Below, one piece after another: positions 1 to 64,000 of a stretch of 64,000 nt of DNA. Source of the stretch: Pseudomonadota bacterium. Lineage in GTDB: Bacteria; Pseudomonadota; Alphaproteobacteria; Rhizobiales; Aestuariivirgaceae. Location of the stretch: positions 62,001-126,000 of the forward strand of contig CAUJIO010000015.1 of NCBI GenBank assembly GCA_963205315.1, read 5' to 3'. The number at the start of each line of letters is the position of its first letter. Position 1 is the stretch's first letter. The notes beneath the pieces are model-generated. The model saw nothing but the letters and a program-made list of their open reading frames with translations, had not been told where the DNA came from and ran no database searches. A program made the translations under genes and the position numbers.

Positions 1-313
1 CATCATGCGGAACGAATCGGGTTACGCCAGCTGCATTCACCAGCAGGTCGACACAGCCATATAGCTCCGCCACATTCCGGGCTGCGGCCGCCATAGCGAC
101 TGAATCGGTTACAGGCATGGCAATGGCTTGATGACGACCTTCCGGCAATTGGTTGACGATGCGGGCTGCCACGTCGGCCGATGAATTGTAGCCGACGACG
201 ACACGATAACCTTCCTCGGCCAGCGCAAGGCAGATGGCGGAGCCGATGCCGCCCGCACCTCCAGTTACGACAGCGGTTTTGGGAACAGCCGCGGCCATGC
301 CATTCTGACTCAT
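1..313 (-). CDS. Short-chain dehydrogenase/reductase, 3' part outside window
   Basis: This is an NAD(P)-dependent oxidoreductase of the classical SDR family, probably acting on a hydroxyl or keto group of the substrate handled by this operon. The first 104 residues are visible. They hold the nucleotide-binding motif TGGAGGIG at residues 17-24 and the NAAG motif near residue 94, both typical of classical SDRs. The catalytic Tyr-x-x-x-Lys lies beyond the window edge. The ATG at 313 overlaps the TGA of the upstream dehydrogenase gene as ATGA, which implies translational coupling in the LacI-controlled operon. The substrate cannot be told from sequence. Confidence 0.85.
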   Translation of the reverse strand, partial: MSQNGMAAAVPKTAVVTGGAGGIGSAICLALAEEGYRVVVGYNSSADVAARIVNQLPEGRHQAIAMPVTDSVAMAAAARNVAELYGCVDLLVNAAGVTRFVPHD

Positions 314-1257
314 GTATCGGATTGCGTATTCTTGTGCCGCAGCAGCGCCATGAGCCTCCGGTCACGCCAGGCGGAACGCTCCGGCAGTTGATCAATCGCC
401 AGCTTCTGGCGCCGCTCGGCTTCGACACGCCCTGCAAGATCCTCGTTCCAGGGCTTCGGATTGCTCCGCGCCTTCGCAATGCTGTGATAGAGTGGACCTA
501 GCCGTCGCGCATAGTCAGCAACACCACCCGGCGCATTGAGGTCGATGGTCTCGAAGGGACCCATGAAGCACCATCTGAAACCCAGCCCATGGGATACCGT
601 GAGGTCGATGTCCTCGACGCTGGCATAGCCTTCCTCGAAGAGCGCCCATGCCTCGTTCAGAAGCGCACCCTGCAGCCGGTTGAGGATGAAACCCTCGACC
701 TCACGGTTCACCACGATGGGCACCTGCCCAACCATGTTCATGAACCTGCGGGCCGCCGGCACGATGGCCGCATCCGTCCAGGGCGCCGGAACGAGTTCGA
801 CGAGAGGAATGAGGTGCGGCGGATTGACCGGATGCACGATCAGGAACCGCTCGCGGTTCGTCGCATGCTCGATGAAGGCGGAGGCGGGAATCCCCGAACT
901 CGAACTTCCCACCACCGCGCCCGTCTTCAGCAACGGGCCGATAGCATTGGCGATCTCCGTCTTGGTGTTCACCCGCTCGAAAACCGACTCCTGCACGTAG
1001 TCGGCATCGGCCACGGCTTCAGCAAGCGTCTCGACAACCCGCATGCGGCCTAACAGTTCCGCGACATTGTCGAGCAGCCCTGCGGCCTTCATATCGCCAA
1101 GGCTCGCCGAGAGGCGGCCGAGTGCGGCCGCCCGCGCTTCCATGCTGGCGTCATAAATCGTCACCGGCAGGCCGGCCCTGGAAAACACAATGGCCCAACC
1201 AAGGCCCACCAGCCCGGCACCCACCACCGCAACGCTGCGGACGCTGTTCTCCGCCAT
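310..1257 (-). CDS. 3-hydroxyacyl-CoA dehydrogenase-fold enzyme, lambda-crystallin / L-gulonate 3-dehydrogenase type
   Basis: The product is a cytoplasmic NAD-dependent dehydrogenase of 315 residues. The N-terminal Rossmann fold carries the G13-x-G15-x-x-G18 motif, and the catalytic HPVNPP motif follows with His142 and Glu154. The C-terminal helical domain (VEGFILNRLQ, then GLGFRWCFMGPFETIDLN) is characteristic of lambda-crystallin/L-gulonate 3-dehydrogenase (CRYL1) rather than of fatty-acid HADs, so a sugar acid or other hydroxy acid is the likelier substrate. I chose the ATG at 1257 because it overlaps the stop of the upstream gene (TGATG); an in-frame start at 1293 would run into that gene. 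Family membership is well supported; the substrate is an inference. Confidence 0.85.
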   Translation of the reverse strand: MAENSVRSVAVVGAGLVGLGWAIVFSRAGLPVTIYDASMEARAAALGRLSASLGDMKAAGLLDNVAELLGRMRVVETLAEAVADADYVQESVFERVNTKTEIANAIGPLLKTGAVVGSSSSGIPASAFIEHATNRERFLIVHPVNPPHLIPLVELVPAPWTDAAIVPAARRFMNMVGQVPIVVNREVEGFILNRLQGALLNEAWALFEEGYASVEDIDLTVSHGLGFRWCFMGPFETIDLNAPGGVADYARRLGPLYHSIAKARSNPKPWNEDLAGRVEAERRQKLAIDQLPERSAWRDRRLMALLRHKNTQSDT

Positions 1258-2144
1258 CACTTGACCCGCGACTTCTCGTTGTCGGCCAGGCATATCTCGG
1301 TGATGCGCAATCCGTCTTCGGTGATGCGCGATGGGAAGCGGTCCTTCAAGCGTTCCTCATGGATGGGAATGACGCGCTTCGAATCATACTGCACCGCCTT
1401 CATCATCTCCTCAGTCGCCATGACCAGGTTTTGCTGGCTTCCGACCGCGAGGCCAACGGGCACATACATCTGGTCGACATCGACGACGCCTCCTGGCCCG
1501 TCGATGTTCTCGAAGACATAGACGAGGTCTCCGGCCAGCACCCAGCCGTCCTTCGAGTCGGACTTACCGTCATTGCGCACATGCACCCACTGCGATGCGA
1601 AGGTATGACTGTCGAGGGCCACATGGAGGTCGACGCCGGGCAGGACGTCGCTGACATTGCCATTGATACACTTGAGGCGTTTGTCTCTTGCCAGCTCGAC
1701 GCCGCGGATGATGTCGCCGGGATCGACGGCCACCATCATCCAGCGTAGCCTGTCCGGCAGCGACATGGCCCACACCCATTTTGCGAGCTCCTGCTCCTGA
1801 ATGTGGAAGGTTGCATTGGGAAAATCCTCGACATTGCCGAAATGGTCGAAGTGAGCATGTGTGATAAAGACGTTCTGCACGTCCTCCGGCGTCAGTCCAA
1901 TACCCTGAAGCACGGTCCGGGGGTTGCGCCAGTTCTCGACTCCGAACTTATCCCCGAGGTGCTTGCCATAGGCCTTGTCATTGTAGCCCACGTCGACCAT
2001 GGCGACCTGGCCTTTGCCCTTGATCACCGCATAGCAATAGGGAAGCTTCAGGTAGCCCTGATTGTGTGCACCATAGAGGACGCCACTCTTATGGTACTTG
2101 CTGACATAGCAATACTCCAGAACCCAGATCGAATAGTCTGACAT
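1257..2144 (-). CDS. Metallo-beta-lactamase-fold hydrolase, AHL-lactonase-like
   Basis: This 295-residue protein has the complete dinuclear zinc set of the MBL superfamily: HAHFDH (His96, His98, Asp100, His101), His180, Asp206 and His262. The layout and length match the family annotated as N-acyl homoserine lactonases. In this catabolic operon a sugar lactone or another ester seems at least as likely as a quorum-sensing signal; that is inference. A strong GGGAGG ribosome binding site lies just before the ATG, inside the end of the upstream gene, with a two-base intergenic gap. No signal peptide is visible, so it should act in the cytoplasm. Confidence 0.85.
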   Translation of the reverse strand: MSDYSIWVLEYCYVSKYHKSGVLYGAHNQGYLKLPYCYAVIKGKGQVAMVDVGYNDKAYGKHLGDKFGVENWRNPRTVLQGIGLTPEDVQNVFITHAHFDHFGNVEDFPNATFHIQEQELAKWVWAMSLPDRLRWMMVAVDPGDIIRGVELARDKRLKCINGNVSDVLPGVDLHVALDSHTFASQWVHVRNDGKSDSKDGWVLAGDLVYVFENIDGPGGVVDVDQMYVPVGLAVGSQQNLVMATEEMMKAVQYDSKRVIPIHEERLKDRFPSRITEDGLRITEICLADNEKSRVK

Positions 2145-2146
2145 CG

Positions 2147-2710
2147 TTACCTCCCTCTATTCATTGTCATGACGGATGGCTGAGCGCCATTGCAGCTGCA
2201 GCAGGCCTGGCTAAAGTCGACCATGCTCCGACCGCGGCTGGGTTCAGCCATTCTCTGCAGTAGGTTGTAGGCCGTCTTTAGGCGCGTTAGCGCCGAGCCA
2301 ATCTCGAACGTGGTCGCTGTTTCGGCCGAAGAACGCAGCGCATTGATCGCTTGACCGATGTGCTCCGCGATCCCCGGGTAGGCCGCCACCGCAGCCGGAT
2401 TGCGGAGCTTCGGCTTCACCTCTTCGATGGCAGCGGAAACTTCGCGGAGCCTTTCGACTGCGGTCATCAGCGTCGGCGCTTCCACAATTTCCCGCCTCGC
2501 ACTCACTTCCGCCAGCAGCAGCAGCCCGGCGACCTGGCCGATCAGACGCTTCAGCTCATCGAACGGCCGGCGAAGCCTCGCGTCGTCCTCCTCGTAGAGC
2601 GGAGAGAGGTCTTCACCGGGCAGTGCCGCAGCCTCCGGGCGGATCGCCTCGCAGTCCGGACGGTGCAGAGTGATGAACCGGTCCAGCAATTTCAACCCTG
2701 GTTCCTTCAT
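2147..2710 (-). CDS. Hypothetical helical protein in LacI operon
   Basis: I do not recognise this 187-residue protein. It is predicted by eye to be mostly alpha-helical, with no signal peptide or membrane segment, and ends in a short Cys-rich tail (CCSC near residue 169). Its ATG overlaps the stop of the lacI-type gene as ATGA, and it ends two bases before the metallo-hydrolase gene, so it is a genuine operon member rather than a chance reading frame. It could be a small accessory or structural partner of the pathway enzymes, but nothing in the sequence gives a function. Confidence 0.6.
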   Translation of the reverse strand: MKEPGLKLLDRFITLHRPDCEAIRPEAAALPGEDLSPLYEEDDARLRRPFDELKRLIGQVAGLLLLAEVSARREIVEAPTLMTAVERLREVSAAIEEVKPKLRNPAAVAAYPGIAEHIGQAINALRSSAETATTFEIGSALTRLKTAYNLLQRMAEPSRGRSMVDFSQACCSCNGAQPSVMTMNRGR

Positions 2711-3747
2711 GCATTCACTCCTCTCGTCGTCGTTTCGCGTTCGATGAGCTCACCCGGGATACGCTCAATCCGCGGTTTCAAGGCCTTGCCCTGGCAGAGC
2801 TTCTTGACGAGATCGATCGTGAAGGCGCACATCTTCTCGACAGGCTGCCTCACGGTTGTCAGTGCATGGGAGGGCCATGAGGCCATCGAAATTCCATCGA
2901 ATCCCACGACCGATATGTCGCCGGGGATAGCGATGTCGTACTCCCGGCGCAGGCAGTCCATGAGGCCGATCGCCAAAATGTCGTTGGCGCAGAATATCGC
3001 GTCGGGCGGTTGCGGGTCATTCATCAGGACATGTGCCGCCTGATATCCACCGTCATAAGAAAAATATCCGGCATCGAACCTGCGGGGGGCCGGAATTCCC
3101 CGCTCGACGCACCGCGAAGAGAAGCCCTCCCAGCGGTCGATGTTGGTGGATGTATCGGCGCGGCCAGCGACGAAGGCGAGCTTGCGGTGGCCAAGGCCGA
3201 TCAGATGGTCCGCGACCAGAATTCCGCCGCCGACATTGTCGCATGTGACGCCGAGCGCGCGCGCATCGGCGGGGCGGCGGTTGAAGAACACAACGGGCGT
3301 CCCCGCATTCCGGCAGGCCTCGATCGCCTCCGACGACAGCACGGCAGCGAGAACGACAACCACGTCCGGCTGGTAAGACAGGAGCAGCCGCAGTTGATCG
3401 TCGGCATCCTCGGAGGAATCCGCCACTGTCAGCATGACCTTGAGGTCGATCGACTGAAGGCCGGCCGTGAGCTTGGTGAGAACTTCGGGATAGAACGGGT
3501 TGGTGATGTCCGTGACGAAGATGCCGACGATGCCTGTGCTCTTGGTGATCAGGCTGCGCGCCATCGGGTTTGGCGCATAGCCTAACTCTGCGGCCCGCTT
3601 CAAGATCGCGTCCCGTGTGGCGGGCGCGATGACTGCATCTTTGTCGAAGGCGCGCGACACCGTCGATGTGGATAGACCGAGGTCTTCCGCCAAGTCCAGC
3701 AGGGTGACGCGCCTCTTCCTTTGCCGCCGTTCGGTCAGTGTCGCCAT
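2707..3747 (-). CDS. LacI-family transcriptional regulator
   Basis: A DNA-binding repressor with a sugar-binding-protein-like effector domain. The N-terminal helix-turn-helix and hinge (VTLLDLAEDLGLSTSTVSRA, starting at about residue 14) are classic LacI/GalR, followed by a periplasmic-binding-protein fold of about 270 residues. I start it at the second in-frame ATG (3747), because the first (3765) adds six residues not typical of the family. It lies inside the operon it probably controls. The two perfect palindromes at 6434-6447 and 10093-10106 have the usual LacI-family operator form with a central CG, so I assign them to this protein by inference. The effector is presumably a sugar or sugar acid. 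Confidence 0.9.
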   Translation of the reverse strand: MATLTERRQRKRRVTLLDLAEDLGLSTSTVSRAFDKDAVIAPATRDAILKRAAELGYAPNPMARSLITKSTGIVGIFVTDITNPFYPEVLTKLTAGLQSIDLKVMLTVADSSEDADDQLRLLLSYQPDVVVVLAAVLSSEAIEACRNAGTPVVFFNRRPADARALGVTCDNVGGGILVADHLIGLGHRKLAFVAGRADTSTNIDRWEGFSSRCVERGIPAPRRFDAGYFSYDGGYQAAHVLMNDPQPPDAIFCANDILAIGLMDCLRREYDIAIPGDISVVGFDGISMASWPSHALTTVRQPVEKMCAFTIDLVKKLCQGKALKPRIERIPGELIERETTTRGVNA

Positions 3748-3823
3748 GTCACCACGTCTCCCCAAGATTCAGATGACAACCCATGGTAGTGAATCACTGC
3801 ACCATTCTCAATCCTGTGTCGGC

Positions 3824-5131
3824 CTATTGCGCGGCCGTCGCATAGGGGATGTTCCTCCTGCCATAGCGCCTGACCCGTATGTTCGCCTGCTCGGCATGGC
3901 CCACGAAGCCTTCCAGCATGCAAAGCCTCGAGCAGTAGGCACCGATCATCGCGGAGGCTTCGTCCGTCAACACGCGCTGGTAGGTGCAGGTCTTCAGGAA
4001 CTTGCCGACCCACAAGCCGCCGGTGTAGCGGGCTGCCTTCTTGGTGGGCAGCGTGTGGTTGGTCCCGATCACCTTGTCACCGAAGCTCACATTGGTGCGG
4101 GGCCCCAGGAACAGCGCGCCGTAATTTGTCATGTTGTTGAGGAAGTAGTCGGGATCGGACGTCATGACCTGGACGTGCTCTGAGGCGATCTCGTCGGCAA
4201 CTTTCAACATCTCCTCGACGGAGTCGCAGACGATCACCTCGCCGTAGTCGCGCCAAGCCTGGGCAGCGATTCCCGCGGTGGGCAGGATCTTCAGGAGCCG
4301 CTCGATCTCCATCATGGTGCTCTGCGCCAGCTTCTCCGAATTCGTGAGCAGGATGGCCGGCGAGTTGGGACCGTGCTCCGCTTGCCCCAGGAGGTCAGTG
4401 GCGCACATCTCGCCATCGACGGTATCATCGGCAATCACCAGCGTCTCCGTCGGTCCCGCGAAAAGGTCGATGCCGACGCGGCCATAGAGTTGTCGCTTGG
4501 CTTCCGCAACATAGGCATTGCCGGGTCCGACGAGCATGTCCACCGCGCGGATGGACTGGGTGCCGATGCCCATCGCTGCAATGGCCTGGACGCCGCCCAG
4601 AGCGTAGATGACATCGGCTCCAGCGAGATGTTGGGCCGCCACGATGGCCGGTGCGGGCTTGCCCTCGAAGGGCGGCGCACAGGTGGCAACGAACGGCACG
4701 CCCGCCACCTTGGCAGTCACCACCGACATGTGTGCTGAGGCCAGCAGCGGATATTTTCCGCCGGGCACGTAGCAACCCACCGAGTTCACGGGAATGTTCT
4801 TGTGGCCGAGGATGACGCCGGGCAGCGTCTCCACCTCGATGTCCTTCAGCGCGTCCCTCTGGTGCTGCGCGAAGTTGCGGACCTGCGCCTGCGCAAACTT
4901 GATGTCCTCGATATCGCGCGCCGAGAGCTGCGCAAGGCAGTCGCGTATCTCCTTGTCGGTCAGGCGGTAGTCGGTCCTGTCCCATTTGTCGAACCTGATC
5001 GACATCTCACGGACAGCCTCATCTCCCCTGGCCTTGACGTCCGCGAGCAGGCTCTCCACGACACCGCGCACCTTGACGTCGGCATCTTCCTTATCAGCAA
5101 GGGCGATAGATTTCTTCAGCCAGCGGGCCAT
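3824..5131 (-). CDS. Histidinol dehydrogenase-family enzyme (catabolic paralogue)
   Basis: A zinc- and NAD-dependent alcohol dehydrogenase of the HisD fold, 435 residues from the ATG at 5131. The zinc ligands of true histidinol dehydrogenase are all recognisable (Gln250, His253, Asp352, His412), as is the catalytic pair Glu318-His319 in SEHVQVM. It is not among histidine genes. Paralogues of this type are known to oxidise other alcohols, such as 2,3-dihydroxypropane-1-sulfonate (HpsN), so I expect a two-step oxidation of a terminal alcohol in the pathway of this operon. The specific substrate is not determined by the sequence. An upstream ATG at 5155 is possible but less likely. Confidence 0.85.
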
Positions 5132-5158
5132 CTCAAGTCCTCTCCAACGGATCAATGA

Positions 5159-5182
5159 GGGGGACGGCGATTGCCGTCCCCC
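5159..5182 (-). promoter_or_regulatory. Intercistronic stem-loop after binding-protein gene
   Basis: A perfect 10-bp inverted repeat (5159-5168 with 5173-5182) with a 4-base loop lies between the binding-protein stop and the dehydrogenase start. There is no U-tract, so it is more likely to protect the upstream mRNA or weaken read-through than to terminate fully. Confidence 0.7.
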
Positions 5183-5192
5183 GATGCTAAGG

Positions 5193-6398
5193 TTACGGCT
5201 GGACCGTCGGCTGCACCTTGGTCAGATGGTAGAGATCCGCAGGGGCCTCGCAATCTTCGCAATTGATGCCGGGCTCATTCTCGCCCTGCTTCACCTCGGC
5301 CGGGAGCGGCTGGATCGTGGCGCCGGGCGTCGGCTTTCCGTCAAGCGCCGAGGCGAGGCTGAGCTCGGGCAGGAGCTCGGGGTTGAACACCTCGGTCACG
5401 AAGGAGCTCGGCACCTTGCCATCCGGGAAGACATTGCAGCCGTTCTCGATCTTGTCGCCGTCGCAGACCTTGACCTCGTCAGCCGGCACCCACGGGAGCG
5501 GATACTCGATGTTCATCGGCTTCAGCTCGCGCTTCTTCTGCAGGATTTCCATGAGGAGCTTGAACGCATATCCGGCCTGGGCGGGAGGCGAACCGGCCGA
5601 GACGCCCTTCAGCCCATCCTTGAGCGCAAGGCGGAACCCGTTGGAGTTCTCGCCCGTCATCGGAACGAGCGGCTTTCCGGCATCCTTCAGGGCCTGGATC
5701 GCTCCGTATTCGCCGGCCTGGGCCCAAATGCCGTTCACAACCGGGTGGGCAGCGAGCGCCTTGGCCGTTTCCTGCTGGGTCGTGCGGTCATCCCAGTAGG
5801 AATAATATTCCGCGACAACCTCGATGCCGGGATACTTCTTAAACACGCTCATCGCGCCGTCGGTGTGACGTTGATCGACGGAGTTCCCGGGAACGCCACG
5901 GCTCAGGAAGATCTTGCCCTTGCCGCCCAGTTCATTCACTAGGGCCTGCGCAGTGTTCTCGCCGAAGCCCGAGGTCAGGTAGCTGACGTTGTAGGCACAG
6001 GGCTCGGTCACAGTCGCGTCGTACATGAAGAACAGCACGCCGGCCTCGCAGCCCTTCTTGATGGTGCGGTTCAGTGCGGTCGATGAGATCGGGAAGCTGA
6101 CGATGCCGTCGGCACCGTCCTCGATCATGCTCTCATAGGCAGCGATCTGAGCCTGCGGGTCGGTTCCCGAAATGACTTCCTTGAGCTCGACCATCTTGTC
6201 ATAGGGCGCTGTCTGGGCGAGCGCCTTGACGATGTTGGCCGCTTCCGACTGCCAGGCGTTGCCGCTGTAGCTCATCGCCAGGTAGATCTTGAATTTCTTG
6301 TCCTCTGCGGACGCCGTTCCGGCAGCGAGGCCAGCCAGCGTGGCCGCCCCGAGGAGCGCGGCTGCTGCGCCTCTCACCAGTGACTTCAGGTTCGTCAT
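5193..6398 (-). CDS. Sugar ABC transporter periplasmic binding protein
   Basis: This 401-residue protein delivers a sugar-like ligand to the two permeases upstream. It has an N-terminal signal peptide with hydrophobic core about residues 8-25 and cleavage after TASA, then a type-1 periplasmic binding fold (Peripla_BP_4 type, as in ribose and rhizopine binding proteins). I prefer the ATG at 6398: it is nine bases after a GGAGG site, whereas the in-frame ATG at 6404 is too close to it. It has its own operator/promoter region upstream and is followed by a stem-loop, an arrangement that raises binding-protein level over the membrane components. The ligand is unknown. Confidence 0.92.
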
Positions 6399-6433
6399 TT
6401 CCATTTTCCTCCGTTACAGGACCACATTTCCAG

Positions 6434-6447
6434 TGGGAACGTTCCCA
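6434..6447. promoter_or_regulatory. Probable LacI-family operator O2
   Basis: A perfect 14-bp palindrome, TGGGAACGTTCCCA, 36 bases upstream of the binding-protein start. The identical sequence occurs only once more in the window, upstream of the ATPase gene of the same operon. Perfect symmetry around a central CG is typical of LacI/GalR-family sites. Confidence 0.8.
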
Positions 6448-6486
6448 TTTTCAGGGTGCCATTCCCGTGCAAATAGCGTTTGTGGC

Positions 6487-7497
6487 TTAACGCCTTGCTG
6501 GACCTCCCAACAAACTCATGAATGTCTCGTTCAGCAGAAGCAGCGCGGCAATGATGATGCTTCCCTCGATCACCGTGCGCCAGCCCTGTTCGATTCCAAG
6601 TGCCGATATCACGGTTCCAAGTGTGGTCAGCAGAACCGCACCGCCCACCGTCCCGATATAGCTGCCGCGCCCTCCCAGGATCGACGAGCCACCGATGACC
6701 ACTGCCGCGATGCTGGGCAGCAGGTAGGAATCACCCATGCGCAGCGTGGCGCCATTGGCATAGCCGACCAGCATCATGCCCGCGAAGCCGGCGCACACAC
6801 TGCTGATGACATAGGCCGCAACGACAGGAAGGCTAACCGAAAGGCCTGCCACCCGCGCGGCGCTGACATTGGTTCCAACCGCCTGAAGCCGCCTCCCGAA
6901 ACTCGTCCACCCCTGCAGCACGGCACCGCACACCACGAACAGCCCTACGAAGATCAGTATGGTGGGCATGCCTGCCACCTCGGACTTCATCAGCCACGTG
7001 AACAGGTCCGGCGTGACGCCGCGAGGCGTGCCGCTGGTGTATCCCAGCGCCGAGGACGCAACGATGATGCCGGTCGCCATTGTCATGATGAAGGGGGGCA
7101 CCTTGAGCCAAAGCGTGCCGAGCGCATTGACGAGGCCGACGCCCGCGCACAATGCCAGCGCGGCGAGGATCATCAGGATCTGCGGATAGCCCGACCCGCT
7201 CCACGCCGTCACCATCACGCCCCCCAGCATGATCACCGATGCGATGGACAGGTCGAGTCCGCCGATGAGGATCACCAGGCCTTGGCCGAAGGCCACGACA
7301 ACGAGGAACGAGGCAAGGGTGAGGATGGTGTAGACCTGACTCCACGATCCGAGCGCCGGGCTGATGAATCCAGAGGCGATGACCAGGATGATCGATATCA
7401 CGAAAGTCATGGCGACAGCGAGCGTCTCGCTCCGGAACCGCGCCGAGGAGCGAGTGTCGGCAGGGACGGCCTTGCGGGAGGCGGAGGTCTCGGTCAT
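6487..7497 (-). CDS. Sugar ABC transporter permease (RbsC type)
   Basis: An inner-membrane permease of the BPD_transp_2 (RbsC/AraH) family, 336 residues, with about nine hydrophobic segments after a short cytoplasmic N-terminus. The family motif GLDLSIASVIMLGG lies near residues 81-94, and GGSSILGGRGS marks the ATPase-contact region near residues 274-284. It starts one base after the stop of the neighbouring permease gene. The two permeases differ in sequence and probably form a heterodimer that works with the adjacent double-domain ATPase and the binding protein downstream. Confidence 0.92.
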   Translation of the reverse strand: MTETSASRKAVPADTRSSARFRSETLAVAMTFVISIILVIASGFISPALGSWSQVYTILTLASFLVVVAFGQGLVILIGGLDLSIASVIMLGGVMVTAWSGSGYPQILMILAALALCAGVGLVNALGTLWLKVPPFIMTMATGIIVASSALGYTSGTPRGVTPDLFTWLMKSEVAGMPTILIFVGLFVVCGAVLQGWTSFGRRLQAVGTNVSAARVAGLSVSLPVVAAYVISSVCAGFAGMMLVGYANGATLRMGDSYLLPSIAAVVIGGSSILGGRGSYIGTVGGAVLLTTLGTVISALGIEQGWRTVIEGSIIIAALLLLNETFMSLLGGPARR

Positions 7498-7498
7498 G

Positions 7499-8515
7499 TC
7501 ATGCCCCCCGCGAACCCAACTTCGAAATGAGTCCGCTGAACACGATCGCGGCGATCAGAACGGTACCCTGGAAAATGCCCGTGTAGAAGGACGACACACC
7601 GCCGGAGAACAGCACCTTCTGCAGCAGCATCAGCGTCGCGGCGCCAATGATTGCACCGACCGGGCTGCCGCGCCCGCCCGCAAAGGACACGCCGCCGAGG
7701 GAAACTGCAGCGAAGCTGAGCATCAGGAATGGCGTACCGGCATTGGGATTTCCCGTCGCCGTCTGGGCGCTCAGCATGAAGCCAGCAAGGCCATAAAGCA
7801 GTCCTGCAGCAATGAAGGTCTTCATGCGAACGGTCTGGACGGGGACACCTGACAGGGCAGCAGCCCCCTCGTCCTCGCCCACGGCATAAAGCCCCACCAC
7901 GCTGTCGGTGCGGCGCGCGATGAGCCAGAGCACCACGACCGCCAGAACCACCAGTCCGGCAACCGGAACATATCCGAACAGGCGGTCCGTCAGTTCGTCG
8001 GCGAGCCAGTCCGCCACGCTGCCCTTCGGGGCATCGAGGATGACCAGCGCCAGGCCTTGCGTGATGATCATGGTGCCGAGCGTTGCAGCGATCGACTGCA
8101 TCCTCAACTTGACGACGAGAAGGCCGTTCACGAAGCCGACGATCCCGCCCACCGCAAGCGCCATCGCCAGCGCCGCGAGTGCGCCGAGCGGGCCCTTGAT
8201 GGGATAAGCAGCGATCAAAACGTTCGTCAGTGACACCACGCCCGCCACTGAAAGATCGAAGCCCTTGGAAATCACGACGAGAGCCTGCCCCGCCGAGGCA
8301 ATGGCCAGAGGTGCTGCGTTGTTCACCAGATTGGTGACACTGTTGATATTGAGAGCCTTGGACTGCAGCGACGCGTTGACGACGAAAAGGATGACGTAGA
8401 GCACGGCGACGATGAAGGTGCCGTTCCGCAGCAGGCCTGCAACGGCCCCACCGCCCTTGCGACCCACGGATGCGGCGCGCGTTCCGGCCGTCCCTTTGGT
8501 CACGGAAAACGTCAT
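7499..8515 (-). CDS. Sugar ABC transporter permease (RbsC type)
   Basis: The second permease, 338 residues, of the same RbsC/AraH family: multiple membrane segments, FDLSVAGVVSLTN in the family's signature position and GGVSFAGGRGS near residues 274-284. Its ATG overlaps the ATPase stop (ATGA at 8512-8515), so the two are translated in a coupled way. It pairs with the permease encoded next to it in the importer for the unknown sugar-like substrate of this operon. Confidence 0.92.
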   Translation of the reverse strand: MTFSVTKGTAGTRAASVGRKGGGAVAGLLRNGTFIVAVLYVILFVVNASLQSKALNINSVTNLVNNAAPLAIASAGQALVVISKGFDLSVAGVVSLTNVLIAAYPIKGPLGALAALAMALAVGGIVGFVNGLLVVKLRMQSIAATLGTMIITQGLALVILDAPKGSVADWLADELTDRLFGYVPVAGLVVLAVVVLWLIARRTDSVVGLYAVGEDEGAAALSGVPVQTVRMKTFIAAGLLYGLAGFMLSAQTATGNPNAGTPFLMLSFAAVSLGGVSFAGGRGSPVGAIIGAATLMLLQKVLFSGGVSSFYTGIFQGTVLIAAIVFSGLISKLGSRGA

Positions 8516-10047
8516 GCGACTTTGCTCTTGTATTCGGCATTGCCACTGCCGTACCCCGTCATCGCGGCAACGATCTTGCGTTCGACGAGATTCTCGCCGG
8601 AGAATTCAGCCTGCACCCGGCCGCCATAAAGAACGAGGCAGCGGCTCGCCAGGTGGGTGATCTCGGGAAGTTCGGAGGAATAGAACAGCACCGCGCCGCC
8701 CCTGGCCGCGAAATCGCGGATGGCGCCATAGATCGCTTCCTTGGTGCCAACATCGACGCCGCGCGTGGGATCATAAAGAAGAAGCGTGCGGGCGCCGCTA
8801 TCGATCGCCCGCAGCAGCAGTGCCTTCTGCTGGTTGCCGCCGGAAAGTTCGCCGATCCGGAAGCCGAGATAGCGCGGATTGAGGTCGACAAAGTCCGCAT
8901 TGGCAGCGGCGGCTCGGCGCTCCAGCGCGTCCCATATGCCACCCAGCACGCTGATGCGGCTGAGCATCGGAAGGGCGATATTCGCCGCCGTCGAGAGCGA
9001 TGTGAAAATCCCTTCCGTCTTGCGCTCCTCTGGCACGAAAGCGATGCCGCTGCCGGTCTTCAGGGCGCGATGCGGACTAGTGATCGTGCGCGGGGCCCCA
9101 TCGACGTTGATCTGGCCGGATGTGATTTTCTGCAAGCCAACGACGGCACGGAACAGGTCCCGCTGCCCCTGCCCTTCGAGTCCCGCAATCCCCAAGATCT
9201 CGCCCTTGCGCAGTTCGAGGCTGACGTCCCTGATGCCGCCTGCCACCATCCTGTCGAGCTTCAGCACCATGGGGCTGGCGAGATCGACCGCCTCGCGGGT
9301 GGCCGAAGCGCCGCTCTCGCGGCTGTGACCCACCATCATGGCGAAGATGTCGTCGTCCGTCGCCTCCTTCAGCGACACAGTTCCGATGCTACTGCCATTG
9401 CGCAACACCGTCGCCCGCTGGCACAGCATCCGCACTTCAGCCAGGCGGTGAGAAATATAGAGTATGGAAGTCCCGCGCCGCGCGATGTCCCGGAGCAACC
9501 CGAAGAGCCAGTCGACCTCCGCCAGCGCAGCCGTCGGCTCATCGAGGATGAGCACCTTGGGATTACAGGACATGGCGCGCACAATTTCGAGGCGCTGCTT
9601 CTCGGCCAGCGTCAGGTCGGACACCAGCTGCGCGGGATCAAGCGCAAGTCCAAAGGCGTCGAGTGTCTCTGATGCCTTCGCCTCGGTCCGGGCACTGGAA
9701 ACCAAGCCCAGGGCCCCGCGCTCCTGCCGTGGGAGGGCCAGGTTCTGCGCAACCGTCAAATTGGGAACCAGGCTTAGTTCCTGAAAGGCCGTCGCAATTC
9801 CTTGCCGCCGCGCATCGACGATCCCATCGGGCTGGTAGGCTACTCCGTGGATGGTCATGCGGCCGGCGTTCGGCCGGACGACACCGCTCAGCAGCTTGAC
9901 GAGAGTGGACTTGCCAGCACCGTTTTCGCCCAGCAGGGCATGCACCTCACCCGGAAGGATGGTGATCGATACATCCTGCAGCGCAACCGTCGCCCCATAT
10001 GACTTGGAGACGGACACCGCTTCAAGCGCTGGCACAGCTTCAACCAA
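8512..10047 (-). CDS. Sugar ABC transporter ATP-binding protein (double domain)
   Basis: An RbsA/XylG-type ATPase with two fused nucleotide-binding domains. The first has Walker A GENGAGKST, a non-canonical signature (LTLAEKQRLEI) and Walker B VLILDEPTAAL; the second has signature ELSGGNQQKA and, as is usual in this family, no Walker A. The frame stays open to an ATG at 10107, but that start lies inside the operator palindrome. A TTG at 10047, preceded by GGGAG with 7-base spacing, fits better, giving 511 residues. It is the first gene of the operon and follows a promoter overlapped by the LacI-type operator. Confidence 0.9.
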   Translation of the reverse strand: MVEAVPALEAVSVSKSYGATVALQDVSITILPGEVHALLGENGAGKSTLVKLLSGVVRPNAGRMTIHGVAYQPDGIVDARRQGIATAFQELSLVPNLTVAQNLALPRQERGALGLVSSARTEAKASETLDAFGLALDPAQLVSDLTLAEKQRLEIVRAMSCNPKVLILDEPTAALAEVDWLFGLLRDIARRGTSILYISHRLAEVRMLCQRATVLRNGSSIGTVSLKEATDDDIFAMMVGHSRESGASATREAVDLASPMVLKLDRMVAGGIRDVSLELRKGEILGIAGLEGQGQRDLFRAVVGLQKITSGQINVDGAPRTITSPHRALKTGSGIAFVPEERKTEGIFTSLSTAANIALPMLSRISVLGGIWDALERRAAAANADFVDLNPRYLGFRIGELSGGNQQKALLLRAIDSGARTLLLYDPTRGVDVGTKEAIYGAIRDFAARGGAVLFYSSELPEITHLASRCLVLYGGRVQAEFSGENLVERKIVAAMTGYGSGNAEYKSKVA

Positions 10048-10079
10048 CCATTTTCTCCCATCGACATTGCGCCCTCTTG

Positions 10080-10126
10080 TGGGAACGCTTGCTGGGAACG
10101 TTCCCACAGCCTCGCTGAAGTGTCAA
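10080..10126 (-). promoter_or_regulatory. Operon promoter with overlapping LacI-type operator O1
   Basis: On the minus strand a consensus -35 box TTGACA (10126-10121) is followed after 17 bases by the poor -10 box GAACGT, which lies inside the perfect palindrome TGGGAACGTTCCCA (10093-10106). A second, imperfect half (TGGGAACG at 10080-10087) follows directly. A repressor bound here would cover the -10 element, so this looks like the main control point of the ATPase-led operon. Confidence 0.75.
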
Positions 10127-10514
10127 GTCGCAACACACTTTCGGAAGTGCAGAAAGAATTTCGACACCACAGATCCTGCAACAGGTAAGGTCAAATCTAC
10201 TCTGACCAGTAGCATTCGCACGGCAGCGACCAGAGGGATGTGACTCGCTTCGACTGCCGTAACGGGCGGGGCATCTGCTAGTCCGGAGACGCGGCGCTCA
10301 ACACGACTGAAGCTGAGCGATCCAAGCCGTGATCAAGGTCAAATTGTTACTCAGCCAATTTGCTAGCAAATGTATCTGTTACGGCGGCAAGACGCTGCGC
10401 TCAGGGCTGCTATCAATGGCGACTACGACGATGTCATCGACCATGTGCACGATTATCTGAGCGCGCGTCTCGAGGCGGCGGGAGAGTAGATCATGCGGAT
10501 CAACAGGCTCGACC
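10127..10514. other. Non-coding stretch with a 39-codon open frame
   Basis: I see no convincing gene here. An ATG at 10370 opens a 39-residue frame to TAG at 10487-10489 on the plus strand. It is helix-like and acidic at the end, and could be the remains of a gene that once preceded the von Willebrand A fragment. No promoter or repeat stands out. Confidence 0.4.
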
Positions 10515-10799
10515 TTGTCCGGTAGCGGCAGCGAGGTGAAGAAGCTCACCGAGGCCACGCCGGGTGGCTGGTACACCGAGGCCCGCACCGTCGGCTCGCT
10601 CGCCGATGCCATCCGCAAGGCGGCCTCCGACACCCAGGCCCACCGCTCCAGCCGCAAGGCCGTGGTGGTCTTCGCTGTCGATGGCTCCTCCTCCATGAGC
10701 GAGCCCATCGATGGCTCCGCCACCTCCCGCATCGAGGCGCTGCGCAAGGCCATCCAGGACTACCTCACCGTCCACGTCTCCAACTACGGCAAGCACTAG
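10515..10799 (+). pseudogene. von Willebrand factor A domain fragment
   Basis: About 94 residues are open from a TTG codon, and the frame continues upstream without a start. The segment VVVFAVDGSSSMSEP carries the metal-binding DxSxS motif of a von Willebrand A domain (a beta-strand followed by Asp-Gly-Ser-Ser-Ser), but only the first third of such a domain is present before the stop. No good ribosome binding site precedes it. I read it as a truncated gene. Its C-rich third codon positions match the NYN gene downstream, so both may come from the same acquired segment. Confidence 0.5.
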
Positions 10800-11019
10800 C
10801 TGCCGTAGCACGACCCCCGTGGTCAGCAAACGCCCACCAGGACCGCGGGGGCTTCAATTACCAGGCTGAAGCACGGTCTCGACCTCACCCCTTCGGGCTT
10901 CACGGAACTTCAGGGCGCTGCTTCGACACCACTGGCAACGAGCCCTAGGTGAAGACTGGGACCTCAGGTCCTGCACCGGTCAATCACGACAGATGCTCTC
11001 TCAACCAGGAGATACGGCC

Positions 11020-11937
11020 TTGACCAACGCTGCCCAGATCCTCCCCTTCCCCGCCAACCGCGTGGCCACGCAGGCGCCGCGCACCCGGCTGCTCCCGCCT
11101 ATCCCCGCCACCACGCCCGATCTCTCCGCCCTCATCGGCACCAACACCCTCGTGGTCGCCGATGCCGAGAACATCATGTTCTCCGCCAGGGACCATGGCC
11201 TGATGGTGGACTTCCGTACCCTCGCCCGCAGGCTCTCGCCGCAGGGCGCCAAGACCCAGCTCCACGCCGCCTACTCCCCCATGCTCGGCGACAACCGCTA
11301 TGCCCGGATGTTCAGCAAGGCTGGCTGGCAGCCGCATGTCCGCGACATCATCCAGGTGAACGGCCCCAACGGCCCCACCAAGCGCGACAACGCCGACACC
11401 CTGTTCGCCGCCATCACCGGCATGCTGGTCGCCGCCTACAGGCCCGACAGCCTGATCCTCATGACCGGCGACGGCTGCCTGGTCTGCGACACCGTCCAGG
11501 CCATCCGCTCGCTCGTTCCCGAGCCGGTCAGGGTCTCCACCCTCGCCGTGCCCGGCTCGGTCTCCTCCCGTCTCGACCCCGCCATCAATCCGCTCTTCCG
11601 CGCCAGCGTCCTCATGGGCCAGGACCTCCTCTTCACCCCGCGCTACGCGTTCCGTCCCGCGCACAATCGCGGCTCTCAGCCCGAGGCTTCCGCCACCGGG
11701 CAGGCCGATCAGGCCGGCGAGGAGGAACACCTACTCACCGGGCAGGCACCCAACATCCGGCGACAACCAGGGACTGTCCACCTTCTGAAGACACACAACT
11801 GCGACCACAGGCAAATCCAGCGGCCGTCGAGTGGTGCCCACTTTCCACAACCAGAAATTGTCCGTAACGTCAGCGACCGAGCCTTCCGCCTCGTGACCTG
11901 GCTTGCAGACATTCTCGGCAGGAACTCAATCCCGTGA
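11020..11937 (+). CDS. NYN (LabA/PIN-like) domain protein, putative RNase
   Basis: A putative metal-dependent ribonuclease of the NYN family. Residues about 40-190 carry the acidic pattern: ADAENI early, KRDNADTLFAAI in the middle and TGDGCLVCD late, which together would form the PIN-like active site. I favour a TTG start at 11020, eight bases after AGGAG, over the ATG at 10993, which has no ribosome binding site. The last 80 or so residues look low in structure and may be read-through beyond the original end. The stop overlaps a GTG start of the TPR gene. NYN proteins act in RNA turnover and sometimes in defence loci; no role can be assigned here. Confidence 0.7.
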   Translation: MTNAAQILPFPANRVATQAPRTRLLPPIPATTPDLSALIGTNTLVVADAENIMFSARDHGLMVDFRTLARRLSPQGAKTQLHAAYSPMLGDNRYARMFSKAGWQPHVRDIIQVNGPNGPTKRDNADTLFAAITGMLVAAYRPDSLILMTGDGCLVCDTVQAIRSLVPEPVRVSTLAVPGSVSSRLDPAINPLFRASVLMGQDLLFTPRYAFRPAHNRGSQPEASATGQADQAGEEEHLLTGQAPNIRRQPGTVHLLKTHNCDHRQIQRPSSGAHFPQPEIVRNVSDRAFRLVTWLADILGRNSIP

Positions 11938-12862
11938 CCAAGCCAGACCCGCAAGCCAAAGCCCGACTTGAGAGCAAGGCAAAAAAGGCTTTCGAGTTAG
12001 GAAAGCGCCGACATCAGAAGGGCCAACACCAACTCGCGGTGGAGGCACTGACAGACTCCGCGAAAATGTTCGCTGATGTCTATCGGTTAGATCCGACATT
12101 ATCAACGCGGAGCAATCTTGCCGCCCCACTCTTTGCGCCAGTTTAGCTATGACTTTAAATAATCTCGGGATCGCCTACAGTTTAGATGGCAACTTCGACG
12201 AAGCCGCAGATCATCTGAGTGTAGCAGTTAGCTATAGGGAAACGATTTACAAAGCGGATCTGAGTGTCCAGCACCGGGCTGATTTTGCAAGGACCATCAG
12301 CAGTCTAGGCGTTGCACTGGATCAAATGGGACGTCACGCAGAAGCAATTGATCGTTTCAAGCAGGCACTCGAACACCAAGAGGAGATCTATAGAGCCCAT
12401 CCAACAGTCAATAGCCGCATGGACTTAGCGACGACCATCCAGCACCTTACGATTGCCCTTAACAACACCTGCCACTACGGCGAGGCTATAGACTGCGGAA
12501 AGCAAGCACATGAACATTGGACGGCGCTTTATCAGAAAGAGCCATCTCCAAGGGGTAAACTGAGACTTGGTGCGAGTTATACCAACCTCGGCATTTCTTG
12601 CTACCACTTGGGTCATTATCGCGAGGCTCTGGAGTACTACCGACAGGTAATAGAACTATTCAAAGGACTTCATGAGTCGCACCCATCGGTCCGCAGTCGT
12701 GCTGATCTCGCCGGAAGTCTCAACAATCTAGGCACTACTCTCAACAACATGGGTCGCTACGCCGAGGCTACCGCTGGCAACAACGTCGTTCAGGCTTCAA
12801 TGAGGGTCCAGATTGCGCATGGCTGGCCCAGCCTCGGAGAATGGATTTGGCAGCTGATCTGA
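11934..12862 (+). pseudogene. TPR-repeat protein gene, broken by a frameshift
   Basis: Two adjacent frames form one tetratricopeptide-repeat protein. The first (11934-12146) gives a lysine-rich helix and the first TPR, ending after STRSNLAA. The second resumes the same repeat with CASLAMTLNNLG about 12130 onward and carries at least four further repeats (NNLGIAYSLDGNFDEA, SLGVALDQMGRHAEA, TNLGISCYHLGHYREA, NNLGTTLNNMGRYAEA). Joining them requires a one-base loss near 12120-12140. The last repeat is followed by unrelated sequence, so the C-terminus is probably also lost. Base composition is visibly lower in GC than the surroundings, suggesting transfer. A sequencing error is the alternative. 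Confidence 0.65.
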
Positions 12863-13112
12863 CGAGTTGACGCTTGACGAGATACGGATAGCCTAGTGGA
12901 TTTGATGCCTAACCCACCGAAACGAAAGGGAATTTCAATGAAGGGGGCGGAGGGACAGGATCTGGAAGCCAACCTTCTCCAAGTGGCGACACCTGCGACC
13001 ACAGCGTCAGTTGACCGCGGGACAATCACGTCAACGTTAGAGAGGTCGGGTCATTTGCAGTGGCGATGCGGTGCGCGATAATCGAATTGTCGCGCAAGTG
13101 ATGAGAAACTGA

Positions 13113-14183
13113 TCACTGCGTTTGATCCTGAAGCACGATGAGGTCCTGTGCGGCAAAGGAGAGTTCGGCAGATGAACCTTCAGGCGGAGGGGGCAGATCG
13201 GTGCGATTGAAGATGTCGAGTGATACGCTTGTCCCCGCCGCTTTCGCCCTGACGCGGATAACCGAGCCGAGGAAATGCACCTCCTCTATGATGGCAGGCA
13301 GAACGACATCGCGGCCGTGGCCATTTCCGAGGTGAACCGACTCCGGACGGATTGCCAGTGCCACCTCTTTGCCTTTCACCTCGGCGAGCCTGCCACGCGG
13401 CAAGGTTATGGCAACGCCTTCCAGGGAGACAACCCCCGCGGCAGCATCGACCACGGTGCCGGTGAAGTTGTTGAGCGTGCCGACGAAGTTGGCTACGAAA
13501 CGCGTGGTGGGGCGGTTGTAGACTTCATAGGGCACGCCCACCTGCTCGGCGATGCCGCCGTTCATCACCACCACCCGGTCGGAAATGGATAGGGCCTCCT
13601 CCTGATCGTGGGTGACGAAGATCGTGGTGATGCCGAGTTCGCGCTGGATCTGGCGGATTTCTTCGCGCAGGCTGACGCGGATCTTGGCGTCGAGGGCCGA
13701 CAGCGGCTCGTCGAGGAGCAGTACCCGCGGCCGCACTGCCAGCGCCCGGGCCAGGGCGACGCGCTGCTGCTGGCCGCCTGACAGCTGGAACGGATAGCGG
13801 GCCCCGAGATCAGGGAGGCCGATCAGCCGCAGCATCTCCGCCACACGGGAATCGCTCTCGGCGCGCGGAAGGCCTGCGACCTTGAGGCCGAAGGCCACGT
13901 TCTGGGCCACCGTCAGATTGGGAAAGAGGGCATAGGATTGAAACACCATGCCGATCTTGCGCTGATTTGGACGCAGACCCACCAGATTTTTACCTTCGAT
14001 CTGGATAACTCCGGAGGTCGGCGTCTCGAAGCCTGCCACCATACGCAGGACGGTTGTCTTGCCACAGCCCGAGGGGCCGAGGAATGACACGAACTCACCT
14101 TTTTCGATCTTAAGGCTGAAATCCTTCACCACCCGTAGCGGGCCGAAGGTTTTTTCCAGGTGCTGGATTTCGAGAAACGACAT
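13113..14183 (-). CDS. ABC transporter ATP-binding protein (PotA/FbpC type)
   Basis: A 356-residue ATPase with Walker [10 protein letters not shown], signature LSGGQQQRVALARAL, Walker B LLLDEPLSALD and the switch His in FVTHDQEEAL, followed by a C-terminal TOBE-like regulatory domain (about residues 240-350). This is the pattern of importers for polyamines, iron or thiamine. It ends the operon and its ATG overlaps the permease stop (TGATG). Together with the ureohydrolase upstream it points to uptake of a guanidino compound or polyamine; that is an inference from context. Confidence 0.9.
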   Translation of the reverse strand: MSFLEIQHLEKTFGPLRVVKDFSLKIEKGEFVSFLGPSGCGKTTVLRMVAGFETPTSGVIQIEGKNLVGLRPNQRKIGMVFQSYALFPNLTVAQNVAFGLKVAGLPRAESDSRVAEMLRLIGLPDLGARYPFQLSGGQQQRVALARALAVRPRVLLLDEPLSALDAKIRVSLREEIRQIQRELGITTIFVTHDQEEALSISDRVVVMNGGIAEQVGVPYEVYNRPTTRFVANFVGTLNNFTGTVVDAAAGVVSLEGVAITLPRGRLAEVKGKEVALAIRPESVHLGNGHGRDVVLPAIIEEVHFLGSVIRVRAKAAGTSVSLDIFNRTDLPPPPEGSSAELSFAAQDLIVLQDQTQ

Positions 14184-14971
14184 CAGCGTTGCGCTTTCGT
14201 ATGTTTTGACAGGCGGGTCGCAAGCTGGATCAACGCCATGCAGGCCCAGGTGATAGTGAAAGCGATGACGGCAAGTGCGGCTGGTTCATAGGCGCGGTTT
14301 CCACCCATCCAAACCATATAGGGGCCGAAGGCCGGGCGGTTCAGCAGTGCCGCGAAGACATATTCTCCGATGACGATGGCAAAGGTCAGAAACGCGCCGG
14401 ATAGCACTGCCACCAGGACGTTGGGTAATATCAATCTTGTGATAATGGTGAACCAGCTGGCACCGAGGCTAAGAGCTGCCTCGGTCAGTGTGCGCACATC
14501 AATAGCGCTGAGCCCCGTGTCGACAGCACGGTACATATATGGCAGCGCCAGTACGGTGTAGCCGAGAGTCAAAAGGATATTTGTGCCGAAAGCCGATCCC
14601 GTGAGCGGCAGATAGCTCGATGTGTTGTAAAGCCGGATGTAGCCGAAGACGATGACGATCGGCGGAATGACCAGCGGCAGGAGAGTGATGAATTCAATTA
14701 TTGGCCGGAACCTCGGCAGTTTGAGCCTCACCCAGAAAGCGGTCGGGGTGACGATCAGCACGCCAACCACAATGGTAAACAGCGCGATGACGATTGAATA
14801 GCCGAAAGTGTCGCGGAACTGCGGATCGTCAAGGACCTTGCGATAGGCATCGAAAGAATACACGCCGCGCCGCGCCCGGAGCGAGAACTCGAACGTGCCG
14901 ATCAGCGGTAGAAAGAAAAACAGAACTCCCGCGAGGAACGTAATCCACGCCCAGAACTTGGCGAGCTTCAT
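14183..14971 (-). CDS. ABC transporter permease (PotC type)
   Basis: A 262-residue inner-membrane protein with six predicted membrane segments and the BPD_transp_1 loop EAALSLGASWFTIITRLILP, where the ATPase docks. I use the ATG at 14971, which overlaps the stop of the companion permease (ATGA); the open frame extends to 15217 but only through a region that encodes that neighbour. It is the second membrane subunit of the importer. Confidence 0.9.
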   Translation of the reverse strand: MKLAKFWAWITFLAGVLFFFLPLIGTFEFSLRARRGVYSFDAYRKVLDDPQFRDTFGYSIVIALFTIVVGVLIVTPTAFWVRLKLPRFRPIIEFITLLPLVIPPIVIVFGYIRLYNTSSYLPLTGSAFGTNILLTLGYTVLALPYMYRAVDTGLSAIDVRTLTEAALSLGASWFTIITRLILPNVLVAVLSGAFLTFAIVIGEYVFAALLNRPAFGPYMVWMGGNRAYEPAALAVIAFTITWACMALIQLATRLSKHTKAQR

Positions 14972-15852
14972 TTGAGCCACCTTTCGGCGCGGGTGCGCAG
15001 CACGATGTAAATGAGGTTGGCGATTCCGGTGATCACGATCATGCCGAAGGCGATTGCGTATCCGAGATGCGGATCCTGCAGCACATCGCCGCGGATCTGG
15101 GCAAAGAGGATGATGGGGATGATGGAAAGAGACGAGCCGGTCAACGCCATGGCGGTCGCCACCGCGCCGAAGGCATTGGCGAAGAGCAATGCGAACGTGC
15201 CCAGCAGCGACGGCCACAGAACCGGCAGTGCCACCATGCGCCAGTATTGCGCATTGCTAGCCCCAAGGCTCTCGGCCGCCTCTCGCCATTCGCGCCTGAG
15301 GCCGTCGAGCGCCGGCGTGATGATCAGCACCATCAGCGGGACCTGGAAATAGAGATAGGCGAGCGACAGCCCGGTGAAGCTGATGAGATTGAATCCGATG
15401 GCTGCGAGGTTGATCCCTAACCAATCCCTGAGCACGACGCTGACGAGGCCGAGCCGGCCGAGCGTGGCGATGAAGGCGAAGGCAAGCGGAACGCCAGCGA
15501 AGTTCGATGCGACACCGGAAAACGTTAGCGTTCCATCCCGGAACCAAGCTGGGAGGCCGCCGCGCGTGACCGCTATTGCCAGCAGGAGACCGCCCAGACA
15601 GCCAAGAAACGCTGTAAGCAGGCTGATCTTCATCGATATCCAAATGGCGCCCATGATGCTGGAGTCGGCCAGGCCCCGTAAATTCATCAGGGTGAAACCG
15701 CCGTCGGCCGTGCGGAACGCACCGATTACGATGTGGATGGTCGGCAGAATCAGGAACAGAACGGCAAACAGAATGAACGGCGCAACCCCGACCCAGTTGA
15801 GAGGGAGAGAAGTGCGGGTTGATCGTTTGTTGGCTTCGGCGGTTGCGGACAT
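14968..15852 (-). CDS. ABC transporter permease (PotB type)
   Basis: A 294-residue inner-membrane subunit with a cytoplasmic N-terminal tail, about six membrane segments and the docking loop EAAESLGASNAQYWRMVALP. It forms a heterodimer with the next gene product, as is normal for PotB/PotC-type importers. It is separated from the binding-protein gene by a strong stem-loop (15871-15900), so the membrane genes are likely made in smaller amounts. Confidence 0.9.
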   Translation of the reverse strand: MSATAEANKRSTRTSLPLNWVGVAPFILFAVLFLILPTIHIVIGAFRTADGGFTLMNLRGLADSSIMGAIWISMKISLLTAFLGCLGGLLLAIAVTRGGLPAWFRDGTLTFSGVASNFAGVPLAFAFIATLGRLGLVSVVLRDWLGINLAAIGFNLISFTGLSLAYLYFQVPLMVLIITPALDGLRREWREAAESLGASNAQYWRMVALPVLWPSLLGTFALLFANAFGAVATAMALTGSSLSIIPIILFAQIRGDVLQDPHLGYAIAFGMIVITGIANLIYIVLRTRAERWLK

Positions 15853-15870
15853 CGGTGTGCCTAATGAGAA

Positions 15871-15900
15871 AGCCTCCGTCCCGGACCAAGGACGGAGGCT
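15871..15900 (-). promoter_or_regulatory. Intercistronic stem-loop after binding-protein gene
   Basis: A perfect 11-bp inverted repeat (15871-15881 with 15890-15900, 8-base loop) lies 10 bases after the binding-protein stop and before the permease start. The absence of a following U-tract suggests mRNA stabilisation or attenuation instead of complete termination. Confidence 0.75.
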
Positions 15901-15910
15901 AACTTGGCTA

Positions 15911-17029
15911 TTACTTCACGTTTGCGCCGACGACCTTGTCCCAGCCTTCGGTCACGGCCTTCTTGTTGGCAGCCTGCTGCTCGACGGTTGGGAATATCGC
16001 CTTGTTGTAGGCCTCGGCGGGCGGCAGCTTGTCGAGGAGTTCTTTCGGCACTTTGCCCGCCGCCACCATGGCATTGAAGCGCGCCGGATGGCAGTAACCC
16101 TTGAGCCAGCCGAGCTGGCCTTCGTCGGAATAGAGATACTCCATCCACAGCTTGGCGGCGTTGGGATGCGGCGCATAGGCCGAAATCGCCTGCACATAGA
16201 CGCCCGCCAGCGACGATGACGCGGGGATTACAACGTCCATGGGCGGATTGCCGTTGAGACTGTCGCGCCAAGCCAGCAGATTGTAGTCCCAGGCCGCGAT
16301 AATCGGAGTTTGGCCCTGGGCGATGGTGCCCGATTTGCCGGTTACCGGCACGAAGTTGCCGGCCTTGTTGATTTCGGCGATGAGCTCGAGGCCCTTTTCG
16401 CCGGAAGCCTGGCCCGGTTCGGCGCCGCGCGACATGCCCGCCGACATGATGGCGAGGATCGCCTGGTTCGAGGCCCGCGGATCGCCGGTGAAGGCGAAGG
16501 AAGTGGCATATTCGGGCTTGAGCAGGTCTGCCCAATCAGCCGGTGTGTTCTTCACCAGGTCCTTGTTCACACCAAAGGCCATCACACCATAATAGTCGCC
16601 GTACCAGAAACCGTCGGCGTCCTTGATATTGTCCGGGATTTCTGCCCAGGTCGCGACCTTGTAAGGCTGGATCAGCTTCTCGTCCTTGGACTGCGGACCG
16701 AACGCCAGGCCAACGTCGATCACGTCCGGCGCTTGCGGTCCCTTGTTGTCCTTATTGGCGCGCACCGCTTCCAGTTCGTCGGCCGAACCGGCATCGGGAT
16801 TGAGCTCATTGACGGTAATTCCGGGATATTTCGCCTTGAACCCGTCTATCACGCCGCCATAGCCGCACCAGTCGTGGGGCAGCGCAATGACCGTCAGCTG
16901 GCCCTCCTTCTGGGCGGCAGCCGCCAGATCATCCATGGCATCGGCGCGGACTATGCCCGGCAGCGCCGTAGACAGGAGCAGTGCTGACGCGATTGCCACA
17001 CATGTCGTCTTCTTTTTCAGATCAGTCAT
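15911..17029 (-). CDS. ABC transporter substrate-binding protein (PotD/AfuA type)
   Basis: A periplasmic protein of about 372 residues with a signal peptide (KKK, hydrophobic core, cleavage after VRA near residue 27) and a type-2 solute-binding fold of the polyamine/iron group. Two ATG codons lie in tandem; the second (17029) is five bases after AGGAGG and is the better start, while the frame runs much further upstream without a start context. It feeds the PotABC-like components that follow. The adjacent ureohydrolase suggests agmatine, guanidinobutyrate or a related ligand, but no ligand residues can be assigned by eye. Confidence 0.9.
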   Translation of the reverse strand: MTDLKKKTTCVAIASALLLSTALPGIVRADAMDDLAAAAQKEGQLTVIALPHDWCGYGGVIDGFKAKYPGITVNELNPDAGSADELEAVRANKDNKGPQAPDVIDVGLAFGPQSKDEKLIQPYKVATWAEIPDNIKDADGFWYGDYYGVMAFGVNKDLVKNTPADWADLLKPEYATSFAFTGDPRASNQAILAIMSAGMSRGAEPGQASGEKGLELIAEINKAGNFVPVTGKSGTIAQGQTPIIAAWDYNLLAWRDSLNGNPPMDVVIPASSSLAGVYVQAISAYAPHPNAAKLWMEYLYSDEGQLGWLKGYCHPARFNAMVAAGKVPKELLDKLPPAEAYNKAIFPTVEQQAANKKAVTEGWDKVVGANVK

Positions 17030-17120
17030 CATTTCCTCCTTGTTGAACTTCTCTATATCGCACTTTCGCCAGAATTTGTAACAGTCGGATTGCGGTCTGT
17101 GGATTCTTATCGCAAAGCTG

Positions 17121-18125
17121 TCATCTCGCTCGCGAAACAGCTTTCTTTTGCCTGCGCCCGCTGGCTGCACCGGCCATGACGCACAGGATCTCGAACATGA
17201 GTGTGGCTCCGACAAGCGCGGTGTTTCCGCTCGGATCGAAAGGCGGCGAAACCTCGACCACATCGCCGCCGATGAGATCAAGGCCGGCCAGTCCCCGGAC
17301 CATTTCCTGGGCCTGGAAAACCGAGTAGCCGCCAACCTCCGGCGTGCCGGTTCCCGGCGTGAAGGCGGGATCGATGCCGTCAACGTCGAAGGTCACATAG
17401 GTGGGCAGTGAACCCACCACTCGCCGAACCTCGTCAATAACGCCGGCGACCCCAAGCTGGAAAACCTCCTCGATAAAGATGATCCGGATGCCTTGCGCGA
17501 TTTCATATGCGTTGGCGTCAGCACGATAACGCGTGCCCCGGATGCCGACCTGCACGGTGCGCTTCGGATCGATGAGGCCCTCTTCGATGGCTCGCCGGAC
17601 ATGAGTGCCATGGGTGTAGCGGTGACCGCCAAAATAACTGTCATTGGTGTCACAATGAGCGTCAAACTGAATCATCCCCACCGGACCATTCTTGGCGATG
17701 GCCCGCAGGATGGGAAGCGTGATCAGATGATCGCCACCCGCCGTAACCGGCACCACGCCAGCAGACTCCAGTCGCCCGTAAAAATTCTCGACTTGTGCCA
17801 ACGTATTCTCAATGCTGACCGGGTCGACCGGGGCATCGCCAAAATCGGCAACCCGGCAGTGCTCATAGGGTGAGGTCCGGGTGACGTGGTGATAAGGGCG
17901 GATCAATGTCGACATCGCGCGTACTTCGCGCGGCCCGTGCCGGGCTCCGGCGCGATTTGTTGTTCCGCCATCCCACGGCAAACCAACGAGTGCTATGTCG
18001 GCCGCTTCGGGATCGGCAATGAGCGGCAGGCGGAAGAAGCTGACCGGCCCCGCGAAGCGCGGCGTGGCGGAGGAGTCGAGCGGCCAGTAGGTTTCCTGCG
18101 GCCCTTTTGGTGCTAGCGGCGTCAT
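17121..18125 (-). CDS. Ureohydrolase (agmatinase / guanidinobutyrase family)
   Basis: A dimanganese amidinohydrolase that releases urea from a guanidino substrate. All metal ligands of the arginase family are visible in 334 residues: His133 in GGDH, Asp155, His157 and Asp159 in FDAHCDT, and Asp247 and Asp249 in FDVDGIDP. The long N-terminus and overall pattern fit the agmatinase/guanidinobutyrase/guanidinopropionase branch rather than arginase. It is translationally coupled to the upstream TIM-barrel gene (ATGA at 18122-18125) and sits directly before a polyamine-type importer. Exact substrate is open; guanidinobutyrate (to GABA plus urea) would suit the nearby MocR regulator. Confidence 0.9.
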   Translation of the reverse strand: MTPLAPKGPQETYWPLDSSATPRFAGPVSFFRLPLIADPEAADIALVGLPWDGGTTNRAGARHGPREVRAMSTLIRPYHHVTRTSPYEHCRVADFGDAPVDPVSIENTLAQVENFYGRLESAGVVPVTAGGDHLITLPILRAIAKNGPVGMIQFDAHCDTNDSYFGGHRYTHGTHVRRAIEEGLIDPKRTVQVGIRGTRYRADANAYEIAQGIRIIFIEEVFQLGVAGVIDEVRRVVGSLPTYVTFDVDGIDPAFTPGTGTPEVGGYSVFQAQEMVRGLAGLDLIGGDVVEVSPPFDPSGNTALVGATLMFEILCVMAGAASGRRQKKAVSRAR

Positions 18126-19225
18126 GGTAATCCTGCCGTCTTGTGAGCGATGGTTGCGGCGCGCGTCCCGAGTTCCAGCGTGGCGGCCTGTCTTAGACTG
18201 CTAAGCACTGACCGCACAAAGGAGACCTGCCGCGCGGCCTCATTGCGTTCGCGGGCAAGGCGGTGGTCAAGCGTCTCGCCCGAAGGTAATTCTGTGCTGC
18301 TCGGCTCCCGCCCTGGGATGAAGGGATCTGCTCCCTCGTCGGGGAATCGATAGGCTGGTGCGTACATCCCGTCTTCTTCTTCGAGGGCAAAGGCGACGAC
18401 CTGAGGCTCATCTTTGCCGAGCAAGAGCAAGTCGAGCAGCAAACCGTGGAAATCGATATCCCCCTCCCCCGAACGGCAGGCGAGATGAGCCCAGCCGCCG
18501 CGATCGGCGTTGATCTTCACATCCTTGATGTGAACCTCGGTCACCAGTGGCGCCATGATTTGAAGCGCCTCCGGCGGCTGCTCGAAGGCATTGGTCATGT
18601 TGCCAAAATCGAACAACAGAGAAAGGCGGGGATTGCCGACGGCCTGAACGATGCGCACCAGTTCATGCGACTTCAGGTCCTCGTGCTGTTCCAGCGTGAA
18701 GCGGAACCGTCCTTCGGGGTCGATGGCGGCGAGCGCCTTGAGATCGGCAATGGTCCGTTGCAGGATGTCCGAGACGCGGCCTTCATAGCGGGGATAGCTG
18801 CGGATCGATTCCGCCGATATGTCGCGCGCGATTTCAGCGGCGGTCTCCAGATGGCGGCGATCGGTTGAACTCGTCTCGACGTGGAGCTTGAGGTCCCGTT
18901 CCGCGGCTGCGGCCGCAAAATGCTGGCGTTGCGCCTTGCTCATGTTGAGCAGCGACCGGTCTTCGCCGTCCTCCACGTGGATCTTGAGACCGGCGAGATA
19001 GTGATCGCTCGCAAACTGCAAGAGGTCGAAAGGCGTCGCCGTTCCAAACCGGAGATTGAGATGATAGGCGTAGGAATGCGCAAAAAGCGGGGCGCTGTCG
19101 ATCCGCGTGACCAGCAGGTCCAGCGCCTCAGCTTCCAGACGGGCCACGAGTCCGGCCGGATCGGATTTCTGCCAGACAGGAAGAGTTTGAGTCGGAGCTT
19201 CCACCGTTGCGGTCCATAGCTTCAT
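18122..19225 (-). CDS. Sugar phosphate isomerase/epimerase-like TIM-barrel protein
   Basis: A 367-residue protein of the xylose-isomerase-like TIM-barrel superfamily. Metal-binding acidic and histidine positions appear as HVE (about residue 82), HVETSS, EQHED and EVHIKDVK along the barrel strands. The C-terminal 80 residues form an extension beyond the usual 280. I start it at the ATG at 19225, which leaves a clear 92-base divergent promoter region; an upstream in-frame start at 19303 would overlap that region. It is the first gene of the ureohydrolase-transporter operon. Its reaction is not evident and an isomerase label should be taken as fold only. Confidence 0.7.
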   Translation of the reverse strand: MKLWTATVEAPTQTLPVWQKSDPAGLVARLEAEALDLLVTRIDSAPLFAHSYAYHLNLRFGTATPFDLLQFASDHYLAGLKIHVEDGEDRSLLNMSKAQRQHFAAAAAERDLKLHVETSSTDRRHLETAAEIARDISAESIRSYPRYEGRVSDILQRTIADLKALAAIDPEGRFRFTLEQHEDLKSHELVRIVQAVGNPRLSLLFDFGNMTNAFEQPPEALQIMAPLVTEVHIKDVKINADRGGWAHLACRSGEGDIDFHGLLLDLLLLGKDEPQVVAFALEEEDGMYAPAYRFPDEGADPFIPGREPSSTELPSGETLDHRLARERNEAARQVSFVRSVLSSLRQAATLELGTRAATIAHKTAGLP

Positions 19226-19317
19226 GGGAATTGCATATTCACCGCGAATTGGATAAATGGGCAATGTCCATTGCGACCAATTTGCGTATACCACTTTCTG
19301 CATCAGGCGGAGTTTGC
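19226..19317. promoter_or_regulatory. Divergent promoter region with inverted repeat
   Basis: The 92 bases between the TIM-barrel gene and the MocR gene hold a perfect inverted repeat GCAATG-TC-CATTGC (19261-19274), flanked by AATTGG (19247-19252) and CCAATT (19277-19282). This is a good candidate for the MocR binding site controlling both directions. Confidence 0.55.
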
Positions 19318-20811
19318 ATGGTCAAGCAGCATGAGGGTGTGCATTTTCCCTTCATCACTATTGATGCGACTGCCCCTGCGCCGGTTTACAAACAATTGGA
19401 AGGTCAGCTGAGAGCTGCCATTCTGCAGGGCACATTGAGAAACGGTACGCGACTGCCAGCCAGCCGCGTGCTGGCAGACGAACTGGGGATTTCACGGCCC
19501 ACCGTCGTGAAAGTTCTCGAAAGTCTTATGTCCGAGGGCTTTCTGGAGGCGCGGCAGGGCTCCGGAACCTTCGTCGCTCCGGATCTTCCCCAGCATCTCC
19601 CGCAGAAGAATCAGCGCACGGATCGTGGTAGAGCCGCGGCTGCGACGCGCCTGCGCCTGTCAGAAATCGGCGCCTTGACGAGCACCATGACCGCCGACCT
19701 TGGGCGGCCTCACTACCGCCCCTTCCTGCCCAACCATCCCGCCCTCGAGGCATTTCCATTGGCCGCATGGCGAAAATGCCGGACCGCCGTAGCAAGAGCC
19801 GGACGCCTCGACACCATGGGATATGGCGACGTTGCGGGCTACGCTCCGCTTCGCAAGTGTATTGCTGAATATCTCGCACTGCATCGCGGTGATGCCTGCG
19901 ATCCGGATCAAATCATCATCACACCGGGGAGCCATGCAGGCTTCGCACTTGCCGCGCTGCTCCTCGCAAACCCTGGTGAAGGAATTTGGTTCGAAGATCC
20001 GGGTCCGCTCACTGTCTTCAATCTCTTTCGTGCTCTCGCACTTGATGTCCGTCTCGTCAAAGTGGATCGGGATGGCATGGATGTCGAAACCGCAATTGCG
20101 TGCCATCGCGACGCCCGCCTCGCCTTCGTGATGCCATCGCGCCACCATCCGCTGGGGGTTACGCTCTCGCTGCCCCGCCGCCTCGCCATCCTTGAGTGGG
20201 CGAGGCACAACGATGCGTGGATCATCGAAGACGACTACGACAGCGAGTTCCGCTATGTCGGCCGCCCACTTCCGTCGATGCGAAGCATCGACGCCGCCGA
20301 GCGGGTGATCTATGCGGGAACATTCAGCAAGGCGCTCTATCCGTCGATCAGGTTGGGATACCTGGTGCTGCCCCCGCAGCTCGTTGGTCTGTTCCGCAGC
20401 CTTGGGGGTCTGATCAACCGTGGCGTGTCGATCGAAAATCAGGCGGTGCTTGCAGAGTTCATCAATCGCGGCCACTTCGTCACCCACCTCCGCCGCATGC
20501 GTGACCTTTACGTTGGCCGCCGGGCAGCATTCTCGGACATCGCCACCAAAGAACTGGGCGGGCTGGCGGAAGTCGATTGTCCGGATAGCGGCATGAACGC
20601 CATTGCCTGGCTTTCGGACAATCGGAATGACAGTGCTGTTCAGCGCTCAGCCATTGAGGCAGGCGTCCAGTGCTTTCCATTATCGGACTACACGGTCAGC
20701 GCCAAATTGAGGAGTGCGCTGATACTTGGATTCACTGGAGTTCCGGCTGACCGCATGCCGGCGCATTTCAAGACTCTCGCCCAGGCGATCACCCGCCCGC
20801 GCCCCGGTTGA
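19318..20811 (+). CDS. MocR-family (GntR-aminotransferase) transcriptional regulator
   Basis: A 497-residue regulator joining an N-terminal GntR-type winged helix (about residues 18-85, with SRVLADELGISRPTVVKVLE) to a fold-type I aminotransferase domain that binds pyridoxal phosphate. The Schiff-base lysine is Lys338 in GTFSKALYP. The ATG at 19318 follows GGCGGAG and is preferred to upstream in-frame starts that run into the divergent promoter. MocR proteins such as GabR and TauR sense amino compounds or PLP adducts. Its divergent position suggests it activates the ureohydrolase/importer operon in response to an amine or GABA-like metabolite; this is inference. Confidence 0.9.
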   Translation: MVKQHEGVHFPFITIDATAPAPVYKQLEGQLRAAILQGTLRNGTRLPASRVLADELGISRPTVVKVLESLMSEGFLEARQGSGTFVAPDLPQHLPQKNQRTDRGRAAAATRLRLSEIGALTSTMTADLGRPHYRPFLPNHPALEAFPLAAWRKCRTAVARAGRLDTMGYGDVAGYAPLRKCIAEYLALHRGDACDPDQIIITPGSHAGFALAALLLANPGEGIWFEDPGPLTVFNLFRALALDVRLVKVDRDGMDVETAIACHRDARLAFVMPSRHHPLGVTLSLPRRLAILEWARHNDAWIIEDDYDSEFRYVGRPLPSMRSIDAAERVIYAGTFSKALYPSIRLGYLVLPPQLVGLFRSLGGLINRGVSIENQAVLAEFINRGHFVTHLRRMRDLYVGRRAAFSDIATKELGGLAEVDCPDSGMNAIAWLSDNRNDSAVQRSAIEAGVQCFPLSDYTVSAKLRSALILGFTGVPADRMPAHFKTLAQAITRPRPG

Positions 20812-20842
20812 GGCATCGCCGCCAGCAGAAGCAGGTCGGAAC

Positions 20843-22429
20843 CTAACTTGCCTCTTCGGTTTTCAATCTCGATCCGAGTAGCATGCCGGCGGCATCGACA
20901 ATCGGATAGCCAACCGAGACAATATGCGAATTGACCCGGTGCAAGTCCCGAATTAGGTCGACATAGCGCATGCTGCTGCGCAACGCAGCACCGCTGCCGC
21001 GGCGGCCCTCACGGAAATGCTCGTCAAACAGTCTGTTCTCGAGCGTCCGGAACGCCTCTTTTCTTCCGAGCAGTAGTTTCGCGGAATCGACATTGCGCGA
21101 CGATAGCACGCCTGTGGCCAAGGTGAGGCTGCTCACTATGATGCTGCAAAGCTCATCGAGCGAGTTTTGTTCTTCGTCGCTGAATTTGACGTTGTCCTTG
21201 ATCTTGGCCTTGATACGATCATTGAGATTCAGGCAGATGACGTCGCCTGCATGCTCGAGATTGCTGACGAAGAGCATGATCTCTTGAGCGCGCCGCGCTT
21301 CTTCATTCGACAGCTCGGTCTGAGCGAGGTCCGAAAGATAGGATTGCAGGCCAACTTGAAATGCGTTGAGCCGCTCGTCCAATTCCTTCAGCATTTTTAG
21401 GGTTTCCGTACTGCCTTTGCGAAGCGCGGTCATGGCGACCTCGAGCATTTGCTGGAGCACTTCGCTCATCCGGCCGGTTTCGAGGATCGCATTTGCAAGC
21501 GCGACCGGGGGCAGCGAAAAGACGCCCTTTTCAAGATAGCGCAACGACGACAACCGGTCGGTGGCTTGCTGCTGGTCACGCACCAGCCGGGCCATAATCT
21601 TGTCCACTATCCCGATGAGCGGCAGGAAAACCGTCCCGATCACGATGTTAAACAGCGTATGAAATGCCACGGCCGTCTCGAGCGGAGCCAGTGGCAGCTT
21701 GACGACAAATGCTGTGATCCAGCCGATGAAAGGGATCGCCGCAATGGCCATGGTTCCGCGGCACAGCAAGTTGCCGAGTGGAAGGCGCCGCGCTGCAGCC
21801 GGCAGAGCGAAGGTAGACAAGGCGGCGGGCAGTCCGCCACCAAAGTTGATCCCCAGGATGAAGCTCAAGGCCGCGGGCACCTCGAGGCTGCCATTCGCCA
21901 ACAGCGATGCGATGAGCAGGATGGCGGCCATGGTGGAATGAAACACCCAGGCCAGCATTGCGCCTATCAGGAACGCCAAGTACGGCTCCTGACCCACCGC
22001 CATCAGGACCTCGTGAAACAGGCTTCCATCGCTGAGCGGCAAGATTGCGGATCTGATCAATTGCAGCGACAGCAAGGTGAACCCGAGGCCAATGAATATC
22101 CGGCCGATATTGTGAGGTCGGAATTCCTTCGACACGTTGAAAGTCACATAGCCGGCAAACGCGAGGATTGGCGAAGCCCAGAGTGCGATATTGCTGCCCG
22201 AAGCGAAAACCGATGAGACGATCACCGAACCGACGTCGGCGCCGAGCAGAATGGCGAGACCGATCGCGGTGCCGACAGCGCCCGAAGCAGCAATTCCAGC
22301 CACGATCAGCACCATGGCAGTGACGCTTCCGAGAATCGCCGTCGCAACGGCGCCTGCGGCAAAGGCCGAAAATCGATTGGCGAGATGGTCCTTCAGGAAG
22401 AATTCCAGCTGGTCGCCCCAGGCGCGCAT
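20843..22429 (-). CDS. Na/Pi cotransporter (NptA-like) with PhoU-like domain, shortened N-terminus
   Basis: A membrane phosphate transporter of 528 residues: two Na_Pi_cotrans repeats in the first 300 residues and a cytoplasmic PhoU-like helical domain (about 330-515). The first ATG falls inside the conserved segment that normally reads RTGVMRAWGDQL; the codons just before it still encode ARTGV, then unrelated residues and two TGA stops. The first membrane helix found in relatives, roughly 25-30 residues, therefore appears lost. It may be a recent pseudogene or a shortened but functional protein. Its 3' end converges with the MocR gene. Confidence 0.75.
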   Translation of the reverse strand: MRAWGDQLEFFLKDHLANRFSAFAAGAVATAILGSVTAMVLIVAGIAASGAVGTAIGLAILLGADVGSVIVSSVFASGSNIALWASPILAFAGYVTFNVSKEFRPHNIGRIFIGLGFTLLSLQLIRSAILPLSDGSLFHEVLMAVGQEPYLAFLIGAMLAWVFHSTMAAILLIASLLANGSLEVPAALSFILGINFGGGLPAALSTFALPAAARRLPLGNLLCRGTMAIAAIPFIGWITAFVVKLPLAPLETAVAFHTLFNIVIGTVFLPLIGIVDKIMARLVRDQQQATDRLSSLRYLEKGVFSLPPVALANAILETGRMSEVLQQMLEVAMTALRKGSTETLKMLKELDERLNAFQVGLQSYLSDLAQTELSNEEARRAQEIMLFVSNLEHAGDVICLNLNDRIKAKIKDNVKFSDEEQNSLDELCSIIVSSLTLATGVLSSRNVDSAKLLLGRKEAFRTLENRLFDEHFREGRRGSGAALRSSMRYVDLIRDLHRVNSHIVSVGYPIVDAAGMLLGSRLKTEEAS

Positions 22430-22947
22430 GACGCCAGTCCGCGCGCGAGGACTTGGAGGCTGCAGGCCTCATCAAGAGAAACGTGGACACAGAAGAAATT
22501 CTCATCTGCAATTTCTTTGAGGTGAACCGGCCCAGCAATGACAGGGCGCGGATCGCCGTTGCAAAGCAGATTGACGCCGTCGAATGCGAGCATCTGCGGA
22601 ATGAGGCGGAGACCGCCTTGCAGGCTGTAATTCCCTCGACCAAAGCGGCTACGGAAAACCGGCCCGCGCCTTGGGCTGTCAACGAGAAAGGCTCCCTCCT
22701 GCGCAATGGCAATGGACGTTAGCTCACGGTGCGCGAACCGTTCGCTCCCATAGAGACAAGGAGAGGGACACTGAGAGAGACACTCACAACACAAGACAAA
22801 GAGAGTCAGAATCACACACAGAGGGGATAGCTCGAAAGGGGAGAAAAAGGGGCTCTTGAAGAAAGGGTCACGGTTCCAAGATCAACCGGCGGAGAACCGG
22901 CCATTCAGAACGGCAAGAATTCAGAAGCGATGAAGGGAATGCAAGAC
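22430..22947. other. Gene-poor stretch upstream of truncated transporter
   Basis: About 520 bases without a convincing gene. The part up to 22720 is open in several frames on both strands but matches nothing I recognise. From about 22750 to 22870 the plus strand is strikingly purine-rich and repetitive (many GAGAGA/GACA runs). The junction next to 22440 is where the transporter loses its N-terminus, so a deletion or insertion end probably lies here. Confidence 0.4.
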
Positions 22948-23202
22948 ATGACCGGACGCCAGAGTTTCAGAGACGGATTGCACCTCAAGGCGGCGCGAGC
23001 CTTGGCAGGCATGAAGCAAACTGAATTGGCCCAGCTTGCCGGGCTGCATGTCAACAGCCTCAAGCGGCTTGAACGGGCGCGATACATTCATGGCAGTGAC
23101 CATGCAATGAGGCAGATCGGCCTTGCCTTGCGCTCCAAGGGCGTCATTGCCGAAGCCTGGCCTTTGGCGATGGTGCGGCTTGCCGACAAGAGCGAGCAGT
23201 GA
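22948..23202 (+). CDS. Small XRE-family helix-turn-helix protein
   Basis: An 84-residue DNA-binding protein consisting almost wholly of one Cro/C1-type helix-turn-helix, with ALAGMKQTELAQLAGLHVNS near residues 18-37 and SLKRLER completing the recognition helix. An ATG at 22930 would add six residues, but AAGGGA is better placed for 22948. It lies beside a truncated tyrosine integrase, so it is probably a leftover regulator of an integrated element. Confidence 0.7.
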   Translation: MTGRQSFRDGLHLKAARALAGMKQTELAQLAGLHVNSLKRLERARYIHGSDHAMRQIGLALRSKGVIAEAWPLAMVRLADKSEQ

Positions 23203-23247
23203 GGCTAAGGCATTGAGGCGAATACCAAACTAGACAGATTTGTCCGG

Positions 23248-24231
23248 TTATCCCATGCCCTTCAACAGCATCAGCATCGCCATGTTGCTCAACGGCCGGT
23301 CGGGCAGCTGTCCCGGAAACATCCAGGTTGCATCTTTGCCTTTCACTCGCTCAAGCACCGCCATAGCGCCATCAGACAATGGCACACGATGCTCCCTACC
23401 CGCTTTCATGCGATCTTTCGGGATAACCCATACCTTATCCGATAGGTTAACCTCATCCCACTTAGCCAATGCCACCTCGCTAGTACGAGCGGCTGTCAAA
23501 ATCGAAAACTCCAGCGCGCTGGCGCTTGTGCTGCTCAGCTTTCGCAGCCGGTCCATGAAACTCGGCATCTCGTCAATGGGGATTGCAGCGTGATGACCTC
23601 TTGAGGTCTTCAAATGCTTGGGGAGCAAGTGATCCAGATGTCCCCGCCAACGGGCTGGGTTGCCCCCCGAACGCAGTCCTTTGACTTTAGCGGCGTCGAG
23701 AACCCGTTCGATCCGCATCCGGAGCCGCCGGGCCGTCTCCGGCACTTTCTGCCAAATTGGTTCAACAACCGTGAGAACCTCAGTGACCCCGATATCGGCG
23801 ATGGGCTTTCCGCGGATAGCGGCGCAGTAGGTGTCACCGAGCGTCATTCCCCACTGAGCGGCGTGCTTGTCATTCTTCCAACCTGGCCTTTGGGTCTTCA
23901 CGTAATCATCCGCAAAGGCACCGAAGGTAATGCTCGCTGCCTTGGCTGCGCTCTCGGCAGCCTTCCTTGCTTCGAGAGGATCGATGCCAGCCTCCACCCG
24001 CTTCCGAGCCTCGGCAGCCCTGTTCCGGGCATCCTGAAGGGTCACGGCTCCGGCGGCGGCGCTGCCGAGCCCCATTTCACGCTGTCGACCGCCATACCGG
24101 TAAATGAAGAGCCATGACCTGGCCCCGCTCGGGCTCACTTGAAGATAGAGGTTTCCTCCGTCCGCATAGCGCCCCGGCTCATGAAAAACTTTGACTTCCC
24201 TAACCGTCAACCGATGAAGTTTCCCCGCCAT
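23248..24231 (-). pseudogene. P4-type tyrosine integrase, catalytic C-terminus missing
   Basis: The N-terminal arm-binding domain (DUF4102 type, with GRYADGGNLYLQV) and core-binding domain are intact, and the first catalytic arginine is visible in TAARTSEV, followed by a lysine in MKAGREHRVPL. The protein stops at residue 327 right after MLLKGMG, where relatives continue into the HGFR box and the nucleophilic tyrosine. Those residues are not present in any frame just downstream. The enzyme should be inactive, leaving a fixed remnant of a genomic island together with the XRE gene. Confidence 0.8.
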
Positions 24232-24543
24232 AATTTGTTCTCCTCCGCATTCTACCCCAGCACCTTACCCCAGCGCAGAACGTGGCTTTGGGCGGTAGAC
24301 CATACATAGCAATGGACTGCGGTAGATTTAAGTCCTTGTTTCCATTTTCTAAAACGGACACCAGTGGACGAGGTGGAACATCTGTGTACGAGGGATGGCG
24401 GAGGGAATGGAGCCCAGATCCAACACTCTCCACCTGCCCCTTGGCAGTAGCGGCAGCAAGCGACCAACCGTGCTTCAACTGAGCTGCCCATCGGTCGACA
24501 GCACCTCCGCAAACCTGCCCTTGCTACCCGAAGAGGGAAATGC
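24232..24543. other. Intergenic region upstream of integrase remnant
   Basis: About 310 bases without a convincing gene. It would hold the integrase promoter and possibly an attachment core. The minus strand has paired ends (GGAGG at 24508-24504 and CCTCC-GCCA ending at 24396), but the 113-base span and absent T-loop consensus rule out an ordinary tRNA. Confidence 0.35.
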
Positions 24544-24858
24544 CTACGGCCTCGCAAGTTCACTCAGCATGGTCAGGTACCGGATGCTGACCGGCTCGGC
24601 CAAAAGTTCATCCGCCCGGTCAAGCAAGGGCTGGAGGTAGGGCATGCTCAGATGCTTGTCGAGGGCCTGCTGGCTCACAAAATTCTCGTAGAAAACGAAT
24701 ACATTGGGGTCCCCCGCGTCACAGTGGAAGTCGTAATTGATGCAACCTGGTTCGGTGCGTGTGGGTGCCACAAAACTTGAAAGTATCTTCAACAGTTCTT
24801 CGCGCTTTTCAGGTATGGCAACGACAGTTCCGATGATGGTGCAGCCTGGCTTCTTCAT
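24544..24858 (-). CDS. Antibiotic biosynthesis monooxygenase (ABM/YgiN-like) domain protein
   Basis: A 104-residue dimeric alpha-beta barrel protein of the ABM superfamily. Visible features are the first strand IIGTVVAIP, TEPGCINYDFH and the strand FVFYENFVSQQALDKHL. Members act as cofactor-free oxygenases or as small isomerase-like accessory enzymes, and YgiN-like ones often ride in sugar operons. It is the last gene of the operon and its ATG overlaps the permease stop (ATGA at 24855-24858). Its step is unknown. Confidence 0.85.
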   Translation of the reverse strand: MKKPGCTIIGTVVAIPEKREELLKILSSFVAPTRTEPGCINYDFHCDAGDPNVFVFYENFVSQQALDKHLSMPYLQPLLDRADELLAEPVSIRYLTMLSELARP

Positions 24859-25808
24859 GACTGTTTCCTGTTTTGGCTTATAGCCACTGCGAGAATGATG
24901 ATGGCACCCCGAGCGATGAGTTGTTGCGAGAATTCGAGCCCGGCAAGGATGAGGCCATTGTTGATGAGGCCGATCATCAATGCGCCCATGATCGAACCGA
25001 TGACAGTACCCTTGCCACCGAACAGGCTCGTGCCGCCAAGAACCGCTGCAGCGATGACCGACAGTTCGTCGCCCTCGCCCAACTGGAAGCGGCCAGTTTG
25101 AAATCTTCCCGCATAGAGCATGCCGGCAAAGGCGGCCGCCATTGAAGAAATGATCAGGACCTTGAACTTGACGGTAGACGTCTTGATGCCGGAATAGCGC
25201 GCCGCAGTTTCGCTGCCACCGGTCGCAAGCACGAAGCGCCCAAATGTAGTCTTGCGCAACACGATGTGCCCGAGGGCACCGGCGGCAAGCATCCAGAACA
25301 GCACGAGGGGTATGGGGCCGATGCTGCCGCCGCCCAGGAAATAGCTGTAACCGTCTGATAGAATGGGAATGGCCTTGGTCCCGCTCACCCACATAGACGT
25401 GCCCTTGGCGATGCCCATCATCGCCAGCGTCGTCAGGAAGGATGGGATGCCGATGCGCGTGGTCAGTATTCCATTGAACATGCCAACGGCGAAGCCTGTC
25501 GCCAGTCCAAAGAGAATGCCGAAAGCAACGCCACCGTAGTCCATGCCCATGGCTGTCGCGACAGAGGCAAGCCCCGCAACAGCGCCAATCGACAGATCGA
25601 TTTCGCCGGCCGAGAGCACATAGGTCATGGCCACCGCCATGATCGCGATCATCGCCGTCTGGCGGATGATGTTGAGCAGGTTGTTGGCGTCAAGAAAGCC
25701 CTTGTGCCCGAGCGTTACGGCGAAGAACACGAAGACCCCAAGAAAGCCGAGGTAGATGATGTATTGGCGCCAGTCGGGAAGGCGCCGCGTGATTTGAACG
25801 TCAGACAT
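24855..25808 (-). CDS. Sugar ABC transporter permease (RbsC type)
   Basis: A 317-residue inner-membrane subunit of the BPD_transp_2 family with about nine hydrophobic segments, the motif GEIDLSIGAVAGLAS (about residue 68) and GGTSLFGGKGTVIGS near residue 247. I use the ATG at 25808, which overlaps the ATPase stop by eight bases; an upstream in-frame start at 25931 lies within the ATPase gene. Only one permease is encoded here, so it probably forms a homodimer, as RbsC does. Confidence 0.92.
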   Translation of the reverse strand: MSDVQITRRLPDWRQYIIYLGFLGVFVFFAVTLGHKGFLDANNLLNIIRQTAMIAIMAVAMTYVLSAGEIDLSIGAVAGLASVATAMGMDYGGVAFGILFGLATGFAVGMFNGILTTRIGIPSFLTTLAMMGIAKGTSMWVSGTKAIPILSDGYSYFLGGGSIGPIPLVLFWMLAAGALGHIVLRKTTFGRFVLATGGSETAARYSGIKTSTVKFKVLIISSMAAAFAGMLYAGRFQTGRFQLGEGDELSVIAAAVLGGTSLFGGKGTVIGSIMGALMIGLINNGLILAGLEFSQQLIARGAIIILAVAISQNRKQS

Positions 25809-27363
25809 TGGTCCGGGCCTCCTGGAGAACACGTTGGAGAGCGTGTTCGGCATCCTGCATGCTTCTTTCTGTGTCGCTTTCGCCCTGCGGATCGAAGTGG
25901 GCGCGATCCAGATCGCGCACCAGCTGACCACCGCTCATCACCAGGATGCGGTCACAGGCCGCCAGCAACTCGTTGAGTTCGGACGAGATGACGATGACCG
26001 CCTTGCCCTGGCCAGCGAGTTCCCGGATCAGGGTGATGATCTCGGATTTGCTGCCGATATCGATGCCTGCCGTAGGCTCATCGAGAATGACAATCCGCGG
26101 ATCGGAGGCCAGCCACTTGGCTAGAACGACTTTTTGCTGGTTGCCGCCTGACAGCGTACGCACGGCCGCTCCGGCGGATGCGGTCTTGATCTTCAAGGCC
26201 GAGATCCTGTCTCGCGCCAGTTCCGACTGCTTTGCCGCTGAGATCCATCCCCATGAACTGATGCGTCCCAGGATGGACATCGCAATGTTGTCCGACACAC
26301 TGTGTTCCAGCACGATACCCTGACGCAGCCGGTCTTCCGGGATGAGTGCGATGCCATGCGCAATGGCATCTGATGGTGAGGTCAATTTCACGGGCATTCC
26401 GTCGACCAGAACCTCGCCGGATATGACAGGGTCAATGCCGAACAACAACCTCGCAACAGCGCTGCGCCCACTACCGAGCAAGCCGGCTATGCCGACGACT
26501 TCACCGGCATGAACTTTCAAGGATAAGTCTGTGAGTTTCACGCGGCCCGAGACGCCGCGCAGTTCCAGCAGAACCTGCTCGCGCTTGCCGGACAGACGCG
26601 AAATGCCCGTGAGACCTTTCGACTCGCGGCCAACAATGTGCTGGATGATCGAGGTCAGCGTGAGTTCTGAAACAGGCGCCGTGATGATGTGCCTGCCATC
26701 GCGGAAAATCGTGGCACGGTCGGCAATGCGCATGATCTCATCCATGCGGTGGGACACATAGATGATGGCCACACCATCCGCCTTGAGCTTCTTGAGGAAG
26801 GCAAAGAGCCGGTCGACGTCATGTGCGGAAAGTGCCGTGCTCGGTTCGTCGAGAATGAGCACTTTGGCATCTTGCGAGATGGCCTTCACGATTTCGGTGA
26901 GCTGGCGTTGCCCGGCCCCCAGATCGCCGGCGAGCGCGTGAGGGTCAACGTCCACATCGAGGCTCTTGAACAAGGCCCGGGCGCGCGTAACGGCCTTATC
27001 GTCATCGATGAAGCCGGCGCCCGTCTTGAGTTCCTGGTTGAGAAAGATGTTCTGCGCCACGGTCAGTGTCGGTACCAGGCTCATTTCCTGGAAAATCATG
27101 GCGACGCCGGCACGCTTCGATTCCTCTGGTGTATGGGCGCTGAGGACACGGCCATTCACTTCAACCGTGCCGGACGTCGGCGCATGCACGCCACGCAAGA
27201 TCTTGAGGATTGTGCTCTTGCCTGCGCCGTTGCCGCCCAGCAGCGCATGAATTTCGCGCGCATGCACTGCCAGATCGACGTTGTTCAATGCTTGGACGCC
27301 GCCGAAGTTTTTCGATACGCCCGTCATGCGCACGGCAATTTTCGGTTGGGCAATACCTGACAT
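25801..27363 (-). CDS. Sugar ABC transporter ATP-binding protein (double domain)
   Basis: A 520-residue RbsA-type ATPase. Domain one has Walker A GGNGAGKST (the usual second Glu is Gly), Walker B VLILDEPSTALS and GAGQRQL as a degenerate signature; domain two has LSGGNQQKVVLAKWL and Walker B IVILDEPTAGID. It partners the single permease downstream and the periplasmic binding protein. The ATG overlaps the dehydrogenase stop by one base (TGATG), showing tight coupling of transport and catabolism. Confidence 0.92.
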   Translation of the reverse strand: MSGIAQPKIAVRMTGVSKNFGGVQALNNVDLAVHAREIHALLGGNGAGKSTILKILRGVHAPTSGTVEVNGRVLSAHTPEESKRAGVAMIFQEMSLVPTLTVAQNIFLNQELKTGAGFIDDDKAVTRARALFKSLDVDVDPHALAGDLGAGQRQLTEIVKAISQDAKVLILDEPSTALSAHDVDRLFAFLKKLKADGVAIIYVSHRMDEIMRIADRATIFRDGRHIITAPVSELTLTSIIQHIVGRESKGLTGISRLSGKREQVLLELRGVSGRVKLTDLSLKVHAGEVVGIAGLLGSGRSAVARLLFGIDPVISGEVLVDGMPVKLTSPSDAIAHGIALIPEDRLRQGIVLEHSVSDNIAMSILGRISSWGWISAAKQSELARDRISALKIKTASAGAAVRTLSGGNQQKVVLAKWLASDPRIVILDEPTAGIDIGSKSEIITLIRELAGQGKAVIVISSELNELLAACDRILVMSGGQLVRDLDRAHFDPQGESDTERSMQDAEHALQRVLQEARTNV

Positions 27364-28532
27364 CAGTTGGCAACCTGAACCCAGCGTTCGCTGCTGCCGG
27401 ACTCAATAATGGCATCGGCGATAGCCGACACCTTGTAGCCATCCTCGAAGTTTGGCGAAGGCAGTTGGCCACTGACGATGGCCTTGAAAAAATCATAGCA
27501 CTCGATGATCTTGGTTTCGCCGTAGCCAATGCCAAGGGCAGGAATGGGCCACAGGCCCTGACCGTAAGGGTGGTTTGGCCCGGTATAGATGGTGCGGAAA
27601 CCCCGTGCATCGGCGGGGTCATCGGCAAACATCACCTGCAACTCATCCATGCGCTCGTAGTTGAAGGCGATCGATCCTTTGGTTCCATGAATTTCAAAGG
27701 TCAGGAAATTGTTGCGCCCATAGGCATTTCGCGAGGCTTCAATCGAACCCACAGCGCCATTCTGGAACCTGAGCAGCGTGATCATCTCATCATCGACATC
27801 GACTTCCGCCTTAGGGCCGGCGCCTGATTTGTCAGAGGCGCCAAGCTTGTCGAGCCCGCCCGATTGCAGCGGCCGCTCCTTGACATAGGTATGCACCATC
27901 GCATTCACCGCCGAGATTTCGCCGACGAGATAGCGGGCGAAGTCAACCACATGCGTGCCGATGTCGCCAACGGTGCCGGAACCCGCGATCTTCTTCTGGA
28001 AACGCCAGGACAAGGGGCCGTTGGGGTCCGCCGACCAGTCCTGCAGATAGGTGCCGCGGAAGTTCAGGATCGTGCCGATGCGGCCTTCCTCGATCAGCTT
28101 TTTCGCCATGGCCACACCCGGCGTGCGGCGATAGTTGAAGGCCACCATGTGCATGACACCGGATTTCTGCGCGGCATCCGCCATGGTGCGGGCCTCTGCC
28201 CCGGTGCGGGCCAATGGCTTCTCGCAGATGACGTGCTTGCCTGCCTCCAGGGCGGCGATGGCGAGTTCGGCGTGGCTGTCATTGGGGGTCACGATGTCGA
28301 CGACATCGATATCCTTGCGCGCAATGACGGCCTTCCAGTCAGACGAGGACTCATCGAAGCCGAGGCGCCTGGCCCCTTCGGCAGCAAGATCCGCGTTGAC
28401 ATCGATCAGCACCTTGCGATGGGGGATGGCGGGAGCCGGCCAGAAAAACATCGGCATTGCAGCGTAGGCAAGAGCATGGGCCTTGCCCATGAAGCCGCCG
28501 CCGATCATGGCCACGTTGAGTGTTTTCGTCAT
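27363..28532 (-). CDS. Gfo/Idh/MocA dehydrogenase, levoglucosan dehydrogenase-like
   Basis: An NAD(P)-dependent sugar dehydrogenase of 389 residues. The N-terminal Rossmann motif is GGGFMG (residues 11-16), the catalytic EKP is at 104-106, and Asp190/His194 in GDIGTH complete the active site. From memory, the opening segments (GGGFMGKAHALAYAAMPMFF, FRGTYLQDWSADP, WPIPALGIGYGETKIIE) are close to levoglucosan 3-dehydrogenase LgdA, an enzyme that oxidises the C3 hydroxyl of an anhydrosugar; this needs an alignment. The adjacent IolE-like barrel and importer fit a 3-keto-sugar pathway. Confidence 0.85.
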   Translation of the reverse strand: MTKTLNVAMIGGGFMGKAHALAYAAMPMFFWPAPAIPHRKVLIDVNADLAAEGARRLGFDESSSDWKAVIARKDIDVVDIVTPNDSHAELAIAALEAGKHVICEKPLARTGAEARTMADAAQKSGVMHMVAFNYRRTPGVAMAKKLIEEGRIGTILNFRGTYLQDWSADPNGPLSWRFQKKIAGSGTVGDIGTHVVDFARYLVGEISAVNAMVHTYVKERPLQSGGLDKLGASDKSGAGPKAEVDVDDEMITLLRFQNGAVGSIEASRNAYGRNNFLTFEIHGTKGSIAFNYERMDELQVMFADDPADARGFRTIYTGPNHPYGQGLWPIPALGIGYGETKIIECYDFFKAIVSGQLPSPNFEDGYKVSAIADAIIESGSSERWVQVAN

Positions 28533-28561
28533 GATGTGAGACCTTCAGCAGAATGGGAAAG

Positions 28562-28595
28562 GGGCGGTTGACCCAGGGAGGAAGATCAACCGCCC
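28562..28595 (-). promoter_or_regulatory. Intercistronic stem-loop after binding-protein gene
   Basis: A perfect 10-bp inverted repeat (28562-28571 with 28586-28595, 14-base loop) between the binding-protein stop and the dehydrogenase start. Same position and style as the stem-loops in the other transporter operons of the window. Confidence 0.7.
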
Positions 28596-28605
28596 TGCGG
28601 CGGTG

Positions 28606-29727
28606 TTACTTGAAGCTCGACTTGATCTTGTCGGTGGCCTCCGCGCCGTAAATGTCCTTCCACATTTCAAGAAGATTGTCCTTGGTGATAGGGGCTGCAG
28701 GCAGCGCCACATAGGCCGGCGCCTCCTTGCCCAATAGCGCATAAGCGGCAAGACGCGCTTCAACGATGCCTGCCTCTCGCGGGCGCTGCGAGCCCATGCC
28801 CTTCACCATGCCGCCTTTTGCCATTTCGATGGCAACGTTTTCGCCAAGGTCCTGATTGATGACAATGAGGTCGGTACGTCCGGCAGCGCGTGCTGCTGCG
28901 AGCACGCCCTCCGCAGGCGTATCCCACACAGCCCAAATGGCCTTGGTCTCAGGGTGAGCCGTCAGGATCGCACCTGCTGCCTTCTCGGCGTCGCCCGCAA
29001 AATCAGGACCGCCGATGCCCTGTTCGTCGACAATCTTGATGTCTGGATAGTTGTCGGCGATGGTCTTCTTGAAACCGTCGTAACGCTGCCGGGTCACGAA
29101 AAAGTCCGCGGCGTGGAAGACCAGGCCGATTTCACCCTTGCCGCCGAGGGCCTTGGCCATCAAATGGCCTGCCGCCACGCCATTTCCGTAGTTGTCGGCA
29201 GACACTGCGGAGACGTAATCAACCCCTGCCTTGAAGTCCTTCGGGATGTTGTCCATGAAAATGAGCTTGGTGCCCGCCTCGGCAGCCTTCCTGTAGGCGC
29301 CAGCCGTCGCCACGCCATCAACCGGAATCGACACGATGATGTTGGGCTTCTGCGCCATCACGGTTTCGATGTCGGCGACCTGCTTTTCCGGCTTGAAGCC
29401 AGCGTCGGTGACGGCGATCACGTTGATGCCGAGCCTTTCGAACTCTGACTTGAGACCCGCGGTCTGCGCATTGGTCCAGTCATTGCCGCCGATATGAAAG
29501 ACGAGGGCCGCGGTGGCATTCATCGCCTTGACCTTGGCGATCTCCTCGTCGCTGAGCGTGATGCTCGCGGCGGAAACCGGGTCTTCACCGTTCGGGCCCT
29601 TGCTCATCACCGTCTTGGCGAGCTCTTGCAGGGCAGCATCCGGGTCTGTCGCCCAGGCCGCAGTGGTGAAGCATCCGGCCAGTAGTGCGAGGGCTGCGAC
29701 CGTGCCCATGAATTTGCGCTTGTTCAT
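28606..29727 (-). CDS. Sugar ABC transporter periplasmic binding protein
   Basis: A 373-residue type-1 binding protein with a signal peptide (MNKRK, hydrophobic core, cleavage after AWA near residue 26). The mature part has the Peripla_BP_4 pattern: VFHIGGNDWTNAQ, SIPVDGVATAGAYR, DNIPKDFKAGVDY, SADNYG, and a C-terminal block NVAIEMAKGG. It delivers the sugar to the adjacent permease/ATPase. It is clearly homologous over its whole mature length to the product of 32186-33190, which lacks a signal peptide. A strong stem-loop follows the gene. Confidence 0.93.
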   Translation of the reverse strand: MNKRKFMGTVAALALLAGCFTTAAWATDPDAALQELAKTVMSKGPNGEDPVSAASITLSDEEIAKVKAMNATAALVFHIGGNDWTNAQTAGLKSEFERLGINVIAVTDAGFKPEKQVADIETVMAQKPNIIVSIPVDGVATAGAYRKAAEAGTKLIFMDNIPKDFKAGVDYVSAVSADNYGNGVAAGHLMAKALGGKGEIGLVFHAADFFVTRQRYDGFKKTIADNYPDIKIVDEQGIGGPDFAGDAEKAAGAILTAHPETKAIWAVWDTPAEGVLAAARAAGRTDLIVINQDLGENVAIEMAKGGMVKGMGSQRPREAGIVEARLAAYALLGKEAPAYVALPAAPITKDNLLEMWKDIYGAEATDKIKSSFK

Positions 29728-29756
29728 TGTGTTTCCTCCGTTTGTCGATTGTTGAG

Positions 29757-30572
29757 TTATTCCGCAGCCCGCAGGTACTTCATGCTGAGTGCTGCGCCTT
29801 CCTTCGGGTCTGGCCAGCTATCCAGTTCAGCTGTCACCCACCCCGAGAAACCGATGTCCTTCATCGCTTGAATGATGGCGTTCATATCCAGCGTGCCACG
29901 ATCGAGCGGCGTGAAGGCGAATGGTTCCTTCTGCCAGCCCTTGAGGTGGATGTAGGAAATGCGGCCGGCGTGTTCGCGGATCATGGCGGGCACGTCGCCT
30001 CCCGCCGCCGCGAGATGGGCGGTATCGGGGCAGAAGTGGATTGATGTCTCCTTGAACACCGCGCGGACTTCCGACGGGCCTTCAATCATAGTCGTGAGGT
30101 GCGGGTGATAGTGGGCCTGCAGGCCCGCCTTCCTGGCAATACCAACGACCTTTTCCAGTGCCGCAGCCAGCTTCTTGATGTCATCTTGCCTGTTGCCCTT
30201 GGCGCGCTTGGCCCCGCCGCCGACTACAAGATGCTGCGCGCCCATTTCAGCGGCAGCGGCAGCCACGCGTTCGACGCGGGTGAGTTCTTCTTCCAAGATG
30301 TCGTCGAAAATGAAATTGCCGCCGGAGTAGGCCGCGAGAAAGGTCAACCCCGCGTTGCGGCAGGCAGATTTGAGGTCTTTGAACCGGCCCTCATAGTCGA
30401 GAAGATTGCCGTCAAATACTTCGACACCCTCATAGCCGCAGGCACCAATGTCCGCGATGGCGCGCTCGATGTTCGCGAAGGTCCGGTAGGTCAGCTGGGC
30501 AATAGAGGTCACGCCGACGGCATTGCCGCCGAGGCTGCCCCAGCAATTGGCATGATACGCCTTCTTCCACAT
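29757..30572 (-). CDS. IolE-like sugar isomerase/epimerase/dehydratase family protein
   Basis: A 271-residue TIM-barrel enzyme of the xylose-isomerase-like superfamily. Probable metal ligands lie in YEGVEVFDG (Glu), HYHPH, FCPDTAHL (Asp, His) and the late Glu of TAELDS. Relatives include inosose dehydratase IolE and the 3-keto-sugar eliminases/hydratases of levoglucosan-type pathways. It is the first gene of the operon, facing the ROK regulator, and probably acts on the keto product of the dehydrogenase two genes downstream. That pairing is inference. Confidence 0.8.
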   Translation of the reverse strand: MWKKAYHANCWGSLGGNAVGVTSIAQLTYRTFANIERAIADIGACGYEGVEVFDGNLLDYEGRFKDLKSACRNAGLTFLAAYSGGNFIFDDILEEELTRVERVAAAAAEMGAQHLVVGGGAKRAKGNRQDDIKKLAAALEKVVGIARKAGLQAHYHPHLTTMIEGPSEVRAVFKETSIHFCPDTAHLAAAGGDVPAMIREHAGRISYIHLKGWQKEPFAFTPLDRGTLDMNAIIQAMKDIGFSGWVTAELDSWPDPKEGAALSMKYLRAAE

Positions 30573-30638
30573 CTCGGTTCAACTCCCATTCAGACTGCCC
30601 GCATTGGCTGCTTGGCTTGTTGTCTCTGCCTTAACAAA

Positions 30639-30670
30639 CATTTTCTGCATATGTCAATCCATTTTCTGCA
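30639..30670. promoter_or_regulatory. Paired direct repeats, candidate ROK operator
   Basis: The 11-mer CATTTTCTGCA occurs twice (30639-30649 and 30660-30670), start to start 21 bases, i.e. two helical turns, in the A/T-rich divergent region between the isomerase gene and the ROK gene. The spacing would put two protein subunits on one face of the DNA. Confidence 0.6.
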
Positions 30671-30784
30671 AAAGTAGTGTAATTTTCCACGCAAGTTGCC
30701 AGGCTTGTGCTGAGTATGTTGATATTTCAGCGGAAATCTGCGAGAGTCCGGCCATGGAATCGATTTGTCGTAGTGGATTTGGCC

Positions 30785-32170
30785 ATGGTTGAAGGCGCTG
30801 GAAATGACAGTGCGCTGTTTGCCGACGCGCTTGAACGCGTCGATGCCGAGCAGCAAAGTCTGGCTCTCATTCTCAACTTGCTCCGCCGCGAGGAAGCCAA
30901 CACAAAGTTGGAAATCGAACGCATATCCGGCCTGGGCCGCGCCATCGTGGCTGACCGTGTTGCCAGTTTGGTAGAACTCATGCTCGCCGATGAAAGCGAA
31001 ATGGGAGTCGCAACCGGCGGCAGGGCCCCGCGCAACATCAAGTTCAATGATGGTGCCGCCCTGCTTCTGGTGGCACATCTCGACCAATCCACCATTGGCG
31101 TTGGCCTGACCAGTCTCGGTGGCAAACTGGTGTTTGCGCATCACGAACCAATCGACTCAGTGATGGACCACCAGGCTATTCTGGCGCGCATCACATCATT
31201 GTTCGACTGGGCGCTCGAGCAGCATTTGCGCGGACGCCCCATATGGGGCGTCGGCCTATCTGTCGAAGGTCCTGTCGAACAGCAGGCCAATCGGCTCTTT
31301 GCTTCCCCTGCCCTGCATTTCTTGCCGGGTTGGGACAGCGCGCGTATCGTCGAAAGCCTTGTTGATAAATATGCGGCACCGGTCTGGGTTCGCAACAACA
31401 CCCAGATGACAACACTGGGCGAATTGCGCGCGGGCAGCGGACGCGGCGCATCCGACATGTTGTTTGTAGACCTGGGCAAGGAAATTACCGCCGGCATTGT
31501 CTGCGACGGAAGGCTCTATCGCGGGGCACAGGGAGGTGCGGGCTTGATTGGACACATTGCAACCGGCGATGACAATCAGGCGCCATGCAGATGCGGCAAC
31601 CTCGGCTGCCTGGAAACCGTCGCAGGCGCCGATGCGATCGGCCGGAACGCAACCAAGGCCGCTCAAACCGGACAGAGCCCGGAATTGGCTGAACTGCTCG
31701 CGGCCAATGGCGAGTTGACGCCGACGGATGTGGCAACCGCCGCGATCATGGGTGATGCGTTTTCAGCCGAGCTTCTCGCCCGCAGCGGCAGGCAGATCGG
31801 CACAACAATTGCCGCCCTGACCAACGCCTTCAACCCGTCGCTCATCGTTCTGGGCGGGCCATGGGCGCAGCAGAGCGACATTCTTCTGGCCGCCATTCGC
31901 GAGGCAATCTACCGCCGCTCGCATCCGCTGGTGTCGCGCGATCTCAAGATCGTGCGCTCCCAGATGGGTGGTTCGGCCACGCTGACTGGCCTGGCGCTTT
32001 CGATGATCGACGATATCTTCGCGCCCTACACTCTGGCACGCTGGGTGAAACATGCTTCGCCATTGGCCCACCCTGGGATCGTCAACGCGGTTGCCGCAAC
32101 CAGGAAAGATGCTGCAATGTTTGCCAGGCGCCTGGTGCCACCGGCGCCCTCGGCCAAGGTTGCCTCATGA
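30785..32170 (+). CDS. ROK-family transcriptional regulator
   Basis: A 461-residue sugar-responsive regulator. An N-terminal winged helix (about residues 20-65, LALILNLLRREEANTKLEIE) is followed by the ROK kinase-like fold: FVDLGKEITAGIVCDG for the ATPase-like strand and the zinc motif CRCGNLGCLE at about residue 263. I begin it at the ATG at 30785; the upstream ATG at 30707 lies close to the candidate operator and gives an atypical N-terminus. It is divergent from the sugar operon and is followed after 15 bases by the cytosolic binding-protein homologue, so the two are co-transcribed. Confidence 0.88.
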   Translation: MVEGAGNDSALFADALERVDAEQQSLALILNLLRREEANTKLEIERISGLGRAIVADRVASLVELMLADESEMGVATGGRAPRNIKFNDGAALLLVAHLDQSTIGVGLTSLGGKLVFAHHEPIDSVMDHQAILARITSLFDWALEQHLRGRPIWGVGLSVEGPVEQQANRLFASPALHFLPGWDSARIVESLVDKYAAPVWVRNNTQMTTLGELRAGSGRGASDMLFVDLGKEITAGIVCDGRLYRGAQGGAGLIGHIATGDDNQAPCRCGNLGCLETVAGADAIGRNATKAAQTGQSPELAELLAANGELTPTDVATAAIMGDAFSAELLARSGRQIGTTIAALTNAFNPSLIVLGGPWAQQSDILLAAIREAIYRRSHPLVSRDLKIVRSQMGGSATLTGLALSMIDDIFAPYTLARWVKHASPLAHPGIVNAVAATRKDAAMFARRLVPPAPSAKVAS

Positions 32171-32185
32171 CAGGGAGTTCCTGAT

Positions 32186-33190
32186 ATGCCAGTAACAGGC
32201 CTTGGCCCACACGGCGAACGTGCAGCTTCGCCGCTGCTCCTGAAGTTGAACGAGGCTGACGCACAGGAGATTGCCGAGCGCCGTTTTTCGGTCGGCGTTG
32301 TCCTGCATACGACACAAAGCGACTGGGCGCGCCAGCAGCTTGCAGGCATCTCCTCGATGCTGGGCCAGCACAATGCTGCGATCGTTGACGTGGTCGATTG
32401 CGGCTTTGACGCCGGCCAGCAACTGTCGGCACTGACGCGCATGGCCAATGAAGACATTGATGCGGTCATAAGCATACCCATCGGCAATGCGGATGTCGCG
32501 GAGCCGCACCGCGCCATCCACCAGGTCGGCAAGAAGCTCATCCTTCTCGACAATGCCCCAACGGGCCTGGCCGCGGGCGCAGAGTACGCCTGCGTCGTCT
32601 CCGCCGACAATTTTGGCCTGGGCGAGATTGCCGCCCGGCAGTTGAGCGCCGCGATAGAAACGGGCCAGAAAATCGGTTTACTGTCCTACGCTGTGGATTT
32701 CTTTGCTACCAACGAGCGCGAAATCGCATTCCGCAAATGGATGAACAGGAACCGTCCCGATCTAACCATTGCGCAGGCCAAGTTCCATTCGTTGGCCGAT
32801 GTGAGGGGCATAATGCAGGCGTTGCTTGCATCGGAAGGCCCGCTTGGCGGCTTGTTCGTTGTGTGGGACGAGCCAGCCGTGCTTGCCGCCGGTGTTCTCG
32901 AGCAGGCACAGCACACGACACCGATCGCCACGATTGATCTCGGCAACGCCGTCGCCATCAACATGGCAAAAGGAGGCCTGATCAAGTCGGTTGGGGCGCA
33001 ACGCCCCTATGACCAGGGCAAGGCTGCAGCGGCAGCCGCGCTTCTTGCGCTGCTTGGCCGGCCCCTGCCATCGTGGATCGCCTTGCCGGGGCTTGCCGTG
33101 GTGCGCGACAATGTTGTCGAAGCCTACCAATCAATTTGGCATGCCCCCGCTCCAACGGAGCTTCTGAAGTTGCTGAGAGCAGCAAAATGA
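32186..33190 (+). CDS. Cytosolic copy of a sugar-binding protein (no signal peptide), putative sensor
   Basis: A 334-residue type-1 periplasmic-binding fold with no signal peptide: the N-terminus is polar (MPVTGLGPHGERAASPLLLK) and reaches the first strand without a hydrophobic segment. It aligns end to end with the transporter's own binding protein at 28606-29727. Shared blocks include the DW pair, SIP, KLI-x-x-DN-x-P, VSADN, DFF-x-T, VWD-x-PA, MAKGG and QRP. The ligand pocket is probably kept. It lies 15 bases after the ROK gene with a good AGGGAG site. I infer an intracellular sugar sensor or ROK co-regulator; a moonlighting storage protein or a secreted protein using an unusual route are less likely alternatives. 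Confidence 0.8.
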   Translation: MPVTGLGPHGERAASPLLLKLNEADAQEIAERRFSVGVVLHTTQSDWARQQLAGISSMLGQHNAAIVDVVDCGFDAGQQLSALTRMANEDIDAVISIPIGNADVAEPHRAIHQVGKKLILLDNAPTGLAAGAEYACVVSADNFGLGEIAARQLSAAIETGQKIGLLSYAVDFFATNEREIAFRKWMNRNRPDLTIAQAKFHSLADVRGIMQALLASEGPLGGLFVVWDEPAVLAAGVLEQAQHTTPIATIDLGNAVAINMAKGGLIKSVGAQRPYDQGKAAAAAALLALLGRPLPSWIALPGLAVVRDNVVEAYQSIWHAPAPTELLKLLRAAK

Positions 33191-33618
33191 CAACACTCAC
33201 GAAGCGCTACGCGGGATCTACTGATGAAACTTGAGGGATGAATGTTAACAGCAACCAGTCTCTTGAAGTTGTTGCTACACGTGCTGTTGCCATGTTTGGA
33301 TAAATGCCAGCCCATGATCAGCCTCCGCCCCAGCTGGTTGCACGATAGATATTTTGTACTAGGTCGAATGGGAGACTTCAGCATGTTGTTGGCTCCTTAG
33401 GCCTGACAGGAATTTTCTGAACACGGCGAGTTGAGCGAATATAGCCTGGAGAGGAGAAAGAAGATGCCGAACAAGAGGTCGGGAGCCGAGCAGTAGCGGT
33501 GACATGACACGTGCGTTCGACTATCGTCAACGTTCTGGTGGAGGCAAATTGCCAACTCGCCTGGCAGTCATCACACTAGACCACGATACTGGAAGATGGA
33601 GGCGATACCGACCGATCA
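33191..33618. other. Intergenic region with a 10-codon frame after a strong ribosome site
   Basis: No ordinary gene lies in these 428 bases. At 33464-33496 a 10-codon frame (MPNKRSGAEQ, then TAG) is preceded by a very strong GGAGAGGAG site, which could be a leader peptide or the start of a lost gene. The rest presumably carries the promoter of the winged-helix/solute-binding regulator. Confidence 0.45.
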
Positions 33619-35442
33619 ATGGTTCATGACCCACACAGATCAGCTGGCCGGAAGGTCTCGACAAGTATCGCGAAACCAAACTTGAGGTCTGCGCCGGAAG
33701 GGCCCTACGAGGGTGAAGACCCGCACTGGCAAGTCGGGATCACTCGAAGCGAAAGCAGCCGGTTCATTGATTTCGTGGAGGAGCTTGAAAACGAGACAGA
33801 TTCAACGCTTCCCCTGAAAGGCGGCTACCGGGAGATGCGCATCTTCATTCATCTCTTGCGCCATCACCTCAGCGGCCGTCTCGTGACCGCTTCCTCGCTG
33901 GCTGATGCGTCCAGCCTCTCGTACGGGACTGCTATGCGGGCGCTGGACGATCTTGTGAAGAGAGGGCTCATCATCAAGAGGCCACGTACAGTCTCCGGCA
34001 AGTCCTTTTCGTTGCACCCATCGGCTGGACTGCTCGATCAGTGGCAGAAATTCGAGCAGCGCGTCAAGTCGATGTTGGACTCCAAGTTCGCCCGGGAAAA
34101 CATCGAGGAACCGACCGCCTATGACATCAATGGCGGAGTTCCCGCAGCTTCGCGAGTCGTGCCACCTCCGGCGGCATTGGAAAAGAAGCTGAACCTCACC
34201 CGGGGTCTTAGAATCCTCGTTCATGCCGATCCAACATTCGTGGCAATGAACTCATTGCGCAAGCAATTCGAGATGATCTTTGGCGTGGAGATTAGGAGCC
34301 GTGCGCTTTCAATCGACCGTCTTCGCGCCGAGATAATCGACAACAGCCTCGCCAAGTCATCGCGATACGACATTATAGCTTGTGACTTGCCTTGGTTTGG
34401 TGAAATGGCTTCCGCCGGCAGGCTTCTTGCCCTCGATCCGCTGATCGACGAGAACGAGTTTGATCGACGCGATTTTCACGCCGACGCCTTGGCGAGCGCA
34501 TGTTATTGGGGCGTCCAGTATGGAATTCCGATTCTGACAACAGCGGAAATCCTCGTCTATCGCACCGATCTGTTTGCTGGCGCGGGAATTGCGCCGCCCA
34601 CCACTGCGGCTGAAACTCTCAGTGCGGTGCGCGCACTGCACCGTCCGGCCGCCGGATTGAGTGGCATTGCATGGAATGGTGGTCGGGGGACGCCCCTCGG
34701 CCACACATTCATCATGGTCATGGGCGCATTTGGCCAGCCAGTCGTCAACTTGCGGCGATTGCCGAATGGATTCGACGCCGAGAATGTCAGTGGCGAGCAA
34801 ATGCGGCCCATGTTCATGTCAGACGCCGCCCGCGATACGGCCGAATATCTGCGCGAACTTGTTCAATATTCTCCGCCCAACATCCTGCGCATGACTTGGT
34901 ATGATCGCGCCATGGCCTATGCTCAGGGCAAAGTTGCAAGTGCCTATTCGCATTCGCTACTCGCACAACTTTATGAACTCAATGAATCGTCGCCAGCCTA
35001 CCGGATGACCGGCTACCTTCCTCATCCTGCAGGGCCGCAAGGAGCACCCATTGTTCCCCTTGGCGGCTATGCTCTGGCAATCCCGGCCAACATCGAGCGC
35101 GAGCGAATCGGTCCGGTATGGACAGCGCTGCGGACGCTGACTTCGCCCAGCGCAGCAAAACTCTACGCCGCCAATGGCAGTCTGGCGTGGTCACGATTCA
35201 GCATAATCCGGGACCAAGAGATAAGATCCATTTCGCCAATGATTCCAGCTGTCGACCAAATGGCACGGCGCAGTCTGTTGCGCATGTGGCCACGCCCCCC
35301 GATCGCCGGGATATCCGATGTCATCGGTATTGCCGGCCAGGAAATCCACGACATGTTGTCCGGCCTCAAGTCGATCAACCAGGCGCTGTCAAATGCACAG
35401 AATCGAAGTGATGCGGTGATGCAGCAGCACGGTCATTACTGA
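33619..35442 (+). CDS. Fused winged-helix DNA-binding / family-1 solute-binding regulator
   Basis: A 607-residue cytoplasmic protein without a signal peptide or membrane segment. Residues about 66-133 form a winged helix (LVTASSLADASSLSYGTAMR, then DDLVKRGLIIKR), followed by a linker. Residues about 196-570 form a family-1 extracellular solute-binding domain: LRILVHADPT, YDIIACDLPW, YGIPILTTAEILVYRTDLF and GGYALAIPA are the usual landmarks. It is encoded just upstream of, and in line with, a MalE-type importer operon that has its own secreted binding protein. I infer a one-component regulator that senses the imported compound. E. coli SgrR is a known analogue, with a different (family-5) binding domain. 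Start assignment is weakly supported. Confidence 0.85.
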   Translation: MVHDPHRSAGRKVSTSIAKPNLRSAPEGPYEGEDPHWQVGITRSESSRFIDFVEELENETDSTLPLKGGYREMRIFIHLLRHHLSGRLVTASSLADASSLSYGTAMRALDDLVKRGLIIKRPRTVSGKSFSLHPSAGLLDQWQKFEQRVKSMLDSKFARENIEEPTAYDINGGVPAASRVVPPPAALEKKLNLTRGLRILVHADPTFVAMNSLRKQFEMIFGVEIRSRALSIDRLRAEIIDNSLAKSSRYDIIACDLPWFGEMASAGRLLALDPLIDENEFDRRDFHADALASACYWGVQYGIPILTTAEILVYRTDLFAGAGIAPPTTAAETLSAVRALHRPAAGLSGIAWNGGRGTPLGHTFIMVMGAFGQPVVNLRRLPNGFDAENVSGEQMRPMFMSDAARDTAEYLRELVQYSPPNILRMTWYDRAMAYAQGKVASAYSHSLLAQLYELNESSPAYRMTGYLPHPAGPQGAPIVPLGGYALAIPANIERERIGPVWTALRTLTSPSAAKLYAANGSLAWSRFSIIRDQEIRSISPMIPAVDQMARRSLLRMWPRPPIAGISDVIGIAGQEIHDMLSGLKSINQALSNAQNRSDAVMQQHGHY

Positions 35443-35651
35443 TGGCTTTGCCAGCGAATTGAGTTGTGCTTGCAGATTGTCCAAAATGGATAGTTTTCAT
35501 TCATCCTGGATATCTTTGAGGCTTCTGCAGCTACCCCGCTTGCCCTAGCAAAACGGCGTCGATCGCCGCACTCCGTTGCAATGCTCCCGTGTTCCGGATG
35601 GAGCTTTCGGTTGCGCGGTGATCCAGAGTCGAGGAACTCAGGGAGGAAACA

Positions 35652-36971
35652 ATGACACTGAAACTGTTCCGCGCGCTTCTCACGGCCGGTGTTCTTGCTG
35701 CCGGTTGGACAAGTGCCGCCCAGGCGCAAGAATGCAAGCCGGAAGACAAGAAGATCCTGACCGTTTGGGACCAGTTCGAGTATTACGGCATGACAGCCTC
35801 GGGCCCCGCCGTCGAGAAGATCCATGAGGCGTTCCAGAAGGAACATCCGTGTGTCGTGTTCTCGCGTTCGGTGTTTGGCGGCGGCTTCCCGATCCGCAAC
35901 GCCGTTGAATTGGCGCTGACATCAGGCGAAGCCCCCGACGTGTTCTATTCTTGGCCATCGGGCGCTGGCCTAACCACCTATGCCAAGGCCGGTTACCTGG
36001 CTGACCTTTCGCCCTATGCGAAGAAATACAAGTGGTCTGAGCGGTTGCCCGATTGGGCGATCGCCCGCAACACCTATCAGGGCAAGCAATATGCATACCC
36101 TTGGGAGCAGGATCTCGAGTACGTTTACTACAACAAGGAAGCCTTCAAGGAACTCGGGATTGACGTACCGAAGTCCTTCGACGACGTTCTCGCCTGGTGC
36201 GACAAAGCCAGTGCCGCGGGCAAGATTGCCATCTCTCTTGGCAACGGCGATCTCTGGCCCGCCGTCAACATGTGGACCGACGTGACCGCACTTCTCGGCG
36301 GCCGCCAGGTGGGTCTGGACCTGCTGCAGGACAAGCAGGACTGGAACTCCGCTGAGCCGAAGGCCGCTCTCGATGCCATCTTGAAGATGGTCGAACACAA
36401 ATGCTTCAGCCCAGGCTTCAATGGAACATCCTACAACGACGCTCTGCTGCAGTTCTATTCCGGCCAGGCAACGGCCATCTGGACCGGAACCTGGGTGATC
36501 CAGGATGTTGTCCGCAACATGCCGGAGGACAAGCTCGACATCTTCTACATGCCGCCGTTCGATGCCACCCATCCGCAAGCAACACACATGTCGGAAGGTT
36601 CGGCCTGGTACGTTTGGTCGGGGTCGAAGGTCAAGGATCTCGCCGCGGAGTATGTCAACTTCATGTCCGACCCGCGCTGGCTGGAGACTTGGATCAAGGA
36701 TGGTTATACCATTCCGATCCAGAAAAAGCCGATCGACTTCGCCCAGTATGGGATTTCCGGCGTGATTTCGAAAGCCTTCAACACGGGGATGGCGATGGTT
36801 GACCGCAATGTGGATGCGTTTCACACCACCGCGCCGCCGCGCGTGACCTTCGTCATGTACCACGATATTCAAGGGGTGCTGAGCGGCGACACCAAGCCCG
36901 AAGACTTCCTCAAGAAACTCGACGAGCAGATGGAAGTGGCCAAGCAGGCCGGCGAAGTCTGGGCGCCGTAA
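35652..36971 (+). CDS. ABC transporter extracellular solute-binding protein, family 1
   Basis: A 439-residue secreted binding protein of the MalE class with a signal peptide (hydrophobic core 6-20, cleavage after AQA near residue 25). Landmarks are VFYSWPSGAGLTTYAKAGYL, YAYPWEQDLEYVYYNKEAF and EGSAWYVWSG. A GGGAGGAA site precedes the ATG. It heads the importer operon with two MalF/G-type permeases and a MsmK-type ATPase, and so is expected to bind an oligosaccharide or sugar derivative. The gene ends just before a stem-loop. Confidence 0.92.
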   Translation: MTLKLFRALLTAGVLAAGWTSAAQAQECKPEDKKILTVWDQFEYYGMTASGPAVEKIHEAFQKEHPCVVFSRSVFGGGFPIRNAVELALTSGEAPDVFYSWPSGAGLTTYAKAGYLADLSPYAKKYKWSERLPDWAIARNTYQGKQYAYPWEQDLEYVYYNKEAFKELGIDVPKSFDDVLAWCDKASAAGKIAISLGNGDLWPAVNMWTDVTALLGGRQVGLDLLQDKQDWNSAEPKAALDAILKMVEHKCFSPGFNGTSYNDALLQFYSGQATAIWTGTWVIQDVVRNMPEDKLDIFYMPPFDATHPQATHMSEGSAWYVWSGSKVKDLAAEYVNFMSDPRWLETWIKDGYTIPIQKKPIDFAQYGISGVISKAFNTGMAMVDRNVDAFHTTAPPRVTFVMYHDIQGVLSGDTKPEDFLKKLDEQMEVAKQAGEVWAP

Positions 36972-36981
36972 CAAAACGCCA

Positions 36982-37013
36982 GAACCGGCCGATGCGCTCG
37001 CGTCGGCTGGTTC
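36982..37013 (+). promoter_or_regulatory. Intercistronic stem-loop after binding-protein gene
   Basis: An 11-bp stem with one G-U pair (36982-36992 with 37003-37013) lies 10 bases after the binding-protein stop and before the first permease gene. No U-tract follows. Confidence 0.65.
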
Positions 37014-37049
37014 GTATCCCAGCGCCCAGCGGCAGCGAGAACCAGTGCG

Positions 37050-37925
37050 ATGATTGAGTCCCGTGGCAGAAAAAGCCCCTATCTGTTTCTGGCGCCCGCG
37101 ATCATCTATCTCGGGATTTGGATCTACTATCCGATCGCCAAGAACTTCTATCTGAGTTTCCTTGGCACCGAGGGTACTCACGGGGCAGATTTCCGTTTCG
37201 TCGGCCTGCAGAACTACCACCAACTCCTCAGCGACGAACTTTTCCACCGCGCGCTCCTCCACAATCTGGTGTGGGTCTTGCTCAGCATCCTCGTTCCGGT
37301 AGTCATAGGCCTGGTACTGGCAGTCCTCTTGGTTCACAAGCGAACCCGCCTGTTTTACTCGGCCATCTTCTTTCTTCCTGTGACCGTGGCTCCGATCATG
37401 GCTGCCGTCGTGTGGGGCTGGATCTATAATCCGACATTCGGCGCGCTCAATCAGATGCTGACGCTGATTGGCCTCGACTCCTTGGCTCAACCATGGCTCG
37501 GCGACGCGGCAACCGCCCTGGTCAGCGTCAACATGATTGGAAGCTGGGGCTACTATGGCTTTTGCACGCTGATCTTCCTGGCGGGCCTGCAGAACATCGA
37601 TCCGGAGATCTTTGAAGCGGCGCGCATCGACGGCGCCAATGCGCTCCAACAGTTCCGGTCGATCACCTTGCCGTTGCTTAAGCCCACCCTCACCTTCGTC
37701 CTCGTCTACACCACGATCGGATCGATGAAATTCTTCGATATCATCTACGTGGCGACAAAGGGCGGGCCCGACAACTCAACGCAGATCGTCGCGGTTTACA
37801 TGTTCGACCTCTTCATCCGCCAGGGTGACGTGAACTATGCCGCGGCCATGAGCGTGGTCCTGACGGCGATCATTCTGGCGATGAGTCTTCTCGCCATCCG
37901 CAACATGACAAGGAAGCCATCGTGA
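37050..37925 (+). CDS. Sugar ABC transporter permease (MalF/UgpA type)
   Basis: A 291-residue inner-membrane protein with six predicted helices and the docking loop EAARIDGANALQQFRSITLP, typical of carbohydrate importers of the CUT1 class. It is followed with a 4-base overlap (GTGA) by the partner permease. Together with the MsmK-type ATPase and the secreted binding protein it forms a complete importer. Confidence 0.92.
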   Translation: MIESRGRKSPYLFLAPAIIYLGIWIYYPIAKNFYLSFLGTEGTHGADFRFVGLQNYHQLLSDELFHRALLHNLVWVLLSILVPVVIGLVLAVLLVHKRTRLFYSAIFFLPVTVAPIMAAVVWGWIYNPTFGALNQMLTLIGLDSLAQPWLGDAATALVSVNMIGSWGYYGFCTLIFLAGLQNIDPEIFEAARIDGANALQQFRSITLPLLKPTLTFVLVYTTIGSMKFFDIIYVATKGGPDNSTQIVAVYMFDLFIRQGDVNYAAAMSVVLTAIILAMSLLAIRNMTRKPS

Positions 37926-38767
37926 GTCCGGCGCTGCGAGGGCTTCTCACTCGTTCGGGCGCAGGCTTCGTATCGAATGGGATTCTTGTCATTTTTGTGC
38001 TGATTTCGTTGTTTCCCGTCTATCTGATGTTCATTACCTCGCTCAAGTCTCAGGCTGAACTCATCAGCAATGTCTTCGCCCTTCCGCATGACCCCAAATG
38101 GGGAAATTACTATCTCGTGTTGATCCAGCGCGGCTACTACAAGGCCGTGATCAACAGCCTCATCTTTGCCGGTTCGGTGACAGTGCTCACCGTTCTCCTT
38201 TCGGTTCTTGCGGCATTTGCCTTTGCGGTTTTCGACTTCGCGGGCAAGCGTACGTTTTTCGTGTTGGTACTTGTCGGTCTCATGGTCTCCGAGGTCTCGA
38301 TCCTCATCCCCGTTTACAACCTGCTGAAGTCGATGAACCTGCTGAATACCTATGTCGGGATGATACTTCCGCAGATCGCCCTTGGCCTGTCGTTCGGGAT
38401 CTTCCTGATGACGACATTCTTCCGCGAAGTGCCACGCGAACTCATCGATGCCGCACGCCTCGATGGCTGCACCGACTGGCAGCTCCTGACAAAGATCATG
38501 ATTCCCGTTGGGCTGCCGGGCATCAATGCACTGGCAGTGATCGAATTCCTATGGGCATGGAACAGCTTCTTTCTTCCTCTGGTGATCGCCACCAAGCAGG
38601 AGCTGATGCCACTCAGCGTTTCTGTCATCGACTTCATGGGACGCTTCACGTTCAACTATGAACTTGTCGCCACAACATGCGTCATCATGTTTGTGCCAAT
38701 ACTCATCCTCTACATTTTCACGCAACGCAGCTTCCGCCGCGGAGTGACCATGGGAGCCGTCAAATGA
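37922..38767 (+). CDS. Sugar ABC transporter permease (MalG/UgpE type)
   Basis: A 281-residue inner-membrane protein beginning with GTG at 37922, overlapping the preceding stop. It has six predicted helices and the docking loop DAARLDGCTDWQLLTKIMIP, and ends with the short positively charged tail found in MalG proteins. It is the second membrane subunit of the CUT1-type importer. Confidence 0.92.
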   Translation: MSPALRGLLTRSGAGFVSNGILVIFVLISLFPVYLMFITSLKSQAELISNVFALPHDPKWGNYYLVLIQRGYYKAVINSLIFAGSVTVLTVLLSVLAAFAFAVFDFAGKRTFFVLVLVGLMVSEVSILIPVYNLLKSMNLLNTYVGMILPQIALGLSFGIFLMTTFFREVPRELIDAARLDGCTDWQLLTKIMIPVGLPGINALAVIEFLWAWNSFFLPLVIATKQELMPLSVSVIDFMGRFTFNYELVATTCVIMFVPILILYIFTQRSFRRGVTMGAVK

Positions 38768-39876
38768 CAGCGTCATCCGCCAAACTCGACCAAGTATCAG
38801 CCGGCCCCCGTGTCTCCATCCGCCAAGTCGAAAAGAGTTTCGGCGGTACCAAAGTGCTCAAAGGCGTTGATCTCGAGATCAACAGTGGCGAATTCCTGAT
38901 CCTGCTGGGGCCTTCGGGATGCGGAAAGACAACGCTTCTGCGCATCATTGCTGGTCTTGAGAAAGCAAATCGCGGGGAAATCTGGCTCGGCGGATCGGAA
39001 GTGAGCGCACTCGAGCCGAAGGAACGCAACGTCGCGATGGTGTTCCAGAACTATGCACTCTATCCGCACATGAACGTCTATGACAACCAGGCCTTCTCGT
39101 TGCGGCTGCGCGGGATGTCCAATGCCCGGATCAAGGGGCGCGTTGAGGGTGCAGCCGCAATCCTCGGCCTGCAAACTCTCCAGAACCGTTTCCCGCGCCA
39201 GCTTTCCGGCGGGCAGAGGCAGCGAGTTTCAATGGGGCGAGCGATCGTCCGTTCGCCCGGCATCTTTTTGTTCGATGAGCCACTCTCGAACCTGGATGCA
39301 AAACTGCGCGTGCACATGCGCGGCGAGATTAAGGATCTTCACCACCGGCTTGGCACCACCTCAATCTACGTGACCCACGATCAGGTCGAGGCAATGACCA
39401 TGGGCGACCGAATTGTCGTCATGAATCAGGGCGTCATCGAACAAGTCGGCCATCCGCTGGATGTCTTCGACAAGCCGAAAAATCTGTTTGTGGCCGGTTT
39501 TGTCGGATCTCCGGCCATGAATCTTCTGACTGGATCTATGGCCATGGAAGGCGGCCATCCCATTGTCCGGTGTTCGCATGAATTGACGGTGCCGATGCCG
39601 CAATCAGCCATGAAATTCAATGGCCGAGCCGTAACGCTCGGAATCAGGCCCCATCAACTCGGCATCGATGTGCGCGGCAGCTACGAAGCCGAAATCAGGG
39701 ACATTCAGCCGACAGGTGTCGAGACCATCTTGCTCTGCCGTCTCGCCGGTCAGGATGTGCTGGTGCAGACCACCGAACGGATTACCGGAAAGGCAGGTGA
39801 GCGCATCCGGTTGTCGATGAACGCCGGCAATCTCCACCTGTTCGATACGGCGAGCGGTGAGAGGCTTGAGGTTTGA
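38764..39876 (+). CDS. Sugar ABC transporter ATP-binding protein (MsmK/UgpC type)
   Basis: A 370-residue ATPase with Walker [10 protein letters not shown], signature [15 protein letters not shown], Walker [13 protein letters not shown] and switch His in [10 protein letters not shown], followed by a C-terminal TOBE/OB-type domain. I start it at the ATG overlapping the permease stop (ATGA at 38764-38767); an earlier in-frame ATG at 38677 is inside the permease gene. It powers the CUT1 importer of this operon. Confidence 0.92.
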
Positions 39877-39941
39877 CAGGGTGGCGAAGGCGACAGGCGG
39901 GACTGGAGTGAAAGCCGATGGGAAGATTTGAGGATTGTTCA

Positions 39942-41369
39942 ATGCGTCACCGCATCGCCATTGATGTCATCGACCCTCTCGGTCTCGGGAGGAGTGCCGA
40001 GCCTGTCGAATTCAGTCTCAGCTTTGTGGTTTACCAGCCTGCCCGCAGGGGAATTGCCGTCATCGATGAAGCCGGTGCGCGCATCTCAAGCCAGATCGTC
40101 GCCGCCAGTGAAAATTCTGCCGGACGCCTCGTCTTCGCAACCCTATGCTTCATTGCGGAGATTCCCTCCGGGGTCACAAGAAAGCGCTACTATGTGTATC
40201 TCGGCGATGAACCCGCGACGGCGCCGGAAGATGGCGGCGGCATCGTGCGGCTCAAGCCAGAGCTTGCTGATGGCTACAGGCGTCTTGATACCGGGGCCTA
40301 CATACTCGAACTCTGCCGCGGAACAGCCAAAGGCGACGGTGGAAGCAAGTGGGGAATCCGGCATTTCGAGCACAAGGCCCAGCGCATCAATCTTATAGCA
40401 GGTAACAAGAACGCATTTGGCGGTGTCTACGGCCCGTTCTTCACGCCGGAGAACGGCTTGGTCAATCCGCCCGCCCATGCGCTCGCCGAGATCGAACCGG
40501 TCACTGAAGGACCGGTCAAATGCCAATACCGCATGCGCGTAAAGGTGCCCAACGGGCTTAGACCCGAGCTCAAAGACAAGACGATCGAGGTGTGGTGGAG
40601 CTTCTACCATCGTTCTCCTTGGTTCGTGCGTACCTACATCGTCGATGATTACGAATCGACGGTTGATGGCAGATCGGTGAAAAACCGCATCACTGTGGGC
40701 GATGAGATCGAAAGCGGCAAGAAGAACCTGCTGCTATCCACCTATCGTCATCATGATGGCACTGGCTACCGCGCCGGCGATCTCTATGCGGAAATTCTGC
40801 TCGAGAGATTGAAGGACCTCCAGTCACGCAATCCAGCCGCAGTCAGCGCCGCTATGGCGAAACTGGGAATTGAGCCAAAGGAGGACCCGGCAAGCTGGCA
40901 TTGGGACAACTACTGGCGAATGTTCTGTGTGATCGAGGGTGCCTTGGAACGGCCAGTTCTCGAAGAGGAAGTTGACCGCATCTGGCGTTCCGCCAATCAG
41001 ATCGTCTGGTCGGACAAGAACCACAATTTGCTGAAATTCACGGACGATGCCATCGATGTGAATCGCGAGCCGCAACAGACGATCTTTTCCCTCAATGCGC
41101 AAAAAACCTGCGAGTACAGTCCCCTCACTGGATTCTCCTTCGTCCGTTATGTGAACAGACCGGTACCACGCATGCAGATCGTGCAGCGCTATGACAGCGG
41201 ATGGGTGAACTGGGGCACAAACGGCGAGAACGAATATCCTGAACTGCCGTCCGGCTCCACGATCTGGTCGGCCTATGGCCAGTTTCCGAATTGGCGCGCC
41301 GAGGCGGATTGTATGGAACAACCCTTGGCGGTTGCCATCAGCGGCTTCGAAAAAATGTACTCACTCTAG
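39942..41369 (+). CDS. Unknown beta-rich protein in sugar importer operon
   Basis: I do not recognise this protein of about 475 residues. It has no signal peptide, begins with a hydrophobic strand (RIAIDVIDPLG) and is rich in beta-strand and aromatic patterns throughout, e.g. EVWWSFYHRSPWFVRTYIVDD. The layout recalls the beta-sandwich or super-sandwich domains of carbohydrate-active enzymes, but no catalytic motif can be named. It lies between the importer ATPase and an isomerase, so it probably acts inside the cell on the imported sugar or sugar derivative. A start at 39918 with its own ribosome site is also possible. Confidence 0.65.
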   Translation: MRHRIAIDVIDPLGLGRSAEPVEFSLSFVVYQPARRGIAVIDEAGARISSQIVAASENSAGRLVFATLCFIAEIPSGVTRKRYYVYLGDEPATAPEDGGGIVRLKPELADGYRRLDTGAYILELCRGTAKGDGGSKWGIRHFEHKAQRINLIAGNKNAFGGVYGPFFTPENGLVNPPAHALAEIEPVTEGPVKCQYRMRVKVPNGLRPELKDKTIEVWWSFYHRSPWFVRTYIVDDYESTVDGRSVKNRITVGDEIESGKKNLLLSTYRHHDGTGYRAGDLYAEILLERLKDLQSRNPAAVSAAMAKLGIEPKEDPASWHWDNYWRMFCVIEGALERPVLEEEVDRIWRSANQIVWSDKNHNLLKFTDDAIDVNREPQQTIFSLNAQKTCEYSPLTGFSFVRYVNRPVPRMQIVQRYDSGWVNWGTNGENEYPELPSGSTIWSAYGQFPNWRAEADCMEQPLAVAISGFEKMYSL

Positions 41370-41384
41370 TATGGTAGAACCTCC

Positions 41385-42212
41385 ATGAAACTCTCCTTCA
41401 ACACCTGGGTCTATTCGAGCTTCCCGGTATGGGTCCCATCCTATCCCCTCGACGAAACCATAAAGCGTATTGCCCGGATTGGATACGATGGTGTCGAGAT
41501 CGGCGCCGCCAGCCCACATGCCTTTCCTGACTATGTAGGCAAGAACCGGCGCCGCGAGATCAAGAGCATGCTTGAATCAAACGGCATCGCACTGTCCAGC
41601 ATGTTGCCCGCACCGGGCGGCGGGCCGGGTTTCAACGCAGCTTCTCCCCTGCCTGAGGAACGCGCCAATACCATAGACCAATATATCAAGGTTGCGCAGC
41701 TCTGCTCGGATCTGGGCGGCAGCAGAATTCTGTATGTCGCCGGCTGGCAGGTTTTTGGAACGGCCACTGAACAGGCCTGGGATTGGAGCCGTGACGCCCT
41801 GACGGTCATTGCCAAGGCAGCGGCCGATATGGGCGTTACTGTGGTAGTCGAGCCCACCTCGGCCGACAGCAACCTGGTGGAGAGTTGCGGCGGCGCGCTT
41901 CGAATGATGCGTGAATGCGGTCGCCAGAATGTGAAGGTCATGTTTGATACATATCATGCGCTCTATCGCAACGAAGTGCCCACTGACTACGTGTATCAGA
42001 TGGGCAAGGACCTCGATCATGTGCATCTGGCGGATGTCGGCCGGGCGGCCCCCGGAGACGGGCGTGTGGACTACCGGGCACTCGTCGCGTCTCTGATGGA
42101 TGTCGGTTTCGATGGTTATCTCACGATGGAAGTCGGCTTCGACCGGCGTGCGGTCGAGCCGGATATGATTGCGCGCAGGGCATTCGAGTACATGAAACCG
42201 TTGGTTCGCTAA
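41385..42212 (+). CDS. Sugar phosphate isomerase/epimerase family protein
   Basis: A 275-residue TIM-barrel enzyme of the xylose-isomerase-like superfamily. Probable metal ligands are Glu in YDGVEIGA, Glu in TVVVEPTS, Asp/His in MFDTYHA, His in HVHLAD and the last Glu in TMEVGFD. A metal-dependent isomerase or epimerase of the compound brought in by the preceding transporter is likely; a 3-keto-sugar enzyme is possible, given the dehydrogenase that follows. Confidence 0.85.
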   Translation: MKLSFNTWVYSSFPVWVPSYPLDETIKRIARIGYDGVEIGAASPHAFPDYVGKNRRREIKSMLESNGIALSSMLPAPGGGPGFNAASPLPEERANTIDQYIKVAQLCSDLGGSRILYVAGWQVFGTATEQAWDWSRDALTVIAKAAADMGVTVVVEPTSADSNLVESCGGALRMMRECGRQNVKVMFDTYHALYRNEVPTDYVYQMGKDLDHVHLADVGRAAPGDGRVDYRALVASLMDVGFDGYLTMEVGFDRRAVEPDMIARRAFEYMKPLVR

Positions 42213-42242
42213 CCAAAGTCAGATGTCTATGGAGGCCGTTTC

Positions 42243-43268
42243 ATGAAAGCCGTGTTCTTGCCCGGAAACAAGCAGGTGATCGTCCGCGACGTACCTGTCC
42301 CCGAACCTGGCGACGATGAAGTTCTTATTCAGGTGAAGGCATCCTGCATTTGCCGAAGCGACTTGAGTCTGTACTATGGCAACGCCGTAGTGGGTGGAGC
42401 GGCCGCTGGAAAATGCATCACTGGCCACGAGCCGGCAGGCGTAATCACCAAGATCGGCAGCGGCGTGAAGTGGTTCAAGCCCGGTGACCGGGTTGCGGCC
42501 TATCTTGCCATTGGATGCGGAGTCTGTGCTTTCTGCAGAATGGGAAACTATCATCTGTGCCCGAACTGGACTTGTCTTGGCTTTACGGCGCACGGCGGCA
42601 ATGCCGAATTCCTGACGCTCCCCGAGCGGAACTGCTTGCGTATTTCCGACTCGATGTCGTTTGTAGCCGCTGCCGTTTCGACGGATGCATTCGGTACCCT
42701 CTACAGCGCGGCGAAGAAGCTCATGATATCAGGCTCAAGCACGGTGGGGATTTGGGGTTTGGGCCCCATGGGAACCAGCGGCGTACTGGTTGCGAAGGCG
42801 CTTGGCGCCCGGGTGGTCGCGCTTGATCCCATCGCCGCGCGGCGAAGTTTCGCGCAGGGCCTTGGCGCCGATCTGGTTCTTGACCCTTCCGATCCTGATA
42901 CGGCAGGAGCGATTGCCGAATTCTCCGGTGGCACGGGCCTCACTGCGGCCATTGATTGTTCGGGCAATCAGACCGCCCAGAATATGGCCCTGGACTCGAC
43001 AATGCCTCTCGGCCGCGTCGCATTCGTGGGAGAAGCCCGCGAAACAACCATCAAGCCGAGCGACCAGCTCATTCGCAAACAGTTGACGTTAATTGGTTCC
43101 TGGTACTTCGCTATCCATGAATACGATGAGATTACGCGTCTGATCGATGCAAGGAAGATTGACCTTGAGCGGCTTGCAACACATCGTTTCGCTCTCGACG
43201 ACGCCGACACAGCATTTCGGCTTTTCGACGAGCGGAAAACGGAGAAAGCCGTCTTCACGATGAGCTGA
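42243..43268 (+). CDS. Zinc-dependent alcohol dehydrogenase (MDR family)
   Basis: A 341-residue medium-chain dehydrogenase. The catalytic zinc site is Cys37 with His62-Glu63 in GHE, the structural zinc site has Cys92, Cys95, Cys98 and Cys106, and the NAD-binding motif is GLGPMG. Both sites are complete, so it should be active. As the last gene of the importer operon it probably oxidises the imported sugar alcohol or sugar; threonine or sorbitol dehydrogenase-like activity cannot be distinguished by eye. Confidence 0.9.
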   Translation: MKAVFLPGNKQVIVRDVPVPEPGDDEVLIQVKASCICRSDLSLYYGNAVVGGAAAGKCITGHEPAGVITKIGSGVKWFKPGDRVAAYLAIGCGVCAFCRMGNYHLCPNWTCLGFTAHGGNAEFLTLPERNCLRISDSMSFVAAAVSTDAFGTLYSAAKKLMISGSSTVGIWGLGPMGTSGVLVAKALGARVVALDPIAARRSFAQGLGADLVLDPSDPDTAGAIAEFSGGTGLTAAIDCSGNQTAQNMALDSTMPLGRVAFVGEARETTIKPSDQLIRKQLTLIGSWYFAIHEYDEITRLIDARKIDLERLATHRFALDDADTAFRLFDERKTEKAVFTMS

Positions 43269-43559
43269 TTGGACAATGCGGAAGGTGGCATCAATGTTGC
43301 CGGCGGGCAGACGCCGTCAGCCGATGCCATCGGTATTCAGGAAATCCGTTTGCGAGAAGAGGGAGCAAGAGTCTCATGTGCGCGCAAAGCTTATCGCCGC
43401 TCAAGGCCTGCCGCTTGCGGCTTGGGGGCCTCTTCGCCGTGGATTTGCTGCAGTTAATCCAGAGTACTGCGGTCATGGCACGGGCTACTGCTTCGCATTG
43501 TGCAGACAACAAGCTGGCCCCACACTCAAGCTTGCCGATCGAAATGAGATTGACACGGA
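43269..43559. other. Junction between sugar operon and prophage
   Basis: About 290 bases with no gene I can support. The first part has open frames on both strands; none has a ribosome site or a recognisable domain. Because the next genes belong to the prophage integration module, the left attachment site may lie here, but I could not find its partner within the window. Confidence 0.4.
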
Positions 43560-43946
43560 TCAGCCGCCCGTGCCGCCCCGGAGGCGTCGCACGGATGTCA
43601 ACAGATCCACGACTGCCTCTTCCGCCGATTCCAGTTTGATGCCGACAAGAAGATGCTCCCGCCCGGACATCACGAGGAATACTTCGAGCACATCATCCGA
43701 ATGCCGAGCAAGCGCCGCCAGATGCACTCCGCTTGGACCGTAACGACCAGAGAACCAGTTCTTAACAGTTTTCTCGTTCGCCCCTGTCCAAGCTGAGGCC
43801 GTCTTAACCCCGGATCTAGTGGAACCGAGGGAACGATGCAGTGCAGCAGCAATTTGTTCTGCGAAGTAATTGTCGCCATCAGCCTTTCCCTCGCCAGTAT
43901 GCCCGCGTCTCGGCGGAAAGAACTTGCCCCTTTTTGGAAACGACAT
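43560..43946 (-). CDS. Small helix-turn-helix protein of prophage integration end
   Basis: A 128-residue protein, basic at the N-terminus, with a helix-turn-helix-like segment (SAWTGANEKTVKNWFSGRYG) about residues 55-75, where KTVKNWF resembles a recognition helix. I use the ATG at 43946 after GGGAGG; the open frame extends further upstream only through the divergent promoter. It faces the serine recombinase gene and may control it. The exact family is not recognised. Confidence 0.65.
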   Translation of the reverse strand: MSFPKRGKFFPPRRGHTGEGKADGDNYFAEQIAAALHRSLGSTRSGVKTASAWTGANEKTVKNWFSGRYGPSGVHLAALARHSDDVLEVFLVMSGREHLLVGIKLESAEEAVVDLLTSVRRLRGGTGG

Positions 43947-44041
43947 TCCAGCCTCCCTCGCTTTAAATGAGTGAGCGGGAAGGTTGGACCGTAGATTCCA
44001 GCGCGATGAGGGATTTGCCCGGTGCGGAGAGGAGATATCAA

Positions 44042-45616
44042 GTGACGGGACGGCGGTCGAGCATGTCTCGCGTGGCGGGCGAAAAGGCGGCATCGGACGT
44101 GCCGGCCGTTGCCTATGTGCGCATGTCTACCGACCACCAGAAATATTCGACCGAAAACCAGCTCGACGTCATCCGCAACTACGCCACTGCGCGTGGCTTG
44201 AAGATATTGCGCGTCTTCGAGGATTCCGGTCGATCCGGACTGCGCCTCGAAGGCCGCGAAGCGCTGCAAGGCCTGATGGCTGAGGTCAAATCCGGGCACG
44301 CCGATTTCAAGGCAATCCTGGTTTATGACGTCAGCCGCTGGGGGCGGTTTCAGGATGCCGACGAGGGCGGGTACTATGAACACGAATGCTCGCGCGCCGG
44401 AATCCGCGTGCATTATTGCGGCGAGCAGTTCGAGAATGACGGCAGCATCGGGTCCAACCTGCTCAAGACGGTCAAGCGGGTGATGGCGGGCGAATACAGC
44501 CGGGAGCTGTCTGTCAAGGTCTTCGCCGGACAGTGCCGCCTGGTGGAACTCGGCTTCCGCCAGGGTGGCGCACCTGGCTACGGTCTTCGCCGCGTCCTGA
44601 TCGACGAGAACAAAAACCCGAAGGGCGAACTCGCGCGTGGTGATCGCAAGAGCCTGCAGACCGACCGGGTCGTCCTGGTCCTGGGCCCCGAGGACGAACA
44701 GGAGGTCGTCCGCCGCATGTATCGGTTGTTTGTCGAGGAAGGTCGCTCAGAGCGAGAAATCGCCGAGCACCTGAGTGCCGAGGGCTTGTCAACCGATCTC
44801 GGGCGGCCGTGGACGAGGGCCACAGTCCACGAGGTCCTCACCAACGAGAAATACATCGGCAACAACGTCTTCAACAAGGTTTCCTTCAAGCTGAAGCAGC
44901 ACCGGGTCGTGAACCCGCGCGACATGTGGATCCGTGCGGAAAGCGCCTATCCGTCAATCGTTGACAGAGCACTCTTCGAGCGCGCGCGGGCAATTGTTGA
45001 CGCACGGAGCCGGCATTTCACGGACGAGGAGCTCTTGCAGTCCCTTCGTGGGATACTTGCGCAGCACGGCATGTTGTCAGGGCTGCTCATCGACGAGCGC
45101 GAAGAAATGCCGTCCTCCAGCGCCTACCGGCATCGCTTCGGAAGCCTGCTACGCGCCTACGAGCTGATCGGCTATGAACCTGATCGCGACTACCGCTACA
45201 TCGAGATCAATCGCGCCCTCCGCCGGTCCCATCCGCAGATCGTTGCCGGGATTATCGTGGGCGTGGTGCGAAACGGTGGAACGGCCGTACAGGACATGGA
45301 CAGCGAACTCCTGTCGATCAATGGCGAGTTCACCGCATCGGTGGTGATCGCGCGTTGCTATGAAACCCCCGCCGGAGCCTTGCGTTGGCGCATCCGCCTC
45401 GATACCGGGCTCGTGCCCGACATCACGATTGCCGTGCGGATGGACGAAGTGAACGAAGCGCCGCTCGACTACTATGTGTTGCCGAGCATCGACATGGCCG
45501 TGCCCCGCCTGAGGCTCGCCGAGCAGAACGGCCTGTCCCTCGATGCCTACCGTTTCGACAATCTTGATTTCTTCTATTCGCTCGCCGGCCGGGCCAGATT
45601 TGCGGAGGCCGCCTGA
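44042..45616 (+). CDS. Large serine recombinase
   Basis: A site-specific integrase of 524 residues starting from GTG at 44042, seven bases after AGGAG. The resolvase domain begins PAVAYVRMSTDHQKYSTENQ with catalytic Ser29; later RVFEDSGRSGLRLEGR and YDVSRWGR supply the active-site arginines. A recombinase domain follows (about 190-300), with GYGLRRVLID and a helix-turn-helix-like EREIAEHLSAEGLSTDLGRPW. The C-terminal 200 residues lack the usual zinc ribbon and are not recognised. It is the likely integrase of the prophage and is coupled to two ParB-like genes (TGATG). Confidence 0.9.
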   Translation: MTGRRSSMSRVAGEKAASDVPAVAYVRMSTDHQKYSTENQLDVIRNYATARGLKILRVFEDSGRSGLRLEGREALQGLMAEVKSGHADFKAILVYDVSRWGRFQDADEGGYYEHECSRAGIRVHYCGEQFENDGSIGSNLLKTVKRVMAGEYSRELSVKVFAGQCRLVELGFRQGGAPGYGLRRVLIDENKNPKGELARGDRKSLQTDRVVLVLGPEDEQEVVRRMYRLFVEEGRSEREIAEHLSAEGLSTDLGRPWTRATVHEVLTNEKYIGNNVFNKVSFKLKQHRVVNPRDMWIRAESAYPSIVDRALFERARAIVDARSRHFTDEELLQSLRGILAQHGMLSGLLIDEREEMPSSSAYRHRFGSLLRAYELIGYEPDRDYRYIEINRALRRSHPQIVAGIIVGVVRNGGTAVQDMDSELLSINGEFTASVVIARCYETPAGALRWRIRLDTGLVPDITIAVRMDEVNEAPLDYYVLPSIDMAVPRLRLAEQNGLSLDAYRFDNLDFFYSLAGRARFAEAA

Positions 45617-46527
45617 TGCCAGATGATGCTCCAGAAACTGCCCGCAAACACGTGAAACTCATTTCCACGGATCGCATCCGGGTGCTGAACCCACGTGCTC
45701 GCAATCGGCGGCACTTCGAGGAGATCGTCGAAAACATCTCGCGGATCGGCCTGAAGCGGCCGATTACCGTGTCGCGGCGTGCCGGGACCGACGCTGAAGA
45801 ATATGATCTCGTTTGCGGACAAGGGCGGCTTGAAGCCTTTGTCGAGCTCAAGCAGACCACCATTCCCGCCATCATCATCGACGCCGGCGAGAGCGAATGC
45901 CTGGTGATGAGTCTCGTTGAGAACTGCGCACGGCGGCAGCATCGGGCCATCGATCTGATGCAGGAGATCGCAACACTTCGCAAGCGCGGCTACAACGACC
46001 GCCAGATCGCCGAGAAGATTGGCTTGAGTTCGGAATACGTCAAGATGATCGCAGGGCTTCTTGAGCGCGGTGAGGAGCGGCTTGTCTCCGCGGTCGAAGC
46101 TGGTCTCCTGCCATTGAACCTCGCCATTCAGATTTCGCGCACCGACGATGCGGGTGCACAGCGCGCCCTGACGGAGGCCTACGCGGAAAAGAAGCTGCGC
46201 GGCAAGAAGCTCACCGCCGTGCGGCGGCTTCTGGAACGGCGCCAGCGCCATGGGCCCCATGTCGATGAATCCCCATTTGGCCAGCAGCGGGGTACTCGAC
46301 GCCCGCTCACCAGCGACGCGCTCGTTCGCGCCTATCGGCAGGAGGCCGACCGCCAGAAGTTGTTGATCAAGAAAGCCGAACTGACACAGGGCCGCTTGCT
46401 CTTCGTGACCGAGGCCTTCCGCGCGCTGCGTGAGGATGAGAATTTCCTGACGCTGCTCAAGGCAGAAGGACTGGACATGCTGCCGGCTTGCCTCGAGCAG
46501 TCCCTCACCCCGAGAGCAGAAGCATGA
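45616..46527 (+). CDS. ParB/RepB-like partition-domain protein 1
   Basis: A 303-residue protein with an N-terminal ParB/Srx-type domain (RNRRHFEEIVENISRIGLKR, then VCGQGRLEAF, which holds the CTP/nucleotide-type motif, then VENCARRQH) and a central helix-turn-helix (NDRQIAEKIGLSSEYVKMIA). The C-terminal region resembles plasmid partition protein RepB. Its start and stop overlap the genes on either side, so recombinase and both ParB-like proteins form one transcription unit. A role in element maintenance or in guiding recombination is inferred. Confidence 0.85.
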   Translation: MPDDAPETARKHVKLISTDRIRVLNPRARNRRHFEEIVENISRIGLKRPITVSRRAGTDAEEYDLVCGQGRLEAFVELKQTTIPAIIIDAGESECLVMSLVENCARRQHRAIDLMQEIATLRKRGYNDRQIAEKIGLSSEYVKMIAGLLERGEERLVSAVEAGLLPLNLAIQISRTDDAGAQRALTEAYAEKKLRGKKLTAVRRLLERRQRHGPHVDESPFGQQRGTRRPLTSDALVRAYRQEADRQKLLIKKAELTQGRLLFVTEAFRALREDENFLTLLKAEGLDMLPACLEQSLTPRAEA

Positions 46528-47432
46528 AGCGGGAACAAAGACAACTTCCAGAGATCGTCAATCAGGCCTTCGAGGCGGAATGCGTGACATTGCCCGTGAA
46601 TGCGATACTGCCGGTCCATAGCTTACGGAAGACAGTGAAGCTTAGCCATAAGTACCGGCAGATCACGGCCTCGGTCCGCGAGGTTGGCCTGGTCGAGCCG
46701 CCCGTCGTTGCCCGAGACCCGGAGCATCCGGGCGTCTTCCTGCTTCTCGATGGGCATCTCCGGATCGAGGTGCTGAAGGACCTGGGTATCAACGAGGTCG
46801 AGTGTCTGGTTTCGACCGACGACGAAGCCTTCACCTACAACAAGCGGATCAGCAGGCTCAATGCCGTGCAGGAACACAACATGGTCCAACGAGCCATCGA
46901 CCGCGGCGTACCTCCGGAAAAGATAGCCAGTGCGCTTGACATCAATGTGCACTCCGTTCAGCGCAAGGTCCGAATGCTCGATGGTATCTGCGAGGAGGCC
47001 ATCAGTTTGCTCAAGGACAAGCCCTGCCCGATGGCGGCGTTTGAAGTCCTCCGCAAAATGAAGACTTTGCGCCAGATCGAAGCGGCCGAACTGCTCATCA
47101 ATGCCAACAATTACTCGGTTCCATACGTTTCGGCGATCTTAGCGAGCACACCCCAGTCGCAACTTGTTGATGGTTCAAAGCCGAAACGCGTCATGGGTAT
47201 CTCAACCGAGGCTATGGCGCGGATGGAGCGCGAACTCGCCCGACTTCAGGAAGCAATCACATCCATCCAGGACACCTACGGCAAAGACCACCTGCAACTG
47301 ACCATTATCAAGGGCTATCTCGCCAAACTTCTCGGGAATGCGCGCGTCATGCGCTACCTGATGCAAAACCGGCCGGAATTTCTGCCCGAGTTTCAGGCAA
47401 TCGCCGAGATGACATCCACGCTGCCGGTATAG
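46524..47432 (+). CDS. ParB/RepB-like partition-domain protein 2
   Basis: A 302-residue paralogue of the preceding protein: ParB-type domain (SVREVGLVEPPVVARD, LLLDGHLRIEVLKDLG) and a helix-turn-helix (PPEKIASALDINVHSVQRKV), then a helical C-terminal half. I start it at the ATG at 46524, overlapping the preceding stop (ATGA); an earlier in-frame start at 46488 is inside that gene. The pair of unlike ParB proteins beside a recombinase is unusual for a phage and suggests a heteromeric DNA-binding complex. Confidence 0.85.
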   Translation: MKREQRQLPEIVNQAFEAECVTLPVNAILPVHSLRKTVKLSHKYRQITASVREVGLVEPPVVARDPEHPGVFLLLDGHLRIEVLKDLGINEVECLVSTDDEAFTYNKRISRLNAVQEHNMVQRAIDRGVPPEKIASALDINVHSVQRKVRMLDGICEEAISLLKDKPCPMAAFEVLRKMKTLRQIEAAELLINANNYSVPYVSAILASTPQSQLVDGSKPKRVMGISTEAMARMERELARLQEAITSIQDTYGKDHLQLTIIKGYLAKLLGNARVMRYLMQNRPEFLPEFQAIAEMTSTLPV

Positions 47433-47589
47433 ACAGCATAGACGGACTGGCGGGTGCGTGATGGGGACCCGGACCCAATAAGCGCGGGGGCCGCAGGAGA
47501 CGCCGCACGCTGGGGCGGATCGAGAGCGGCGGTGGGAATGGCGGCGAACCCGTTCGGAGCCCACCAGGCCAGTCGAGGTTTCGCTGGCC

Positions 47590-47651
47590 GCATGCCGGTC
47601 CTGACCGGCATGATGAAATGGGGCGTGCCGGTTGTCTTCCGCCGGCACGCC
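47590..47651. terminator. Tandem perfect inverted repeats between convergent units
   Basis: Two perfect inverted repeats lie back to back: CATGCCGGTC/GACCGGCATG (47590-47611, 2-base centre) and an 11-bp repeat at 47620-47630/47641-47651 (10-base loop). They sit between the convergent ParB and lysis units, so a bidirectional terminator is likely, although neither is followed by a U-tract. The short-centred palindrome could instead be a ParB target. The rest of 47433-47787 shows no gene. Confidence 0.5.
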
Positions 47652-47787
47652 CACAGGTCTTGGAAGAAGGAACTGTCCGCAGCAGGCGGTCACTCTAGAT
47701 TCTGCGCACAGCGCCCGGTGGGGTCGGCTGCTTGCCTATCACATTCCCGGTGATATCCGAGCAATCAAGCTCATTGACGGGAAGCGA

Positions 47788-47994
47788 TTACTTTCGAGTC
47801 TGGCAAACTGCCTTCCACGCCGCGTTGTGCCCTTTCACCTGCCGGATCGTTTCATCGGTGTCCTTAGTTGACCACCGGATCGGCTCGAAAGCAGAGCAAG
47901 GCGAGCCTGCGAGCGCGTCAGTCGCGACGGAACCCGTCGTCGTCGCGCAGCCGGGAAGGATCAGAAGGAGCGTCAGCAGCGACGTGGCGCGCAT
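47788..47994 (-). CDS. Rz1-like outer-membrane spanin lipoprotein
   Basis: A 68-residue lipoprotein: short basic start, hydrophobic core, lipobox LPGC with Cys16, then a soluble tail containing two further cysteines. Its start lies inside the neighbouring inner-membrane spanin gene in another reading frame, the classic nested Rz/Rz1 arrangement. It would join the inner-membrane spanin to disrupt the outer membrane at the end of lysis. AAGG lies seven bases before the ATG. Confidence 0.75.
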   Translation of the reverse strand: MRATSLLTLLLILPGCATTTGSVATDALAGSPCSAFEPIRWSTKDTDETIRQVKGHNAAWKAVCQTRK

Positions 47995-48145
47995 CGCGAG
48001 CCTTGCGGATGAGATCAAGTGCATGGTTTGAAGCCTCGGCAATGGCCTCGGCCCGGCCGGCGTCCCGCGCCTGGGACTCGCGCGCCATGTCGAGAATAGC
48101 GGCGAGGACCCGCGCGAGTACCGCCAGGGCCGAGAGCCAGTTCAT
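47918..48145 (-). CDS. Rz-like inner-membrane spanin
   Basis: A 75-residue protein with a single N-terminal membrane segment (NWLSALAVLARVLAAIL) and a charged helical remainder suited to a coiled coil. Its position after the holin-like gene (ATGA overlap) and the overlapping lipoprotein gene in another frame identify it as the inner spanin subunit. It is shorter than lambda Rz, so this call rests mainly on context. Confidence 0.7.
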   Translation of the reverse strand: MNWLSALAVLARVLAAILDMARESQARDAGRAEAIAEASNHALDLIRKARDARHVAADAPSDPSRLRDDDGFRRD

Positions 48146-48348
48146 GCGATTTTCTTGGTGGCGACGATACGGCCATAGATGGCCAGAACGCTGCCGATGA
48201 TGCCGCCGATACCTGTGATGAGCTCGACAATCTGTGCCTGATCGGCCGGCGTGATTGCATAACCCCAGATGGCGGCGGCGCTGGCAATGAGCGCGATGAG
48301 CCCGCCCCAAATGGTTTTGGAAGCGAAGAAAGACTTCACGTCGTACAT
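48142..48348 (-). CDS. Holin-like small membrane protein
   Basis: A 68-residue protein with two membrane segments (WGGLIALIASAAAIWGYAI and IGGIIGSVLAIYG) separated by a short acidic loop. The ATG at 48348 follows AGGAG. Size, topology and position between endolysin and spanins fit a class II holin, which would form the hole that releases or activates the endolysin. Confidence 0.75.
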   Translation of the reverse strand: MYDVKSFFASKTIWGGLIALIASAAAIWGYAITPADQAQIVELITGIGGIIGSVLAIYGRIVATKKIA

Positions 48349-48397
48349 GGTGTTCTCCTGTGGGAATGGCCCGGGAGCCGCCCGGGCGGCGGAAATG

Positions 48398-48832
48398 TCA
48401 GCCTTCGAAGAGCGCCGCGTCCTTGGCGAAGTTCCGCCAGGGGCTAAGTTCATAGTGCGGCATGTCGACGAACTTCTCGTCTTCGGTCCTGCCGTCCATG
48501 TCCCAGTCGCCACCCCAGCGGAGCGGGATGTTCAGTTCCTTGGCGAGAGGCAGGACGATCTCCTTCGCCAGCTTCACTAAGGGCTTGGTGTTCTTCCAGT
48601 CGATGGGTTTGGGACAGACATCGAGGGCGATGGCCGGGGTCCAGTTGTGTGCGGACTGACCGAAGCGCGCCTTGCTCCGCTTGGTGCGATAGGCCAGTTC
48701 CTGTGCGGCACGCCCGCGCTGCGACTCGAGGATCACGATGTCCGCGCGCTTCGCCACTTCGGTGAAGAGCTTCCGAAGCAAGGGATGGGCTTTGGCGAGG
48801 CGCTGCGCGCTCGCCTTGTCGAGAGTGGGCAT
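48398..48832 (-). CDS. Endolysin, M15 family D-Ala/L-Ala-D-Glu peptidase
   Basis: A 144-residue zinc peptidase that cleaves cell-wall peptides. The M15 zinc ligands are His62 (QSAHNWTPAIALD), Asp71 and His126 (MPHYELS); the pattern is that of L-alanyl-D-glutamate endolysins such as T5 Lys. No signal peptide is present, so release depends on the adjacent holin-like protein. It is preceded by a terminator-like hairpin. Confidence 0.88.
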   Translation of the reverse strand: MPTLDKASAQRLAKAHPLLRKLFTEVAKRADIVILESQRGRAAQELAYRTKRSKARFGQSAHNWTPAIALDVCPKPIDWKNTKPLVKLAKEIVLPLAKELNIPLRWGGDWDMDGRTEDEKFVDMPHYELSPWRNFAKDAALFEG

Positions 48833-48850
48833 GGGTTCTCCTCAAAATGC

Positions 48851-48874
48851 AAAAGGCCCGCGTGTGGCGCGGGC
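48851..48874 (-). terminator. Rho-independent terminator-like hairpin
   Basis: On the minus strand a 7-bp GC-rich stem (48874-48868 with 48862-48856, 5-base loop) is followed by CTTTT. It lies between the small membrane protein gene and the endolysin gene and may separate tail from lysis expression. Confidence 0.7.
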
Positions 48875-48901
48875 TGGGTGGGAAACGACGGTGAGTGTTG
48901 G

Positions 48902-49165
48902 CTATTCTGCCGCCGGATGGCGCTGCTCGATCACCCGGTCGATCTTCTGCTCGATCTTCTCGAGGTGGGTCATGATCCGCGTTTCGACATCCTTGAGATA
49001 GGAGACGGAGACGAAATTCGTGGCGACCAGCAGCTTGTAGTTGGCAAGATCGTCCTTGAGGGCACGGAAGGTCTTGTCCATGTCCTCGCGGTCATGGAAC
49101 CTCAACCAGATCAGCGAGCCCACGACCGGAATGCCGATTGCCGTGATCCACCATTGCAGGTCCAT
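48902..49165 (-). CDS. Small phage membrane protein with coiled coil
   Basis: An 87-residue protein with one N-terminal membrane segment (WWITAIGIPVVGSLIWL) followed by a charged heptad-like helix. GGAGG lies five bases before the ATG at 49165. It sits between the tail fibre and lysis genes. I do not recognise the family; a holin-like or superinfection-related role is possible. Confidence 0.65.
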   Translation of the reverse strand: MDLQWWITAIGIPVVGSLIWLRFHDREDMDKTFRALKDDLANYKLLVATNFVSVSYLKDVETRIMTHLEKIEQKIDRVIEQRHPAAE

Positions 49166-49180
49166 CTGTGCCTCCAAGTT

Positions 49181-51937
49181 TCAGTTGTCGGTTTCGAGGT
49201 AGACGCTCACCACGTCGATGCCGACGGCAAGGGCCTGGGCGTTGTTGCAGCGCCAGACGGCGTGAGCAAGGAAGGTGGTGGCTGCAGGGATGACGGTGCC
49301 GACGGCACCGCTCAGCGTACCGGTGGCAATATCGCCGGTATTCACGCGGGTGACCTGGTAGTGGATCACCTGGGTGTCGGGCGGCGCGAACAGCGCCAGC
49401 TCATAAAGGTCGGCGGACAGCGTGTTGGCCGGGAAACTCGCACCGAGATCGATGGCCGTCTGAGCCGCCGAGCCGCCATAGACGATTTGCAGATTGTTCG
49501 AGGTCGAGATCTGCGCCACGCCCACCATGTTGGTCTGACCGCTCGATGGCTCGACGTTGGTCGGGGCGGCAACTGCATTGCGGAGCCCCACGAACATGCG
49601 GGCTCCCGAAACGGCTGCCGCATCCGACACCACGAAGCGGCAGACATAGAAGAACCCGCCGATGCCGCTCAATGCGCCGATGGTGAACTGTGCCGTCGTC
49701 GCATAATGCCCCGAGAGCGAACCCGCCGTGGCGGCACTCACATATCCCAGCCTGCGCGACCGCGTTGCCAGATTCGTTGCGGTGACATTGCGGGCGGTTG
49801 CGGTACCAAGGGCTGTCGGTGCAGCAATCCCCACGACGCCCGGGAGGGTCGTCGCATTGCCGGGCGGGTTCCACCAGCCGATCTTGTTCGAGGCGATGAG
49901 CGGCTGCAAGGTCACATCGAGCCCCGAGGGCCCGATGAAGCGTGGCAGCATGCGGTTGGCCTTGCGGCCGGCAAACAGGTTCAGCTTGTCAGCGGCTGGA
50001 ACGGCTGGTGCGGCCACATAGGGCAGCGTAACCTCGCCACCGTCCGGCAGCAACACGCCTGAGTTCTGGATCAGCTTGCCTGTCGTGGTATCGAAGCGGG
50101 CAATGGCATTGTCGGTCGCCGAGGCCGGCCCCACGACATCGCCCGATCCTCCGCCGCCCGAGGGAGCAGCCCACGTGCCGTCAGCCCGGAGGAAGTTGGT
50201 GCTACCACCACCCGAGGCTGGAACGATGCCCTTGGCGGAAGAAGTAAAGGCCGGGAGCGCCGACAGCCCTTGTGGCAGCGAGATCACGCCATTCGTGCGG
50301 TTGATGGTGAGCGCCTCGAACCAGGCCGAGCCATCGGCGCTGACCTTGAAGTGGAAATCGTCATCGCCGGTCGTGCCGAACTCCGCCCTCCCCGAGAAGC
50401 CGGTCTGGAACAGGAACGAGGCCGTGTCGGCCGCGGCGGCCTTGTTGACCTTGACCTGGACTCCATTGCCGGCGTTGTTGAAGAGAACGGCACTGCTGGC
50501 GACGGCGAGCTTGTTGGTGGCGTCGGCAGTGGCATTGACGCCGAGCAGCGACAGGTTCTGCAACGAAGTCGGATCGGGCGGTGGGACCCACGTCCCATCG
50601 GCGCGCAGGAAGTTCACCGTGCCGCCGCCAGATGCGGGCGTTAGCCCCTTGAGCGCTGTGGTGAATGTATTGAGGAGTGCCGTCGCCTGGGCAGCGGTCA
50701 GGTCCTCGACATTGCCAATCCCTGCTGTAGTGCGGCCCTTGAAGCTCGCCGTCGCCATGGTGGCGAGCTTGGCGTTGGTCACGGCATTGGCGCCAATGGT
50801 CGCAGCAAAAGACCCGGTGCCGGAACCGGTCACGTCACCGGTCAGCGTGATGGTCTGATCGCCGCTATTGGTACCGGTCAGCCCGAGGTCGGTCTTGACC
50901 TGGGCGATGGTGCGCGCCGCCCAGGCTCCGGCCTTCGCCTGCAGGAAGCTGTCGGTCGCGGCCGTGAGCCCCGCAATAGTAGTGAGGTCCGCATCGAGCG
51001 GTTGCCGGGCATCAAGCGCCGCTTGTAGATCAGCCTGAGTGGAAAGCGTGCCGGTGATCGAACCCCATGTCGCACTGCCGCCGCCCGGAGGTGCTGCCCA
51101 CGTCCCGTCAGCCCGCAGGAACGTGCTGGTCCCGCCCCCGGACGGCGGGACGAGGCCCTTCAATGCGGAGGTGAAGACATCGAGCAGTGTTGTCGCCTGT
51201 GTCCCTGTCAGATCCTCGACCGTGCCCGTCCCCGCCGTGAGCCGCCCCTTGAAGGTGGCGGTGGCGACGGTCGCGAGCTTGGCATTGGTGATGGCATTGT
51301 TGTTGATGTTGGCGGTGGTGATCGTTGTCCAGCTTCCGTCCGCCCGAAGAAAGGCTGAGGTGCCGCCACCGGATGCTGGCGCCAGGCCCTTGAGTGTCGA
51401 GCTGAAAGCATTGAGAAGTGCGGTTTGCGCGACGGCATCGGCCGCCGTCAACATGGAACGGCCAGCCACCGTCGAATCCGAGATCTGTGACGCCGTGTGC
51501 GTATGAGAGGATGCAGCCTTGCCATCGAGTGCTGCCTGCAGATCGGTCTGGCTCGACAAGGCACCGGTGATCGATCCCCAGGCGACAGAACCGCTGCTGC
51601 TGAGACTGCCCCAGGCTGCACCATCCCAGCGGACGTGGGTTGCTTCCGCCTCGATCCAGGCGAGCCAGCCCGGCTGCGGCACGAGCTTCATCCAGGCGCC
51701 ATCGACATGATAGGCGATGTTCAGGTCCCACGTTGCCCATGCGCCGGTCGCACCCGCGGCAACAATGTAGCGGTCGCCATCGGCGGGGCTTCCCGGCGGC
51801 GCCGTGAGTGTCCGCGAGATCACCGCCATCTGCACGAGCGCATCGAGCAGGCGCACGGCTTCATTGTGCGTCACATGCTTCTGCGCCTGATTGGCGGCAA
51901 TATAGGGCAGATGCAGATGCGTGCTGTCATCCGGCAT
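49181..51937 (-). CDS. DUF2793-type phage tail fibre with repeats
   Basis: A 918-residue receptor-binding or fibre protein. The N-terminal 110 residues are the DUF2793 domain (HLHLPYIAANQAQKHVTHNE, GDRYIVAAGATGAW) that probably attaches to the tail tip. Then come four copies of a module containing SGGG followed by FLRADG-x-W (lying at about 50150-51380), with NAKLAT and FKGR-x-TAG spacers, and a beta-rich C-terminal 250 residues that probably contact the host. The internal repeats are of fibre-shaft type and prone to recombination. Confidence 0.85.
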   Translation of the reverse strand: MPDDSTHLHLPYIAANQAQKHVTHNEAVRLLDALVQMAVISRTLTAPPGSPADGDRYIVAAGATGAWATWDLNIAYHVDGAWMKLVPQPGWLAWIEAEATHVRWDGAAWGSLSSSGSVAWGSITGALSSQTDLQAALDGKAASSHTHTASQISDSTVAGRSMLTAADAVAQTALLNAFSSTLKGLAPASGGGTSAFLRADGSWTTITTANINNNAITNAKLATVATATFKGRLTAGTGTVEDLTGTQATTLLDVFTSALKGLVPPSGGGTSTFLRADGTWAAPPGGGSATWGSITGTLSTQADLQAALDARQPLDADLTTIAGLTAATDSFLQAKAGAWAARTIAQVKTDLGLTGTNSGDQTITLTGDVTGSGTGSFAATIGANAVTNAKLATMATASFKGRTTAGIGNVEDLTAAQATALLNTFTTALKGLTPASGGGTVNFLRADGTWVPPPDPTSLQNLSLLGVNATADATNKLAVASSAVLFNNAGNGVQVKVNKAAAADTASFLFQTGFSGRAEFGTTGDDDFHFKVSADGSAWFEALTINRTNGVISLPQGLSALPAFTSSAKGIVPASGGGSTNFLRADGTWAAPSGGGGSGDVVGPASATDNAIARFDTTTGKLIQNSGVLLPDGGEVTLPYVAAPAVPAADKLNLFAGRKANRMLPRFIGPSGLDVTLQPLIASNKIGWWNPPGNATTLPGVVGIAAPTALGTATARNVTATNLATRSRRLGYVSAATAGSLSGHYATTAQFTIGALSGIGGFFYVCRFVVSDAAAVSGARMFVGLRNAVAAPTNVEPSSGQTNMVGVAQISTSNNLQIVYGGSAAQTAIDLGASFPANTLSADLYELALFAPPDTQVIHYQVTRVNTGDIATGTLSGAVGTVIPAATTFLAHAVWRCNNAQALAVGIDVVSVYLETDN

Positions 51938-51958
51938 GGGTCGTGAACCTTTGGATAA

Positions 51959-54900
51959 TCAGAAATAGAGCGTGGCGGGTTTGGGCGCGCCGCGGCCGAA
52001 CTGGGCCGAGAGCTGGTAGATGGCGACCTGCAGACTGTCGCCGAGCCCCAACGGAGCGCCCCAATCGGTGGTCTGCTGGGCGCCGGTATAGAGAACGCTG
52101 GTGGTGCTCGCGGCGAGCGTCCGTTTCACCGTCACGCCACTCAAGATATCGACCTCGTAGGACTCGGAATCCTCGAAGAGCGGCACTTCGATTGCATCCC
52201 AGCTATCTCCAACGGGTGCGCGGGTGCGGCGCTTCCAGGAGATGGTGAGATCGCCGGGCGTTCGTGCGACCTTCCACAGCTGGCTCACATGGGCCACCGC
52301 GTAGGGCCGCAAACCGATTCCTTTCGGTGTGAATGCGACCTGCGCATAGGACAAATCCGTCAGGTCTTCCGATGCCGGGCCGACCATCCAGTTCCAGGCA
52401 ATGCCGATATCGGTCGAGGCAATGCTCAAGGGCGCTATGTCAGCGTCGAGCATGACGATGCGCGCGCCTGCTGGCGTTGGATTGCCGATTGCGCCCTCCG
52501 TGCCGCGCTGGCCGCGCAGCAGCCGTGTCAGCTTGTAGCGATTGGCGGCGACGAGTTCGGCACCGGAGAACTGCACGATCTCCCAGACACCAAGCGCCCG
52601 CTCGATGGCCAGCGTATTGGCACCGGCGAAGAGCTCCAGATCAGTGACGCTGGTGAGCGTGCCCGAGAGCATGTCCACATAAAGCGCGTTCCCATAGTCG
52701 AAGCGATCTGCAGGTCCGCCATAGAAATCGAAGGCCAGCGTTCCCATGCGCGCCGGGCGGCCGATGGTGTCAAGCAACTTGAACCCGTCGAGCGTCGGAC
52801 TCTTCCAGACGGCGGCCTGGCCATACCATGGCGAGGCATAGATCCCGATGAAGGGGCGATACGCGGGCACATCTTCATCAAGGATCGGCAGATCCATCAG
52901 CGCGACGACTGGCGGCCCGTAGACGGTGGGCGGCGGCAGGGTCACATCGCGCTCAGGCCCGGGCCGTGCGCCATAAATCACGGCGTCGGTCCGCACCGCG
53001 TCGATGATGCGGGCGTCCTGATCGGCGACGGATGCCAGCCGGAACTCCAGCTGCCGTCCGTCATGTTCAACCAGCACCACATCGGTGGGATCGAGCGCCA
53101 GGCGCGACGGCGGCAGCTGGAACTTGGCCGTCTCGCGCTGGACCCACGCTTCCATCAGCGCGCGCCTGCAGCGCATGTCGGCTTCCGCCCCCGCAGCGAC
53201 AATGGGGAAGGACTCCGATGCAATCCGCGCCGTATCGACGGTGATGCGGCGGGCCTCGACGGTGAGCGCCTCATACTTCTTGTCGGGACGGGTCAGCCGC
53301 CACTTGAGGGCCAGCGGCAGTTCGGTTTCCTGAGCACGGACCAGTTCGATATCCTCGTCCTCACGCTTCACCGCCACGAGATCGTCGGACGTGATGGTAG
53401 CGATTGGCGCCATGCCGCGGGGCACGAAGCGGATCACCCCGTCGCTTTCGGTGGCGTCGAATCCGTAGAAGTGGGCAAGAGGTTCAATTGATGACCGCGC
53501 GCTGGCGATCGCCTCGATGGTGTAGCCCGGAACCGATGCCGCCAGCTGGCTCACATCGATGTCGGTGGAATCGAGGCCGCCACGCCGGCACAGCTCGCGC
53601 ACCAATGCGGCAAGACCACTGTCGCCGAGCCTGCCGTTCAGCCAATGGCCGAACTGCCAGTTCTGCCAGTCGCCCCAGATGTCGGAGCGGCCGGGAAAGG
53701 CGGGATAGGGCCTGGCATCCCAGCACCAGATGGCCAGTTCGCCCATGTCGAGCATCGGCCCGCCATAGGTACCGCCCGTCGGATTATGGGTGCTCCAATA
53801 ATGATAGAGCGCCTCAATGTAGCGGCGCTGGATGGCATCGTCGCGGTTCCCCAGCGAATAATTGGGATAGGCGCTTTCCGACGACTTGGGATCGACGAAG
53901 ACATTGGCCTGGTTGGCGCCCTTGTCGACCGCCGGACATCCGGCCTCGGTGAAGCGGATCGGCTTCGACTTCGCCACCCAGGCGGTGGGTGTGCCACTCT
54001 CGACACCTCCTGGCCGATCATGATGGGCATTCGACCACCACCGCCGGATGTCCTTATACCGGAACACCCAGGACTTGCCGTAAGCGCCATCGGTGATCGG
54101 AGTGCGCATCTGTGCGTCACGGTCAGCCTGGGTGGCATAATACCAGTCGTAGCCTTCGCCACCCTCGACGTTGGTTTCGAGATAATCGCGATCATAGATC
54201 GACGGCCAGCCCGCCAAGGCATCGACATGGGAGAAGCCCTCCCGCCAGTCGGCCAATGGCATGTAGTTGTCGATGCCGACGAAGTCGATATTGCTGTCGG
54301 CCCACAGCGGATCGAGATGGAAAAAGACATCGCCCGAGCCGTCCTGCGGATGGTGCCCGAAATACTCTGACCAATCCGCCGCATAGCCGACCTTGGCACC
54401 GCTTCCCAGGATGGCGCTCACATCGGCGGCAAGCACCTTGAGCTTGGCAACCGCCGGATAAGTGGAGGTACTGGAACGGATCTGGGTGAGGCCGCGCAGC
54501 TCCGAGCCGATCAGGAAGGCATCGACGCCCCCTGCCGCCGCACAGAGCTTGGCATAGTGCAGCACCATGCGGCGGTAGCCCCAGTCGGCGCCGCCGGTCC
54601 ATGTCACACTCGTCCCCGACACCGCGTAATCCGAGCCTTGCGCGCTACCGAAGAAGGCATCGACTTGGGCAGCAGCCGAGGTGGTCTTGTCCACCGTTCC
54701 GGCATATCCCGCCGCTGGCGAACAGGTGATACGCCCACGCCAGGGATACTGGGGCTGGCCGATGGCCGCGGCATTGTCCGAGTACGGGTCGGGAAGCGCG
54801 TTACCCTCGGGTACATCCATCAGCAGGAAGGGATAGAAGGTGACGCGGTAGCCCCGCGCCTTCAATTCCTGGATGGCCTGCACCACGGCAAAATCCGCAG

Positions 54901-55876
54901 GCGTTCCCCCGAAGGCCGGTGCGCCGCTGATCTGGCTGACGAGATGGGCCCCCGCCCTCCCGACACCATTCACGCTCCAGGTCTTGGGGCTAGTGACCTT
55001 GGTGGCGGTTTCGACGCCGGGCTTGACCAGACACTGTCCGCAGCGGAGATCCGTGCCGAACCAGGAGACGACCAGCGACACGGATTCGACATTGGGAGAT
55101 GCCGTCTCGAGGGTGTCCAGCGACACCAGCAGATCTGGCTGGCCCGCGCTCGAATTGACGTTCTCGGCGCGGGTGTCAGGGGTCGTGGTGTCGAGGATCT
55201 TCTCGGTGGCATAGACGAACTCGCCAGCTCCCGGAATGAGATTGACAGCGCGAGTGACCTGCTCGGCACTGTCGGAATCGTCGACATGCCGGAACACTTC
55301 GAAGGTCAATTGCGGAATGCGGTTCCCGAATGCTTTGAGCGGCAGATCGTCGAAGACGATGTAAGCAACACCCCGGTAGGCGGGCGCATTGCCGCTGCCC
55401 ATTTTGCTCGCGATCAGTGTATCCGGCTGTTGCGTCTCGGTGCCCTTGTGGAGGCGCCAGACGGCACCCTTGACCTTGAACTCCTTGCCATCCGCCCAGA
55501 TGCGGCCGATCCCGGCGATGGGCCCTTCGCAGAGGGCCACCGCGAACGACGCGAAATAGAGATACTCGGTTGTTTCGACACCTCCACCACCGCCCTTGCC
55601 GCCACCCGAGGTCGTGGTGTGCTTTTCTTCGCGGAAATCGGTGGCCCAGATGATGTTGCCGCCCATCCGGGTCCGGCCATAGACGCGGGGGATGGCAATG
55701 CCCTCGGTCGCCGAGGTGATCTTGATGTCGGAGAGCCGCTGGCCCTCGGCCTTCTGGGTGGGCGTCAGCGCCGACACCAGCAGGCTGTCGACCACCGCGC
55801 CCACGACTGAACCCACGGCGGCACCGATAGGCCCGGCGATAGCGCCGCCCACAACACTCAGAACAACCGAGGCCAT
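51959..55876 (-). CDS. GTA-type tail tip / host-specificity protein with TIM-barrel domain
   Basis: A 1305-residue protein of the gene-transfer-agent gp15 family: a glycine-rich hydrophobic start, a TIM-barrel glycohydrolase-like domain in the middle (DFVGIDNYMPLADWR, RFTEAGCP, and GPMLDMGELAIWCWDARP), and a gpJ-like phage-tail_3 region (ELVRAQETELPLALKWRLTR). It forms the tail hub/tip, and the barrel may trim cell-wall or capsule sugars. Position directly after the NlpC/P60, DUF2163 and DUF2460 genes reproduces the conserved alphaproteobacterial order. Confidence 0.9.
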   Translation of the reverse strand: MASVVLSVVGGAIAGPIGAAVGSVVGAVVDSLLVSALTPTQKAEGQRLSDIKITSATEGIAIPRVYGRTRMGGNIIWATDFREEKHTTTSGGGKGGGGGVETTEYLYFASFAVALCEGPIAGIGRIWADGKEFKVKGAVWRLHKGTETQQPDTLIASKMGSGNAPAYRGVAYIVFDDLPLKAFGNRIPQLTFEVFRHVDDSDSAEQVTRAVNLIPGAGEFVYATEKILDTTTPDTRAENVNSSAGQPDLLVSLDTLETASPNVESVSLVVSWFGTDLRCGQCLVKPGVETATKVTSPKTWSVNGVGRAGAHLVSQISGAPAFGGTPADFAVVQAIQELKARGYRVTFYPFLLMDVPEGNALPDPYSDNAAAIGQPQYPWRGRITCSPAAGYAGTVDKTTSAAAQVDAFFGSAQGSDYAVSGTSVTWTGGADWGYRRMVLHYAKLCAAAGGVDAFLIGSELRGLTQIRSSTSTYPAVAKLKVLAADVSAILGSGAKVGYAADWSEYFGHHPQDGSGDVFFHLDPLWADSNIDFVGIDNYMPLADWREGFSHVDALAGWPSIYDRDYLETNVEGGEGYDWYYATQADRDAQMRTPITDGAYGKSWVFRYKDIRRWWSNAHHDRPGGVESGTPTAWVAKSKPIRFTEAGCPAVDKGANQANVFVDPKSSESAYPNYSLGNRDDAIQRRYIEALYHYWSTHNPTGGTYGGPMLDMGELAIWCWDARPYPAFPGRSDIWGDWQNWQFGHWLNGRLGDSGLAALVRELCRRGGLDSTDIDVSQLAASVPGYTIEAIASARSSIEPLAHFYGFDATESDGVIRFVPRGMAPIATITSDDLVAVKREDEDIELVRAQETELPLALKWRLTRPDKKYEALTVEARRITVDTARIASESFPIVAAGAEADMRCRRALMEAWVQRETAKFQLPPSRLALDPTDVVLVEHDGRQLEFRLASVADQDARIIDAVRTDAVIYGARPGPERDVTLPPPTVYGPPVVALMDLPILDEDVPAYRPFIGIYASPWYGQAAVWKSPTLDGFKLLDTIGRPARMGTLAFDFYGGPADRFDYGNALYVDMLSGTLTSVTDLELFAGANTLAIERALGVWEIVQFSGAELVAANRYKLTRLLRGQRGTEGAIGNPTPAGARIVMLDADIAPLSIASTDIGIAWNWMVGPASEDLTDLSYAQVAFTPKGIGLRPYAVAHVSQLWKVARTPGDLTISWKRRTRAPVGDSWDAIEVPLFEDSESYEVDILSGVTVKRTLAASTTSVLYTGAQQTTDWGAPLGLGDSLQVAIYQLSAQFGRGAPKPATLYF

Positions 55877-55879
55877 GGT

Positions 55880-56347
55880 TCAGGGGATCGTCTGGGGAAA
55901 GAGGAAAGCAAAGGCAGTCCGGCGCTGCCAAATTCGATCGAAGGGAACCGTCACGACGCCCTGCCGTTCGATGGCATGAATGAAGGTGCCCTCCTCGATC
56001 AGTACGCCGCAATGCTTGGCTGGACCGTCGCGCCGCATGCGGAAGAGCAGCAAGGTGCCCGGCCCGGCGTTCATGGGATCGATCTCGATCAGGAACGGGC
56101 GCACGAAGTCCGCGAAGGTCTCGCGCGACCCCACCTCGCCCCAATCGCGGGAATAGGCTGGACGCTTCGCAGGTTCTTCGCCCACCAGGTCGCGCCAGAT
56201 GCCACGGGCGAGGCCGGCGCAATCGCAGCCCACGCCCCTCACACTCGCCTGATCGTGATAGGGTGTACCGAGCCACGCGCGTGCGATCGCGATCACCCGC
56301 GCCGGATCGGCCGCAGCAAAGACTTGAGTGCCGGCCATGTCCATCAC
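55880..56347 (-). CDS. NlpC/P60 family tail peptidase (GTA gp14 type)
   Basis: A 155-residue cysteine peptidase with nucleophile Cys43 in GVGCDCAGL and probable histidine His112 in AKHCGV. Such tail proteins open a hole in peptidoglycan during DNA entry. It starts with GTG at 56347, overlapping the preceding stop; ATG codons at 56344 and 56338 are alternatives. Confidence 0.88.
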   Translation of the reverse strand: MMDMAGTQVFAAADPARVIAIARAWLGTPYHDQASVRGVGCDCAGLARGIWRDLVGEEPAKRPAYSRDWGEVGSRETFADFVRPFLIEIDPMNAGPGTLLLFRMRRDGPAKHCGVLIEEGTFIHAIERQGVVTVPFDRIWQRRTAFAFLFPQTIP

Positions 56348-57228
56348 AGCGGGTTCCCGGAATTGGCGTCGCCCTTGCTCGGGTAGCGGAGCACTGTGTC
56401 GTCACCGGGCATGTGGGGAAAGCCTCTGAAGTTGACGGCGTTCGCGAACTTGGCTTTGCAGGTCTTGAACTGCTTGTCGCAGCCAGCGTGAATGGTAAAG
56501 CTGTCGCCAATGCCGATCGCGCGCACCGGCGCTTCGAACAGCTCGAGGGTCGCAACGCCAGAGACACGCGAATGGCGCGAAACTTCCGCCATGCGTCCGG
56601 CATTGGCGCCGCTGGTCCACGCGACATAGCCCAGCTCAAACCATTCTGCCGCGAAGCCCGAGAGGCCCGAAGCCTTGAAGCGGCGGTCGGCAGTGACCGC
56701 CGTGACGGTACCCGTGCCCTTGTATGAGCCAGCGTCGAGATTGATGCCGCAGCGTGTGTCGCCAAGCGCCGCGTCGCAATAATATTGGAACGTGCGCCCC
56801 ACGGTCTGGTTCAGCATGTGGCTAAGCGAGCGCACTTCGGCAACAAAGGCGGCCTTGCCGCGGCGCACCTGCCCGATATTGCCGCGGCGCATGAGCACAT
56901 TCTGCGTCACATCCGCCCAGTTGACACGCCGGACTTCGATCCGGGCATTGTCCCAGCGGCCATCGAGGATATCGGTCTCGGTGATGCGGCCGGAAGACAG
57001 CACCCCTTCCGCATCTTGCGCATCGACCGACAGATCGGAATTGGCACGCAGTTCCGAAGCGGCAAAACCCGAATCCGGTTCATAGACAATTCCTGCCATG
57101 GTGAGCGCCCGGTCGTGATCGGTGAAGCCGAAGACCACGCCATCCGTGCGCTCAACCTTCCAGCACCAGCACAGTGTGGTGACGCCCGTATCGAGATGGG
57201 CTTGCAACGTCGGCGGCAGTGATTTCAC
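56344..57228 (-). CDS. DUF2163 baseplate/tail hub protein (GTA gp13 type)
   Basis: A 294-residue tail protein: LQAHLDTGVTTLCWCWKV at the start, GFTDHDRALT, and conserved cysteines towards the end (GCDKQFKTCKAKF). The start is a GTG at 57228, overlapping the preceding stop (GTGA); the open frame upstream belongs to another gene. The family is a hub component in alphaproteobacterial phages and gene transfer agents. Confidence 0.88.
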   Translation of the reverse strand: MKSLPPTLQAHLDTGVTTLCWCWKVERTDGVVFGFTDHDRALTMAGIVYEPDSGFAASELRANSDLSVDAQDAEGVLSSGRITETDILDGRWDNARIEVRRVNWADVTQNVLMRRGNIGQVRRGKAAFVAEVRSLSHMLNQTVGRTFQYYCDAALGDTRCGINLDAGSYKGTGTVTAVTADRRFKASGLSGFAAEWFELGYVAWTSGANAGRMAEVSRHSRVSGVATLELFEAPVRAIGIGDSFTIHAGCDKQFKTCKAKFANAVNFRGFPHMPGDDTVLRYPSKGDANSGNPL

Positions 57229-57851
57229 AATCTGATTTCCACGAGCGGAATGGAGGCAATAGATCCCAGGCGCTCGATGTCGAGGGTCACATCCAGCTGA
57301 TCGCTGTCGAAGCGCACGGGGACGTCGAATTCGAAGCCCGCCGCTACCGACGCACCGTTTGCGGGCGGAACCGTGAAGGTCACGATGCCGGTTGTCGTCT
57401 CGACCGACCAGCCCGAGGGCTGCGCCACGCCGCCGACCGCCACGAGCACGGTCCCCGCCACCGGCTTGTTGATCACCCGCACATAAGACTGCAGACCCGA
57501 GGCGTAGGTCTTGACGAGTTGGAACGCCGTCACCGTCCCATTGCCTTGGCCAATAAGCTGGTCGGTGGCCGCTGGCGTCTGCGACGGCAGGCAGGACTTG
57601 TAATCCGCCCAATCCTTCCAGCGGAAGCCGCGCAGCCGTGCCAGCCGGGCCTCATAGAAGGCGATGACGGCGGCGAGATCGTCGGCCTTGCGGATACCGT
57701 AGGAGGCATCATAGCGCCGCCGCGAGTTGGCCCAGGGTGTATTGCGCTCTTCGCGCCCCGAGGCGAGCTCGACAATGCGGGTGCGGCGTTCGGGCCCGCC
57801 TCGCGCGCCCCGGCTGATGTTGTCGGGAAAGCGCACCTCATCGAAAGCCAT
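57225..57851 (-). CDS. DUF2460 distal tail protein (GTA gp12 type)
   Basis: A 208-residue protein of the DUF2460 family, recognised from FDEVRFPDNISRGARGGPER at the start, RRYDASYGIRKADDLAAVIAF-like middle and GFRWKDWADYKS. It forms the distal tail ring that joins tube and hub. It is two bases from the tape-measure stop. Confidence 0.88.
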   Translation of the reverse strand: MAFDEVRFPDNISRGARGGPERRTRIVELASGREERNTPWANSRRRYDASYGIRKADDLAAVIAFYEARLARLRGFRWKDWADYKSCLPSQTPAATDQLIGQGNGTVTAFQLVKTYASGLQSYVRVINKPVAGTVLVAVGGVAQPSGWSVETTTGIVTFTVPPANGASVAAGFEFDVPVRFDSDQLDVTLDIERLGSIASIPLVEIRL

Positions 57852-57853
57852 GT

Positions 57854-59797
57854 TCAGAGACCTCGTGAACCAAAGGACACGGCACGCGCGATGTCGGCGG
57901 CAACCTGCGTGCGTGCACGTCGGAAGTTCTCGATGTCAGGCGTTGCGATGTTGATGGTGACCGATCGGCCGCTGCCGTAGTCGCGCGTTTCCCTGCGGTT
58001 CAGGACGCGCTCGCCCCGCTGCAGGATAGCGGGAACCTCGTCAGGCCCAAGCCCGATCATGCCGCCGCCGTGCAGCCGAGGTGCTCCGGCAAAGGCAAGG
58101 GCTGGAACCGTGCGCATGGCCGATGTTCCGCCGACTGTGCCGCCCCGATGAAAGATTCCGGCGAGAATATTGCCGATCCCGCTTCCGCCACCGAAGCCTC
58201 CGAGCAGGCCGCCGAGCATCTTGGCCAAGGGTGCCAGCACCGCCTGTTGCACCGCCAGCCGTGCCAGGTCGGCCAGCATCGAGGTGACGAGCGAGGCGAA
58301 ATTGACCTTGCCGGTCCGCACGAATTCGCCGACCGCATCGGCCGCCGACGAAAAGGCGCTGCTGATTGCTTCCTTGATGAGATCGGCAGCAGTACCTGCC
58401 TTGTCGACGAAGTCCTTGAGAAAGTCGATCGACGCGCCGAAGAGCCCCTTGTCCTCTTTCTCCACCTTCTGAAGGGCGATCTTGGCGCGGATCAGCTCTT
58501 CGATCTCGGCCCGCTCTTCGTCGGTGGCACCCGCCATCTGTCCCCGGAGCCGGATCAGTTCCTTCTGCACCGGGTCCTGGGTCTCTCCGATCTCAACTTC
58601 CTCTTTGAGGCTCGCGATCAGATCGGTGACGGCCTCGTGCTGGCGTTCGGTTTCGGCGGCAGCACGAGCGGCAGCCGCACGACGGGCAGAAGCCGCCTCC
58701 CGTCCGGCGGCAGTGGCATCCTTGCGCGCCTGAGTTTCGGCGAATATCCGATGCACAGTGGCGGCAATGGCCTGTCCCTCTTCGGACGCCGCATCGACAT
58801 TGGCCTTGCGCAATTCCTTTTCGATGCGAAGCTGCTCCTCGGTCTTGGAGAGCGCATCGAGCTCCGCCTGCAAAGACGTCAGCACCCCTTGCGCCGGTAC
58901 GTTGGCCGAGAACTCCTGGCCAATGGCCGAGGCTTCCGAGTTGGCCTTGGCGATCGCCTGCCCGAGTGCTGCGAACCTGTTAGCCAGGGTTTCGGTGACG
59001 GGAATGCCGGTCTCGCGGAATACCTGCATCAACAGGTCATGAATGTGCTGGGCATCAGCGGCCGTCGCCGTATTGGCCTTCAGCGCGTCCTGGAGATCCC
59101 AGATGGCACGCTGCAGACTGGCGACCGAGTCGATGGCGCCGATGCCTTCGAGAATGGCGTAGGTGTCGAAGATGTCGCCCTGGGCGGCATCGAAGCCCTG
59201 CATGGCCTCGCTCCAGGCCCGCCCGATCGCCGCTACCCGGGCATCTGCCAGCTCTGCCGATTGATTGGCCCGGTCGATCTCTTGCGCGTAGCGCTGAACC
59301 TGCGGCAGCGCCTCGCCATATTTCTCGGCGATGCGGCCGATGATGTCTTCCTGCTCCTTGAGTGTCTTGTTGGCATCCTCGCCGGACCCCGCAATCGCCG
59401 AGAACAGATAGCCCGCCGCTGCCGTTGCCGCCGAGAAGCCGAGCAAGGCAAGGTTCAAGGGATTGGTCAGAAAGGTGATGAGCCCGGTCCCGACCGCGCG
59501 AAGCGCTCCGAGGACGCCGGTACCCGGCCCGAACATCTGCACGATCTGCGAGCCCTGCTGCAGCATGATGGTGAACGGGTTCTGCCCGGAGGCGAGGCTG
59601 ACGCCGATGTCGCTCAGCTGATAGTGGAGATTGGTCAGCTGCTGCGAGCTGAGATGGACGGCCTTGCCGGCATTCGCAGCACCGGTGCCGATCGACCCCA
59701 GTGCCTGGTTGCCAGAGGCCCCCAATTCGGCCAGTTCCGCCTTGAACTGGCCGCCATCGACAACCGACAGCCTGACTGAGACCTTGCGTTCAGCCAT
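57854..59797 (-). CDS. Phage tail tape measure protein
   Basis: A 647-residue protein that sets tail length. It has an N-terminal region starting VRLSVVDGGQFKAEL, a hydrophobic membrane-like pair near residues 95-135, a long helical coiled-coil middle (AAAAR/ERQ-rich) and a glycine-rich tail. This architecture and its position after the tail chaperone genes identify it. It is short for a siphovirus, so the tail should be short too. The ATG overlaps the chaperone extension by eight bases. Confidence 0.88.
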   Translation of the reverse strand: MAERKVSVRLSVVDGGQFKAELAELGASGNQALGSIGTGAANAGKAVHLSSQQLTNLHYQLSDIGVSLASGQNPFTIMLQQGSQIVQMFGPGTGVLGALRAVGTGLITFLTNPLNLALLGFSAATAAAGYLFSAIAGSGEDANKTLKEQEDIIGRIAEKYGEALPQVQRYAQEIDRANQSAELADARVAAIGRAWSEAMQGFDAAQGDIFDTYAILEGIGAIDSVASLQRAIWDLQDALKANTATAADAQHIHDLLMQVFRETGIPVTETLANRFAALGQAIAKANSEASAIGQEFSANVPAQGVLTSLQAELDALSKTEEQLRIEKELRKANVDAASEEGQAIAATVHRIFAETQARKDATAAGREAASARRAAAARAAAETERQHEAVTDLIASLKEEVEIGETQDPVQKELIRLRGQMAGATDEERAEIEELIRAKIALQKVEKEDKGLFGASIDFLKDFVDKAGTAADLIKEAISSAFSSAADAVGEFVRTGKVNFASLVTSMLADLARLAVQQAVLAPLAKMLGGLLGGFGGGSGIGNILAGIFHRGGTVGGTSAMRTVPALAFAGAPRLHGGGMIGLGPDEVPAILQRGERVLNRRETRDYGSGRSVTINIATPDIENFRRARTQVAADIARAVSFGSRGL

Positions 59798-60092
59798 TGT
59801 CTCTATCCAGAGAAGCCAAGAGAGTTTGATTGAGTCCGCGCACGGCAGCCGCCTCGATCACCGGCAGCAGTTCCGCGGCGATCAGGAGATCGACCGCCAG
59901 CGCTGCCGCCAGCGCCAATGCTGCCGACAGGTCCCAGCCGAGGATAGCGCCAGCAGGTGCCACACGAAGCTGCCCACCCATGCGCAATGCCACATCCCAG
60001 ACCTGCCAGCCTTCTAAGGTTTCGGGTGCATTCAGATTTACGGGGCAGTCGGGACACTTTCGCCTGCAGGCCGTGCAATATGAGGCGCCCCC
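59790..60092 (-). CDS. Tail assembly chaperone extension (gpT-like), reached by -1 frameshift
   Basis: This frame has no ATG upstream of its first conserved part and lies in the -1 phase relative to the preceding chaperone gene. It encodes a CxxC-x3-CxxC zinc-ribbon-like segment (CTACRRKCPDC), NAPETLEGWQVWDVA, and a hydrophobic helical tail, like the T part of lambda gpGT. The likely product is a G-T fusion made by ribosomal slippage in the overlap 60038-60092. A G-run (G GGG GCG, 60092-60086) is a possible but not ideal slippery site. The exact start shown is the proposed slip point. Confidence 0.65.
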   Translation of the reverse strand, partial: GGASYCTACRRKCPDCPVNLNAPETLEGWQVWDVALRMGGQLRVAPAGAILGWDLSAALALAAALAVDLLIAAELLPVIEAAAVRGLNQTLLASLDRDNG

Positions 60093-60466
60093 GCCGAAGT
60101 GCCATTCGGCAAGGGCGCGAAGACGTTTTTTTCTGAGTCCAGCCTCAGCCAGGGGCCAATGTAGTGCGCCTCGAAGGCGCGATAGAGGGGAAACACATCC
60201 ATGAGGGCGGAAGCGGCCTCGGGACTGACCGGCAACTCCCTGCCAGCTTCATCACCGACCCCCTCCCATTCGGTGATTACGCGCGAGGCCACCGCCTTGG
60301 CAAAGCGGAGCGCCTGTTCGGGCGGTGACAATGCTTCAGCGTCCTGCAGGGAGAGGTCACCGCGCAGGCTGATCAGGATGGCGGAGGTGAGCGGCAGGGT
60401 CAGAACTCTGACATCGTGACCGAGATCGATCCACTTGGGATCGCGCGAGAGATTGAGGCGAAGCAT
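60038..60466 (-). CDS. Tail assembly chaperone (gpG-like)
   Basis: A 142-residue soluble protein encoded between tail tube and tape measure, the standard place of the G chaperone that coats the tape measure. It starts TATG/ATG-coupled to the tube gene (TGATG) and ends at TAA 60038-60040, while the -1 frame continues open into the T-like extension. The family is inferred from position, size and the frame overlap. Confidence 0.75.
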   Translation of the reverse strand: MLRLNLSRDPKWIDLGHDVRVLTLPLTSAILISLRGDLSLQDAEALSPPEQALRFAKAVASRVITEWEGVGDEAGRELPVSPEAASALMDVFPLYRAFEAHYIGPWLRLDSEKNVFAPLPNGTSAGAPHIARPAGESVPTAP

Positions 60467-61425
60467 CAGGCCACCGTCGTGTTGTTGTAGTTCGTAACGT
60501 CATTGACCAGCACAGCAGAGCACATCGCCTGCAGCGTGGAATCGTAGGCCGCAGCCCACGCAAATGTCGCCTGCACGCCCTGTGGCCCGTTGACGGCGAG
60601 GCGCGGCTTGGGGAGATGGACCTTGGGGATCGTCAGCGTGAAGGACTTAGACGCCGAGATCGTGAAGGAGAGATCAAGCGCGCAAGGGGTACCGTTCACC
60701 GCATCGGTCAGAAGAGTCTGATCGGCGAAACGCGCGACAATCTGGCCGTTGAGCGCCGCCTGGGACGGGTCGGCACCATCGATCTTGCCGTCGCTCCGGA
60801 TGGTTTCGATGCGATCGAGATTGTTGCTGTAGGTCACTTCCGCCGACACGATGTTGGCGAGCGATACGCTGTTCCGCTTGATGGCGCCGTTGAACTGGCC
60901 GAAGCGCTCCAGTGTATAGGCATTGAGCACCCCCGCAAGTGAAGCAACGCCAACCGCTTCGCCCTGGGCGATCAGTCCGGCGGTGGCGGTCAGAAGGCCG
61001 CCGCGCCGCATCTGCCATGACAGGGTGTTCACCATCACCCCCGACAGCATCGAATAATAGGGAACCTCCGGCATGCCGATTTCGACCGAAAGCGATGGCA
61101 GGCTCCACGATCCCGACTTGAACGTATGGGTCTTGGGCGTCGTTCCGGTCGTGATGGGAGCCCCGAACGCACCTTTCAGCCACACGCCCCAGGCGCGAAG
61201 ATCGACAGGGACCACGATATCGCCGTCCGCCGTGATCACGTCCTTGACCGGCGGCTGCGGATCGCGGCCATACCCCAGAAGTTCCGATGCCAGAAGCGGC
61301 TGCTCGCTGCCAAGCGTCGACGAGGCAAAGGGCATCTGCCAGAACTGACCGGCGGCGGGCGGTGTCCCATAGGTCGTTTCGAATGCGGCAGCCAGCACCG
61401 ACCGCGCGCCTTGTGCACGTGCCAT
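60466..61425 (-). CDS. Phage major tail tube protein
   Basis: A 319-residue beta-rich protein beginning RSVLAAAFETTYGTPPAAGQ and containing PVDLRAWGVWLKGAFG, which fit the major tail tube family of lambda-like siphophages. GGAGG lies six bases before the ATG. Its C-terminal 60 residues could be an Ig-like or extra domain. Subunits stack as rings to make the tail tube. Confidence 0.82.
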   Translation of the reverse strand: MARAQGARSVLAAAFETTYGTPPAAGQFWQMPFASSTLGSEQPLLASELLGYGRDPQPPVKDVITADGDIVVPVDLRAWGVWLKGAFGAPITTGTTPKTHTFKSGSWSLPSLSVEIGMPEVPYYSMLSGVMVNTLSWQMRRGGLLTATAGLIAQGEAVGVASLAGVLNAYTLERFGQFNGAIKRNSVSLANIVSAEVTYSNNLDRIETIRSDGKIDGADPSQAALNGQIVARFADQTLLTDAVNGTPCALDLSFTISASKSFTLTIPKVHLPKPRLAVNGPQGVQATFAWAAAYDSTLQAMCSAVLVNDVTNYNNTTVA

Positions 61426-61451
61426 GCAGTTCCTCCATTAAGGTGTTGAAA

Positions 61452-61883
61452 TCAGGACAGTGGATCGGGCGTCCCGTAGTGCAGGATGATCGGCAGCGTT
61501 GCCGCCTTGAAACCGGGCGCCCCTTCGACGATCAGATCGACCGGAACCGGGGCTGCCGTCTCGGCATAGTCGCATAGGCCCCCGAGGGTGCGATCGGTAG
61601 AGATCGCATTGCCGATCGCCAGCATGATGCTGTCGAAGATCGTGTCGCGCGCCGCGGGTGTTGCCGCGTCGACCAGGACATCGGCATCGGCGCGATGCTC
61701 ATAGACATATTCGGGTGGCGACATTAGGACTTCCGGTTCGCCCGGATCCCCATCGCGCAGAATGATCATGCCGCCTGCCGGAATGCGCTCGGGCAGATTG
61801 CCGTTGCGCAGGACCGTTGGTCCCGAGAGCCCCGACAGCAGCGTGAACAAGGCCTGCAGGACGGTCTCACGCTTTGTGGCCAT
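61452..61883 (-). CDS. Tail terminator-like phage protein
   Basis: A 143-residue protein starting MATKRETVLQALFTLLSGL with an alpha/beta pattern; YEHRADADVLVDAA near its middle is typical of tail terminator (gpU-like) proteins. The ATG overlaps the upstream stop by one base (TGATG). Homologues are often mis-annotated as acyl-CoA transferases; the position next to the tail tube supports a terminator. Confidence 0.7.
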   Translation of the reverse strand: MATKRETVLQALFTLLSGLSGPTVLRNGNLPERIPAGGMIILRDGDPGEPEVLMSPPEYVYEHRADADVLVDAATPAARDTIFDSIMLAIGNAISTDRTLGGLCDYAETAAPVPVDLIVEGAPGFKAATLPIILHYGTPDPLS

Positions 61884-62536
61884 CAGCGCGCCTCCGCCTT
61901 GAGGTCGGGCCAGTTGTGCACGACCAGTGCCGGAAGCTTGTCCTGCCACTCACGGGCGGCAGCCTCGAGATCGAGGCGCTTGCGGAGTTGCACCTGCGGC
62001 ACCAGGATGAAGATGATGACCGAGCGGTTCTTGAAGCCCCGTGCGGCACGCGACGTGCCATCGCGCTTTATGACCCGCGCCCGCAGCAGAACATCGCCTG
62101 CGTCAACCAGCAGGCCCGGACGCCCGCGCCGGTAGACGAACTTGAGCCTCCTGCCATTGCGCTGCTCCCATTCGTGCGGGCTGATCCTGCCACCTTTCGC
62201 GCCCTTGCCAGCCGCTGGCGTCGGGATTGCCAGCCAGAAGCCGTCCTTCGACCGGATGGCAACGCCTTGCTCGAAGGCCCCGACGATATGGGGTGCTTTC
62301 GAATAGACCAGTGCGGCTGCTTCGATGCTCTCGCCACTCTTCGGATAGTACTGGTCCCGGATGGTGCGCCCGAGACGTTCACCGAGCCCGGCCCCAGCAA
62401 TCTGTGCCCGCCATCCGGCTTTCACACCGGAGCCGGCCAGACGGATCGCTGCGGTGACGGCCCGTTCGCCTCCCCTCACTTCGGCGAGGAGCTCCTTTTC
62501 GAGATCGCCGATAACCGTGACCTGCACGCCTGACAT
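61883..62536 (-). CDS. Phage head-tail connector-like protein (DUF6441-like)
   Basis: A 217-residue basic protein in the place of the neck/minor tail gene (gpZ-like). Features are a helical N-terminal (KELLAEVRGGERAVTAAIRL) and a middle with WLAIPTPAAGKGAKGGR. Family assignment is by memory and position only. It is coupled to both neighbours by one-base overlaps. Confidence 0.65.
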   Translation of the reverse strand: MSGVQVTVIGDLEKELLAEVRGGERAVTAAIRLAGSGVKAGWRAQIAGAGLGERLGRTIRDQYYPKSGESIEAAALVYSKAPHIVGAFEQGVAIRSKDGFWLAIPTPAAGKGAKGGRISPHEWEQRNGRRLKFVYRRGRPGLLVDAGDVLLRARVIKRDGTSRAARGFKNRSVIIFILVPQVQLRKRLDLEAAAREWQDKLPALVVHNWPDLKAEAR

Positions 62537-62850
62537 TACGCGGCCCGAACCTCTGCCGACCAGATCAAGTTGTCGTCGTCGCGCATGGGTTCCCCCTGCA
62601 CGACATAGGTGGTGCCGCCGATTTCGAACGTGTCACCGGGCGCAATGACCGGTACTTCGGAGATCCGCACGTCGATGAAGCGGCTCTGCGCCACAAAGCG
62701 GCCACCGCCGAAGCTCGAGGTCGCATCGGGTGCCCGATACACCAAACGCACATTCACACCCGCGCCAGCGCCACCAGCCCGCCAGATTGCATCGCGACCT
62801 ATGTTGGCGTCGGTGAAGAGTGCATCGAGCGCGCCGGCAATATCCGTCAT
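62536..62850 (-). CDS. Head-tail joining protein (gpFII-like)
   Basis: A 104-residue small beta-barrel-like protein with VIAPGDTFEIGGTTYVV near the C-terminus, the usual signature of gpFII-type head-tail attachment proteins. It lies nine bases after the capsid gene and one base overlaps the next gene. Confidence 0.7.
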   Translation of the reverse strand: MTDIAGALDALFTDANIGRDAIWRAGGAGAGVNVRLVYRAPDATSSFGGGRFVAQSRFIDVRISEVPVIAPGDTFEIGGTTYVVQGEPMRDDDNLIWSAEVRAA

Positions 62851-62859
62851 GACAATGGC

Positions 62860-63882
62860 TCAGTTGCTGCTGAAGATCTTGACCGCCAGCCGGGGCCGCT
62901 TGTTGACCGGAAGAACCGAAGCCTCGGTCTTCACATCGATCGCTGAGCCGTCGTTCCTGGCAATCTGCCGGGCATAGATCGGAAGGCCCATCGTATTGAC
63001 CGTCTCGATCAGATTGGCGGGGGCGCCATAGGTGACGAACGTATCCATGGTGCCCATCGGGAAAGCGAGGCCTTCTCCGGCCGGGACCAGGGTTTCGGTC
63101 GCACCCGTCGAGAGGGTGACGGTGGCGTTGTATTCCTCGAAGATCATGCCGGCGAAGGGGAAGCGGCGGCGGGTGTCTTCCCTAAGCGGCTGGGCGCCAG
63201 TCGAGGAGAAGTACTTGTAGGCGTCCTCGACCTTGGCGTGGGAGATCAGCTTGTCGAAGAACTCCGGCGACACCAGCGCCAGGACGCCGGTCATGGTCTC
63301 GCCCTTGAGTTCGGTCTCCACTTTCCGCAGCACATCGCGGACCTTGCCCTGGACATTGGTCCCGGCGGTCCCCAGTACGAAGTCGACCGTGAGCTGGGCC
63401 AGGCCGAACTCGGTGAAGTAGTTGTAGAGGGTCGCCCCCGCGCCGTCCTTGACGATGCCGCGGAGTGCGTTGACCTCCATGTATTCCCGCGTCTGGGCGT
63501 GCTTCGCCCGCATGCGGGTGAGCTTGCGCTCCATGACGGTGGCGAGCGGATCGGCGGCATCGGCGACACCGAAGCCACGGACTCCCTGAATGTCCTGGGG
63601 CGTCACCACATCATCGTGCGGGATCCACGGCACCGTGAAGGAGCGCATCGAGCGGGTGTCGCGGTTGGCAACCGTGGCGGGTCCGCCGAGCGGTACGGTC
63701 GGCAGGAGGTTCAGCACTCCTTCCGCCTGTTCGATGATGACCGAGCGCTGGGTCACCCCTTCGAAGCGGAACAGCCCCATCTCGCCGAGCCGCGTATAGA
63801 TGTTGGGCAGGATGTTGATGGCCTGGGTCATCTCGGCCAGCGTATAGCCGCCGGCGTCGAAGGGATTGATCATGACGGGCAT
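62860..63882 (-). CDS. Major capsid protein (lambda gpE type)
   Basis: A 340-residue major capsid protein of the lambda E family: NPFDAGGYTLAEMTQAINIL at the start, RSFTVPWIPHDDVVTPQDIQ and RRRFPFAGMIFEEYN later. I start it at the ATG at 63882, six bases after GGAG, as the in-frame ATG at 63894 contains that ribosome site itself. It follows the decoration-protein gene, as in lambda. Confidence 0.9.
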   Translation of the reverse strand: MPVMINPFDAGGYTLAEMTQAINILPNIYTRLGEMGLFRFEGVTQRSVIIEQAEGVLNLLPTVPLGGPATVANRDTRSMRSFTVPWIPHDDVVTPQDIQGVRGFGVADAADPLATVMERKLTRMRAKHAQTREYMEVNALRGIVKDGAGATLYNYFTEFGLAQLTVDFVLGTAGTNVQGKVRDVLRKVETELKGETMTGVLALVSPEFFDKLISHAKVEDAYKYFSSTGAQPLREDTRRRFPFAGMIFEEYNATVTLSTGATETLVPAGEGLAFPMGTMDTFVTYGAPANLIETVNTMGLPIYARQIARNDGSAIDVKTEASVLPVNKRPRLAVKIFSSN

Positions 63883-63894
63883 GGGGATCTCCAA

Positions 63895-63920
63895 AATGAA
63901 AAGACCCCGATTTCACGGGG
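63895..63920 (-). terminator. Terminator-like hairpin before capsid gene
   Basis: On the minus strand CCCCG-TGAAAT-CGGGG (63920-63905) is followed by TCTTTT. It lies between the decoration-protein and capsid genes; as an intra-operon element it may be a weak terminator that sets their ratio. Confidence 0.6.
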
Positions 63921-63949
63921 CCTAGTGGAACAGGATGGTGGTAGTCAGA

Positions 63950-64000
63950 TCAGGCAGTATCGCGCGGCACGATCCCGGCGGCGGAAAGCTCGGCGTATTT
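63950..64000 (-). CDS. Head decoration protein, C-terminal end only (lambda gpD-like)
   Basis: Only the last 16 residues (KYAELSAAGIVPRDTA) and the TGA at 63952-63950 lie within the window. The sequence and the position immediately before the capsid gene fit the end of a lambda gpD-type decoration protein. The start lies outside the window. Confidence 0.6.
   Translation of the reverse strand, partial: KYAELSAAGIVPRDTA

Follow-up and report, generated by a model that had tools for sequence, protein, structure and literature searches.

Two transcription factors, SgrR of E. coli and DsvR of Vibrio cholerae, are homologues that combine a helix-turn-helix with a family-5 solute-binding domain (SBP_bac_5), and the source describing them names the SgrR gene itself, SgrS/SgrT and the SetA exporter as the targets of SgrR (PMC13060122). 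The 64,000-nucleotide stretch of DNA analysed here, which we call the window, encodes at positions 33619–35442 (+ strand) a 607-residue fusion regulator in which a predicted MarR-type winged helix (the head) precedes a family-1, MalE-class solute-binding domain (the clamp). Periplasmic-binding-protein-like folds have been reused as cytosolic sensors in LacI- and LysR-type regulators and in the AraC-type regulator Btr, all of which differ from the fusion in drawing on other binding-protein families and other DNA-binding heads. Given these regulators together with SgrR and DsvR, the pairing of a head with a clamp is as such already known. A sequence-only reading of the window had taken the fusion for something other than an SgrR, and no description of its exact architecture, a MarR head joined to a family-1 clamp, was found in the open-licence literature, which was searched partly by narrow word combinations.

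The Pfam profile SBP_bac_1 matches residues 245–513 of the window protein (77.5 bits, E = 2.4e-21), exceeding its cut-off of 26, while MarR_2 matches residues 78–122 (22.1 bits, E = 1.7e-4) and does not reach its curated cut-off of 27. In an alignment of 30 relatives with 50–62% identity to the window protein (A2), all members match SBP_bac_1 and 13 match MarR_2 at E ≤ 0.01, the best with an E-value of 8.8e-7. At the same threshold of 0.01 the window protein itself matched only SBP_bac_1, MarR_2, MarR and TrmB, with neither the SgrR N-terminal domain nor SBP_bac_5 among them, and NCBIfam returned no match at E ≤ 0.001. A BLAST comparison with residues 1–433 of E. coli SgrR gave a best local match of E = 3.2, and the claimed distinction from SgrR was upheld.

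The weak MarR_2 match is backed by AlphaFold2 models of both the whole protein and the head. Calculated from 30 sequences, the model of the whole protein (pLDDT 84.9, pTM 0.81) consists of an unstructured tail (residues 1–41), a helix (43–63), a winged helix-turn-helix (70–134; 33826–34020, + strand), a second helix (136–157), a disordered linker (159–178; 34093–34152, + strand) and a two-lobed clamp, with pLDDT values below 50 in the tail and the linker. Three helices (70–85, 91–98 and 102–114) and two strands (118–122 and 130–134) make up the predicted winged helix, which is also obtained when the head is modelled alone (pLDDT 91.3). A Foldseek search with the head returned 29 matches at E ≤ 0.001, the ten best being chains of MexR, MarR, PefR and HpaR (best E = 5.6e-5), and the TM-scores by query length are moderate, ranging from 0.45 to 0.73 among the 50 matches listed. 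At the level of predicted fold, the winged helix and its flanking helices place the head in the MarR superfamily. The clamp (residues 197–603; 34207–35427, + strand) is predicted as a complete domain and with confidence. It aligns in Foldseek along its length with the solved structure 5iai (TM 0.91 by target length), which is also a sequence match of the window protein (E = 1.6e-25) and the best match of a 30-member profile searched against solved structures (E = 7.9e-43, profile positions 196–592). None of the 48 solved-structure matches of this profile at E ≤ 1e-5 carries the name of a DNA-binding protein.

A signal peptide is expected of exported SBP_bac_1 binding proteins, and none was found in the window protein. 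The best 12-residue Kyte-Doolittle mean within its first 70 residues is -0.0, compared with 1.83 for the secreted binding protein encoded at 35652, and a signal-peptide-like stretch is present in secreted relatives, unlike in the window protein. A few relatives do have hydrophobic 12-residue windows of up to 2.16, which are probably helices of the head. Input and output domains are thus joined in one apparently soluble protein without a signal peptide, as in one-component regulators, and the earlier assignment of a winged helix and a complete family-1 domain to one apparently cytoplasmic protein agrees with the SBP_bac_1 match, the AlphaFold2 and Foldseek results and the missing signal peptide.

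A scan of one genome per species yielded 409 stretches that encode relatives, and the 80 best were retained for analysis. Head and clamp are encoded at all of these best 80 loci, at L070 in part; the match begins at query residues 4–27 in 79 of them and at residue 79 in L070, which lies at a contig end. A single open frame spans the match in 79 (partially in L070), L073 having none. Conservation across the best 80 of 409 loci argues that the fusion is neither a chance event nor an assembly artefact. The hosts are mainly Alphaproteobacteria and Gammaproteobacteria (Halomonas, Vreelandella, Marinobacterium, Granulosicoccaceae, Natronospirillum and others), and the two loci of the 80 that lie in bins named SAR202 (L054) and Bacteroidetes (L070) may be misbinned. 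The genome of the window holds two further full-length copies, with 34–35% identity.

Within the host’s family, matches at E ≤ 1e-40 occur in 7 of 69 genomes; one of these genomes (G056, locus L011) encodes a secreted protein without the head, which leaves the fusion in 6 of 69 genomes, in one of them (G023, locus L012) cut off by the contig. The secreted relative L011 falls beside or inside the fusion clade in a quick tree with long branches, a placement that would fit a single origin of the fusion, several origins, or loss of the head. Across the class, 10 of 387 Alphaproteobacteria genomes match at E ≤ 1e-30, and nine carry the fusion, three of these being genomes of 1.4 Mb, whereas G122 has a secreted relative only. 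A head-only profile (A3) searched against the 387 genomes gave 12 matches at E ≤ 2.4e-28, all of them frames of 564–641 codons that correspond to the fusions already counted in the class. The next matches have E-values of 4.3e-16 and weaker, and the six that were examined by Pfam all proved to be response regulators whose output head is a winged helix of MarR type or a related one. Plasmids contribute 34 further records, 26 of which are annotated as ‘extracellular solute-binding protein’ at the match, and as long as public annotation lists such proteins as extracellular transport parts, a probable family of regulators of uptake and catabolic operons in Alpha- and Gammaproteobacteria goes unnoticed. 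Three fusion members (L110, L111 and L112) occur in Alphaproteobacteria genomes of ~1.4 Mb, where few regulators would be expected.

In the window, the fusion gene adjoins the genes of a CUT1 importer, which include one for a secreted binding protein, as the sequence-only reading had it. All genes that follow are on the + strand. The binding-protein gene (35652–36971; family 1 by Pfam, with a hydrophobic N-terminal stretch), which is the proposed target of regulation, is followed by genes for a MalF/UgpA-like permease (37050–37925), a MalG/UgpE-like permease (37922–38767) and a UgpC-like ATPase (38677–39876), the true start of the last probably being further in; these three were assigned by Pfam and NCBIfam. 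A 483-residue protein (39918–41369), for which Pfam and NCBIfam gave no match at E ≤ 0.001, has a counterpart in L026 and is encoded between the ATPase and the gene for a TIM-barrel protein resembling sugar isomerases and epimerases (41385–42212; Pfam AP_endonuc_2). A zinc-type dehydrogenase (42243–43268; Pfam ADH_N and ADH_zinc_N) completes the set.

This neighbourhood is not that of the family as a whole. Neighbouring genes of the best 80 of 409 loci were assigned labels by BLAST comparison with annotated relatives and with the genes of the window. A CUT1 permease was found at 21 loci, permease or binding-protein genes of the ribose-type CUT2 class at 68, and neither at five, the CUT1 and CUT2 counts being lower bounds, with some loci truncated at contig ends. 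A general association of the family with CUT1 importers was therefore rejected; CUT1 adjacency holds for the window and is a trait of one clade only. Three operon types can be distinguished. Type A, that of the window, combines the CUT1 importer with the TIM-barrel protein and the zinc dehydrogenase, often together with CUT2 genes and a ROK regulator. Type B has a CUT2 importer and a divergent short-chain dehydrogenase (SDR), often with Xaa-Pro-peptidase-like and 2-oxoacid-dehydrogenase genes, and type C, found in Halomonas and its kin, a CUT2 importer, an intradiol dioxygenase, a maleylacetate reductase, an amidohydrolase and an SDR. In a quick tree of the clamp domain the operon types form clades of 27, 29 and 27 rows (SH-aLRT 99, 96 and 90), 15 rows being without an operon label, and the 68 labelled rows require three changes among the three states where two is the minimum. 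The clade of the regulator thus matches the type of the operon.

Four loci (L019, L020, L021 and L024) hold a diverged subfamily of the regulator beside conserved Gfo/Idh/MocA, YciI and butanediol-dehydrogenase-like genes. Three of the four also have intradiol dioxygenase and maleylacetate reductase genes, and this gene content suggests conversion of a cyclic polyol into hydroxyquinol-like compounds.

Compared with the binding protein of the window’s own importer, the sensor has only a remote likeness (27% over 125 residues, E = 2e-4), and we rejected the possibility that it is a recent copy of that protein. It is of the CUT1 class even at loci with a CUT2 importer, which, together with the remote likeness, argues that it is not simply a re-used importer binding protein; its ligand is no less likely to be an internal metabolite than the imported solute. 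The same two observations fit a degenerate sensor, in which the clamp no longer binds a ligand and only provides a surface for dimerisation or docking, while the regulator is constitutive or driven by a partner protein, and a match to the family-1 profile alone is no proof that the clamp still binds a ligand. However, many clamp residues are invariant over the 30 aligned sequences, among them W259, E310, R315, D317, W352, R356, W427 and Y443, and the AlphaFold2 clamp is whole, so that we consider a degenerate sensor unlikely. Invariance extends to the disordered N-terminal tail, where residues 26–30 of the window protein form a PEGPY motif (33694–33708, + strand) whose PEGP is present in all 30 rows of the A2 alignment. 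PEGP[YF] occurs in 80 of 107 fusion ORFs, at loci of all three operon types, and the 27 ORFs without it are 23 of the distant subfamilies and four (L014, L070, L075 and L096) that are cut or mis-started.

To locate a possible operator, we searched trimmed non-coding gaps adjoining the fusion gene and its presumed targets for motifs; fixed 320-bp flanks, which covered coding sequence of the neighbours in B and C loci, were dropped. The gaps are approximate, as at least two of six translated B gaps (L028 and L030) still hold the part of the CUT2 binding-protein gene that encodes its signal peptide. Near-identical regions were removed before counting (24 to 19, 13 to 10, 23 to 21 and 4 to 4), and all operator counts take related loci as they stand, without kinship correction. 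In the 19 CUT1-side gaps of type A loci, the motif finder returned TgTCCAg.tTGGAcA with a log-likelihood ratio of 182.9, compared with 48.3–52.6 for three shuffles. The proposed operator consensus is the inverted repeat TRTCCA-N3-TGGAYA, to which 18 of the 19 gaps conform in at least 10 of 12 positions and 14 in all 12, the score of 10 being reached in 1.9% of shuffles. A weight matrix trained solely on these 19 regions and then applied to other gaps exceeded the 99th shuffle percentile in 21 of 21 divergent SDR/CUT2 gaps (type B) and in all four gaps between a CUT2 binding-protein gene and the fusion gene, with 5 of 150 other intergenic regions doing so. Matrix scores separate type B gaps from other gaps with a Mann-Whitney p of 2.7e-13, calculated with related loci treated as independent. 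Sites are paired at a distance of 20 bp in 19 of the 21 type B gaps, and 23 of 32 gaps between a permease and the fusion contain a site of at least 10/12, often a further one preceding the fusion gene.

The 80 loci (1.385 Mb) contain 39 exact sites in 35 loci, where ten shuffles give 0–1. The 37 that lie between labelled genes all adjoin the fusion gene or fall within the SDR/CUT2 gap, and the other two are inside a permease gene. The 4.67 Mb genome of the window has one exact site, the sequence TGTCCAAAATGGATA at 35478–35492, which matches TRTCCANNNTGGAYA exactly and belongs to the motif kept in relatives. It is located between the regulator gene and the importer, starting 36 bp beyond the 3' end of the fusion gene and ending 160 bp ahead of the CUT1 binding-protein start codon. 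The conserved palindrome lends indirect support to the DNA binding upstream of 35652 that the sequence-only reading had suggested, and to dimeric binding of a palindrome as in the MarR superfamily. A possible second, weaker site, CATTCATCCTGGATA at 35498–35512, follows at the 20-bp spacing of the type B pairs; it agrees with TRTCCANNNTGGAYA at 10 of 12 positions and with the strict form at 8, and is by itself without significance.

The fit is not equally good everywhere. In the nearest relative, L026 from Bauldia, the CUT1 region reaches only 9/12, and the exact site is absent from four of five Halomonas-type genomes searched, two of these four matching the reversed control pattern. Halomonas-type loci instead have TGACCAGATTGGAT-like variants preceding the SDR gene, with no such site at L034; a score of at least 10 is reached in 23 of 26 regions, from genomes that are close kin, and in 3.6% of shuffles. 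The Halomonas-type loci and the closest relative thus fit the operator poorly, which counts against the regulator reading. Exact matches are also common in the class, occurring in 152 of 387 Alphaproteobacteria genomes and in 6 of the 9 with the fusion, and ten fusion genomes from named loci hold 12 exact sites, of which four are at known loci and eight elsewhere. Place and conservation, not rarity, therefore carry the argument for the operator.

The palindrome might alternatively belong to another regulator of the cluster, such as the ROK protein encoded at 30707, with the fusion acting elsewhere or nowhere. Such regulators are indeed near: ROK genes are labelled at 11 and LysR genes at four (L049, L057, L067 and L102) of the best 80 of 409 loci, and one B locus has an HxlR-type gene at its far end (L030:603–995). 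However, the CUT1-trained matrix exceeded the 99th shuffle percentile in none of ten ROK-side promoters, and ROK, LysR and FCD labels are all missing from the 21 B loci used. Of 28 unlabelled ORFs in two B-type and two C-type loci (L029, L030, L049 and L055), 27 lack a DNA-binding family by Pfam, and the four of L029 include no HxlR gene. Since ROK and LysR labels are absent from the B loci and a single HxlR gene was found among the 28 ORFs, we regard another owner of the site as decidedly improbable; the fusion protein is the one regulator that all the contexts share.

The ROK gene of the window is itself followed, within 30707–33190, by a gene for an RbsB-like protein (Peripla_BP_4) without an evident signal peptide, its best hydrophobic 12-residue mean being 0.98 compared with 2.25 for the secreted one encoded at 28606. 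The pair occurs at 10 of the best 80 of 409 loci and is possibly a second, two-gene use of a binding protein as a cytosolic sensor. The intergenic regions between the ROK and TIM-barrel genes of type A loci (30573–30706 in the window) contain a different conserved motif, GCA.AAG(N8)CTT.TGC, which may be the operator of the ROK protein; its log-likelihood ratio is 94.8 in ten ROK-side regions and 35–40 in shuffles.

The position of the palindrome gives a hint about the sign of control. In 18 of the 19 type A regions (L026 was left out), a -10-like sequence peaks ~30 nt past the site, with a score of 3.74 where the 95% point of shuffles is 3.36, and this would place the site near -50. Many activators bind at such a position, and the peak in CUT1-type promoters slightly favours activation by the regulator. 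Type B promoters have no -10 peak above the 95% point of shuffles. In the window itself, the -10 at the expected distance past the site is poor, and no sigma-70-like promoter was found in the gap, sigma-70 and terminator scans being at chance level.

The explanation that we consider likely is that the fusion is a ligand-responsive one-component transcription regulator of the adjacent uptake or catabolic operon, using TRTCCA-N3-TGGAYA sites. We infer that the protein dimerises, binds DNA and binds a ligand. According to this model the MarR-type head, probably as a dimer, would bind TRTCCA-N3-TGGAYA, often at two sites 20 bp apart, and occupy the promoter of the operon next to the fusion gene, which in the window is the CUT1 operon starting at 35652; in many relatives it would also bind ahead of the fusion’s own gene. 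The MalE-class clamp would stay in the cytosol and close around a small solute resembling a sugar, polyol or cyclitol, a ligand class that we guess from the surrounding enzymes and from related solved clamps. Tethered by helix 136–157 and the loose linker, the closing clamp may shift the seating of the heads on DNA. A more specific version, which we put forward tentatively, would make the fusion one of a widespread, so far undescribed group of transcription factors. In these, the MalE-type clamp would act directly on a MarR dimer bound at tandem TRTCCA-N3-TGGAYA sites, gating it in response to a metabolite other than the imported solute, and the PEGPY tail would have a function of its own, perhaps in contacting RNA polymerase or in covering the clamp as a lid. 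Sensing of such a metabolite would account for the same class of sensor beside CUT1 and CUT2 importers. That the protein is instead a secreted or surface binding protein with a chance N-terminal helical extension, as the annotation of the plasmid matches would have it, is highly improbable, given its lack of a signal-peptide-like stretch, the MarR fold of the extension in Foldseek and the conserved promoter palindrome.

With a precise candidate operator at hand, the ligand, the regulon and the sign of control are directly testable. Few ligand-driven protein hinges have been studied as thoroughly as the MalE clamp, and a natural fusion of MalE and MarR modules would show how hinge motion becomes DNA release or binding; it could also serve as a template for sugar biosensors.

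Among known systems, family-1 (CUT1) binding proteins such as 5iai (Arad_9887), 1eu8 and MalE3 share the clamp fold and sequence profile with the fusion but are parts of importers, whereas the fusion has a DNA-binding head and no signal peptide. The response regulators at L126, L128 and L132–L135 have a MarR-type output head (A3 profile E-values down to 4.3e-16), and their input is a receiver domain instead of a solute-binding domain. Members of the MarR family (MexR, MarR and MepR) have the head fold with its flanking helices, and a MarR operator is a short inverted repeat, as is proposed for the fusion. Classic MarR proteins, however, are small and bind their ligands within the dimer core, while in the fusion a separate clamp of 400 residues follows the head, and the Pfam MarR scores of the window protein are below cut-off. 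SgrR and DsvR likewise join an N-terminal helix-turn-helix to a C-terminal solute-binding domain in a transcription factor, but that domain is of family 5, and the SgrR targets given are not an importer operon of the window’s kind (PMC13060122). The fusion thus works like SgrR in outline without being one.
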